Below are positions 1 through 46,326 of a stretch of DNA of 46,326 nt, piece by piece. The translations under genes and the position numbers were made by a program. Within the stretch, counting starts at the first letter, position 1. Each line of letters begins with the position of its first letter. The notes under the pieces were generated by a model. The model was not told the DNA's origin. It saw only the letters and a list, made by a program, of their open reading frames with translations, and did no database searches. This stretch comes from Limisphaerales bacterium (GTDB taxonomy: Bacteria > Verrucomicrobiota > Verrucomicrobiia > Limisphaerales > AAA164-E04): positions 1 to 46,326 of the forward strand of contig JAMASS010000035.1 in assembly GCA_024761205.1 (NCBI GenBank), read 5' to 3'.

Positions 1-73
<73 letters not shown>

Positions 74-534
74 ACTCTCCGTGAATGTCCGGGTGAATGA
101 TTCTGCTTTCACTTTCATCAACAGCATAGTTTGGCGATTAAGTATTCATCACTTTGTCACCTCGACGTTGCCCGTCGAGCGTTTTCAGATAATCCGCTAG
201 GAAGACGTAACCCTCACGGGTGGAATCCGTCAAGGGGAAATCGTGATTTTTTCGGCGTCGGCGAGGCGGGTGCCTGGGCTGGTGTTTTCCCAATTCGGGT
301 GCTCTTTGATGGCGTGATCATGGGAAAAAGGACTTTGGCGGAATGTTGCCGCAAGCGAGGGATTGATCCGGACCTTGGGGGTCGGAGAGTCGGCCATGCC
401 AGCGTCCGACGGTATGAGTAGCATTGTGAGTTGGGTGTTCTGGCGGTTGATGGGGGTTTGCATGTTGTTTCAGACAAACCGCTCTCGGTAACGCTCGGCG
501 AATGTGGTCGGTCTGATTGATCCGATCGGATGGG
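74..534. other. No recognisable gene
   Basis: About 460 bases between the poly-C run and the pdxJ stop. Open frames of 77-96 codons exist on both strands, but their translations are Arg/Pro/Thr-rich, lack recognisable motifs and overlap each other. I see no gene here. It lies downstream of pdxJ and may carry its 3' end and a terminator, but no convincing stem plus T-run was found. Confidence 0.5.
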
Positions 535-1278
535 TCAGGCTGATTCTCGCCGGCGCATTAGCGTCAGCATTTCTTTAACGGCGGCACTCATGCCAACTGT
601 GACCGCGTGGCTTACAATGCTATGCCCGATGTTCAGCTCGGCGAGGTGCGGCACCTTATGGATTTCTGAGATGTTCTGGTAGTTAAGGCCGTGGCCCGCA
701 TTGATTTTGAGGCCTAGTCTGTTTCCTTGGGTTGCAGCGGCGATGAGGCGCTCGACTTCGGCCTCGGCGGGGGCGTTGTCTTTATAGGCCTTGGCGAATG
801 CGCCGGTGTGCAGCTCGACGGCTTGCGCGGTTGCTTGAGCAGATGCCGTGATCTGTGCGGGGCCCGGGTCAATAAACAGGCTGACTTCAATGCCTAGATC
901 CTGGAGCCGTTTGGTAGTTTCGGTGATGTCGGCGAGGGCGGACACAATATCCAGGCCTCCTTCGGTGGTCAATTCTTCTCGTTTTTCCGGGACGAGGCAA
1001 ACTGCAGATGGCAGTAGTTTTTTGGCGATTTCAACCATTTCCGGGGTGTTCGCCATTTCAAAATTCAAGGGCACTTGGAGTACTTCCTTGAGTTGCCAAA
1101 TGTCGTGATCTTGAATATGCCGCCGATCTTCGCGCAGATGGGCGGTGATACCATGGCAGCCCGCGACTTCACATGCTTGAGCCACGGCGATGGGGTCTGG
1201 CTCGCCACTGCCGGTTTCACGATAGCGCGCTTGGCGAATCGTGGCGACGTGATCGATGTTAACGCCCAATTTCAGCAT
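535..1278 (-). CDS. pdxJ: Pyridoxine 5'-phosphate synthase
   Basis: Cytoplasmic TIM-barrel enzyme of the DXP-dependent vitamin B6 route. It condenses 1-deoxyxylulose 5-phosphate with 3-amino-2-oxopropyl phosphate to give pyridoxine 5'-phosphate. The 247-residue product has the usual family length (about 240). Family motifs are visible in order: NIDHVATIRQAR at the N-terminus, HLREDRRHI (His47), NFEMA (Glu74), CLVPEKREELTTEGGLD near 94-110, and NAGHGLNY (His196). His47, Glu74 and His196 match the E. coli catalytic His45, Glu72 and His193 by motif alignment. The ATG start lies inside the 3' end of the upstream secreted-protein gene (20-base overlap) and no clear Shine-Dalgarno was found, so expression may depend on translational coupling. 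Identity is secure. Confidence 0.97.
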   Translation of the reverse strand: MLKLGVNIDHVATIRQARYRETGSGEPDPIAVAQACEVAGCHGITAHLREDRRHIQDHDIWQLKEVLQVPLNFEMANTPEMVEIAKKLLPSAVCLVPEKREELTTEGGLDIVSALADITETTKRLQDLGIEVSLFIDPGPAQITASAQATAQAVELHTGAFAKAYKDNAPAEAEVERLIAAATQGNRLGLKINAGHGLNYQNISEIHKVPHLAELNIGHSIVSHAVTVGMSAAVKEMLTLMRRRESA

Positions 1279-2908
1279 TGGGCTTGGGGATTGTTGGGGG
1301 TGGAAGGAAGGGCTTCATTTTCCAAGTCGAGAGGAGTTCCGTATCAATCCAAGGAAATGATTTGGCTTCGAGCCAACGGGCCAGAGCGGTTATTTCAATT
1401 CCTGTCAGACCGAAATGGGATTTTCGCACTAGCTTGAGTTCTTTCGGACTTGGGGCGGTGACGATAGTGACTGAGTTGTTCCCCAGTTTGGGCGCAACCG
1501 CTTCGAGCCAGCGATAACTGGCAGAAGCGGTGCTCATCTGGGGCTTGTCGAACATGAATGAGAGCAGCTGGAGCAATGTCTTGTAGGCATCGATTCGGTT
1601 CTGGGTGATTTCCCACTGGTAGTACACGAGATTCTCTGCGCTGTTGAGCTGCTGAAACAGAGTGGGTGGTGCTGGTCTGGGGTCGGCGGGCAAAGGGAAA
1701 AGGCCCGCGACTCGGACGCCGTGGGTTGCATTGGTAAATCCTCGAACGAAGGGCTGAATGAAGGGCGGGAGTAGCTGAAGTATCGTTTCGTTGCGATTCG
1801 GGAAAGAGATTAAGCGGGCGCTACGGCTCATGATAATATTCGAACCGACGATGGCTGGGAGTAATTTTGTGAGATTGGCGATGCTGATGTCGTTCTCTGG
1901 AATGGGCCAGCCGAGATAGAGAGGAAAAATTGGCGCGGTGTTTGTGGACATTGCAAAGGTCCGGGACCAGGAGAAGAATTGCGGTGGGATGCCTTGTTTA
2001 GCGAGCGTCTTCGTTCCCGGCAGGCTTGAAACGAGGCCACTGAGACCACGGGCCCCGCTGAAGCTAACGACCGGATCATGAATGGCGTTCGTAGGAACGC
2101 TCCACTCAGGGAGGGGAAAATCGATCTGTTCGTTGAGGTGGATCGTGGCCTCGGTGCGTACACCAGTCGCTTGCGGTTTGAAGTTGAGGTTGAAATCAGC
2201 GAGGGACGGCAGTGAAATATTGGCCAGCCACCTGGCTAATCCATCGATGTTGCCTTTAAGCCGGAGAACGTTGCCATCGGGCAGTACTGATGGGAGTTTC
2301 CCATCGGTGAGGGCAGTCTTCCACTCCGTAAGGCATGAGAAGGCGTCGGGCCCTACACTGAGGAGCAACCAGTCGCCTTGTTTGGTGAAGCGGGCGAGCA
2401 GAGCTGGGTTTTTATGAGCAGCTGTCCAGTCGAGGTCATCGTTGCTGGGGTTTTGTTGGGGTTCTTTCCAATTGAGTGTCCCCAAGTAGCGACGCAGGTG
2501 GCGGTCCCAACCGTCCACTTGCTGAAGCGACAGCTTTGCGGCCAGGGAAAGCGTCGGCGGACCGCTTGCAGGTCCGTGGATTTCGCCGAAGCTTTCGATG
2601 GTTAGGAGTTGTTCTAGCAGGGTTTTGACGATTTGGGGACGAATCGCAGGTGGAGTGATGTTGGGTCCGAGTATTTCGCGGTCCGGCATCCGGGACAAAC
2701 GGGAAATCAGGACCTTGCCGAGATGCTGACTTTCGGGCATACGCCAGATTTCGTTGACGGTTGGGGCGTTTGTGGACGTTTTAATCGCTTGAGAGCCCAC
2801 ATAATGCCATCCGATCCATGGTTCGCCCGCTTTGGAGAACTCGGCGCCGAGTGCCGCAAGGATGAAAATGGATCCTTGGCTCAGAATTTTTGGAATGAAA
2901 CTACGCAT
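1259..2908 (-). CDS. Secreted protein of unknown function (549 aa)
   Basis: Not recognised. The first about 27 residues (basic start, hydrophobic stretch around SIFILAALGAEF, then small residues) look like a Sec signal peptide, so the protein is probably periplasmic or surface-exposed. The rest is soluble with no transmembrane helix, no Cys pairs and no catalytic motif that I can name. Trp, Pro and Leu are frequent. The 3' end overlaps the pdxJ start by 20 bases on the same strand, so the two are very likely cotranscribed, but nothing in the protein points to vitamin B6 metabolism. The start is the first ATG with a good signal peptide. The next gene upstream (lipoprotein, +) is divergent. Confidence 0.8.
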   Translation of the reverse strand: MRSFIPKILSQGSIFILAALGAEFSKAGEPWIGWHYVGSQAIKTSTNAPTVNEIWRMPESQHLGKVLISRLSRMPDREILGPNITPPAIRPQIVKTLLEQLLTIESFGEIHGPASGPPTLSLAAKLSLQQVDGWDRHLRRYLGTLNWKEPQQNPSNDDLDWTAAHKNPALLARFTKQGDWLLLSVGPDAFSCLTEWKTALTDGKLPSVLPDGNVLRLKGNIDGLARWLANISLPSLADFNLNFKPQATGVRTEATIHLNEQIDFPLPEWSVPTNAIHDPVVSFSGARGLSGLVSSLPGTKTLAKQGIPPQFFSWSRTFAMSTNTAPIFPLYLGWPIPENDISIANLTKLLPAIVGSNIIMSRSARLISFPNRNETILQLLPPFIQPFVRGFTNATHGVRVAGLFPLPADPRPAPPTLFQQLNSAENLVYYQWEITQNRIDAYKTLLQLLSFMFDKPQMSTASASYRWLEAVAPKLGNNSVTIVTAPSPKELKLVRKSHFGLTGIEITALARWLEAKSFPWIDTELLSTWKMKPFLPPPTIPKPNAEIGR

Positions 2909-3305
2909 AGGTTATTGTTCTTTGATTGCCAAAATACAGATCAATTAGCAAATGGATTTGTGCTGGTCGCCAGCACTTCGGGCCCCGCCAGGGCCTCGTT
3001 TGCTCTACGAATGGGCATCATGGCGGCATGCTTTGTGCCAATCAGGTGGGAATGGGTGCGATCAAAATGTGGTGAGGCCAGATCGTGAAAGGGGGGGAGA
3101 ATCCCTCGAGTTATCTACGTTTGCTGGGTTGCGGAGGATTGGAGGCGACGGCAAGTGAGTGCCCGAGTGTGCTTTGGAATTCCGTCTCGCAGTGCGAGAC
3201 AGCAGCTCGTCGGAGTCTCGTCCCCCCTCAGCTCGCCCACGCTGGAAATATTTCGGCTTGCTTTGGCTTCTTACGGGTAGTTCTATGTGGTATCCGATTT
3301 GAGTT
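2909..3305. promoter_or_regulatory. Divergent intergenic region with two perfect hairpins
   Basis: This 397-base gap separates two divergently transcribed genes and must hold both promoters. Two perfect inverted repeats are visible: GTGCTGG/CCAGCAC at 2960-2966 and 2970-2976 (3-base loop), and GTCTCGCA/TGCGAGAC at 3184-3191 and 3193-3200 (1-base centre). The second is a near-perfect 17-base palindrome that could be an operator or part of a dispersed repeat. Open frames here are shadows. Which site controls what is not visible. Confidence 0.4.
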
Positions 3306-3737
3306 ATGAAAAGAATGATTGAGAAAGCATTGAAGCTTGTGGGTTCGGCGTTTATGGCCGTTTTGATGGTTGCTTGGCTAGCCGGATGCAGTGGGGGTAG
3401 TGAGTTGGCGCACGACCATGATGATGCGTCTCACTCGCATGACGGGGATGAAGATGGTGAAGGGCATCATGGAGCCGAGGATGCGGATGCAGTCGGCATG
3501 CTGGATGGTGTGGATATCGTCGCTCAGAAGGCGGACTATCCACTCAAGACCTGTTTGGTTAGCGGTGAAGAGCTGGGCTCGATGGGGGACCCTGTGGAAT
3601 ATGTCCACGAAGGAAGGGTGCTGGTACAATTCTGCTGCGAGAGTTGCATTGATGAGTTTGAGGCGGATAAGGCGAAGTATCTGGTCAAACTTAAGGCTCT
3701 GCCCGCTGCGACGACTGAGGTTATTGAAGAAAAATAG
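3306..3737 (+). CDS. His-rich lipoprotein with Cys metal-binding (TRASH/YHS-like) motif
   Basis: The 143-residue product starts with a lipoprotein signal peptide ending in a lipobox (LAGC, lipid-carrying Cys28), so it should be membrane-anchored outside the cytoplasm. Residues 35-57 are a His/Asp-rich patch (HDHDD, HSHD, HH). Residues about 78-125 carry KTCLVSGEEL (Cys83) followed by FCCESCIDEF (Cys110, 111, 114), the spacing seen in small TRASH/YHS-type metal-binding domains. A role in binding or buffering a soft transition metal is inferred. An efflux operon lies 7 kb away on the same strand, which fits but does not prove a link. The gene ends 18 bases from the convergent HEAT-repeat gene. 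The ATG start is preceded by a G/T-rich stretch without a strong ribosome site. Confidence 0.75.
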   Translation: MKRMIEKALKLVGSAFMAVLMVAWLAGCSGGSELAHDHDDASHSHDGDEDGEGHHGAEDADAVGMLDGVDIVAQKADYPLKTCLVSGEELGSMGDPVEYVHEGRVLVQFCCESCIDEFEADKAKYLVKLKALPAATTEVIEEK

Positions 3738-3755
3738 GCTGTTCAGTCAGTCACC

Positions 3756-5999
3756 TCAGCCCTCGTTGGTGATGCGTTCTAGGGCGGTCTTGACGCACCG
3801 TTTGACGAAGCTATATCGATCTCGCTGTTCCAGCCGTTCGAGTTTGCGGACGGCTGGCATGGCTTGTTGTCCTAGCCGGCCGAGCTGTTCGCAAGCGTAA
3901 AAGCGAACGGCGGGGTTCCGATGGTCGAGGCCTTCCATGTAGGTTTCTAATTGGCTGACGTCAGCTGGGATCTGTTTCAGTGCCTCAAGGTATTGGGTGA
4001 ATTTGTCGCGGTCAGCCAAGAGGTTCATCAAAGGTTTGGTCGCCGGGATAGCTGCCTCGCGAAGATTTCCGAGATTGCGGGCAGCCGTAAGTTTTACTTC
4101 ATCGGACTTGTCCTCCAGGGCAGCAATGTTGACCGACAGGATTTCGGATTCGTCCGGAATGATTTTTCCAAATCCTCCTAGTGCCGCCTCACGGATTTCA
4201 AAATCTGCGTGAGCGATTGCAGCGCGATAGACATTGGCCACCCGCTTGTCGGTAGTCCCAACACTCCCCAGGCTTCGGAGGGCGGCCAATTTGAGCTGGC
4301 CTGATGCCTGTTCAGCGAGGTGAGCGATTTGGGTGACCGCCAGCGGTGATGCAATGCCGATGGCACCGAGGGCTTCGACCGCTGCGGTTTGGATGCCTTC
4401 GTGATTCTCGACCATCAGGGCTGAGATTGGATCGGCTTGTTCGGCTGCTCGATCGCCGATGCTTGCTAGGGCACGGAGACTTGCCAGCCGGACCTCGGCG
4501 TCGTGGTCGCGGAGCAGCGCTTCGAGTTTGCCGACGATGGATTCACTGGCTGAGGAAAGATTTAATACGGAGACGGCCGCCGCGTGGCGAGCTTCCGTGT
4601 CATCATCGTCCAGAAGTCGGCTGATATCGTTTTCGTAGCGATCCGGATCGCGGGCGATGGCAATCAGACTAAGGAGGCTCGCGGATCGAATCCTGGCATT
4701 GGGCTCATGCAGAGTGCGTTCGATTTTTGATCGTGCTGGCCGTCCGTCCGCACCAAGGATGCGGATTCCATAGATTGACGCGAGACGCACGGTCACGTTT
4801 TCATGCTGCAGTCCTTGAATGAGTTTTGCGAGACCGGGGATGCCATAGCTGCCAAGGCTCTCAATTGCCCAGTAGTCGGATTGGATAGCTGTGTGAGGGA
4901 TTTCACTTAGATGCTCAAATAGCGCTTCGGCAGCGGCCGGTCCCATGTTGGCGATTGCAGACTTAAAAGCGGCGGTGTTCTCTGGGTGATTGTTTTGATG
5001 GACCAGCTTGACTAGCTGCGGCATGGCCGAGGTGGCTGGAGCACCGATTCGTCCCAGGAGATCAGCGGCCCAACGTTGTGCGGAAGCATCAGGGCTTTCC
5101 AAAATTTTCGTGAGCTTTGGGACGCTGAGTTCGGAGGGCAGTGCGAGCAGCCCGTTCACGACTTCGTGGCGCACTTCCTTGGGAGCGCGGAGGGCGAGTG
5201 GCCAGAGCACGTTAGCGTGGGCTTCGGGTTCTAACCCGATTTGATGAAGCGCACGAAGGGCTTTGGCTTGAAGATCGAGCGTCCCGCGCGATGTTGACAA
5301 TTTAATAAGGTCAGCGGAGAGCGATTGCGCCTTGGGTCCCATCCGTTGTATCGCGGTGAGTGCACCGAGTTTGAGTTGGTGGTCTGATCCGTGGAGCAGA
5401 TCCTTGAGGGGTTGGAGAGCGGGCTCCCCGATTTTACCCAGGCTCTCGGCGGCGTGCGTGCGGACGTGTTCGTTTTTATCTCCGAGCAAATCGACAAGAT
5501 CCGGCACGGCTACGGCTGCTTCTTCACCGAACCAACCGAGTGCTTTGGCGACGCCTGATCGAATACCGGATTCGGAATCCTTTAGCGCGAGCCGTAGTTC
5601 CGAAAGGGCGCTCGGTCCCATATTGCCGAGGGCAAAGGCGGAACGATACCATTTGGCATTTGTGCCTCGGCGTCCGACTTCGGTCAGGTCTTCCAGGAGA
5701 GCGGGAATCGCCGGCCGGGCTTCCGGGCCAATGCGGGCCAGCGCCGTCACCGAGTGAAACCAAACCTGGATGTCACCGTCTTCGAGAGCGAGTATCAAGG
5801 CTGGTACGGCTTCCGCGGCCTTGGGGCCGAGCTCACTCAGGGCTAGCGCGGCATCGCGGCGTTTTTGTTTTTCACCGTTTTTAAGAGCGTCAATAAGTTG
5901 CGAGATCGTTGGTACTGCTTCCTGGGCGGTAAGTTGAAGACTAAGGCAAGCAGTGAGAGCGAGGGCTGGAAATCGCCCCCGGGGGTATGGGATTTTCAT
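3756..5999 (-). CDS. Secreted HEAT-repeat protein
   Basis: Scaffold-like protein of 747 residues made almost entirely of tandem alpha-helical HEAT/PBS-lyase-type repeats of about 35-40 residues, recognisable by recurring patterns such as AAEAVPALILALEDGD, ARPAIPALLEDL, VRTHAAESLGKIG and AVPDLVDLLGD. I chose the ATG at 5999 because it gives a clean signal peptide (MKIPYPRGRFPALALTACLS then LTAQEA). A GTG 48 bases upstream would add a polar extension in front of it. The protein is probably exported, with a binding or assembly role and no visible enzyme domain. Such proteins are common in PVC genomes. Partner unknown. It is 42 bases or more downstream of nothing on its own strand except the DUF1552 gene (stop order: DUF1552 ends at 6090), so cotranscription with the cytochrome/DUF1552 pair is possible. 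Confidence 0.85.
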   Translation of the reverse strand: MKIPYPRGRFPALALTACLSLQLTAQEAVPTISQLIDALKNGEKQKRRDAALALSELGPKAAEAVPALILALEDGDIQVWFHSVTALARIGPEARPAIPALLEDLTEVGRRGTNAKWYRSAFALGNMGPSALSELRLALKDSESGIRSGVAKALGWFGEEAAVAVPDLVDLLGDKNEHVRTHAAESLGKIGEPALQPLKDLLHGSDHQLKLGALTAIQRMGPKAQSLSADLIKLSTSRGTLDLQAKALRALHQIGLEPEAHANVLWPLALRAPKEVRHEVVNGLLALPSELSVPKLTKILESPDASAQRWAADLLGRIGAPATSAMPQLVKLVHQNNHPENTAAFKSAIANMGPAAAEALFEHLSEIPHTAIQSDYWAIESLGSYGIPGLAKLIQGLQHENVTVRLASIYGIRILGADGRPARSKIERTLHEPNARIRSASLLSLIAIARDPDRYENDISRLLDDDDTEARHAAAVSVLNLSSASESIVGKLEALLRDHDAEVRLASLRALASIGDRAAEQADPISALMVENHEGIQTAAVEALGAIGIASPLAVTQIAHLAEQASGQLKLAALRSLGSVGTTDKRVANVYRAAIAHADFEIREAALGGFGKIIPDESEILSVNIAALEDKSDEVKLTAARNLGNLREAAIPATKPLMNLLADRDKFTQYLEALKQIPADVSQLETYMEGLDHRNPAVRFYACEQLGRLGQQAMPAVRKLERLEQRDRYSFVKRCVKTALERITNEG

Positions 6000-6089
6000 G
6001 ACGGTAGAAGACTGACTGGGCCGGGCCGGAAAATCGCTATCTAACACTCCCTTTGGGGTGTCCCGAAATCGATTGCCCGGTCTGTCATT

Positions 6090-7448
6090 TTAGCTGAACA
6101 ACAATCTCGGTAGGCGTCCGGTGCTATCGCCGAATCGTTCCCGGTGGACCCCTAGCTGATCGAGCATTGAAAGATAGAGATTCGACATGGGGGTTTCAAA
6201 ATGATAGCGGATGTGACGGCCAGGGGTGATGGCTCCGCCCGCTCTGCCAGCCATAATGATCGGGAGATTCTCGTTGTTATGGCGATTGCCGTCGCTAATT
6301 CCGGCACCGTAAATGATCATGCAGTTGTCTAGAAGACTTCCATCCCCTTCCGGAATCGATTTCAGCCGCTGGAGAATGTAGGCGACTTGGCGGGCGTGAA
6401 ATTCATTAATGTTACTAATCTTTCGCAGTTTCACCGGATCGTTCTGGTGATGGGACAGTGAGTGGTGGCCTTCGTTGACTCCAATGAAACGATAGCTCTT
6501 GTTGCTGCCTTCGTTGGCCAGCATGAAGGTGGCGATGCGGGTAACATCCGTTTGGAACGCTAGGATCATCATGTCGCCCATTAAACGGATATGTTCTTCG
6601 TAGGAGGAGGGGATGCCTTTGGGTTTGTCAAACTCAGCGAGGTAGTCTGGGCGCTCTTTGCTCTCTTTCTCGGCCATCTCGAGTCGGAGTTCGATTTCAC
6701 GAACGGCAGTCAGGTATTCGTCTAGTTTAGCTCGGTCTTTGTTTCCGATTTTGTGGCTCAGCCGTTTGGCGTCTTCGAGAACGAAATCGAGGATACTGTT
6801 CTGGAATCGTTTTCTGCGCAGGGCGCTCTCGGTCTGTTCAGCATCGTTTTCATTGCCGAAGAGACGTTCGAAGACCAAGCGAGGATTTGTCTCCTTCGTC
6901 ATGGGCGTCGTCGCGTTGCGCCATGAGATATTATTGGAGTAGGAGCAGGCATAGCCGGAATCGCATTTGCCGGATTGACGCCCTTTTTCGATCCCCAACT
7001 CGAGGGAGGCAAAGCGGGTTTGGTTGCCGATGGCCTTGGCCGCCTCTTGATCGACCGAGATTCCGGCTCGGATTTCGGAGCCCTGGCTTTTAAGGGGTTG
7101 CACTCCCGTGAGAAAGACTCCCGCGGACCGAGCGTGATCTCCCGGACCATCGCCGTTGCCGCGTCCTTTGTCATTGGTCAAACCGGTGAGGACCGTGATG
7201 TCGCGCTTTACCGGTGCCATGGTTTTTAGGATCTTAGGTAAATCGTAATGAAAGCCTTCTTGGCTGGGCGTCCAGTCGGGCATGTGCATGCCATTGGGGA
7301 CGAACAGGAACGCCATGCGAACCGGATCTTGAGCCGCTCCGTAAGCCAGTGACCGAACCGGAGTCATGGCGTCCAGCAAGGGCAACGCCATAGACGTCCC
7401 CAAGCCATGAAGGAAGGTTCGGCGGGATAGTGAAATACTTACATTCAT
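6090..7448 (-). CDS. DUF1552 Tat-exported protein
   Basis: 452-residue protein of the DUF1552 family, recognised from VRMAFLFVPNGMHMPDW, GPGDHARSAGVFLTG, the NISWRNATTPM region and the C-terminal GVHRERFGDSTGRLPRL. The N-terminus SRRTFLHGLGTSMALPLLDA is a twin-arginine signal, so it should be exported folded. Members are regularly encoded next to DUF1587/1592 cytochrome-like proteins, as here, where the ATG overlaps the upstream stop in an ATGA (7445-7448). The biochemical function of the family is not established. Related DUF1501 proteins belong to the alkaline-phosphatase/sulfatase superfamily, so a hydrolytic or substrate-handling role is possible. The gene is intact and full length. Confidence 0.92.
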   Translation of the reverse strand: MNVSISLSRRTFLHGLGTSMALPLLDAMTPVRSLAYGAAQDPVRMAFLFVPNGMHMPDWTPSQEGFHYDLPKILKTMAPVKRDITVLTGLTNDKGRGNGDGPGDHARSAGVFLTGVQPLKSQGSEIRAGISVDQEAAKAIGNQTRFASLELGIEKGRQSGKCDSGYACSYSNNISWRNATTPMTKETNPRLVFERLFGNENDAEQTESALRRKRFQNSILDFVLEDAKRLSHKIGNKDRAKLDEYLTAVREIELRLEMAEKESKERPDYLAEFDKPKGIPSSYEEHIRLMGDMMILAFQTDVTRIATFMLANEGSNKSYRFIGVNEGHHSLSHHQNDPVKLRKISNINEFHARQVAYILQRLKSIPEGDGSLLDNCMIIYGAGISDGNRHNNENLPIIMAGRAGGAITPGRHIRYHFETPMSNLYLSMLDQLGVHRERFGDSTGRLPRLLFS

Positions 7449-9808
7449 TGTGATTTGATTGGTAAACTGACTTTTTGAAAGGGATCACTCATCACGATCG
7501 CAGTGACTAGGGTCGAGAAACGGCAGTCATTTTCGGCCAATGCCGCCAAAATCTCATCTGTCGCGCACCTATCATAGTACTCTAAACCGCGCCCTAGTGC
7601 AAACGTCAACATTTTCTCCGTTACAGTGCGAATGAAGGTTTCCTCGGTTTTCAAAATGTCAATCAGCTCATTCGGGCCGTCAAAGCTTCGGCCATCGGGT
7701 AATTCACCGGAGGCGTCGATAGGAAATGGACCATCAAGATCGCGCCAAGCTCCGATTGCGTCGAAGTTCTCAAAGGCGAAACCAATGGGGTCCATCTTGG
7801 CGTGGCACGTCGCGCACTCGGCTTTTGACCGGTGGGTCTCCAATCGTTCGCGGAGAGAGGCAGATTCAGCGGCCTCTTTGCTTTCCTCTAGTTCTTCGAC
7901 ATCGGGAGGGGGGGGAGGGGGCGGTGTGCCCAATATCTGTTCAAGCACCCATTTGCCTCGAATGACCGGGGAGGTGCGAGTCGGATTGGCTGTCAATGCG
8001 AGTGTGCTTGCCTGAGTCAGGATACCGCCACGGACGCTATCGGCATCAAGACTAACGCGTTGGAATTGATCGCTGAATTCGCCTTCCATTTGGTAATGTG
8101 CGGCGAGACGGTCGTTAATGTAGGTGAAATCAGCGTCGAGGAATTCGAGGAGACTTCGATCTTCCCGCATGATGGTGCTGAAGAAAAGTTCGCTTTCCCG
8201 GCGCATTGAGGCGCGGAGTTTTTCATCGAATGTGGGAAACAGATCGGGGTTTGGCATGACGGTTTCGAGATTCCGGAATTGGAGCCACTGGCCGGCAAAG
8301 TTAGTGACCAGGGCATCGGCTTTGGGGTCAAGCAACATCCGTTTGACCTGCGCTTCAATGACTGCTGGCTTCATGAGACTTCCGCTGGCTGCCAACTCGA
8401 ACAGTGTGTCGTCCGGCATGCTGCTCCAAAGGAAATAAGAAAGGCGGGAGGCGAATTCGTAGGCGTTCAAGGAACGGACGGTATTGGTTTCTGTGGTTTC
8501 GCCTAGATCGAGTTCCCAGCGATAGAGAAAACTGGGTGATGCGAGCACCGCTTGCACGACGACCTGAATGGCTTCTTCAAAGCTTGCTTTCTGTTCCAAT
8601 GCGTAATTCACGAGGTCGAGCAATCGCTCCAGTTCGCCCGATGTGACGGGCCTGCGGTAGGCACGAGTGACGAACGCTGAAAGGATGTGTTTAGCAACTT
8701 CCAGCTCTTGTCCTGGCGTTGGAGTCTCGGTGAAGAGTCGCGTGTGTGATTCAGGAAGCACAGGCGGTTCTAGTTCCAAGGGGCCTTCGAGAATGACGTA
8801 GTCGACAAAGAGGTTTCGATCTCCGTTGAGTTCGGTGACCGGATTGTCCTGCTGATTGTAGTTGTTCGTATAACCCAATTCGAGCCGGTGAGAATTCGCC
8901 GGAAGATGAAGGTCTACGGTGTAGACAGCAGGCCTGGTATCAAAAGCATCTACGTCAATAATTTGTGCCTCTTGTCGATTGATGCGAACAGAAAGCCGAG
9001 TTGGGTCAGGTCCTGCTTGTTGTCCGTAGGCCCGAATTTTCAATCGATAGGTGCCCTCGTGTTCAACGCGGAAGAGTTTTGTTGCCGTGCCTTCACGGAA
9101 GAACCCCATTACGTTGTCTTCTCTCCGGACGTGATCCCCGCCGCGAGAGCGGAATTGCTCCACTTCGAACTTCTGTGTCGGGGGCCATTCTGGAATCTCG
9201 GTCAGAATTGCCTCGGAAACGATTTGCTCCGCGGCCGCCAAGTATTTCTCCATCAATATGGGCGAAAGGGATAGGACGTCGCCGATGTTGTCGAATCCGT
9301 AGCCGACTTCATCCAGAGGGAAATCGGCGGCCGGCTGAAAATTGACGCCCATGAGGTCTCGGATGGTGTTGTTGTACTCGGCGCGATTGAGCCGCCGGAG
9401 AGTGACACGCCCTGGCTGGCTGATTTCGTCACAATCGAACTTGGCGAGTTCCTCATTGATGAACTGAACCACTTGAATGCGTTCTTTCTCAGTGGGTTGC
9501 ATCTTTTTTTCGGGGGGCATCTCACGCTCGGTAAGCATGTCGCGGACGGATTCCCACAGGTCCCGTTCTTGGTAAAGTGCGACGTTGTCATTGAAGGCTT
9601 CGAGGTTGAGACCGGCTTTCTGTTTCTCGTTGCCGTGACAGTTAGTGCAGTATTGTTTGAAAAATGGCTTCGCTAGGGTTGCGAAAGTCGCAGGTTCGGG
9701 TGAGGCGAGCGGGACGAATTGTGCCACGGCCAAGACGGTCGCGAGGCTGGTCTTGGTCCGAGCATTCAATCGCATTATGGTGATCAGTCGCATATTGATG
9801 ATCGGCAT
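7445..9808 (-). CDS. Planctomycete-type cytochrome c protein (DUF1587/DUF1592/DUF1588/DUF1585)
   Basis: 787-residue exported protein with this order: signal peptide, a PSCyt1-type haem module with CTNCH (54-58), DUF1587 (about 134-200, RRLNRAEYNNTIRDL), a beta-rich carbohydrate-binding-like stretch (about 210-345), DUF1595 (about 375-435), DUF1592 (about 445-570, FASRLSYFLWSSMPDD), DUF1588 with the typical proline run (629-635) and CATCH (665-669), and DUF1585 to the end. Two CxxCH sites imply covalent haem c. These giant secreted cytochrome-like proteins are linked to polysaccharide use in PVC bacteria by context only. The ATG at 9808 was taken; in-frame ATGs at 9793 and 9775 also leave a signal peptide and cannot be excluded. 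It forms an operon with the DUF1552 gene through a 4-base overlap. Confidence 0.92.
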   Translation of the reverse strand: MPIINMRLITIMRLNARTKTSLATVLAVAQFVPLASPEPATFATLAKPFFKQYCTNCHGNEKQKAGLNLEAFNDNVALYQERDLWESVRDMLTEREMPPEKKMQPTEKERIQVVQFINEELAKFDCDEISQPGRVTLRRLNRAEYNNTIRDLMGVNFQPAADFPLDEVGYGFDNIGDVLSLSPILMEKYLAAAEQIVSEAILTEIPEWPPTQKFEVEQFRSRGGDHVRREDNVMGFFREGTATKLFRVEHEGTYRLKIRAYGQQAGPDPTRLSVRINRQEAQIIDVDAFDTRPAVYTVDLHLPANSHRLELGYTNNYNQQDNPVTELNGDRNLFVDYVILEGPLELEPPVLPESHTRLFTETPTPGQELEVAKHILSAFVTRAYRRPVTSGELERLLDLVNYALEQKASFEEAIQVVVQAVLASPSFLYRWELDLGETTETNTVRSLNAYEFASRLSYFLWSSMPDDTLFELAASGSLMKPAVIEAQVKRMLLDPKADALVTNFAGQWLQFRNLETVMPNPDLFPTFDEKLRASMRRESELFFSTIMREDRSLLEFLDADFTYINDRLAAHYQMEGEFSDQFQRVSLDADSVRGGILTQASTLALTANPTRTSPVIRGKWVLEQILGTPPPPPPPDVEELEESKEAAESASLRERLETHRSKAECATCHAKMDPIGFAFENFDAIGAWRDLDGPFPIDASGELPDGRSFDGPNELIDILKTEETFIRTVTEKMLTFALGRGLEYYDRCATDEILAALAENDCRFSTLVTAIVMSDPFQKVSLPIKSQ

Positions 9809-10242
9809 GTCCTGATGTTAGAGACTCGCTGATTTATTCAACGTTACTCAATTACTTAAATTAATGGGCATGCGTATAATTTTTGCCTCTCTCCGGGGGA
9901 TTTGCAAGACTTGGAATGGAGGGCAACAGGGCTTCCGCAGTCCAGGAAATCACCGGTTGCGAGCGTTGGTTGAGCGGTAGGCAGAACGGGGACAGGCGGA
10001 TAGTTTGTGGAGCGGGAATCGTTAGCCGATCCCTATTCTGTTCAGCGTCTAGTTTTGTGTTGGAGACTTCGGCAGGATGACCAGAGTCCACATGATTTTT
10101 CCATCCTGATGAGTCATATGGGGCCTGTCAGAATTGATTCACTGATAATTTGATTGAATTTGATGGTGCCTTTTCGAATGAAAGATTTTTGGTTGCTCTT
10201 GGGGTGAACCGTGGTATTTAGTTTGTAATCGGTGTAGATTTT
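9809..10242. promoter_or_regulatory. Divergent promoter region between DUF1592 operon and metal-efflux operon
   Basis: The gap is about 430 bases and the genes on both sides point outward, so two promoters must lie here. The part next to the efflux operon (10080-10240) is AT-richer than its surroundings, with repeated GATT/AATT stretches around 10130-10165, as expected of a promoter. I could not identify a metal-regulator operator such as a MerR-type or CsoR-type palindrome. Short open frames here have no family features. Confidence 0.4.
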
Positions 10243-10248
10243 TTGCGA

Positions 10249-10596
10249 ATGGTTCGAGTCATCACGTCATTGATCATTATGGTGATGCTCTCTGTTTCGC
10301 AGGGAGCGTCGGCTTTTGCGTCGCTTCCGGTTGAACAGGGAGGGGGCGCAGCGTGTTGTGATTGCACCTGTGAGAGAAGCGATTGCTGCGTCGAGGGTTC
10401 TGACTCTGCGGAATCACCGATTCCCGCACTGCCTTTTGCTCGGGTCCATGTTGGCTTTGAGTTCAATGTTTGTTGGCAAGCGTGGTTGGTATCCATGGAG
10501 CCGAGTTCGGAGCCGTTGGGGAGCCCCGTCGCGTTTGTTGAGGCTGCGAGTGTTCGTGTGCCCATCTATCAGTTTCATTGTTCCTACCTGATCTGA
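10249..10596 (+). CDS. Small Cys-rich exported protein, unknown
   Basis: 115-residue protein with a clear signal peptide (about residues 1-24, ending ASAFA) followed by a cysteine cluster of the form CCDCTCERSDCC near residues 36-47, then a non-repetitive tail with one further Cys and a WQAW motif. The ATG at 10249 is taken; a TTG six bases upstream would add only two residues. It is the first gene of the metal-efflux locus, 120 bases before the TolC-type gene. Seven Cys in a dozen residues suggests a periplasmic soft-metal binder, by analogy with chaperones and sponge proteins of efflux systems, but I know no named family. It could instead be disulphide-stabilised. Confidence 0.6.
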   Translation: MVRVITSLIIMVMLSVSQGASAFASLPVEQGGGAACCDCTCERSDCCVEGSDSAESPIPALPFARVHVGFEFNVCWQAWLVSMEPSSEPLGSPVAFVEAASVRVPIYQFHCSYLI

Positions 10597-10622
10597 TTCT
10601 CAGTCCCGACAGATGAAAAGTG

Positions 10623-10643
10623 TACACCGGTGTTTCCGGTGTA
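10623..10643 (+). promoter_or_regulatory. Perfect inverted repeat before cusC-type gene
   Basis: TACACCGG (10623-10630) and CCGGTGTA (10636-10643) are exact inverted copies around a 5-base loop. No T-run follows, so it is a weak candidate for a terminator. It could be an operator or an RNA hairpin separating expression of the Cys-rich protein from the efflux genes downstream. Confidence 0.4.
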
Positions 10644-10716
10644 TTGCTAACCTCGGGAATGAAATCTCTAGGATTTCGGTTGCGGTCGGCCATTCCGACT
10701 GCTGAAAGAGAATTAG

Positions 10717-12114
10717 ATGAACGTATCACTGCAGTGGAATCGAATCGCGGGTGAATTTTTTTCATTGCTGGCTATTGCGCTTGCGGGTTGCGCTTCGTCT
10801 CCGGGGCCGAAGCCACAGAATACGTCGGTGCAGAGGCTGGTTCATGAGTTGGAAGGCGAGGAAGCGGTGCCGGGCGGCGCGACGTCCGAAGCGCCATTCG
10901 CCGGATTGAGCTTGTCTGACTATCTGGCGGAGGCAGCGTTGAACAATCCCGGTCTGGAGGCCGCGTTCAATCGCTGGAAGGCTGCCTTGGAGCGAATTCC
11001 TCAGGCGATGGCGTTGCCCGATCCCCGACTCACCTACGGTTATTTTATTCAACATGTCGAGACTCGTGTGGGGCCGCAGAATCATAGGGTGGGACTGTCT
11101 CAAACACTTCCGTGGTTTGGAAAACTGCGTCTTGCCGGGGACAGGGCATATGCGGCTGCGGCCGCTGCGCATGCGGAGTATGAGGCCGCGAAACGAAAAC
11201 TCTTTTTCAATGTTAAAGATGTCTACTTCGAGCTCTATTATTTGAGCCAGGCCATTTCGATTACCAAGGAGAACATCGAGTTGACGAAGCAGTTGGAGAA
11301 GGTGGCGCAGGCGAAGTTCCGATCAGGGAGTGATGGGACCGGCGTCATCAGGGTTCAAGTCGAACTGGGTAAACTCGAAGACAGATTGCTTGGGTTAGAA
11401 GATCTTAGAAAGCCGCTGGCGGCTAAGTTCAATGCGACTTTGAATCGTTCACCTGAGGCCGAGTTGCCGTGGCCGACCGTTTTTGAGTTGAGCGGAGACC
11501 GGGGCGCTCCGGATGAGTTAGCAGCGGTCCTCCGATCTGAGAATCCGGAATTGAAGGCGTTGTCAGCAAAGGTTTCCCTGGAAGCTAAAGGGATTGAGCT
11601 GGCGAAGAAAGCCGTTTGGCCGGATGTGTCGCTGGGAGTGGAGTATGTGGATACGGGGAGCTCTCGATTTCCGGGAGTGGACGGCAGCGGAAGGGATCCC
11701 TTGATGGTGTCGGGTTCGATCAATATTCCACTTTGGTGGGGCAAGTATCGCGCCGGGGTCAGGGAGGCCGAGGCACGACGCAATATCGCGGTCAGATTGA
11801 AAGAGGATCGTGAGAATCTACTAATCGCTGACTTGAAGCTGGTTCTCTACGAGTTTCGCGATGCGGAGCGGAAGATCAGTTTGTTTAGGGATGTCTTGGA
11901 ACCTCTCGCGGAAAACTCTCTGGAGGTTGCCGAACAGACTTATGTGGCGGGGCGATCCGATTTTTTACAACTAGTCGATGCGCAGCAATTGTTGCTCGAC
12001 ATTCAACTATCCTATCAACGGGCAATTGCCGACCGGGAACAGCGGTTGGCGAAGATTGATATGCTCGCGGGAAGCGACCTTTGGAAGATTGGGTCGCTCA
12101 AACTAGCCAAATAA
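10717..12114 (+). CDS. TolC/CusC-type outer-membrane efflux lipoprotein
   Basis: 465-residue outer-membrane channel of the RND tripartite efflux type. The N-terminus has a lipoprotein signal with lipobox LAGC (Cys about 25), giving lipid anchoring to the outer membrane as in CusC. Two OEP repeats follow, with long helical segments rich in Ala, Glu and Leu (for example ALNNPGLEAAFNRWKAALE and SLEVAEQTYVAGRSDFLQLV). The second motif is a typical OEP sequence before the C-terminal helix. It should form a trimeric channel receiving metal from the pump encoded downstream. The stop is followed after 9 bases by the adaptor gene, a clear operon. A purine-rich AAGAGA lies before the ATG. Confidence 0.9.
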   Translation: MNVSLQWNRIAGEFFSLLAIALAGCASSPGPKPQNTSVQRLVHELEGEEAVPGGATSEAPFAGLSLSDYLAEAALNNPGLEAAFNRWKAALERIPQAMALPDPRLTYGYFIQHVETRVGPQNHRVGLSQTLPWFGKLRLAGDRAYAAAAAAHAEYEAAKRKLFFNVKDVYFELYYLSQAISITKENIELTKQLEKVAQAKFRSGSDGTGVIRVQVELGKLEDRLLGLEDLRKPLAAKFNATLNRSPEAELPWPTVFELSGDRGAPDELAAVLRSENPELKALSAKVSLEAKGIELAKKAVWPDVSLGVEYVDTGSSRFPGVDGSGRDPLMVSGSINIPLWWGKYRAGVREAEARRNIAVRLKEDRENLLIADLKLVLYEFRDAERKISLFRDVLEPLAENSLEVAEQTYVAGRSDFLQLVDAQQLLLDIQLSYQRAIADREQRLAKIDMLAGSDLWKIGSLKLAK

Positions 12115-12123
12115 TTGCTAACG

Positions 12124-14088
12124 ATGAAGGCACAACCTATTTTTTTGATGGCGGCGATAGTGGCCGCGTTTGTCGGTGGCATCGCCGTCCGAGGGCTTTT
12201 CACTATGAGCTCAGATGACCGTCAGGAGTCAAAGACTGCTGGGGGGGCTTCACCTGAAGCCGCCGTGTATACTTGTTCAATGCATCCGCAGATTAGGCAA
12301 CCGCAAAAAGGGAAATGCCCAATCTGTGCGATGGATCTCGTTCTGGTCGAAGTCGGGGGCGGCGCTGAGGGAGGCGGGCGCGAGCTGAAGATGTCTCCGC
12401 GGGCGCGTAAATTGGCCGAGGTCGAGTCCGCTGTCGTTGAGAGGAAATTCGTTACCGCGGAAATTCGGATGGTGGGAAAGGTGACGTATGATGAGTCCCG
12501 GATATCGTACATCACTTCCTGGGTTCCGGGGCGGCTTGATCGGCTGTATGTGGACTACACCGGCGTTCCTGTCGAAAAGGGTGATCATCTGGTTTATATG
12601 TATAGCCCTGAATTGCTTCAGGCTCAGGAGGAATTGATCAGCGCCTTAGCGACATCCACCGACTTGCGCGAAAGCCGAAGCGACTACTTGAAAGGGAGGG
12701 TGGGAGTCAGTGTGGAGTCGGCCCGTGAGAAATTGCGGCTTTGGGGACTGAGTGATTCACAGATCGAGGAGATTGAGCGGTGCGGGACACCGAATGAGCG
12801 GGTCACCATCAATTCGCCTATTTCCGGCGTGGTCGTCCACAAGAACGCGATCGAGGGAATGTATGTACAGACGGGCACACATATCTATACGATTGCGGAT
12901 TTGTCAGAATTATGGGTGAAATTGGATGCTTACGAATCTGATTTGGCCTGGTTGCACTATGGGCAGGAAGTGGAATTCCGGACGGAGGCGTATCCGGGTG
13001 AAGTTTTCCGGGGGCAGATCGCGCTCATTGATCCGATCCTCAATCCCAAGACACGGACGGTGAAGATTCGAGTGAACCTTCCCAACCCGGGCGGGCGGCT
13101 CAAGCCAGATATGTTTGTCCGGGCGGTTGTAAAATCCAGAACCGCCGAGGGAGGCCAGGTGGTGGATGCGGACCTAGCGGGAAAGTGGATCAGTCCGATG
13201 CATCCAGAGATCATCAAGGATGCACCGGGAGAGTGTGACATTTGTGGGATGGCCTTGGTGAGTGCTGAGTCACTGGGTTATGTGGCTACTGAGGAGGGGA
13301 GCGCGCCCTTGGCGATTCCGGCGTCCGCTCCCTTGATTACTGGGAAGCGGGCCGTTGTCTACGTGGATAAAGGGGAGGGGCGATATGAGGGGCGCGAGAT
13401 CGAGCTGGGTCCGAGGGCGGGAGATTATTATTTGGTAGAGTCGGGTTTAGAGGAAGGTGAGCGGGTAGTGGTCAAGGGCAATTTCAAGATTGATAGCGCC
13501 ATTCAGATTCTCGCCAAACCCAGCATGATGAATCCTGAGGGGGATAGAGGATCCGGCGCTTATGGTGGGGAGCACATCACGAAATCCTATTCGGTTCCAG
13601 AGGTCTTCAAGCGGCAGTTGAATGGCGTCGTTCGAGCTTATGTGAATGTTAAGGATAGATTGAGTCATGATCGGTTTGCTGAATGTCAGGAGCTGATTCC
13701 TTCGCTCAGAGGCGCATTGGAGTCGGTGGATATAAGCTTGGTGTCGGGAGAAGCGCACCACGTTTGGATGACCGAACGGAGCCAATTGATGCAGGGAATG
13801 GATGCCGTGGCCGGTGCAGATCAATTGGCTGGCGCTCGGAAAGGGTTTGATTTGGTTTCGAATGCTTTGATCGATGTGGTGAGGCAGTTTGGAGCCAGCG
13901 GGGATCAACCGGTTTTGCTCTATCATTGTCCGATGGCATTTGGTGGGCGGGGGGCGAGTTGGCTTCAGAACACCGAGGGTACGGAGAACCCTTACTATGG
14001 GAGCCAGATGTTCCAATGCGGGAGACTGAAGGAGATGTTGGTGCCGGGATCGCAAGCCGGTGGACATGAGGGTCAGGCACATGAGTGA
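12124..14088 (+). CDS. CusB/HlyD-type heavy-metal efflux adaptor with two metal-binding modules and DUF3347 tail
   Basis: Periplasmic membrane-fusion adaptor, 654 residues, linking the RND pump to the outer-membrane channel. One N-terminal membrane helix (about 5-27) is followed by a heavy-metal-binding domain (about 48-75: YTCSMHPQI ... CPICAMDLV), the barrel-sandwich and beta-barrel parts of CusB (about 105-345), a second heavy-metal-binding domain (about 354-379: WISPMHPEI ... CDICGMALV), the membrane-proximal part, and a DUF3347-type domain (about 495-640) ending in YHCPMA ... WLQ ... MFQCG. E. coli CusB is about 407 residues, so this is extended at the C-terminus. The ATG at 12124 is preferred to a TTG nine bases earlier. 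It overlaps the pump gene by 8 bases (ATGAGTGA). Confidence 0.9.
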   Translation: MKAQPIFLMAAIVAAFVGGIAVRGLFTMSSDDRQESKTAGGASPEAAVYTCSMHPQIRQPQKGKCPICAMDLVLVEVGGGAEGGGRELKMSPRARKLAEVESAVVERKFVTAEIRMVGKVTYDESRISYITSWVPGRLDRLYVDYTGVPVEKGDHLVYMYSPELLQAQEELISALATSTDLRESRSDYLKGRVGVSVESAREKLRLWGLSDSQIEEIERCGTPNERVTINSPISGVVVHKNAIEGMYVQTGTHIYTIADLSELWVKLDAYESDLAWLHYGQEVEFRTEAYPGEVFRGQIALIDPILNPKTRTVKIRVNLPNPGGRLKPDMFVRAVVKSRTAEGGQVVDADLAGKWISPMHPEIIKDAPGECDICGMALVSAESLGYVATEEGSAPLAIPASAPLITGKRAVVYVDKGEGRYEGREIELGPRAGDYYLVESGLEEGERVVVKGNFKIDSAIQILAKPSMMNPEGDRGSGAYGGEHITKSYSVPEVFKRQLNGVVRAYVNVKDRLSHDRFAECQELIPSLRGALESVDISLVSGEAHHVWMTERSQLMQGMDAVAGADQLAGARKGFDLVSNALIDVVRQFGASGDQPVLLYHCPMAFGGRGASWLQNTEGTENPYYGSQMFQCGRLKEMLVPGSQAGGHEGQAHE

Positions 14089-17000
14089 GTCGCCGGAACC
14101 TTCCGGGCTCCTCGGGCGATTGATTGAGTTTTGTTTGCGGAACCAGTTGATCGTTTTGCTGGGGGTTTTGTTCTTTCTGGTTTGGGGGTTTCTTGTCGCG
14201 CCCTTCAATTGGGCTGTTGGCGGGTTGCCGCGTGATCCAGTGCCAGTGGATGCGATCCCGGATATTGGCGAGAACCAACAAATCGTTTTTACCGAATGGG
14301 CGGGGCGTTCGCCGCAGGATGTGGAGGATCAGATTTCGTATCCGCTGACGGTATCTCTGTTTGGGGTGCCGGGGGTGAAAAACGTCCGCAGTTATTCGAT
14401 GTTCGGATTCTCGACGATCTATGTGATCTTTAAAGATGACATAGACTTTTATTGGTCTCGATCTCGTATCCTTGAAAAATTGAACAGCCTGCCGGCCGGC
14501 ACCTTGCCGCAGGGGGTGCAACCGGCATTGGGGCCGGATGCGACGGCGCTCGGTCAGGTCTTTTGGTATACGTTGGAAGGGCAAGATGCCGAGGGGAATC
14601 CAACGGGCGGTTGGGATCCGGACGAGTTGCGGAGCATTCAGGATTGGTATGTGCGCTATGGGTTATTGGCCGCCGACGGTGTGAGTGAGGTGGCGTCGGT
14701 GGGCGGCTTTGTCCGGGAGTATCAGATCGATGTGGATCCGGACGCGATGCGAGCGTTTGGGGTTTCGCTGGAGGAGGTTTTTAAAGCAGTACGGATGGCC
14801 AACGTGGATGTCGGAGCCCGTACGATTGAGGTGAATCATGTCGAGTATGTGATACGGGGTCTGGGCTTTATCAAGAATCTGGAGGATATCGAAAGCAGCG
14901 TTATTAAGGTTCACGATAATGTGCCGGTGTATGTCAAGAGCGTCGCGAAGGTAAACTGCGGTCCGGCACTGCGCCGGGGCGCTCTGGACAAGGAGGGGGC
15001 GGAGGCGGTTGGCGGCGTGGTGGTAGTTCGATATGGAGATAATCCATTGGCGACGATCAACCAGGTGAAGGCAAAGATCGAGGAGATTGCGCCGGGACTA
15101 CCCAAGAAGACCTTGGCGGACGGGACGGTCAGTCAAGTTGTGATTGTTCCTTTCTACGATCGGACGGAGTTGATTAACGAAACGTTGCAAACCCTAAATT
15201 CAGCGCTGGCCGAGGAGATTTTAGTGGCCGTGATGGTAGTGTTGATCATGGTCATGCATTTGCGGAGTTCGCTGTTGATTTCTGGTGTTTTGCCCTTAGC
15301 GGTTTTGATGTGCTTCAGCGCGATGAAGGTCTTCGGCGTGGATGCCAACATCGTGGCCTTGTCTGGAATTGCGATTGCGATCGGCACGATGGTGGATATG
15401 GGCATTGTGATCTGCGAGAACATCCTCAAGCATTTTGACGAAGCGTCTCCTGATGAAGATTCCTTGCGGATCGTGTTGCGTGCTTCGAAGGAGGTGGGCA
15501 GCGCAGTCTTAACCGCCGTGGCCACAACCGTCGTCAGTTTTCTGCCGGTGTTCACGATGGAGGCGGCGGAGGGTAAGTTGTTCACGCCCTTGGCGTGGAC
15601 CAAGACATTTGCTTTGGTGGCTTCGGTCTTGGTGGCTCTCACTGTGATTCCGACTTTCGCCCAGATTCTGTTTGTGGGGCGGATCAAGGGTAAGATGTTG
15701 CGGAGGGTTGCTTTCGGATCCCTTGCCGCAATGGGCTTGGTGGTCATTTTGGTCTGGGGTGTTCGGCAACTCAGCGGCGAGGCCCCGTTGTTGTTGGGAT
15801 GGATCTTGGGGGTGATTCTGCTCGCCACCGGTTCCTATCATTTTGCCGAGGAGAGGCTTCCCGCCCGGATTCGCCGTTGGGTGCCTCGTGTAACCAACGC
15901 CCTCGCCGCAGTTATTGTCGGCATCCTGCTCGCGTGGCATTGGCTGCCTCTGGGGCCTGAGAAGGGATTCCTTTTGAATCTCTTCTTTGTCGGGCTTCTC
16001 ATTGGAGGCCTGCTCGCGCTCATTCATTGTTTTCGGTATGCTTACGGAAGTATCTTGACGTTGTGCTTGCAGTATCGGTTGACATTTCTGACGGTGCCCA
16101 CAGCTCTAGTTTTCCTAGGGGCCGTCGTATGGTTAGGATTTGAATCGTTCTTCGGCTGGTTACCGTCACCGGTGAGGAAGCTTCCTCTGGTTGCGGCGGT
16201 CGCTGAGGCGTTTCCGGGATTGGGAAAGGAGTTCATGCCGATGCTGGATGAAGGCTCCTATCTCTACATGCCCACGACTATGCCCCATGCATCGATCGGC
16301 GAATCTATGGATTCGATGCGCAAGCAGAACCTTTTGATCCGTCAGATTCCCGAAGTGGAGACGGTGGTTGGCAAACTCGGGCGGGCCGAGACGCCGCTGG
16401 ATCCTGCGCCTGTTTCGATGGTCGAAACAGTGATTAATTATCGGCCGCAGTTTTTAGGCGACGAGGAGGGAGGGCGATTGACCTTTGCTTATGAAGACAG
16501 CAAAGTGGATTTTTTTCGAGATGTCGAAGGCGATCCTGTCTTGGCCCCTGATGGCGAGCCTTATTGGGTTCAGGGGCGGTTTCAGCGAGATCAACTGGGG
16601 GCTTTGATTCCGGATCGGGAGGGGATGCCGTTTCGTCTTTGGCGGCCCGCACTGGATCCGGCACTGAATGAAGGTCGGCCCCCTTGGCCTGGAATCAATC
16701 AGGCGGAGGATATCTGGGATGCGATTGTCGAAGCGGCCAGGGTGCCGGGTTCGACCTCAGCGCCAAAGCTTCAGCCGATCGCGGCACGGTTGGTGATGTT
16801 GCAGAGCGGGATGCGGGCGCCGATGGGGATCAAGGTCAAGGGGCCGAATTTGGATATTATCGAACGAGTGGGGTTGCAGATGGAAAGATTTTTGAAGGAG
16901 GTCCCTTCTGTGGAGCCCTCAGCGGTGATTGCGGATCGTATTGTGGGAAAACCGTATTTGGAGATCGAGATCGATCGTGAGGCAATCGCTCGACATGGCA

Positions 17001-18133
17001 TCAAGTTGGGCGATGTTCAGGAGGTCATTGAAGTCGGCATTGGCGGGAAACGGGTCACGACGACGGTTGAGGGTCGTGAACGTTATCCCGTTCGAGTGAG
17101 ATACTTGCGGGAGTTGCGGGATCAGATTGAATCACTGGGGCGAATCTTGGTTTCAGCGCCGGATGGCGTTCAGATTCCGTTGGAACAGCTCGCCACGATT
17201 CAGTATCGCCGCGGTCCGCAGAACATCAAGAGCGAGGATACCTTTCTGGTGGGATATGTCTTGTTTGACATGAAACCTGGAAAGGCGGAAGTCGATGTCG
17301 TGGAGGATGTGCAAGCCTATCTACAGACCAAGATCGCGAGCGGCGAATTGGTGCTGCCGGAAGGGGTCAGCTATACATTTGCCGGGAGTTACGAAAATCA
17401 GGTGCGATCGGAAAAGAGGTTGATGGTTGTTCTCCCTTTGGCGCTCTTGGCGCTCTTCGTGATTCTGTATTTACAGTTCAAATCGACTACGAACACCATG
17501 CTGGTCTTTTCTGGGGTTGCTGTGGCGTGGGCGGGCGGATTTTTGATGCTCTGGCTCTACGGACAAGGTTGGTTTCTGGATTTCTCGTTGTTTGGGATCG
17601 AGATGCGGGAGTTGTTTCAAGTGAAGCCTTTCAATCTCAGCGTCGCCGTTTGGGTCGGCTTTCTCGCCTTGTTTGGAATTGCGTCGGATAATGGGGTTAT
17701 CATGGCGACCTATTTGGAGCAGACGTTCCGGCGGCGGCGGCCCCGGAGTATTGCGGCGTTGCGGCAGGCAACGATCGAGGCTGGTCAGCGGCGTGTGCGT
17801 CCGTGCTTGATGACCACTGCGACAACGGTGTTGGCTCTGTTTCCGATCCTTACTTCGACGGGGCGCGGTTCGGATATCATGGTCCCGATGGCGATTCCGA
17901 CTTTTGGTGGCATGGTGGTCGTGGTGGTCAGTATTTTTGTGGTGCCCGTGCTTTATTGTGTGGTGAGAGAGTTTGCTTATCGTTCCAAGTTTGGGAATGG
18001 CGGAGCAGCGTTTTTGTCAGTAGCCAGCTTGTTTTTGGTTCCTGTGATTTACTGTGCCGTATCGGAAGTATTGGAGTCGGAAAGCATCGAGCCTTCCCGA
18101 GGTCACCATGATGATCTAGGTCCAAATTCTTGA
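14081..18133 (+). CDS. CusA/CzcA-type RND heavy-metal efflux pump, extended form
   Basis: Inner-membrane proton-driven RND pump, 1350 residues against about 1050 in E. coli CusA. Typical features: first helix at about 24-45, GIAIAIGTMVDMGIVICEN (proton-relay Asp439), FMPMLDEGSYLYMPTT, and a long second-half bundle. Extra length comes from an inserted hydrophobic segment (about 535-655) and an inserted polar periplasmic segment (about 787-900). Of the CusA methionine triad only the M623 position is kept (Met906); M573 and M672 correspond to Ala737 and Ile974. The relay Glu939 is Asp1203 and Lys984 is Cys1242, so the substrate may not be copper. The ATG at 14081 overlaps the adaptor stop. The C-terminus repeats a FVVPVLYC-like helix as FLVPVIYC. 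Confidence 0.93.
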   Translation: MSESPEPSGLLGRLIEFCLRNQLIVLLGVLFFLVWGFLVAPFNWAVGGLPRDPVPVDAIPDIGENQQIVFTEWAGRSPQDVEDQISYPLTVSLFGVPGVKNVRSYSMFGFSTIYVIFKDDIDFYWSRSRILEKLNSLPAGTLPQGVQPALGPDATALGQVFWYTLEGQDAEGNPTGGWDPDELRSIQDWYVRYGLLAADGVSEVASVGGFVREYQIDVDPDAMRAFGVSLEEVFKAVRMANVDVGARTIEVNHVEYVIRGLGFIKNLEDIESSVIKVHDNVPVYVKSVAKVNCGPALRRGALDKEGAEAVGGVVVVRYGDNPLATINQVKAKIEEIAPGLPKKTLADGTVSQVVIVPFYDRTELINETLQTLNSALAEEILVAVMVVLIMVMHLRSSLLISGVLPLAVLMCFSAMKVFGVDANIVALSGIAIAIGTMVDMGIVICENILKHFDEASPDEDSLRIVLRASKEVGSAVLTAVATTVVSFLPVFTMEAAEGKLFTPLAWTKTFALVASVLVALTVIPTFAQILFVGRIKGKMLRRVAFGSLAAMGLVVILVWGVRQLSGEAPLLLGWILGVILLATGSYHFAEERLPARIRRWVPRVTNALAAVIVGILLAWHWLPLGPEKGFLLNLFFVGLLIGGLLALIHCFRYAYGSILTLCLQYRLTFLTVPTALVFLGAVVWLGFESFFGWLPSPVRKLPLVAAVAEAFPGLGKEFMPMLDEGSYLYMPTTMPHASIGESMDSMRKQNLLIRQIPEVETVVGKLGRAETPLDPAPVSMVETVINYRPQFLGDEEGGRLTFAYEDSKVDFFRDVEGDPVLAPDGEPYWVQGRFQRDQLGALIPDREGMPFRLWRPALDPALNEGRPPWPGINQAEDIWDAIVEAARVPGSTSAPKLQPIAARLVMLQSGMRAPMGIKVKGPNLDIIERVGLQMERFLKEVPSVEPSAVIADRIVGKPYLEIEIDREAIARHGIKLGDVQEVIEVGIGGKRVTTTVEGRERYPVRVRYLRELRDQIESLGRILVSAPDGVQIPLEQLATIQYRRGPQNIKSEDTFLVGYVLFDMKPGKAEVDVVEDVQAYLQTKIASGELVLPEGVSYTFAGSYENQVRSEKRLMVVLPLALLALFVILYLQFKSTTNTMLVFSGVAVAWAGGFLMLWLYGQGWFLDFSLFGIEMRELFQVKPFNLSVAVWVGFLALFGIASDNGVIMATYLEQTFRRRRPRSIAALRQATIEAGQRRVRPCLMTTATTVLALFPILTSTGRGSDIMVPMAIPTFGGMVVVVVSIFVVPVLYCVVREFAYRSKFGNGGAAFLSVASLFLVPVIYCAVSEVLESESIEPSRGHHDDLGPNS

Positions 18134-18180
18134 AATGTCTCCAACGGATTAAAAACAATGGATGACGACATTGCGTGTGC

Positions 18181-19390
18181 ATGAAACATACCTTCCTTAA
18201 GGTAGCGGCTTGCGTCGCATCCGGGATTTTTGTGGTGCTAAGCCTTTTGAAAGCTGGATCGGTCAAAATCATCTCCACGCCAAATGACGGTATTATGTCA
18301 AGCGAGAGGTCGATGGCTCGACCTTTAGCGATCTGATTTAAGTCAGCCATCGAGTGAGTAGCGGTTATGGCCGTTGGGATGGTCAGCGGAGCGCAAATGG
18401 TGCGGGGTGGGTGTATGTCGCCTAGATGGGTAGTGGGAAGGTCGCTGCGCAGGGAAAGGAAGGTGAGCCGTGGAAGCATCTGATGCTGTTTGCTTAGGAA
18501 ACTCCGATTGATAACCGGAAACTCGGTTTTCTCTGGAAAAATCACCGAAAACAGCAGAGTTCAGAGATTAAATCAGAGTTTCCTTTGTTCAAATGACGAC
18601 GGGACTTCCTTTGCGCCGGAGCAGAGTCTCTTGATGTGGACCGGAGGTTGGATGGCGGCGGAACCTTGGCGCCCGACAGTCACAGTAATGTTTGTGCTTT
18701 ATGTCAATTGGCACGGGTTGGCACGGGTGAGGTCCGAAGAATCTGCCGGGTAAGGTTGGGGAGTAGTACTTGTCACGCGCTTAGTTGACGAGGGGAAGAC
18801 GTTGGGCAAAGAAGTGGAGGCAAATCCGACGCCCACTGGTACTTGCGGCTGTTGTGGAATCCGCGCATTCACTCACCGCAGGATCGACTCCACATCATGT
18901 ATCGAATGGCTGATGGCAGGACTCGTGACATAGCGCTTCTGAAGTCGCTGGATTCAGGGAGGTCCTTTTCCTTACGGAAACTCAATGAGTGGGAGATTGA
19001 AGCCTGCCCGATGAGTGCGCTGCGTTTGCCGAGGGAAGGTCGGGCCTCTTCTTGGCGACGGAGCGGCTAGGGCGCGTCGATCTGCAAATGGTAGGGGCGG
19101 ACAATCAAATCATGGAGACCGTACTGGGATTCATGGGTACGAATCGGCCGGGGAAAGATCCCTTGATTTCGAGTAATGGGAAAGGTGATACGGTCATCGC
19201 TTGGTGCGAAGGTGCTAGATGGAAGAAGGGGAGCTTGTTGAGATGGCAACTGTTCAATGGCTCGGACCGGCTTCGAACGAAATCTGAGGTTCCGTTACGG
19301 TTCGTGAAGGTTTGGTGTTTTCCTGTGACGGTCGCCGACGGAACCGGGAACTTTATTCACCATTTCACTGTTTTAACATTGGGGTGATCA
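18181..19390 (+). pseudogene. Decayed BNR/sialidase-like secreted protein
   Basis: A start and signal-peptide-like segment (MKHTFLKVAACVASGIFVVL) lead into KIISTPNDGI, then a stop at 18334-18336. Recognisable pieces of a BNR-repeat (exo-alpha-sialidase-like) protein follow in shifting frames: WVYVA with an in-frame TAG where Trp is usual before MGSGK, SNDDGTSFAPEQS near 18590, PTGTCGCCG near 18835, LHIMYRMADGRTRDIALLKS near 18885 onward, EIEACPMSALRLP, and NGKGDTVIAWCEGARWKKGS near 19170-19230. The Asp-box-like DDG.SF motif is clear. Many frameshifts and stops make it non-functional. It lies downstream of the pump gene on the same strand. Assignment rests on motif memory of this family and could be a neighbouring BNR family. 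Confidence 0.6.
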
Positions 19391-19499
19391 GCCTCGACCG
19401 TATCCACCAACCGGCGCTGAGCTTGGCACCCAAGTTTGACCGAGAAGCGGCAAAGTAATGGAAAAATCCGAGCTGGCGCCTGGACGATAGAAATCATCT

Positions 19500-20900
19500 G
19501 TTACCTCCAAGGGCATGACGGAGTGGATTGCGGCGCATACAAATATCTATCTCAGCGCCGACAAACTTGAGGCGCCGCCGAATGAGGCTCCCGGCGGGCT
19601 TTTTCTTCTTGATGAAAGGGCAACTATATGAGTTGGCTGGCACGCTAGGTGGTGAAATGAACGGAGGGAGTTTGGTCCATCACGAAAGTGGCGTGCTAGC
19701 GCCGTTTTCCGACGTCGAACTCCTTACCCAATTGAAAGGCGATGGCTATTTAGGCGCGCCGTTGACTTCGGACGATAGCCGAGCCGTTGGGATTCTGACC
19801 GCTCTTGATACCAAGCCAATCTTCGAGATTTTTACTGACCGAGCGAGCACCGAGTTGAATTGAGGCATCATGCATCGGCATATGAGGGAGAATTGGAGGG
19901 GCGCTGCAGCACGTTCACAAGATGGAGTCGATTGGCACTTTGGCGAGCGGGATCACGCATGATTTAACAATATCCTTGGCGTCATTCTGGCGAACGCCGA
20001 GATATCGCTGTTGGATTTGAGCCTAGATCACGGTGTGTATTCGTCGATTGAGGATATTCTCAGCTCGGCTAAGCGAGCAACTTGGTGAATTAGATCAATG
20101 ATATTCAGCTGCAGCAAGGCCCGTGGTGCGTGAGATGATATCACTGGCAGAGACAGTGAATAATGCATTCCATCATTCTGGAGATCATTGATATCAAATG
20201 TACCATTGCGCCCGACCTGCCATTGGTGCTTGCCGATTCCGACCAGATTCATCGGGCATCGTCAATCTGTTGTACCAGCGCCTGGCGTGCAATGGACGAT
20301 TCCGATGGACGGATTGAAATTGTTCCAAAACGGGTCGAGGTCACTGCCGAACTGTGCGGGACCGAAGTTGTTCGGATGATGGGACCTTTCTTTCTCTAGC
20401 GGTTTCGGACAACGGAAGCGGGATGGGCGCAGAAACTCAGCGCCGGATCTTTGATCCGTTTTTCACGACCAGAGGTCCGGGCTAAGCCACGGGATTGGGT
20501 CTCTCTGTTGTGCGCAGTATGGTGCAAGGCCATGACGTCAGTATGCGAGTGTCCAGTTAGAAAGATGAAGGGGCGACGTTTACGATTTTGTTTCCGGAGG
20601 TGAATAAGCAGGACGAAGGTGTCGCTCCGCTTTAAGGCGAGCTGTTTCGCTGAAACGACGCAGGAATTTGATGGCGTGATTATTATTATTTACATGTCGA
20701 AGAGGGCAAGAGTGGAGGTGTTTCGCCAGATTCGAAGGGTACGATCGGATGGCCAATGATTTTGACTTCTGGAAACTTTGATGAATCCGTGAAAGCGGCA
20801 GCCGAGATTGTCGGCGTCCGTGAGTTTTTGAACAAGCCCCACTCGACAAAATCTTTGCGCGATAGCCTTGGCCGTGTGCTTCCTGCTGTTGAGGTGGGTC
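19500..20900 (+). pseudogene. Decayed GAF hybrid sensor histidine kinase
   Basis: Remains of a multidomain signalling kinase in several frames. Around 19528-19860 there is a GAF domain ending in GILTALDTKPIFEIFTDRAS. At 19919-19960 comes a HisKA H-box (KMESIGTLASGITHDL, phosphoacceptor His codon 19958-19960). Near 20225 there is an N-box region (ADSDQIHRAIVNLL with a frameshift). At 20398-20550 come the G1/F/G2 boxes of the HATPase domain (SDNGSGMG, IFDPFFTTRGPG, a stop, then TGLGLSVVRS). At 20752-20892 lies the end of a receiver domain (MILTSGNFDESV ... FLNKPHS). Stops and shifts lie between all domains. The order GAF-HisKA-HATPase-REC is that of an orphan hybrid kinase. Confidence 0.75.
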
Positions 20901-21010
20901 GAACCCTAAGCCGGAGTCTGTCAAGCAATCAATTCGAACGAGGCTTCATGGCGTGGCCGGAATTGAACGTGCTGCCGGAGGGGGTTGGGCGGGTGCGTCG
21001 CGTTCGTGGC

Positions 21011-21050
21011 CGAACCAGCGAGTAGACGAGTGGATCCATCCGCTGGTTTG
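21011..21050. repeat. Hairpin repeat, copy 1
   Basis: CGAACCAGCG (21011-21020) pairs with CGCTGGTTTG (21041-21050) over 10 positions including one G-T pair, with a 20-base loop containing the palindrome TGGATCCA. The 23 bases 21012-21034 recur at 38709-38731 with two differences, followed in both places by ATCCGC. This suggests a dispersed repeat family of the genome. Confidence 0.5.
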
Positions 21051-21920
21051 GGCAAGGGACGCAATTGATCTTGATGCGCGAGTCAAAAGCCGGAGCACAA
21101 GACCTAAGCATCGGGCAGATTCATTCTTCGCTCCGGAGGAAGCAAGGCCGTTGCGAGGGAGACTGGATGGGAAAGCAAGTGAACCAGCCTGTAGGTGTAC
21201 TTGCCCGGCAAGGGCAACTGAAATGACCGACGCCATGGGGCTACACCGCGGCGATGCCACGGAAAGGGGCCGATCCGATGAGCGCAGGAGCCGTAGTCCC
21301 ACGGAGCGAGGCGAAGAACTGTCTCCCAACGGCCGGCTCAGGTAGGGACCGTGGGGGGCCGGAAGATCGCTCGACCGGGCGCTGCTTCATCATCCGGGGC
21401 ACCGAGATGGGGACAAACCGTGGGGAGGCCCGGCGCCCTCGGCTGGGGAGCACCCAGGATTCGCTGAGCCAGAGGGAGCTCCTTGTGTCTGCGCGGGCGG
21501 GTAAGATTCGCCAGCGCGCACGTGCCCCCTAGGGCAACGGACGCCCTTGGCTCTGCTGCCCGAGATGGGCAGGGGGCGCCGGATACGAGGCGGTCCTCCC
21601 GCCGCTCCGGGCAATGGAGCGCGCGGTGCGAAGCCGTGGAGAATAGGCTGATCGCTTGAGCGCCAAGCGGAGGCTCAAACCCTGGCCGCACCTCAGACGG
21701 GCGTTACTCCTAGGGCAACCGGGACGTTGGAAGATTGGCGGGAGAGGGCTGAGGAAGCCCGCCCCAAGACAGGGGATGGCCCCCAAAAGCGCGGGCCCGG
21801 CCGTGGGCATGGTTTGTTCGCCTGTGCCCTTGATGTCTCTGGGCATCCTTCGCTGCGGCTTCGGATGACGAATGGGAGGAGGCCGTTGGGCGTTGATATG
21901 GACCCGCCGAGATGCCGAGA

Positions 21921-21954
21921 GGTTTTGGAGTGCGGCGCTTCCTCGCCGCTTTGG
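21921..21954. repeat. REP-like GC hairpin
   Basis: GCGGCG (21932-21937) and CGCCGC (21944-21949) form a 6-bp stem with a 6-base loop, flanked by GGTTTTGGAGT on the left and TTTGG on the right. The layout resembles abundant intergenic hairpin repeats of verrucomicrobial genomes. Only one clear copy is present in this window, so family membership is inferred. Confidence 0.4.
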
Positions 21955-22517
21955 ATTTGCTGCGACCTTGTCTTTTTCCTAATAGTTTGTCGTCACTCAA
22001 AGACAAAGACGACGTTTGGACTCAGTTTCGGAATGGTTGCCTTTTTCCGCAGAACGCCAGAGCCAACCGGATGGCGGCCCCTTGGAACTCTGAGTTCAGT
22101 TTCCGCTTCATCCAGCCCTCCGCTTGAGCAATTTGTTCGGTTTCGAGATTCGTTTCGCCAGGCTGTTTCCCCCATTGTCAAAGACGAGGTTCGTGCCCGT
22201 AATAAATGAAAATTTATCGGAGGCCAAATAAAGGATGGCTAAGATAACTTCTTTGGGTAACGCTCATCGCCCTGAGGTGATGACTCGGCCATTGCCCAAA
22301 AGGCGATCTCCTCACTGCCTTCCTTTGCTATCAGTTCTTGAAAGAAGGGCACCATCTTTCACATCAACGTTTTGACGCCCGACGGGGACACGAGAATATA
22401 AAGACGTGATCTGAATATTCATTATGACTTTGGTGATTCTAACTTCGGAATGGGCATGAATACTAAGCGGACGAACCGTCCGGGTATGCCTACGAGGGCG
22501 TTAGCTCAAATTGACTA

Positions 22518-22860
22518 CCTGACTACCACAATTTGTTCTACAATCTCAATCTCATCTTTTCTTTCTTCCAGCAACCGCTCGTAATAATCTTCAATTGGCG
22601 GCAAAATGGCTGTCTGCTGCCCGCTTTTATCGGATATATACTACGCGATTTCCTCCAGTCCACTTGTCATTCGTTCTCTCATGGGGATGACCGCCGATAG
22701 TATCTGAAAACCTCGATTGAGCCCTTTCTCGACTTATAGTATAGATCTAACCACTTGGTGCTTTGCAAGAGCACCTGCTTGATCGCGATTGCGCCCTTTT
22801 TATAGTACGTTACAGTAAGCAGCCGGTCATCAATCCATATCGCTCAGTAGCGGGTATTCT
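22518..22860 (-). pseudogene. Fragment of unknown protein, broken
   Basis: Not recognised. Read on the - strand from about 22850 there is a coding-like stretch containing WIDDRLLTVTYYKKGAIAIKQ and LDLYYKSRKGSIEVFRYYRR, a TGA near 22690, then a shifted frame that ends ILPPIEDYYERLLEERKDEIEI ... and stops at about 22518-22520. The residue choice (Tyr, Lys, Glu rich) differs from the surrounding junk and looks like a real protein C-terminus with breaks. It is divergent from the XRE relic and may have belonged to the same decayed island. Confidence 0.3.
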
Positions 22861-22892
22861 GATGCTTTGAGATTCGAATTTTTCAAAACACT

Positions 22893-22948
22893 ACTTATAG
22901 TATTATAAACGAATGCTAGAAACCAAGCGGAATATACTATTTAAAGTC
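22893..22948 (+). promoter_or_regulatory. Inverted TATAGT elements before XRE relic (C-box-like)
   Basis: ACTTATAGTAT (22893-22903) faces a related inverted element, ATACTATTTAAAGTC (22934-22948), about 40 bases before the XRE relic start. Controller proteins of restriction-modification systems bind boxes of the type GACT-tat-AGTC upstream of their own gene. A further GACTTATAGT occurs at 22731-22740, within the divergent relic. The resemblance is suggestive only. Confidence 0.35.
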
Positions 22949-22986
22949 TGTAGATTCAAAGTCATCGGACCTAGCATGTTCTTCTA

Positions 22987-23175
22987 ATGGAAATTCATTT
23001 TGATCAGGCTCCACGGAAGCTTGGTGAGATTACTCTCGGGGGAAGAAAAGAGCTAGGTTACTCGCAAGAGGGATTGGCTGCTCAGTGCGGCATCTATCGG
23101 ACATATCTGGGAACGGGGGAAGTGGACCGTTTCTTTGATGAACATTTTGAGGATACCAAAATTGCATTAAATTGA
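22987..23175 (+). pseudogene. XRE-family helix-turn-helix regulator relic (controller-like)
   Basis: 62 codons. Residues about 10-40 read KLGEITLGGRKELGYSQEGLAAQCGIYRTYLGT, the classical XRE helix-turn-helix with the SQE..A..CG..RTYLG signature. The reading frame then departs from the family (the usual VERGERN motif is replaced by GEVDRFFDEHFED) and stops early, so the C-terminal half is lost or shifted. Its position before a C5 methyltransferase relic, with inverted TATAGT elements upstream, recalls controller (C) proteins of type II restriction-modification systems. An ordinary phage-type or solitary XRE regulator is the alternative. Confidence 0.55.
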
Positions 23176-23489
23176 AAGCGTCCGAACTGATTTTCCTCGT
23201 GAAGTTCTGAATGATCGGGATCCTTGACAGCAATTGGATTTGTGTATTGGGAATCACTCCAACATCCTCAGAATGGTTGCCTTGGGCTTCTTCAGCCTGC
23301 ATTCCCAAATCCGACAGACATTCCAATCATCGGCTCGCAATCGCCGAGTTATCTGCCGATCTCGCTTTTGGTTATCGCCGATTTTTTTGAACCAGAACTT
23401 GGCGTTTTGTTTGGGTGAACGCATCAGCCATTTGGATGATTACTTCCTGAATTTATGCCAGCTTACAAATGAGTAACATTGCGATTTTA

Positions 23490-23696
23490 ACCCGATTCCC
23501 TTCAAGATTTGACGCCATTTGCATGACCGGTGCATTTCGCTTCGTGAAGCCCGCGATTCTACAATCCTTGCCCGGTGGTTATCATTTTTCGATTCGACGA
23601 GGAAAACTCGCGGCCGCGCAAATGATCGGGAATGCGCTTCCGCCAGAGTTCATCCGATGGCACGCCGAGGTCATCCGCAAGGAGTTTTGTCCGTGA
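23490..23696 (+). pseudogene. C-terminal relic of C5-cytosine DNA methyltransferase
   Basis: The frame around 23523-23690 reads ... ILQSLPGGYHFSIRRGKLAAAQMIGNALPPEF ..., which is the region of motifs IX-X of DNA C5-methyltransferases (REAARLQSFPD..., then IGNAVPP). The REA part is in another frame (SLREARD), so a frameshift lies between. Upstream, 23176-23490 has only short unrelated-looking frames, and the catalytic PCQ motif and SAM-binding motifs were not found. The gene is therefore largely deleted. When whole it would have methylated cytosine in a specific site, probably protecting DNA from a cognate nuclease. Confidence 0.6.
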
Positions 23697-23699
23697 AGG

Positions 23700-26180
23700 A
23701 AGAAAATGAAACAAGGGAGTTGCTGCTTGCGGTCTCACCGATAATCAGAAGACGGCAGTTCAATCAGAGAGCCACCGAGTTCTAATCGTCGAAGGTGTGG
23801 AATCCGGTAAGACCGAAGTCATGGCCCGCAGGATAGCCTAGTGGGTTGGGACAAATGATGTTCCCAAGGACAATGTCGTTGCATTTACCTTCACTGAGAA
23901 AGCAGCGGCGGAGATAAAGCGTCGAGTCAGAAGATGGATGGCTAAGATCACTGCCGACGATGAGGAAGCCAATCTCGCAGGCATGTATTATAGGCACAAT
24001 CCACGGCTACTGCCTGGCAAAACTGAGAGAATACTGGTCTGACGATTACCACAACTTCGACATCTTGGATGAATCTGCAAGATCATCGCTGATATTTAGA
24101 GAGTACCGTGGGATTCTTGGTCTTGAGAAATTGCAATCGGAGTTGGGCGTCGGGCCATTTAGTGGTGTATTGGAACAATTCATCCGTGGATATGACCAAC
24201 TGCATGAACACAATCGATTCGATATCTGTATCACGGACAATAGCCCGCCCTATGAACTGGGGCAAAAGGAGAGAGATTGGTGCGCGAAGGCGAAGCTAAG
24301 AACCCACGTAGGCGATTCAGAAAAAGGTGCCGCGTTTTCTGAATCATCCACCCGCTATTATGCTTATCTGTGCTGCCACCGCTTCTTGGATTTCGCAACT
24401 TCGCAAACAGAATCCTTTAGGAATCTGATTGATGACCCTTCCAAACATCCATTGTCTTCCGAGATCCACCTCGTCATCGATGAAGTTCAAGACATCAATC
24501 CCCTTCAACGCGACTCATCAATGCCCTTGTTGCCGACGCAAGGCGACTGACAGCCGTTGGTGACCATCACCAAGCCATTTATGGATTCCGAGGCGCAAAA
24601 GTAGAGATGATTGGGGAGATGTCGAATCAGTTCACCAAGGCCGATGATTTCTCCGTGGTGGATATTCAGGAAAACTTCAGATCAACCCCGAGAATCATCG
24701 AGATCGCCAATAATTGGGCGAAGAAAATTGGGAATATTCATGGGATGTGAACCCCACCGATGACGCATGGCAAAACAGAACGTACCGATGCTCATCGTTC
24801 ACATGTTGCTCAAGTTGATTTTCCCAACAGAAGTGACGAGGCGCAGTGGGTCGGCAAAGCAATTCGCGCCCTCGTGCCCAGCGAAACGGAAGGCGCTGCC
24901 CACGACCGGGCGTGAGGGAAAAATATGCGGCTTGGCACTTTCAGACATCGCCGTTTTGGTGAGATCGTCAACCGATGTTCGAACCTGCATACAGGCTCTT
25001 GAAGTGGCCGGCATCCCTTCAATTGTTCGGGCGGGTCCGGATCTCTACTCGCAGCCGGAGGCGCTTATGTTTCTTGGTGCGCTTGCCATTGCTGGCGACC
25101 TCGACGAGTTCTATGGGACGTCTCAGAATCCTCAGAAGGGCCTGCCTGGGCGGATCAAAAGCGTGTTGAGCTGCGGTCCATATCCGAAGTAAGTTGTCCA
25201 AAACTCTGACGCATTGCTTCAGAGTTCTGGATTGGTAGCAATGCCGCAGACGAGAGATCGGTTAGTGTTCGCTGCCACTTGGATCAGAAATCGAGTTGAG
25301 GATGGCGAGAGTTGTCCGAAAACCGCTGCATCAATTCTACGTTCAGCGAGCCTCAAGGAATTCATCTGTAAGAAGGCTGAATTGTGAAGGGTCTTTCCGC
25401 AGAAAATATTCCACTGGCTTTGCATTAGTCGTTCCGGTTCTAGGACATCGAAATTCATTAAGGAGCTTAAACCAATGATCTTGGAGTCTGGCGGAACGGT
25501 TACTTCCGATTCCGACAGACTGCTGGAGGACATCAAATATGCTCCGTTGCAAATTGAGCGTGAAGTTCATCTCGCCACGTCTTTTTCGGACCTTCGCTAT
25601 TATCTTTCCTGTCCTCACGATTTTTACCTCCGAAAAGTTCTCGGATTTGCTCCCACGATTGATCAAGGCTTCGGCTACGGTCGAGGTGTTTATAATCTAA
25701 TGCGAGCCATTCATTCCGATCCCTCGAAATGGGCAAACTTAGCGGAAGACAGGTCCTCGCTTGTCACGGAGATCCATGACTTGGTCAAAGAAGGGCTTTT
25801 CTACCTCCGCTATACCACGGGCGACACGGCGGACAACATGCAGAAAAAAGGCGTGAAATTGGTCGCAGACTGCGTGAGCGATTTCGCAAAGGAACTGGCC
25901 ATGCTTACATTCGAACCAGAGGAGGAATTTGAAACTCTGCTTAAGTACGAAGACGGCGAAGAAGCCGTGTTGATTTCAGGTGCGATGGATGTGGTAAGGC
26001 TCATTGACTTCACAAGTCTGAAGGTCGGTATTCAGACTTTCATCTGAAATTGGATGAAGATTACCGACTAGACTATTAGCTGATCGGATGCTTATGTGAA
26101 TCTTGGTGTCACATTTCCAGATTCTAAAATTCAATAGGCAGGAATTCTTGTCCGGCAACCACGCTTAAGCGGGTCATCAC
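23700..26180 (+). pseudogene. Decayed UvrD-type helicase with RecB-like nuclease domain
   Basis: Superfamily 1 helicase motifs appear in order but in several frames: Q-motif LTDNQKTAVQS and a damaged Walker A (EGVESGKTEV) at 23730-23830, AFTFTEKAAAEIKRRV near 23885, the long intact frame 23960-24550 containing IHLVIDEVQDINPLQRD (motif II), AVGDHHQAIYGFRGAK (motif III) near 24555, and ENFRSTPRIIEIAN (motif IV) near 24670. LSDIAVLVRSSTD follows near 24930. Motifs V and VI are missing. From 25480 a RecB/PDDEXK-type nuclease part follows: SFSDLRYYLSCPHDFYLRKVLGF, then LIDFTS near 26005 and LDEDYRL in another frame near 26048. Ends are approximate. It directly follows the methyltransferase relic, suggesting one defence island. 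Confidence 0.75.
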
Positions 26181-26205
26181 TTCTCAGCAATAACTTCGAA
26201 CCAAT

Positions 26206-26541
26206 GATGCAAGGAGTATTAAAATCTGGCAAGATTCACTAGGTGGAGTGAATGGCATTCTAGCAATCGATACGGCAGTCCTTTTCCGAAAATTCAGAGG
26301 AACAGATTTTTGGGTAATTGGATTCTCTGACCGTGCGAATTTCGAGTAGCTAAAGTCGTGGATTGACCTGATTTCTCCGGGGCAGCGGCTCATGGGGACA
26401 TTCGTCCCACCCTTTCCGGATTGCGCTAGGCGGTTTGACCTTGATCTGAGATGGGTTGGTATGAAGGTATTACCAATGACGGCTCTGGCCTTTAAGGTCT
26501 CTGGCGAAGAGGAGCGAGATTTTGACCGACGGCTAAGATAG
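26206..26541 (+). pseudogene. Unknown coding-like fragment
   Basis: Not recognised. One frame reads through as RSIKIWQDSLGGVNGILAID ..., LFRKFRGTDFWVIGF ..., a TAG near 26347, then LKSWIDLISPGQRLMGTF and further ordered protein-like sequence ending ... EERDFDRRLR before a TAG at about 26539. Frame consistency across one stop and the amphipathic composition suggest a decayed gene, perhaps the 3' partner of the helicase relic. No motif allows a family call. Confidence 0.3.
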
Positions 26542-26777
26542 CTGCGAATGGCCGACGTGGGGTAAGGGCTTCACAGCCGGCCGTCGCTCACCTCGTTTCT
26601 TTGGCGAGCGCCCCCTGGGGCGCAGGTGTCTGCGTTGGACACCAAAGTCTCTGGCGTCTATTTGATTTCCTGACTGTGGTAACGGTGCATCTGCTGGCTA
26701 ACTTCAATCCGAAGCATGGGTTGAAATCCGCGCCATTATGCCGAGATGTCGTGCAGGAATCGGCTTCCAGTCTGTCG
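26542..26777. other. No recognisable gene
   Basis: About 235 bases between the decayed island and the stop of the AT-rich membrane gene. It contains a GC-rich patch (26570-26640) and no convincing gene. One open frame of 77 codons on the + strand has no family features. Confidence 0.4.
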
Positions 26778-27230
26778 TTAATCTTTGCAGTTCTTTGTAT
26801 CCTTATCCATTCGGATTTTATCAGCTCTGAATAACAAAATAAGCAAGGAAACTCCGATATTCAACAAAACTAAGATAAACAATCTAGTAGTGAAAATAAC
26901 TAGCGGAGAAACGATCGGGAAAACTCGCAAGGGGATAAAGGTGGAGAGAAAAAACAACACAGGAGCAACCCAAAGAATGTGTAATTTATTCCAAGTCGTG
27001 AAATAAAATATCACAGCGATAAGCCACCAGAAGAAAGTCATAATATCCGTGCACAGCAAGGAATTGCGTTCCAGAATAGCATTGGTACAGGCACGGAATG
27101 CCTGATTACGGGATTTGTATTGCTGATTGTATTTCCAATATACCGGAATCGCATCAAAACAGGTACAGTATGCCCAGCCCAAACTGAACGAGACTACGAT
27201 CCCCCAAAGAATCCAACCCAAGATGGTCAT
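26778..27230 (-). CDS. Four-helix membrane protein, unknown
   Basis: 150-residue integral membrane protein with hydrophobic helices at about 3-22, 60-80, 83-102 and 106-133, separated by a polar Tyr/Gln/Arg/Asn-rich loop (about 30-58) with Cys residues at 22, 24, 48 and 60. The C-terminus is basic/acidic and cytoplasmic-looking. I recognise no family. The coding sequence is visibly AT-rich compared with the GC-rich genes on either side, which suggests foreign origin. It is on the same strand as the DUF1501 gene and starts about 95 bases after its stop, but the composition argues against an ancestral operon. The ATG has no evident ribosome site. Confidence 0.6.
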   Translation of the reverse strand: MTILGWILWGIVVSFSLGWAYCTCFDAIPVYWKYNQQYKSRNQAFRACTNAILERNSLLCTDIMTFFWWLIAVIFYFTTWNKLHILWVAPVLFFLSTFIPLRVFPIVSPLVIFTTRLFILVLLNIGVSLLILLFRADKIRMDKDTKNCKD

Positions 27231-27324
27231 AACGGATAATGCCAGCTGATGTTAAAGGTCTTGGTAAGCAAGTTGATTGGCGCTAGCAATTCAAGAGTGG
27301 GGATTTGGCGCTTTGATGTTTGTT

Positions 27325-28761
27325 TTAGGCTAGGATGTCGTGCAGGATGCGGCCGTGGACGTCGGTGAGACGGATGTCGCGGCCGGCGTAGCGGTAGGTG
27401 AGGAGCTCGTGGTCGAGGCCGAGTTGGTGGAGGACGGTTGCCCAAAGGTCGTAGATGGTGGTGGGCTTGTCGATAACGTGGTAGCCGTATTCGTCGGTTG
27501 CGCCACGGATAGCGCCGCCTTTGACGCCGCCGCCAGCGAGCCAGAGGCTGAAGCCGTAAGGGTTGTGATCGCGGCCGTTGGAGCCTTGGGAGAAGGGTGT
27601 TCGACCGAACTCGCCGGTGAAGACGATGAGGGTCTGATTGAGGAGGCCGCGCGACTTCAAATCTTTGATTAGGCCGCCGATGGGCTGATCGACTTGGTAG
27701 GCCATGGCGCGATGGCCTTTCTCAAGGTCACCGTGTTGGTCCCAGGGATTGGCGCCGCCGCCGGCACCAATGCGTTCGGTAAGGCAGGAGAGTTCAATGA
27801 AGCGAACGCCTTTCTCGACTAGTCGGCGAGCGAGGAGGGCTTGACGGCCGTAGGCCACTTTCTCGGGATCGGAATCGTCCAGTCCGTAGAGCTTGCGTGT
27901 GGCTTCGGTTTCGTCGCTGATATCGCAGATTTCCGGAATGGCCGACTGCATTCGGTAGGCGGTCTCGTAATTCTTGATAGCCGCTTCAATGTTGTCGTGT
28001 CCCTTGACTTGGGTGGTGAAGTCGCGGTCGATTCGGTTGACGAAGTCGAGACGGGAACGTTGCAGGTCCAGTGCTTGGCTCGGCTTGATGTTGGTCACGG
28101 CTTCGTCGCCGTCGGCTTGGAGAATCGATGCCTGATGTTGTGCTGGGAGAAAGCCACTGCTGTAGAGACCGACACCGCCGTGGGGTGGGACGGCGTGGCT
28201 GCTTTCCAGCGTGACGTAGCTGGGGAGGTTCTCGTTGGCGGAACCCAGTCCGTAGCTGATCCAGGCGCCAGCGCTCGGGTAACCGAGAAAGGGAAAGCCA
28301 CTGTGCATCGCAAAGTTGCCTTGGGCATGTTCGTTGACGGGCGTGGTCATGGAGCGGACGACGGCGAGCTCGTCGGCGCATTCGGCGATATGGGGGAAGA
28401 TGCTGCTGATGACAATGCCGGATTGTCCGTGGTTCTTGAATTCGAACGGGCAGGGAAAGATCTTGCCGTTGTTGTTGAATTGTGTGCGTTCGATTTTGAC
28501 TGGCATGGGTTGGCCCGCTTCGCGTTGCAGGCGCGGCTTGGGATCGAAGGAATCCAGATGCGAGATCCCACCAGACATGTAACAGAGGATGACGCTTTTC
28601 GCCTTCTGGGGACGGTTCAGGGCGCGATGCACGGGTGTGTCCGCCAGAAGCCGTCTGCTCTTGCTTTGATTGAGCAGGCTAGCCAGTGCCAGCAGGCCAA
28701 AGCCGCTCGAGCACTTCTCAAGCATGCGACGTCGGGAGAGGGGACGGTGATTATCGAACAT
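27325..28761 (-). CDS. DUF1501 Tat-exported protein
   Basis: 478-residue protein of the DUF1501 family, related to the alkaline-phosphatase/sulfatase fold. The Tat signal is [23 protein letters not shown] near the N-terminus. Family motifs include [36 protein letters not shown] and the C-terminal [24 protein letters not shown]. The true start is the ATG at 28761, not any upstream codon in the same frame: an AAGGAG ribosome site lies at 28769-28774 with 7-base spacing, and it sits inside the NTKEFIYVR codons of the upstream gene, which it overlaps by 11 bases. The two genes are translationally coupled. Substrate and reaction of the family are not established. Confidence 0.93.
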
Positions 28762-31700
28762 AGATAAACTCCTTCGTGTTGAAAATGGCGAGGGCCAGAT
28801 CCGCCCAGACTTCTTCTTTGCCGGCTGGGGGCGCGATTTCTTCCAACCGGGCGAGGGATGCTTCTTGCGTTTCCTTTTCACGGGTCCATTTCTTCCACTG
28901 CGCTCGTTCCTCCTCTGAGAGGGCGGCAAGGAGATCACTCTGCGCAATGAAATCGGTTTGCTTGGCTGCGGTGGTGGCGACCTCTTTGGCGGTAAGCGCT
29001 CGATCATAGAGGCGGGCTTCAAGAATCCTGCCTTTCAGCGTTTTGCCGTCCGAGGGGTTGCTGTGGCGCAGGCCGAAAATGACCTCCGCCTCGTTCTTTT
29101 CGAACCGCCTTGGGCCGGAAGATTTGTAGGCATTTCCGTAAGGTTCACCGTTGCGGTAGCCCGTGACCATGCCGTCTTTGTCATAGACAATCGCGAGATG
29201 AACCGGCGTTTTATGAGCCTTGTCTTCGCGCGGTCCGTCGAAGTCCTTGGTGCGACTAAAGCCGTCGCTTCCGGCCATCCATTGCTGCCGATCTCGCTCG
29301 GCAAACACGATGGCGTCGAAGATACCGCCGCCCGGGGTCTGCACGGAGATGGCGCCGCCGCCTCGTTGGTCGAGGTTGTCGAGTTGAACCCAAACCTCCA
29401 AGGTTTTTTCCTCAAGATCGTTTTTGAGTCGGGCAGTTTGGGCAAAGGACTCAGCACCGTTGATGGTGAGCGCACCATCTTCGATACGAGCGTCACCTTT
29501 GAGTTCGGCATGGAGAGAACCGATGCTGTCTTTTCCATCCTCGTCAAATAGCCATTGAGCGATCGGATTGAGATAAGTGCTGTCTTGTGTCGGTCCTGAT
29601 TCATTAGGCTGTAGGCGCTGCTTCGCGCTATCCCGCAAGTCTGCTAGGTTCTGGCTCAGTGCTTTGACCACTTCGCGCTGTTTGGCAACTGATTGAGCGA
29701 GTGCTGCGTAATCTGCGCCCTGCTGCTCGATGAAGGCTAAGGTTTGGGTCCGCTCCTCCGGGGTGGGACTCCGTGCGAAAGATTGGCGCCAGATTTCGTC
29801 CACCACGGTGGGAATCCCTGATTCCTTGGCCTGATGACTCAGCGACTGGCCCCAGTGGCGGGCGGTTTTCACGACGAATTCACCGTTCATCATGGTTAAG
29901 GATTGGCTGGGAACTGTTGTCGCGTTGCGGCGACCTTGAGCGGAAAACGGCACCGGGGCATCGAACTCGCTCAGGAAGGGATCCAATCGATTGCGGATCA
30001 CGTTGACATAAATGGAGCGTTTGGGTTGATCCCCGCTGACGGGAGATCCGAATGTAGTGTGATCGAGCTTTCCGGAAACGTGGAGCAATGAGTCCCGGAT
30101 CGCTTCGGCTTCCAGGCGGCGGATGCTAAAGTGACTTAGCAGATCATTGTTGGGGTCTTGTTTTTGAGCTGTCTCTGATGGTTCGCTGGCAAGTTGCCAG
30201 GTGCGGGTGGTCACCAAGTAGTGGATCATTCGCTTGATCGACCAATCGGCTCGTTCAACGAAGTAGGTCGCGAGATGATCAAGGAGTTCGGGATGCGTGG
30301 GCTGGGCGCCAAGTCGGCCTAAATTGTCCGGTGTGGCGACGATACCTTTGCCGAAGAGATGATGCCAGAGGCGATTGACAATCACGCGGCGGGTCAGCGG
30401 GTTGTTGTCACGAATGAGGTTTTCCGCCAATTGTCGTCGTCCGCTTGATTGCGTTTCGTAGGGTGAATCATCAATGGATTCGAGGAAACGGCGAGGTACA
30501 CGGTCGAGCGGTTTTTTGTGATTGCCGCGATCAAATAGTGGCTGATCTTGGGCTGACCATTCGGCCACGGTCGGCACGCGGGTCGCGATGGGGATTTCAT
30601 TCTCAAGTTGTCGGTAGCTGGTTAGGAGCGGTTTAGCGTTCGGTAATTGATTTAGTTCGTTGGGCAGCAACTCAAGGCGGCGGCACTTGTCCAGAAGCTC
30701 GGCTTGATCGTCAGTGGTCTTGTCCGCTTTCCAGGCCTTGATCGCCTCTTCAACGGCGGACACGTAGGCGCTGACAAGTTGGTTGGCATCGACAGTTTCG
30801 AGTGTCTCGGCTTCAGCAAAAACTGGGGCGAGGTAGCGGCGCGGATCCTGTGGCGGCGTTGGTTCGCCTTTCTTGATCACGATTGCTTCGCGGATTCCAA
30901 ACCAGGAGCGTGGTTCGTCACGGACCAGCAGCGGCGCATCAGAGGCGGTGGCGATCTCGATGTGGATGTCGTCGCCACGCCAATAGTCCACGTTGTATTT
31001 TTGCCAATGCCATTTCGCCTGGCCGTCGCGCATCTCACGAACCGGGTAGACCGTGCCGTTGCGGGGATAGTTAAACACGACGTAGCGCGACATGGAGCGA
31101 TCTGCTCCTTTGAGGCGCAGCCAGATTTCATAGTCTTCCTCGAGGGTGATATCGGGTGAAGTGAGGAGTCCGCCGTGTTTGGTGGATTGGAGGTGGGTGT
31201 AGGTCCCGCTCGGGTGAATTCCCGAGATGGCTTCGTTCCCTCCTCCCCGCAGACTGAAGGCGCCGGCTTGGGCGGCTCCATTGGAAAGCCCCGTGCCTTC
31301 TTTGTACCACTGGGCGTTGTCATCTGATTGACCGAGATGCCATCGCTGCGTGTATTGGCGATTCCGGTGGTCCTGCCACGCCTTGTCGTCTTCCTGCCAG
31401 GCGGCTTTGAGTTCGGTCCAAGTGGAAGACGGCGTGTCACTCTTTTGTAGGGCGTAAAGCGGATGGAGGAATTCAATTTTCTTCTCGGCGTTGGCAACGG
31501 GACCTTCGGCGTCGACTAGTTTCTCGCGCAGGAGTGGAAGTGCCCGGAGCCAATCGTCGGCGATGGCATCGCGAATCCTGGGCTTAAGGGCATCGATCGC
31601 TTCACGGTGGCGATTTTGTTTCTCTGGCAGATCGATCGCTTTCCTGCTGGGGCGCGTGGAGCCCATAATGCCGAAAAGGGCATAATAGTCTTTCTGGCTG

Positions 31701-32812
31701 ATGGCGTCGAACTTGTGATTGTGGCAGCGGGCGCACGAGATAGTGAGTCCAAGAAACGCCTTGGAGAAGACATTGATTTGATCGTCGGTGAAACGAACTT
31801 TTTCCTCCAAGGCATCAGTGGGTGCAAATCCATGAAAAACCATGCGCCAATGCGCGGTGCCGATGAGTGATTCGTTGATGGCTAATTCTTCGTTGATGCG
31901 TGGTGATTCGAGTTGATCGCCAGCGACGTGTTCGCGAACGAGTTGATCGTATGGGACGTCATCGTTCAGGGCTCGAATTAGGTAGTCGCGGTAAAGATGC
32001 GCGTTGACGATTCGGGGATCTCCCTCGGAACCATGGGACTCGGCGTAGCGAATCCAATCCATCCAATGGCGCGCCCAACGTTCGCCGAAGTGCGGGCTGG
32101 CGAGGAGTTCGTCGATTTGATTGGCCATGGCGAGCGAGGGATTGTTCTGATAGGCGGTCAGGAAGCTGTCGATCTGATCGGTCGTCGGGGGCAGACCGAT
32201 CAAGGCGAAATAGAGGCGGCGAATCAAGATGTTAAGATTTGCCGGTCCGTTGGCCTCGAGGCCGGCGGCTTGTCGTTTAGCCTCGAGGAATTGATCTACG
32301 GGGTGGTAAGACCAATCGGTAGAGGGTGAAGTGGGGTTGGTAATTGGTTGGAAGCTCCACCAGCTCTTTCGCCGCTTCAGGACGGCAGCCCAGTCTTGGT
32401 CTTGTTTCAGTTGTTCCGGTGTTGGTGGCGCGTCGCGTGGGTCGGGAGCGCCCATCCGTATCCATTGGATAAAGTCGTTGATGATGGTGTCATCTAGTTT
32501 GGCGCCGGACTTTGGCATGGTGAGGTCCTCATCCTCATGGCGAATGGCTTGAATCAACAGACTTTCCTCGGGTTTGCCGGGGACAATGACAGTGCCGCTG
32601 TCGCCACCCGCTTGCCAGGCGGCACGGTGATCGAGGTTGAGACCGCCCTTTTGTTTGCTGGCCGTGCCATGACATTCATAGCAATCTTGTGCTAAGATCG
32701 GTCGAATTCGTGATTCAAAGAATTCGACTCGGTCGGGTGCGGAGGATGCAGCATAGGCGGCATTACCGACGCTGAGCGTAAACAGGACCCACAGGTGGTT
32801 GGGTAATTTCAC
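28751..32812 (-). CDS. PSCyt1-DUF1549-DUF1553 secreted protein with LamG module
   Basis: 1353 residues starting at a GTG with a Sec signal peptide (about 1-22). Order: PSCyt1 module with CYECH (44-48), then the low-complexity MPKSGAKL stretch typical of this module, DUF1549 (about 175-390), a beta-rich carbohydrate-binding-like part (about 520-670, with SYSR/WHWQKY-type Trp-rich segments), DUF1553 (from about 755), and a LamG/concanavalin-like domain (about 1130-1310) inserted before the DUF1553 tail [17 protein letters not shown] single CxxCH implies one haem c. Such proteins are paired with DUF1501 proteins throughout planctomycetes and verrucomicrobia and are inferred to act on exogenous polysaccharide, without direct proof. 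The gene is intact. Confidence 0.92.
28768..28774 (-). promoter_or_regulatory. Shine-Dalgarno embedded in the upstream gene's last codons
   Basis: Read on the - strand, AAGGAGT precedes the DUF1501 ATG by 7 bases. It is formed by the Lys-Glu codons of the conserved NTKEFIYVR end of the DUF1549/1553 protein. This is the clearest ribosome site in the window and fixes the DUF1501 start. Confidence 0.8.
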
Positions 32813-32916
32813 GAGTGTTTCAGACTAAGGTCGTTTAGCGACAATTATATCATGCACGAGTGCAAGGTAAACCGGTTTGTTGGATGGTTGCGAGTTAGTC
32901 TAGGCTGGTCGATCTT

Positions 32917-33275
32917 CTAGGCACAGTCAGAAAGGCACGGAGTAGGAGTCCTTGTGTTCTTAAATGGCGGGTCGGACCATGGTTCGAGATAGTCGAGACT
33001 ATAGCGATGGGTCTGATGGTTGTCTGTCACCAGAACCATTCTCTTGCAGAGTGCTTGAGTGATGAACATTCGGACGAGGGGATCCGCGTGGTGTTTGGGC
33101 AGGCTCCTGGCGCATGTCGTGTGACTCCAGTTGATGGATAGCTCGCGAGCGGCCCAGTCACTAATTTGGCTCAACCTGCCTTGGGTTATCCTTAGCTTGC
33201 TCAGGTCTTTCTTGACGCTGATTTCCCAAATGGAAATCGCGCTAATCCAGATTGTGTTCGTTGGATCTTCCAGAA
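32917..33275 (-). pseudogene. PIN-domain (VapC-like) toxin fragment
   Basis: On the - strand, 33275 downward reads LLEDPTNTIWISAISIWEISVKKDLSKLRITQG..., then CARSLPKHHADPLVRMFITQAL and LVTDNHQTHRY, in one frame to a stop at 32917. These are the central and C-terminal parts of PIN-domain ribonuclease toxins of type II toxin-antitoxin systems (WEI with Glu, then HHxDPFDRMLIAQA, then TxD). The N-terminus with the first catalytic Asp is missing, and the ATPase relic upstream runs straight into it in a different frame at about 33265-33278, so this is a deletion junction. The family's DxF before RM is altered to DPLVRM. No antitoxin gene was found. Confidence 0.65.
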
Positions 33276-34532
33276 GTCATCGGGCGATTGCGAAATCAGC
33301 ACGATTGCACCGCCTTTCGAGCGGCTCATGCAGTGCAGATCTGAAAGTGCTGGCAGTTTTTTCCTAGAATCTGGTGGGCTTCATTCACTAGACATAGTAT
33401 GTGCGTAAGCCATGAGCGCCATCAGCGTTGTGCTCCGCATCAACGAGGCTATTCAAATACTGGTCGAGTGCATTCAGGATGAGATTCACCATAATCGTGC
33501 GGCTGTCCTTAGCTATGTTCGGGGGAAGCCTAATGATTCAGCTTTGCTGAAAAAGGAAGCCGGATCATGTTGCGGTTGGAACAGCGGAAAACGGCAGACC
33601 TCGCGCATGGTCGAGATGTCTCCGTCTTCCTTCATCTCAGCTTCCTTGTAGACTGACAGAAGCGCATCACGGACGTGGTGCAACTTACATGGTGTCTTCG
33701 AACCAAGCGCAATGCTGGCTGCATTATGCAGAGCCGTTCGCTGCTGAGCTCCAAGATGACTGCCCTTGAGTCGGGCAAGCGACTTGTGGAGACGGGAAGC
33801 GGATTCTGTAATGTCGACTTCCTCTTTGGATCGCGTCGACACCTATCAAGCGGGATCGGTTCACATGGAGGTTCTCATAACCTTCTCCGGTGGCATCATT
33901 ACCCAAATCACCCTTGAAATCAAAGGCCGGCAAGAGGATAGACGCTTGCTCATGGATACTCCGCAGCATCGCTATCGCCATGCGGGTCTTTCCTGAGACG
34001 ATACTACCTCATGATGGCGCTATGTGGTGAACCATCAGGGCCGTTCAAATCCCAAAGGATTTTTTTCTTGGTTGTTATTTCCTCGGCTATCTCGCCGACC
34101 GGAACAGCGATCTGTCCGGACGAGAAAGTCGCGCCGATTTCTCCGTTCACTGGGTGAAACGCGCCGCTGTCCGCTGGCAGTTCCGCAACATCGACTAGGC
34201 GCTTGACAAACTTCGCGACGTCTTTGTCGGCTTGTTTCCATTCATTGTCGAGTAGTTGCAGGCCACGCCGCCAATACGATCAGTGCAAGCCAGACCGAAA
34301 GCGTTGTACCGGTTCCAAAAGTATGTCGCCCTTGATTACCTTGCCCGGCTCAAGCTTATCTTCCAGAGGTGTTGGAGCAGAAGAGAGTGCCAAAGATCGT
34401 GATATGGCAAGGCATGCTGGCAGATAGTGTTTACGCATACCAAGATGCTTCATGAACTCTGTGTTGAGGTAATCGCTACTTTCATCCGTGCGGAAGTTCG
34501 CCCTCTGCGATTTCAACCAGTGAGAAGCTCAT
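33265..34532 (-). pseudogene. Decayed DndE-like / HerA-type ATPase fusion
   Basis: Starts with an ATG at 34532 overlapping the stop of the DndD-like relic (ATGA). An N-terminal part reads FRTDESSDYLNTEFMKHLGM ... LPACLAISRSLAL, resembling DndE (DUF1832), followed by a linker with a frameshift, then a FtsK/HerA-type ATPase: Walker A GSIVSGKT near 33980-34000, FDFKGDLGND, a long helical part, VNLILNALDQYL, a Walker B-like NEAHQILGKK near 33365-33400 (Asp changed to Asn), and GGAIVLISQSPDDF at about 33280-33310. Sequence then jumps into the PIN gene. Stops and shifts are numerous. In intact Dnd-type operons such an enzyme would work with DndD on DNA modification or restriction. Confidence 0.6.
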
Positions 34533-36325
34533 GCCGGCACCTTCGCCTCGTCAAAATATCCGACATTGACCGTGGAGTGACCAATATCACCGATGCGCTC
34601 GAAATGGATCAGGTATTTCTCCAACCACTTCCGTGTTAGTGGATAGCAGGATCACTTGGTGTTTGCGTTGGGCAAGATGGTTCTGCACGCCCTTTCGGCG
34701 CTGGACATCAAGGCGTCCGAGCGGTGTATCGACCACCATCGGAAAATCTCGTCCCCCGACACTGAAGATACTGCCAAAATCAGGGTTTGCGTGAATATCT
34801 GCTTTTCACCTGCGGATAGGTCGAAACGTCGCACGTCCTCGCCGTTTATATCCAGAAGCTATGCATCATGGTTCTCATCAATTGCAATGCGCTCCACGAG
34901 ATCTTTCTTGTGCGACATGAAACGGGTGTGCTTCAGCCATCGCTTTGGCTTGGAACTGCCTTGTCCATAATTTCATCGACCCCGGACGCCACTTTGTGAG
35001 CACTCTGCTCGCGACGCATTGACAGCTGTGCTTGATTGTACTGACTGGTGAGCCTGGTTAGTTCAGTATTCTTCTGATGGACTTGAGCTTCAATAGACGT
35101 AATCTCGCGATTGAGTCCACCAATCTCCCGATCCAATTTTTGAATCTCGTTATTCAGTGTTAAAAAGCGCTCACGCTTCTTGTCTACATACGGTGCAACT
35201 GCTTTTGTGCGTGTGATTTCTTCATCCAAGCGTTTCACCTTTGCTTCATTGCTGAAAATCGATTCCAGAAGCTTAACGATTACTGACGCACCGAGTCGAT
35301 CTAGCTCGTCAAGCCGGTCAATGACCTTGCTGCGCTCCACCTCATTCAAGTAAGGATGCAGGTAGTCATCGGCACAGTGGTCCGGAGGTGGATGCCAAAG
35401 CTATTCCCAGTCTGACCGCGCTATTACTTCTGGCGGTTGCTCGGATTGGGATCAATCTTGGCCATCTCTCGGTATCGACTGCGCTGAGGAAGCGATCAAG
35501 CTTGCTATCACCCTCAAGCTTACCGGTCTTCCAATTATTTGCGTACCGTTTCTGCTTTGAGACGTTTCTTCAACTCTTGGCGAAACCCCAGGCCAGGCAA
35601 AGCCAGAGCCATAATCCTTAGCCATCAATTCTTCAAGCCGTGTGCGTTCGGCATCAATGCTTTGTCGATAATGATTGAGTTGCTCCATCTGTTCCTGAAT
35701 CTGCACTTGTGGTCCGGTCCCGTAACTGGCTTCTCGCCGGCGATCTCGAGCATATAGGCGCACAAGACCTCTGCCAATTGCCGTAAGATCGGAATGCCGA
35801 GTAACCCTTCGATTCCTATGCTCACCTGCGCCGCCATTTCGCGTTTGGCAAAGGCGCTGACCTCCTCGCCATCGAACAGGAAGAACGCCGCCATATAGTA
35901 GGGCAGGAAGGTGCGAATAATGTAATCGCAATCCCAATCCCGTCGATCATCGCCCTATAAACCTTCTGGCCTAACGGATCTTCACCTCGGCCCTCCATAG
36001 ATGTGGATTTGATCATCCATGAACTTCAATTTGACCGAACAGGAGTTACGGCCCGCCTCCCTTGCTCCGTGATGCAGTGCCTTCTCCAGAAAGTTCTTGT
36101 ACGACGATCTGTCCTTGTCGCTTCCCGAGAAAGGTGAGCGTGCAATGAGCGATAAGCCATCACGCCCAAAAAGACCAAGGACAATTGCCTCGAAAAGGCT
36201 GGTTTTGCCGTAGCCGTTCGGCGCGCCGAACAGAACGATGTTTTATCTGGACTTGGAGCAGGAAACTCAAAATTAGCCGTGATATGGGCCTTCCATTCTC
36301 GCAAAACGATATGCGAAATATACAT
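34529..36325 (-). pseudogene. Decayed DndD-like SMC/ABC-type ATPase
   Basis: Begins MYISHIVLREWKAH at 36325, five bases after the small-protein relic. Walker A GAPNGYGKTSLFEA lies at about 36190-36240 (a frameshift precedes it), followed by ... SSYKNFLEKAL ... SCSVKLKF. FLFDGEEVSAFAKREM, near 35865-35890, is the conserved FDGE signature of DndD-type proteins. A coiled-coil part follows (34970-35350, E/K/L-rich heptad pattern), then the ABC signature LSAGEKQI (34790-34830), Walker B PMVVDTPLGRLD (34730-34760) and HQVILLS. The C-terminus reads LIHFERIGDIGHSTVNVGYFDE and stops at 34529. At least six breaks separate the parts. DndD acts in DNA phosphorothioate modification; the specific system here is inferred. 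Confidence 0.7.
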
Positions 36326-36330
36326 CAGAT

Positions 36331-36533
36331 TCACCCATCTACTTCGATGCGATCGAGAATGTCATCGAATTTGTCTCGTAATCCGTGACGCCGTTTTTTT
36401 GCCAGTTTGGGTCAACCTCAGATTGGACAAGTTCCTCGAATCCAGCAAGCAGCAAGCCTTTTTCCTTGCACGCTGCCTTGATCATTTCCCGACCGTCTGG
36501 GTTGTTCAGAAGCACAACAACATTACGAGGCAT
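36331..36533 (-). pseudogene. Small leader protein of the Dnd-like cassette, frameshifted
   Basis: Opens MPRNVVVLLNNPDGREMIKAA..., then CKEKGLLLAGFEELV. One frameshift near 36410 changes the frame; in the corrected frame the end reads KKRRHGLRDKFDDILDRIEVDG and stops at 36331, 5 bases before the DndD-like start. The whole is about 66 residues, helical and charged. I recall small proteins of this sort annotated next to DndD-like ATPases as modification-system-associated proteins, but this needs a search. As the sequence stands the product would have a wrong C-terminus. Confidence 0.5.
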
Positions 36534-37590
36534 CTATTTTCTTCCTTGAATAACTCTGGAGCCTCGGATGATACGGACAAGGCAACAGCTCCGCTTCATC
36601 ACTCTCCCGCACTCCAAACCTGGCGGATGGACATCAGCTTGTGGAGCACAAGAACGCCATCTATCGCTTTTCCCCACAAATAGTGCGCTATTGGCACCCC
36701 CCCCCGTTACAGAGAACTCATTCACAATCTCCAAAAGAATGAAATGATGTGCGGCTTTTTGCCTGCTCATTGAAAATGCTTATCCACTAAGGCTGGGAAT
36801 CGAAACCGTTGGTCTAGTTGCCAAACTGTCGGCTATGACTCAATCTGGAAACAGCGATAGGATGAACAGGATACAACAAGATAGTTTTTATCCTGTTCAT
36901 CCTATCTCACCTGAGTGCTTCAATGAGGTGGCGGAGTTCTTCCTGAACCCCGTCGGGTCGTCCCACAGTCTGGAGGATCTCGCCCTTAATCACGTCACGA
37001 AAGTGCTATCGCCTTTGGCTCTGATTACTTGAGTCCACTTCGTTGTCGAAAAAGCCAGCGCGTTCGGGTTTGGCATTTCTGGTTCGTTTGAGGACTGCGG
37101 CATGGAATAGCGTTAGTGGGCTGAACGTGAAGGTGTTTTTGCAATTTGGACACTTCGGGCGGTGAGATCGAGAGGCCTACCTTTATCCTAGCAGCTGATG
37201 CATGAGGTCAAGTTATTCATGTGGATCCGAGGAGCGACAGGGCCATCCCGTTGATAGTCGCCGTGTACATTGGCTAAGCGTAAAGTGTGTAACTGCAATA
37301 GAGGCCAATATCCACGGAGAAGACCGTCGTGACAATCCTCTCGGTCGTCTGGATTTGCTGGCTTAGCATCGAATGATGGCTGCTGTCCTTCGATTGCAAC
37401 ATGCCCCACATCTCGAATTTCCCAGCCACTCGCCGAGTTGCTGCTCGGCCGCGAGATCCGGATTCAGGCGAAATCAAACGGTGTTGAAAGATTGCCATTT
37501 ACAGCCGGCTCAGCTTCTTGCGAGCGGGGTTTTCTGTTGATGCACGGTGGTTAGGGCGCAGTCCAAAGATTTGCGGATTATACACTTGAT
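36534..37590. other. Decayed region with fragments of uncertain origin
   Basis: About 1 kb without an intact gene. On the - strand, 36534-36770 is open (78 codons) but has no family motif. Near 36919-37010, one - frame reads DVIKGEILQTVGRPDGVQEELRHL, which recalls the C-terminal helix of ECF-type sigma factors, and near 37040-37160 another reads CPNCKNTFTFSPLTLFH, a possible zinc-ribbon end. Neither call is secure. A hairpin repeat lies at 36856-36906. Confidence 0.3.
36856..36906. repeat. 18-bp perfect inverted repeat
   Basis: GATAGGATGAACAGGATA (36856-36873) and TATCCTGTTCATCCTATC (36889-36906) are exact inverted copies around a 15-base loop. Arms built of AGGATGAACAGGAT-type units are common as interspersed hairpins in many environmental bacterial genomes. 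No T-run follows, so it is more likely a repeat of that kind than a terminator. Confidence 0.7.
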
Positions 37591-37659
37591 TTGGTGGCAA
37601 AAATCTTTGCGGGATAAAGAGCATTGTCCACTCGGGCTCTCGCCGTCGCCTCGGGGGGG

Positions 37660-38170
37660 GCGGGCGGGTTAATCGTCCAACGGCAGCGGGATCGTTCCAT
37701 AGAGCCTCGGCAAGGCCCGCAGATGAGCGTCTCCGCCTGATCTGCAATGTGACGTTGCGATAGAAGCAATTTGCCCGCGTCTCGGGCTCTCAAAGTAGAC
37801 CTCGCAAACTTGCGGGAGTATAAGTGCAGTATATCCATACCCTTGTCGTCCGTGCAAACCGCCACCCCCCCCGGAGCCGTGTGCTCAAAATAACGAATCC
37901 TTGAAGCCCTGCCGAGGTAAGTCTCCCCGCCGCCTTCGTCCGAATCTGATGCGTCGCCCGGTCTTTCCCGCCGTCCTCTTGCCCACGGCGCCCGCCCTTG
38001 GCGGTTCCGGGTTCCTAACCGAGCGCAAAACTTTCATGCCGCCCCCCGTCCGCTTTTGCCCACAGTGCCGCATCCGGCGCCTTTAAGCGGCCTTCGGCGA
38101 GCGTTGCTCATGTTGGCCTGTTTCCCGCTGAAGTAAGTTTCATCCGCCTCAGCCCGTGCCGGAGGACGGG
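37660..38170 (-). pseudogene. IS1595-family transposase relic
   Basis: On the - strand, near 38153 downward: EADETYFSGKQANMSNARRR ... GTVGK, close to the DDE transposase motif of IS1595/ISXO2-like elements (VDETYxGGKxxNKH ... GAVGK). Further on, after several frame changes, FEHTAPG, then a G-run, then VCTDDKG, which matches the second catalytic Asp region (TAPGxxVYTDD). The G-run at 37867-37873 is a likely indel site. No terminal inverted repeats or target duplication were found, and the N-terminal zinc finger and C-terminal NGIESFW motif were not seen. It is a decayed mobile element. Confidence 0.6.
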
Positions 38171-39195
38171 GCGTCCTTGCCTTCGCGTGGCCCAAGCCTG
38201 ACGCAGGCGGCCTTTGGCTCATACTTGCGCTTCAAACACACTTGGCGGCCGCTGTCTCAAGCGGGGACATATTCATCAACTCGATGACCGTGACGCTCTT
38301 GGCGGCATCCCTTTTTCCGGTGTTCTACACCAGTGGACTCTGCTCATTTCGTGCCCAAAATAGCAGCAAATCCAAGACAGCATACCAGACTGTCTGTATT
38401 AATTCCCCGAAGATTTCACCATCTCGGGCACGGAGAAGGTCACGAGGCAAAAGCGATCATCACTCGCTACTTCCTAGACCACAGGGTCCGCGATCGGAAG
38501 ATCGCCAAGCCTCCAGCCACGCCCGGAAGTCAATGTCGTAAGGCGGGCTAGCTCTTCCCGAAACGTCAAGAGTAGATGACGCTTCCTGCTGGAAGGGCTG
38601 GGGCCCCCGGGGGTTATAGCGTGGTTGCGGTCCTTGATTTGGCAGTTGGTCGATGGAATTTTTTCCAAGGGCGCGCGTCGAGGGGCTAGGTCGCTGTGTT
38701 CGCAGCCTGAACCAGCGAGCAGACGGGTGGAGCATCCGCCAGCAGAAGACCGTCTCCTAACCGCTCCAATCAATGCCGATCAGCGTGGCGAGGGCTGCCA
38801 CCGGGAGCGGGCGGGGTTCGCTACTGTTGAGGAAGCACTGCTAATTTCCATCATTGGCCTTTGGCGATTGGAGGCAAGGGAGTTACGTTCGGGATTGGCA
38901 AGCGCGGCTTGAGGGAAAGCAGCGGTCGGGATCAGGCGCCCCAAATTCTTCGAGCCAATGGGAGCCCCATACCGCGAGCCCTCGCAGAGGCCGTGGAGGA
39001 TTGGAGAGCACAGTCGGGATGCTTTGCCCGAATCCTACGCGATTAACGCCTGGATGCAATGGCCTCAGGGCAGTTGTTACGAACTAAAATCGCCTGACGA
39101 ATGGGCAAAGTAAGACGGTCAATATTTCAACGCTAGTGCCGAGATAACCATGTACGGCGATGGCCATTGGGGCGACGGATGGCCGCGATCAACGG
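38171..39195. other. GC-rich decayed stretch, nothing recognised
   Basis: About 1 kb with open frames on both strands that lack motifs. It includes the second copy of the dispersed repeat at 38709-38731. Some frames look weakly protein-like (for example ANGSPIPRALAEAVEDWRAQ near 38957-39015), but I cannot assign a family. It is probably a mixture of degraded genes and repeats. Confidence 0.35.
38709..38738. repeat. Dispersed repeat, copy 2
   Basis: The 23 bases at 38709-38731 match 21012-21034 with two differences, and ATCCGC follows. Unlike copy 1 the flanking inverted arm is degenerate (CGCCAGC in place of CGCTGGTT), so the hairpin is weakened here. Confidence 0.45.
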
Positions 39196-39410
39196 ACGCT
39201 CCTCCTTGAAACTACAACGGGAACACTCCGACAACGGCATGCGCCGCTTCTTCGTCGATCTTCACAATCAGGGAATCAATATCGTCTACACGAACGGCCG
39301 CGCAGAACGTTCCGACCTCCGAGTTTGGGCCCAAAACCGGTACCGAAGGATACGAAAAGAACTTCGACATCAAACCGCAATCCGGTAGATCCGCTCTTTC
39401 TGTCCGCTGC
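39196..39410 (-). pseudogene. Possible VOC (glyoxalase-like) domain fragment
   Basis: Reading the - strand from about 39400 gives VPVLGPNSEVGTFCAAVRVD and DDIDSLIVKIDEEA, which resembles the VOC superfamily end-of-repeat pattern (VDDIDAAIAKIEAAGG). The frame goes off afterwards. The piece is short, the Gly-Gly turn and metal-binding residues are absent, and an overlapping + strand frame also exists. Low confidence. Confidence 0.3.
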
Positions 39411-39961
39411 CGCAATGCTCCAATGGCCGCGGCTTTTGAACTGCTCCTGCTCAAAGTGTGCATGTGGAGCGTCGTCAACGCTGCCGCCTCCATCTCAGAG
39501 GAATTGTTTCTGGAATTCGCGAACTTTCCGGAAGCGGCAACCTCCAATTGACGCGAATATCAAGCCTTGCCAGTGGAATCCGTTTCAACTGAGGAACTTG
39601 AGCAGGCCCTTTTCCCGCAAAAGGCCACTGGCCCTGGGCAATGGTGTTTTTCAATCGCGAGTATCGCTTAGCAGGGTACATCTGCGAGACCCGGCATGGT
39701 CCGTGCGGTCCGCTCTTTTCCGCCTATTCCATTAAGAACGATTATTTGATTGAGGCGAGCGGTCCGCCGCCGGTGTCTTATCTCATCTTTTACTCGAAGT
39801 TGACGTCCGCCACTCTCGCCTCCGAAAGTCCGCTGTTTGAAGCCTGTCGATCTGTTTTGGCGGACCAACATGAAAACAGGCGTTGGCTGTGCGTGGCGGA
39901 CCCCTTGCCGGAGGAGTGGGTGGTTCGGACGGAGCCGGGCGACGATGAGCTTTTTCCGCTC
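39411..39961 (+). pseudogene. Broken gene of unknown function before sulfatase 3' end
   Basis: On the + strand successive frames give AAAFELLLLKVCMWSVVNAA, then ... EELFLEFANFPEAATSN and a stop near 39550, then ALPVESVSTEELEQALFPQK near 39566-39625, then YRLAGYICETRHGPCGPLFS and SYLIFYSKLTSATLASESPL to 39961. Continuation into the antisense of the sulfatase is a shadow. The pieces look like parts of one protein broken by two frame changes. Not recognised. It is convergent with the sulfatase. Confidence 0.3.
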
Positions 39962-41758
39962 TTATTCGTCCTGAGCCTTTCTCACATAGGCGTAGAAGGC
40001 ACCCATCTCGTTGCCTTCGGCATCCTTAAATTTTGCCCAAAGCTCATCCTTGCCCGGGCGGAGGGGCAATCGAAAGGTAACGGCGGTATCTCCAGTGTGA
40101 ACCGCCTTCTCGAGTGCTTGTCCACCGAGGACCAAGGAAGCACTGACGGCAGGAAAGGCCTTCCCCGGAACAGCCCGAAATGCTTGCACTCCCGGGACAT
40201 TCTCACCGGCCGACAGGCTGGCTGTGATTGGGTGATTGACCTCCCGAGGCCAACGACGAAGTTCGACTTCGTAGTCTCCGGGCTCAATCACTTTCACCGC
40301 CCAGAATCCCGTGTTGTTTGGACGCCGTTCGGCATTTCGAATGTGCCGCTGATTCCAGGGCGTGCTGCCATCGGCAATCCAATCATGACAGGTCAGCCGA
40401 ACGTCTCGAGCCTTGGGGTGGCCCAAATAGATTTCCGTGGTTTGGGAAAATGTCGGCTCTAACTCGGCCCACCACTCTTCGTAAAACTCCCGTAGCCGAG
40501 CCACGACATCGGCGTTCTTGCTCGCGATATTCTTCCGCTGGCCAGGATCCACTCGGACATCATACAGCTCCTTCCCATTGATCAAGCGATATTGGTCCGT
40601 CATCACACTGCTCTTGCGCCATTTGATCGGGTCGCGGACACGCTGCGAATCCGTCACCAGGATCCTGTCCGGCCAGTCGCTCGCTTCCCGACCGAAGAGC
40701 AGTGCTCGAATACTGACGCCATCAAATTTTACTCCTTTAGGTGATGGCACTTCACACAATTCAATCAGCGTGGGTACGATATCAACATAGGAGGTTATCA
40801 TCGACACATCCCGACCATCAACCAATCCCCCTTTGGGCCAATGGATGAAAAATGGCACTCGATGGCCTCCATCATACTCACTCCCTTTCTTACCCCGCAT
40901 CCCGTTGTTAAAGATCTTGTCGCCGGACGAAGTCCCGTTGTCCGTGGTGAAAATAAAGATCGTATCTTCGGCCAACCCATTCTCTTGGAGATGCCGCCGC
41001 AATCGACCGACGTTGTCGTCGATATTAGCGATCATCCCATAGAAGTTCGCTAATTGAGTTCCCAAGTGCTGATAGGGCTCGCTGCTCTTCTCCGGCGCAT
41101 GCATTGGACCGTGGGGCGCGTTGGTGCAGAGGTAGACGAAGAACGGCTGCCCGCTATCCTTCTTGGAATCAATGAAATCAATCGCATAGTCAAAGAACAC
41201 ATCCGTACAAAATCCCTTGGCTGGCTCGAGGATCCCGTTGTGCCAGTAAGACCCATCAAAGTAGGCGTTATCCCAATAGTCCGGCGTTTGCCCCACACCG
41301 CCACCCCCGTGCCGGAGCACTTCTTGAAATCCTCGATCCTCGGGACGATAGGGGTAGTTATCGCCCAAATGCCACTTGCCGAACATGCCCGTGGCGTAGC
41401 CAGCATCCCCCAGGATATTGCCAAGCGTGATCTCATTCGCTCGCAGCATTGAGCGCCCCATGATCGTGTGCCAAACACCTGTCCGATTGGTCCAGTGCCC
41501 CGTAAGCAACGCGCTGCGAGTCGGGGCACAGGTCGGAGCGACATGGTAGTCCGTCAGCCGGACGCTCTCCGAGTGCAATCGATCTAGGTGCGGGGTCTTC
41601 AGCACCGGATTTCCATGGCAGGAAAGATCGCCATAACCCTGATCATCCGTGATCACCAAAACCACATTGGGCTGTTTGGCAGTTAATGAGAGGGCAGCCA
41701 AGGCAAAGCACAATCCGGCTAAAATAGAGCAGTTATTTCTCATGGATTTCAAAACCAT
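39962..41758 (-). CDS. Secreted arylsulfatase (formylglycine type)
   Basis: 598-residue sulfatase hydrolysing sulfate esters, probably of polysaccharides, in the periplasm or outside. After a signal peptide (to about 27) come NVVLVITDDQGYGD (metal ligands Asp38, Asp39), the modification site CAPTR (Cys77-Arg81) with Cys to be oxidised to formylglycine, GMFGKWHLG, APHGPMHAP and TTDNGTSSGDK with the Asp/Asn metal ligands. The C-terminal beta-rich extension (about 455-598) is larger than in minimal sulfatases. The start at 41758 is preferred over an ATG at 41743 because a GGAGG lies at 41772-41776, 13 bases upstream. The maturase is not in this window. The gene is intact, on the same strand as the fused Aas-like gene 67 bases upstream. 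Confidence 0.93.
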   Translation of the reverse strand: MVLKSMRNNCSILAGLCFALAALSLTAKQPNVVLVITDDQGYGDLSCHGNPVLKTPHLDRLHSESVRLTDYHVAPTCAPTRSALLTGHWTNRTGVWHTIMGRSMLRANEITLGNILGDAGYATGMFGKWHLGDNYPYRPEDRGFQEVLRHGGGGVGQTPDYWDNAYFDGSYWHNGILEPAKGFCTDVFFDYAIDFIDSKKDSGQPFFVYLCTNAPHGPMHAPEKSSEPYQHLGTQLANFYGMIANIDDNVGRLRRHLQENGLAEDTIFIFTTDNGTSSGDKIFNNGMRGKKGSEYDGGHRVPFFIHWPKGGLVDGRDVSMITSYVDIVPTLIELCEVPSPKGVKFDGVSIRALLFGREASDWPDRILVTDSQRVRDPIKWRKSSVMTDQYRLINGKELYDVRVDPGQRKNIASKNADVVARLREFYEEWWAELEPTFSQTTEIYLGHPKARDVRLTCHDWIADGSTPWNQRHIRNAERRPNNTGFWAVKVIEPGDYEVELRRWPREVNHPITASLSAGENVPGVQAFRAVPGKAFPAVSASLVLGGQALEKAVHTGDTAVTFRLPLRPGKDELWAKFKDAEGNEMGAFYAYVRKAQDE

Positions 41759-41825
41759 TTATTGGGATTGGCCTCCGTTTGAAAAGAAAAAAACGCAAAC
41801 TGAAAGCCTCGGCCAAAGCAGTCGA

Positions 41826-44800
41826 TCAACCTGACAACTCAGCTGCTATCTCCCGAACTCGACGCAAATCCAACTTGCCGCTACCCAGATAGGGTAGCGC
41901 ACCCACGGAATAAAATTGATCCGCCCTCGGCTTCCAGAGGTTCGGCAGATCGGCACCGGCAAACTTCTCCAAACACCCCGCCAATCGCTTCTCCGCCAAA
42001 GTGTGAAGCACCACTAAGCGTTCGCCTTTCTGTTCGTCGGGCAGCCCAGTCACCGCAAACACTGTTTCCGTTTCCTCGGCCGCCTGTTGCAACACTTCTT
42101 CGACCTTAATATGGGGAACCATTTCACCACCGATCTTGCTGAATCGACTCAGCCGGTCCGTGATTCTTAGAAAACCGTCCTCGTCCATGGTCGCGATATC
42201 ACCCGTCACATACCATCCATCCTTCAACACCTCGGCCGTTTTTTCGGGCTTACCCAAATAGCCCTTCATTACATTGGGGCCTTTCACCAAGAGCAGTCCG
42301 GGCTGACCGCTTGGCAAGGCCTCACCCGTTTCATGATCTACAATGCGTACACTGATGCCGGGCAATGGATGCCCGATCGTACCGCGTTTTGCCCCGACCT
42401 GATAAATCCCGGCGTTCCGGTGGTCTCGCGTGTTGACGGAAACCCCAGGCGAACATTCCGTACAGCCAAACGCCTCCAGGGGCCGCAGCCCAAAACGTTC
42501 TTCAAACGCCCGCGCCACCCGTTCGGGAAGCTTCTCCGCCCCCACCATGGCAGACTGCACACTTCCGAACTGTTCCGGCGCGCATCCGCGCAGATAGATC
42601 TGCAGAAAGGTTGGGGTCGCGAGCAGAAACGACACACGATGCTGGTTCACCAGCTCGCCGATCTTACGGGCGTCCAAGGGATTCGGATAGTAAACAACGC
42701 GGACGCCGCTCAACGCGGGCAACACCATTGTCCCAGTGAATCCAAAGGAGTGAAAGAACGGCAGCACTCCAAGGAAACAGTCCCCCGAGGCCAGACTGAA
42801 CACCTGGGTTAGCTGATCAACATTGGAAGCGATATTGTAGTGAGTCAATTCTACCCCCTTGGGAGCTCCTGTGCTGCCGCTGGAGAAAACCACCGTTGCG
42901 ACATCATCCAGAGCCGCTCGCTTTTCCGCACCCAGCACGATCCGCATCATGCGGTAGGGACAGAAGCATGCCGTTAAGAAAGCCATTACCTTTTCAGCCG
43001 TTCTCGGATTCGCAGCTTCAGCCTCCAAATAAACCATTGATGTCTGAAGTTCCAGCTTGAGATGGGCCGCGAATTCTTTCGAGGTAATCACCTGCTGAAT
43101 CCCGCATTGACGAATACACGATTCGACTCCCTCCGCCGGCAAGGTGTAATTCAAATTAACCGGCACCTTGCCCAACAGCCACGCGGCATAGTTCACCAGA
43201 GCACCACCGATCGACGGCGGCAACAGAATGCCCACCATGTCTTGCCTCCCCCAAAGCAGCTTCAACCGCCGCGCCAAAAACAAGCTCTTTAGCAGCGCCC
43301 CGCCGAATCGCAAATTCTCCGTGCAGCTATCGGACATGAAACTCCGAAAAGGATGCCACCGAGCGCTCCGAACGAACCCGGCGGGGATCGAAAGCATTCG
43401 CCGCTTCCGCCAGGCCCACGCCTCGGCATTCAACTCCTGTACCACCCGCCGTACTGCTCCCGGGGCGGAATCCGAAGGCATCGGGCGACCGTAACTGATG
43501 GTGGCCGGATAGGGAAACGATCGCGGGATTTTCCACATGAATCGCTCGCGCTCGAAACTGAAGATACTGCCCCACAAGCCATCGAGATTTACCGGCACAA
43601 TAGGTGCATCCACATCCTTCATAATGCATTCGAACCCGCGGCGGAAGGGTAAGAGCTGCCCCGTACGGGTGATCTGCCCCTCGGCAAAGATACAGACCAC
43701 TTCGCCTTTGCGAATCGCTTCAGACGCTTTCTTAAGGGATTTGATCATTTCCTTGGGACGAGACTGTGAGGTTATCGGGATCACCTTGAACAGTCTTACA
43801 ATCGGTTTCAGCCACCATTTCTCATAGAGGTGCCGATACATGATGAACCGAATGGGGCGATCCATCGAAGCCTGCAGCAGCAGCACATCCACAAAGGAAA
43901 GATGGTTGGCAACCAATAACGCGCCGCCTCGTTCCGGGATGTTCTCCCGGCCCACGATCTTGATCCGGTAAACCGTATGCGTAAACCAAAGCAACAGAAA
44001 TCGGAGCAACGAATCAGGCAGCAGATACACGGCGTAACTGCTCCCGGCCAAGGTCGTCAAACCGCAGACAAAGAAGATTTGCAGATCAGAAAATCCAATG
44101 CCTTGCTTATAGCCGTAATAAACCCCGGACGCCACAACCACGCCGCAAAAGGCAGCGATGGAATCAATCGCCAGGACCGCTCCTTTTTCCGCAGGATTCG
44201 CTCGATGCTGAATCATCGCCACCAAGGGGACGACAAAGAAACCCCCAAAGAAACCAAGGCTGACCAGACACAGAAACACGCGTTGAAAATCAGCATCCGG
44301 TATGGCCAAAGCAAAACAACTCCCGGTCATTCCCAATGCGCCGAGCGGCACCAGTCCGTACTCGATCTTGCCCTCCGAGAGGTAGCCGGCCACAAAACTT
44401 CCCGCCCCAATCCCTATGGCCAGAGCACCCATCAAGTAACTAAAATCGGAATCGGACAGTCCCAATGATTCCTTACTGTAAAAGAGCACCGTCAACTGCA
44501 TCATCGCACCCAGAAACAAAAAGTAAGCATCACCGATGATCGCTAGGAATAGCATTCGATCCCGTCGAATCGATTTCACCTGCCGCCACAAATCAGGAAG
44601 ATAGTTCAACCGAATGCGCCTCCTCGGATCGGCAGCAGGAACTTTCATGACGCCGAGGCTCGTCGACAGCCCCAAGATCGCCAAACCCACCAAGAACACA
44701 CCGCAAACCCATGAGGCGGCCCCGAACCGGTCGGAAAGCTGACCGGCAACGATGATTCCCACGATGATGGCAACGAAGGTCCCCAAACTGAAGATGCCGT

Positions 44801-45254
44801 TCCCCCAAGAAAGTCGGGACTCGGGCAGCATTTCGGGAAGCAAGCCGTATTTTGCCGGACCAAAAAACGCACTCTGAGTACTCATCAAGAAAACAACAAC
44901 ACCCAAAAGAACGATCTGATTCGTGACCAGGCCGATAAAGGCCAGCGACATAATGGCGACCTCGGCTACCTTCGTCCCAATCGCGATTGTGCGCTTGCTA
45001 TACCTGTCAGCAAGCATCCCCCCAATCATTGAGAACAGAATAAACGGCAAAGCAAACACCGCATTGATCACCGGGGCTAGCGCATCCTTCTCATCGCGAG
45101 TCATTCCCTCCATCACGAGAAACATGACGAGGAATCTGAAGGCATTGTCGCTGAATGCTCCCTGGAACTGCGTGACAAACAGGCTCCAGAATCCCTTCCT
45201 CCACAGCTGCGGCGAAGCTTCATGACCATTCGCGTTCTCGTTCAATTGATCCAT
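41826..45254 (-). CDS. LplT-Aas fusion: lysophospholipid transporter, acyltransferase and acyl-ACP synthetase
   Basis: 1142 residues, close to the sum of E. coli LplT (397) and Aas (719). Residues about 18-415 are a 12-helix MFS transporter (QGAFSDNAFRFL, GGMLADRYSKR). Residues about 430-600 are a PlsC acyltransferase with NHLSFVD (450-456) and FAEGQIT (523-529). Residues about 640-1140 are an AMP-dependent ligase with FSSGSTGAPKGVELTH (about 790-805), GCTECSP and the YVTGDIATMDEDG hinge motif. It imports lysophospholipid and reacylates it using acyl-ACP made in situ, an inner-membrane repair pathway. The fused order is known in other bacteria. Gene intact, ATG start. Confidence 0.93.
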   Translation of the reverse strand: MDQLNENANGHEASPQLWRKGFWSLFVTQFQGAFSDNAFRFLVMFLVMEGMTRDEKDALAPVINAVFALPFILFSMIGGMLADRYSKRTIAIGTKVAEVAIMSLAFIGLVTNQIVLLGVVVFLMSTQSAFFGPAKYGLLPEMLPESRLSWGNGIFSLGTFVAIIVGIIVAGQLSDRFGAASWVCGVFLVGLAILGLSTSLGVMKVPAADPRRRIRLNYLPDLWRQVKSIRRDRMLFLAIIGDAYFLFLGAMMQLTVLFYSKESLGLSDSDFSYLMGALAIGIGAGSFVAGYLSEGKIEYGLVPLGALGMTGSCFALAIPDADFQRVFLCLVSLGFFGGFFVVPLVAMIQHRANPAEKGAVLAIDSIAAFCGVVVASGVYYGYKQGIGFSDLQIFFVCGLTTLAGSSYAVYLLPDSLLRFLLLWFTHTVYRIKIVGRENIPERGGALLVANHLSFVDVLLLQASMDRPIRFIMYRHLYEKWWLKPIVRLFKVIPITSQSRPKEMIKSLKKASEAIRKGEVVCIFAEGQITRTGQLLPFRRGFECIMKDVDAPIVPVNLDGLWGSIFSFERERFMWKIPRSFPYPATISYGRPMPSDSAPGAVRRVVQELNAEAWAWRKRRMLSIPAGFVRSARWHPFRSFMSDSCTENLRFGGALLKSLFLARRLKLLWGRQDMVGILLPPSIGGALVNYAAWLLGKVPVNLNYTLPAEGVESCIRQCGIQQVITSKEFAAHLKLELQTSMVYLEAEAANPRTAEKVMAFLTACFCPYRMMRIVLGAEKRAALDDVATVVFSSGSTGAPKGVELTHYNIASNVDQLTQVFSLASGDCFLGVLPFFHSFGFTGTMVLPALSGVRVVYYPNPLDARKIGELVNQHRVSFLLATPTFLQIYLRGCAPEQFGSVQSAMVGAEKLPERVARAFEERFGLRPLEAFGCTECSPGVSVNTRDHRNAGIYQVGAKRGTIGHPLPGISVRIVDHETGEALPSGQPGLLLVKGPNVMKGYLGKPEKTAEVLKDGWYVTGDIATMDEDGFLRITDRLSRFSKIGGEMVPHIKVEEVLQQAAEETETVFAVTGLPDEQKGERLVVLHTLAEKRLAGCLEKFAGADLPNLWKPRADQFYSVGALPYLGSGKLDLRRVREIAAELSG

Positions 45255-45421
45255 TGTCGCACCCTGCTCATAGCGTTTCTATTGGTCCCCCAACATTAGC
45301 AGAAGGCCGGAAAGACACCTGAATTGAAACGTTCGATCCCAACATCAATCGATTCGATGTCCAAGGGTCAAGCGCGTATGGACAGAAAAGGGTGCACAAC
45401 CCCACGAAGAAGACGAAAGCG

Positions 45422-45985
45422 CTACCGGCCTCCCTCTTGCGGATTCAGCCAGGGCGTTCCCGACCAAAACCACTCCGAAGCCCGCTTGGGTTCGACGTGG
45501 CCATCGGCGAAGAGAACGAGACTCCGCCCCAAATGGCGGAGGTGAGGTCCGCCCCAATTCACGTCGTCGGAAGTCACACATCCGCCCAGTTGGAAATTCG
45601 CGGCATAGTTTGACACCGCTCGATCCCTTTCTTCACTGGGATAATTCTGCCAGAATTTATTGAACTTCTTGCTCCTGGAAGGGCACAGCATAATATTCGT
45701 GGCCTGGGTATAAGGCTGAAGGAAGTTAAACCAAGCCTTGCGAAAGGCATTGTTTCCCCGCACTTGAAAGGTGAACGCGTACCTCGAATCGTTGTCGTCG
45801 GCATACAGCCGTGACGCAATGCCCAACTGCCGCTGACTGTTCATGCAACTCGCTTGCTTTCCCTTCTCCTTGGCCTTGGCCAGAGCTGGAAGCAACATGC
45901 CCGAGAGGATCGCGATAATAGCAATAACGACGAGCAACTCAATCAACGTAAACGCAATGTCTTTCTTCATAGCGCCATTCAGCAT
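45422..45985 (-). CDS. Type II secretion / pilin-like pseudopilin
   Basis: 187-residue protein with a prepilin-type N-terminus: short leader, [21 protein letters not shown], in which cleavage should occur before Phe and the conserved Glu5 follows. The hydrophobic helix (about 11-35) is followed by [19 protein letters not shown], typical of the PVC pseudopilins, and it ends with [13 protein letters not shown]. These are exported and assembled by a type II secretion or type IV pilus-like machine; a role in surface or secretion is inferred. Two starts are possible: ATG 45985 has AGGGA at 9-base spacing and is chosen; ATG 45970 would give the shorter, more conventional leader. It precedes the LplT-Aas gene by 167 bases on the same strand. 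Confidence 0.85.
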
Positions 45986-46326
45986 GACAGCTTTTCCCTA
46001 GGATTGCCAAACAGAGAAGCGGATACCGAATGTCCATTCACGAATTACTTCACACTTTCGCCCCGGCCACGATTCAAAAAGAGGAAGGTGACGTGGCGCG
46101 CGGCTGGGCAATCAATGCAATACGTGGAAGGTCCATGCCGGGGGGGGAGAATCCCGCTCGCTGAAGCAGGATTCGACGGCCCCCAGAGAGAGGCTCCCCT
46201 GGAGCGAATGGCGAAAGGACGGGCAAACGTTCCGGCAGCAATGCCCTTGAGCGCCGGGCATGACCGAAAGCCGCCGAGGCGCCACCCATCGGCCTCGAAC
46301 GGGGCTCCTTCGCTCGAAGAAGCGCG
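45986..46326. other. No recognisable gene at window end
   Basis: About 340 bases. It holds the pseudopilin promoter region and, from about 46090, GC-rich sequence with open frames on the - strand without motifs. The inverted pair GAATCC (46149-46154) and GGATTC (46069-46074 region shifted to 46169-46174) flanks a G-run, and the 15 bases at 46141-46155 repeat those at 3091-3105. Confidence 0.35.

Follow-up and report, generated by a model that had tools for sequence, protein, structure and literature searches.

A broken cassette of dnd-related genes in a genome assigned to the Limisphaerales raises the question of whether it stands for a DNA-modification or defence system that does without the sulfurtransferase DndC, or is what is left of a system that once had it. 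The window, by which we mean the whole 46,326-nucleotide stretch that was analysed (contig JAMASS010000035.1, assembly GCA_024761205.1), carries the cassette on its minus strand. A first-pass annotation, made from the sequence alone, had described a decayed cassette with a DndD-type ATPase, a DndE-HerA fusion and a conserved small leader in their original order, and all of this proved right. Its further suggestion, that the missing dndC marks a different kind of cassette, is the point at issue here.

Three decayed genes in a preserved order

Between 36533 and 33257 the minus strand holds, in this order, decayed genes for a small protein, a DndD-type coiled-coil ABC ATPase and a DndE-HerA fusion, and the ORF list contains no long open frame there. 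Frameshift-aware alignment with intact relatives revealed 1 frameshift in the small protein, 10 in the ATPase and 10 in the fusion, at identities of 62%, 52% and 65%, respectively, to the nearest intact homologue used. When all six frames were searched with profiles at full sensitivity, the three relics were recovered again, the matches as a whole lying well outside what chance would give, and the order and strand first annotated were borne out by tblastn, alignment and a check of the ORFs. The features are as follows.

36337..36533, minus strand: small leader protein relic (putatively of the Pfam Sp-DndD type), with one frameshift near 36409; from tblastn and profile
34550..36325, minus strand: relic of the DndD-type coiled-coil ABC ATPase; from PADLOC, a family search of the whole genome and frameshift-aware alignment
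34529..34532, minus strand: ATGA overlap of the dndD stop and the dndE-herA start; from the sequence
33257..34532, minus strand: relic of the DndE-HerA fusion; from tblastn, profile matches in eight frame-pieces and alignment
about 34532-34180 and about 34030-33257, minus strand: DndE-like part and HerA-like motor, respectively, within the fusion relic
32917..33256, minus strand: stretch downstream of the fusion relic, without recognisable cassette homology in the six-frame profile search

The ATPase relic aligned to residues 1-690 of the 694-residue homologue from Methylorubrum extorquens AM1, with 4 stops and with deletions that include one of 25 and one of 51 residues; tblastn with the AM1 protein gave E-values of 3e-60 and 5e-49 for two linked sets of segments. 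The motifs reported for it at first reading are all legible across the frames: Walker A (GAPNGYGKT), FDGE, LSAGEKQ and Walker B (VVDTPLGRLD). The fusion relic (E 2e-52 in tblastn with the AM1 fusion) aligned across both domains to residues 1-457 of 511, the 65% identity being to the copy in a Rhodobacteraceae MAG, and its HerA Walker B motif is damaged, IDEAH having become VNEAH. The sequence confirms the ATGA overlap at 34532, and in the intact MAG cassette dndD and dndE-herA overlap by the same 4 bases (8001-8004 in L030, ORF coordinates). Two boundaries required revision. The cassette had been drawn to 32917, but its recognisable part stops near 33257, the last ~55 codons of the fusion being unrecognisable; and a 5-base gap behind the leader had been counted to a broken-frame GTG at 36334, where homology sets the DndD start at the ATG at 36325.

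Errors of assembly or sequencing in otherwise intact genes would leave broken frames too, and some of the frame changes do fall at homopolymers (A7 near 36410). Yet this explanation would have to cover more than 20 frameshifts, in-frame stops, deletions that reach 51 residues and an altered Walker B residue, all within 3.3 kb, whereas the flanking genes keep open frames of 1353, 598 and 1142 codons. On the number and kinds of lesions and the state of the flanking genes we rejected it as hardly credible. With dndC gone and each remaining gene broken, the window copy is non-functional and would not be expected to produce phosphorothioate.

Intact relatives carry dndC

Starting from a weak DNA match, we reached an intact cassette on the AM1 megaplasmid, which encodes a DndC of 380 residues, a small protein of 70, a DndD-type ATPase of 694 and a DndE-HerA fusion of 514; no dndA or dndB was recognised in the AM1 stretch. 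AM1 shares the order dndC - small protein - dndD - dndE/herA with Methylobacterium sp. GXS13, the Rhodobacteraceae MAG, whose dndD shows one apparent frame change, and a further genome, G614. In another (G799) the last two cassette genes run up to the contig end. No HerA-type relatives beyond these came to light. That intact leader-DndD-DndE/HerA trios recur in constant order, as the first-pass annotation had anticipated, is seen in these four loci; none turned up among 386 other genomes sampled from the window's phylum, and those found were in Alphaproteobacteria. The fusion is rare. Among 387 sampled genomes of the window's phylum it occurs in 1, that of the window, and among 385 sampled from the class of GXS13 in 3 (GXS13 included); a scan of a genome collection with one protein yielded two loci only, and the viral contigs searched held no relative.

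DndC is absent from the whole window, as first stated; both tblastn and the full-sensitivity six-frame profile search agree on this. In the relatives, however, dndC lies directly upstream of the small protein in 4 of 4 HerA-subtype cassettes read over their full length, so that "always present" refers to AM1, GXS13, the MAG and G614, a fifth relative (L042) being cut by a contig end. The signatures of DndC, an SGGKDS PP-loop and FGCWTC cysteines, are intact in these relatives. The window copy is therefore not evidence for a dndC-free system, and the proposal of a different modification or defence cassette gives way to the four relatives with dndC immediately upstream and to the homology, described below, between the leader and the DndC C-terminal domain. 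To judge from its relatives, the window copy most likely once had dndC and has lost it. In the MAG, a cytosine methylase-like gene (judged by eye) and an unknown gene stand directly upstream of dndC (L030 2490-4263).

The ATPase groups with DndD

PADLOC, run on separate fragments, matched the ATPase relic to DndD/PbeC ATPase models, with E-values up to 1.5e-38 on one fragment, and labelled it PbeC (PDLC02736). Halorubrum PbeC has a CxC hook (CIC), whereas the coiled coil of the relic, and of every cassette ATPase examined, contains neither C.C nor C..C. The AM1 ATPase scores above the cut-off of TIGR03185 (DndD), and in the ATPase tree the relic groups with proteobacterial homologues, apart from Halorubrum PbeC. 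No PbeA (HKD nuclease and SF2 helicase) was recognised in the ORF lists of the window cassette or directly beside its AM1 and MAG relatives. We rejected the PbeC identity because the hook, the defining feature of PbeC, is absent from the relic and its intact relatives alike. On sequence grounds the ATPase belongs to the DndD clade, and the tool's label is misleading for the DndE-HerA subtype.

The small leader protein as a probable DndC tail

The small protein relic is 49% identical to the AM1 copy and 62% to that of the MAG. It was found by tblastn with the AM1 protein (E 2e-11 over two frames) and by a profile of eight small proteins, which matched the window at 36342-36533 (1.3e-11) and 36334-36411 (4.2e-6); the window's own frame had no match in Pfam or NCBIfam. 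PF20306 (Sp-DndD) matched the small proteins of Burkholderia glumae and Aureimonas at 3e-15 and 6e-15 and, below the cut-off, that of a second dnd locus in the window's genome (contig C74; 0.0018). The window and AM1 proteins have no PF20306 hit, yet one profile groups them with the B. glumae and Aureimonas proteins.

Matches to DndC came from several directions. In PADLOC, the small proteins of AM1 and C74 aligned with DndC models at about positions 404-457 (E 0.0012-0.0075), and the C74 protein also matched NCBIfam PRK06850 (DndC) at 408-461 (E 0.0028). DndC proteins come in two sizes, 11 short ones of about 340-395 residues and 13 long ones of 429-568 (the MAG open frame runs longer at its start), and the short ones stop where the tail domain would start. 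A profile built from eight small proteins, the window's copy not among them, matched the C-terminal region in 12 of the 13 long DndCs (best 2.6e-7, all ≤0.026) and none of the 11 short ones; the best of about 960 shuffled sequences reached 0.13. Alignment of the small proteins with the long DndC C-terminal domain in hhalign gave 95% and 3e-8. In the reciprocal comparison, a profile made from DndC C-termini alone recovered 8 of 10 small proteins, with E-values from 6.7e-7 to 0.021 against 0.34 for the best shuffle; its 13 rows include one (L043) that was taken from a wrong stretch, an error that should do no more than weaken it. This DndC-only profile matched neither the G614 small protein nor Halorubrum PbeB, and the idea that Halorubrum PbeB is a further DndC tail is accordingly unsupported. 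Finally, three genomes of the window's phylum (G043, G162 and G330; L021, L049 and L048) have a small-protein-like segment fused to the C-terminus of DndCs of 429-448 residues.

Judged by these profiles, the small protein and the C-terminal domain of long DndC are homologous, a relationship that seems new. Given the reciprocal matches, the size split and the segment fused to DndC in some genomes, the reading that fits the small protein best is that of a DndC tail supplied in trans by a gene of its own, which would mean either that DndC was split or that a free tail was later fused. We found no statement of this origin in the literature covered, which left out most subscription papers, and priority is not established. 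A disordered regulator role has been proposed for the small proteins of CxC systems, and the likeness to DndC could be a coincidence between short helical sequences, the leader being an unrelated regulator of that sort. The region is indeed short (~50 residues), and the DndC-only profile missed both PbeB (PF20304) and the G614 protein; but chance would not be expected to produce reciprocal matches above all shuffles and limited to the long DndCs and one place in them, to give the same match in two independent libraries (PADLOC and NCBIfam), or to make short DndCs end where the domain would begin. Nor does disorder agree with AlphaFold2, which predicted helices at a mean pLDDT of 81 from two sequences. 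We regard coincidence as unlikely.

Two motor types behind DndD

In Pfam, the intact AM1 fusion consists of DndE (PF08870, 1.9e-7) and HerA (PF01935, 3.6e-6). The HerA part matches the HerA domain of the solved DptH (DndH) structure (7es4, 7e-7) and, in PADLOC, DptH/DndH and mads_8 of a defence system. The intact relatives keep the Walker motifs of the motor. A structure of the MAG DndE-HerA protein predicted from a two-row alignment had a mean pLDDT of 35.

Plasmids of B. glumae, Aureimonas and Rhizobium phaseoli carry cassettes of the order dndC - Sp - dndD - DndE/FtsK, in which FtsK_alpha and FtsK_SpoIIIE lie behind the DndE domain (seen in B. glumae by pairwise similarity, not by Pfam). 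In Mesorhizobium amorphae, a dndA-dndC-dndD-dndE set precedes a small protein, a second ATPase and DndE/FtsK; this compound locus on pM0123d (L037 4503-15227) also holds an AAA ATPase and an unknown protein after DndE-FtsK. At two loci (L053 13890-14126 and L054 13929-14132) a gene for a TusA-like sulfurtransferase, possibly an extra sulfur carrier, directly follows the DndE-FtsK gene. The slot behind DndD is taken by either of two unrelated motor fusions, DndE-HerA or DndE-FtsK, which seems to be a new observation. HerA-type DndE domains are nearer to each other and to the stand-alone DndE of M. amorphae and Rhizobium than to FtsK-type ones, and the ATPase tree likewise separates the HerA-type and FtsK-type sets. 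Because both comparisons keep the two sets apart, separate captures of a motor look likelier than a single fusion with a later swap.

Genomic surroundings

The window cassette has a PSCyt1/PSD1/DUF1501 block on one side and a sulfatase gene on the other. None of the three available genus-mates gave a DNA match to the interval 32813-37570; they do possess both flanking gene blocks, but not next to each other. The absence of a match, together with the position of the relic ATPase among proteobacterial homologues, points to a horizontal origin. Two dispersed repeat families (window 37570-38407 and 38664-39035) recur at about 25 and about 10 other places in the genome at 73-93% identity; no terminal inverted repeats were found for either. 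Elsewhere in the window, ~8 kb between an efflux operon and a DUF1501 gene (18500-26800) have short open frames only and are possibly another decayed stretch; five of these frames were searched and had no Pfam match.

The second dnd locus of this genome, on contig C74 (L015 1-3274), comprises dndC, a 68-residue small protein and a DndD cut by the contig end. Contig C42 (L016 1-1163) begins with a 98% identical partial copy of the C74 DndD that shares its end point, a hint that the locus has been duplicated.

A model for the intact cassette and its alternatives

We consider it probable that the feature is a pseudogenised remnant, three genes of four, of a horizontally acquired phosphorothioation cassette, dndC - small protein - dndD - dndE/herA, whose intact form would combine a two-piece DndC that has a docking tail with motor-coupled recognition or sulfur insertion; the mechanism is inferred. 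DndC would be encoded in two parts, the sulfurtransferase with the catalytic function and a small C-terminal piece detached from it, and the latter would dock DndC onto the DndD ATPase. DndD would scan or clamp DNA together with DndE, and the HerA motor fused to DndE would pump the duplex, which would tie recognition or sulfur insertion to translocation. The HerA and FtsK families form hexamers, and either motor on DndE could let the complex move on duplex DNA. The docking role is suggested by the position of the small gene between dndC and dndD and by co-purification, in which Dnd proteins bind in the gene order IscS-DndC-DndD-DndE with a strong DndC-DndD contact (PMC4611135). DndE is regarded as the DNA-binding partner of DndD (PMC10853773). 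The partner of the small protein may vary, going by M. amorphae, where it heads the second ATPase module and does not stand behind dndC. As a wider and more tentative proposal, Sp-DndD might in general be a detached DndC C-terminal domain, forming a separable sulfurtransferase-DndD coupling, and the joining of two unrelated dsDNA motors (HerA and FtsK) to DndE might point to translocation-coupled DNA phosphorothioation.

HerA motors in DndH serve restriction, not modification, and the motor of the fusion could likewise be a DndH-like restriction or effector arm: DndE-DndD would find unmodified DNA and the motor would translocate, without aiding modification. The matches of the HerA part to DptH/DndH and to mads_8 fit this, as does PbeC as the best PADLOC model, and Rakesh et al. 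put this HerA clade with some DndH proteins (PMC10853773). DndH, however, has a nuclease domain (same source), whereas Pfam finds only DndE and HerA/P-loop domains in the fusion, and no nuclease gene was recognised among the ORFs examined beside the AM1 or MAG cassette; an HNH gene does lie upstream of the R. phaseoli cassette, which is of the FtsK type. A restriction arm is therefore possible but doubtful. A different alternative takes the small protein - DndD - DndE/HerA trio as a dndC-free cassette, comparable to PbeBCD or to the second module of compound dnd loci, that serves another DNA modification or defence alone. The window itself, lacking dndC, and M. amorphae, in which a trio with an FtsK motor is a module of its own after a complete dndA-dndC-dndD-dndE set, would agree with it. 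We find it quite improbable, as dndC adjoins the small protein in all four full-length intact HerA-subtype members, the small protein is related to the DndC tail, and the relic ATPase lacks the CxC hook of Halorubrum PbeC and groups apart from it.

Taken alone, the relic is unremarkable: a dead copy of a rare system that has been described in part. An intact cassette is available in M. extorquens AM1, a laboratory strain. The part worth following is the leader protein: one family of small Dnd-associated proteins would gain an origin and a testable job, that of a DndC tail acting in trans. The presence of HerA and FtsK motors in one operon slot also argues that, in this branch of DNA sulfur modification, DNA pumping is of importance.

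Comparison with known systems

DndE-HerA fusions beside a DndD-related ABC ATPase were described, within clade-3 HerA/FtsK, by Rakesh, Aravind and Krishnan 2024 (PMC10853773). The fusion, which the first-pass annotation had called less well known than canonical dndBCDE, is rare but already on record. The window cassette has the same domain fusion and ATPase neighbour and falls within that group, as a broken copy without dndC. A small protein as DndC tail and FtsK-type motors in the same slot do not appear in the available part of that text (PMC10853773).

With canonical Dnd (DndABCDE) the cassette shares a DndD-clade ATPase, present in the window as a relic, a DndE domain and, in the intact relatives, a DndC with PP-loop and cysteines, a gene that the window lacks. 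It differs in that the DndC tail is a separate small gene and DndE carries a translocase. The order small protein - coiled-coil ABC ATPase - DndE and the best PADLOC model recall PbeABCD and other CxC systems. Unlike these, the cassette has dndC in its intact relatives and a small protein apparently of the Sp-DndD (PF20306), not the Sp-CxC (PF20304), type; the missing hook, the TIGR03185 score of the AM1 ATPase and the failure to recognise a PbeA led us to conclude that it is not PbeABCD. DndH (DptH), which works with DndF and DndG, has a related HerA motor but also a nuclease, and the motor of the cassette is fused to DndE. The dndC - Sp - dndD - DndE/FtsK cassettes have a true FtsK motor in place of HerA, and 2 of 3 add a TusA-like gene; they share with the HerA-type cassette the four-gene order, a short DndC and the small-protein family.
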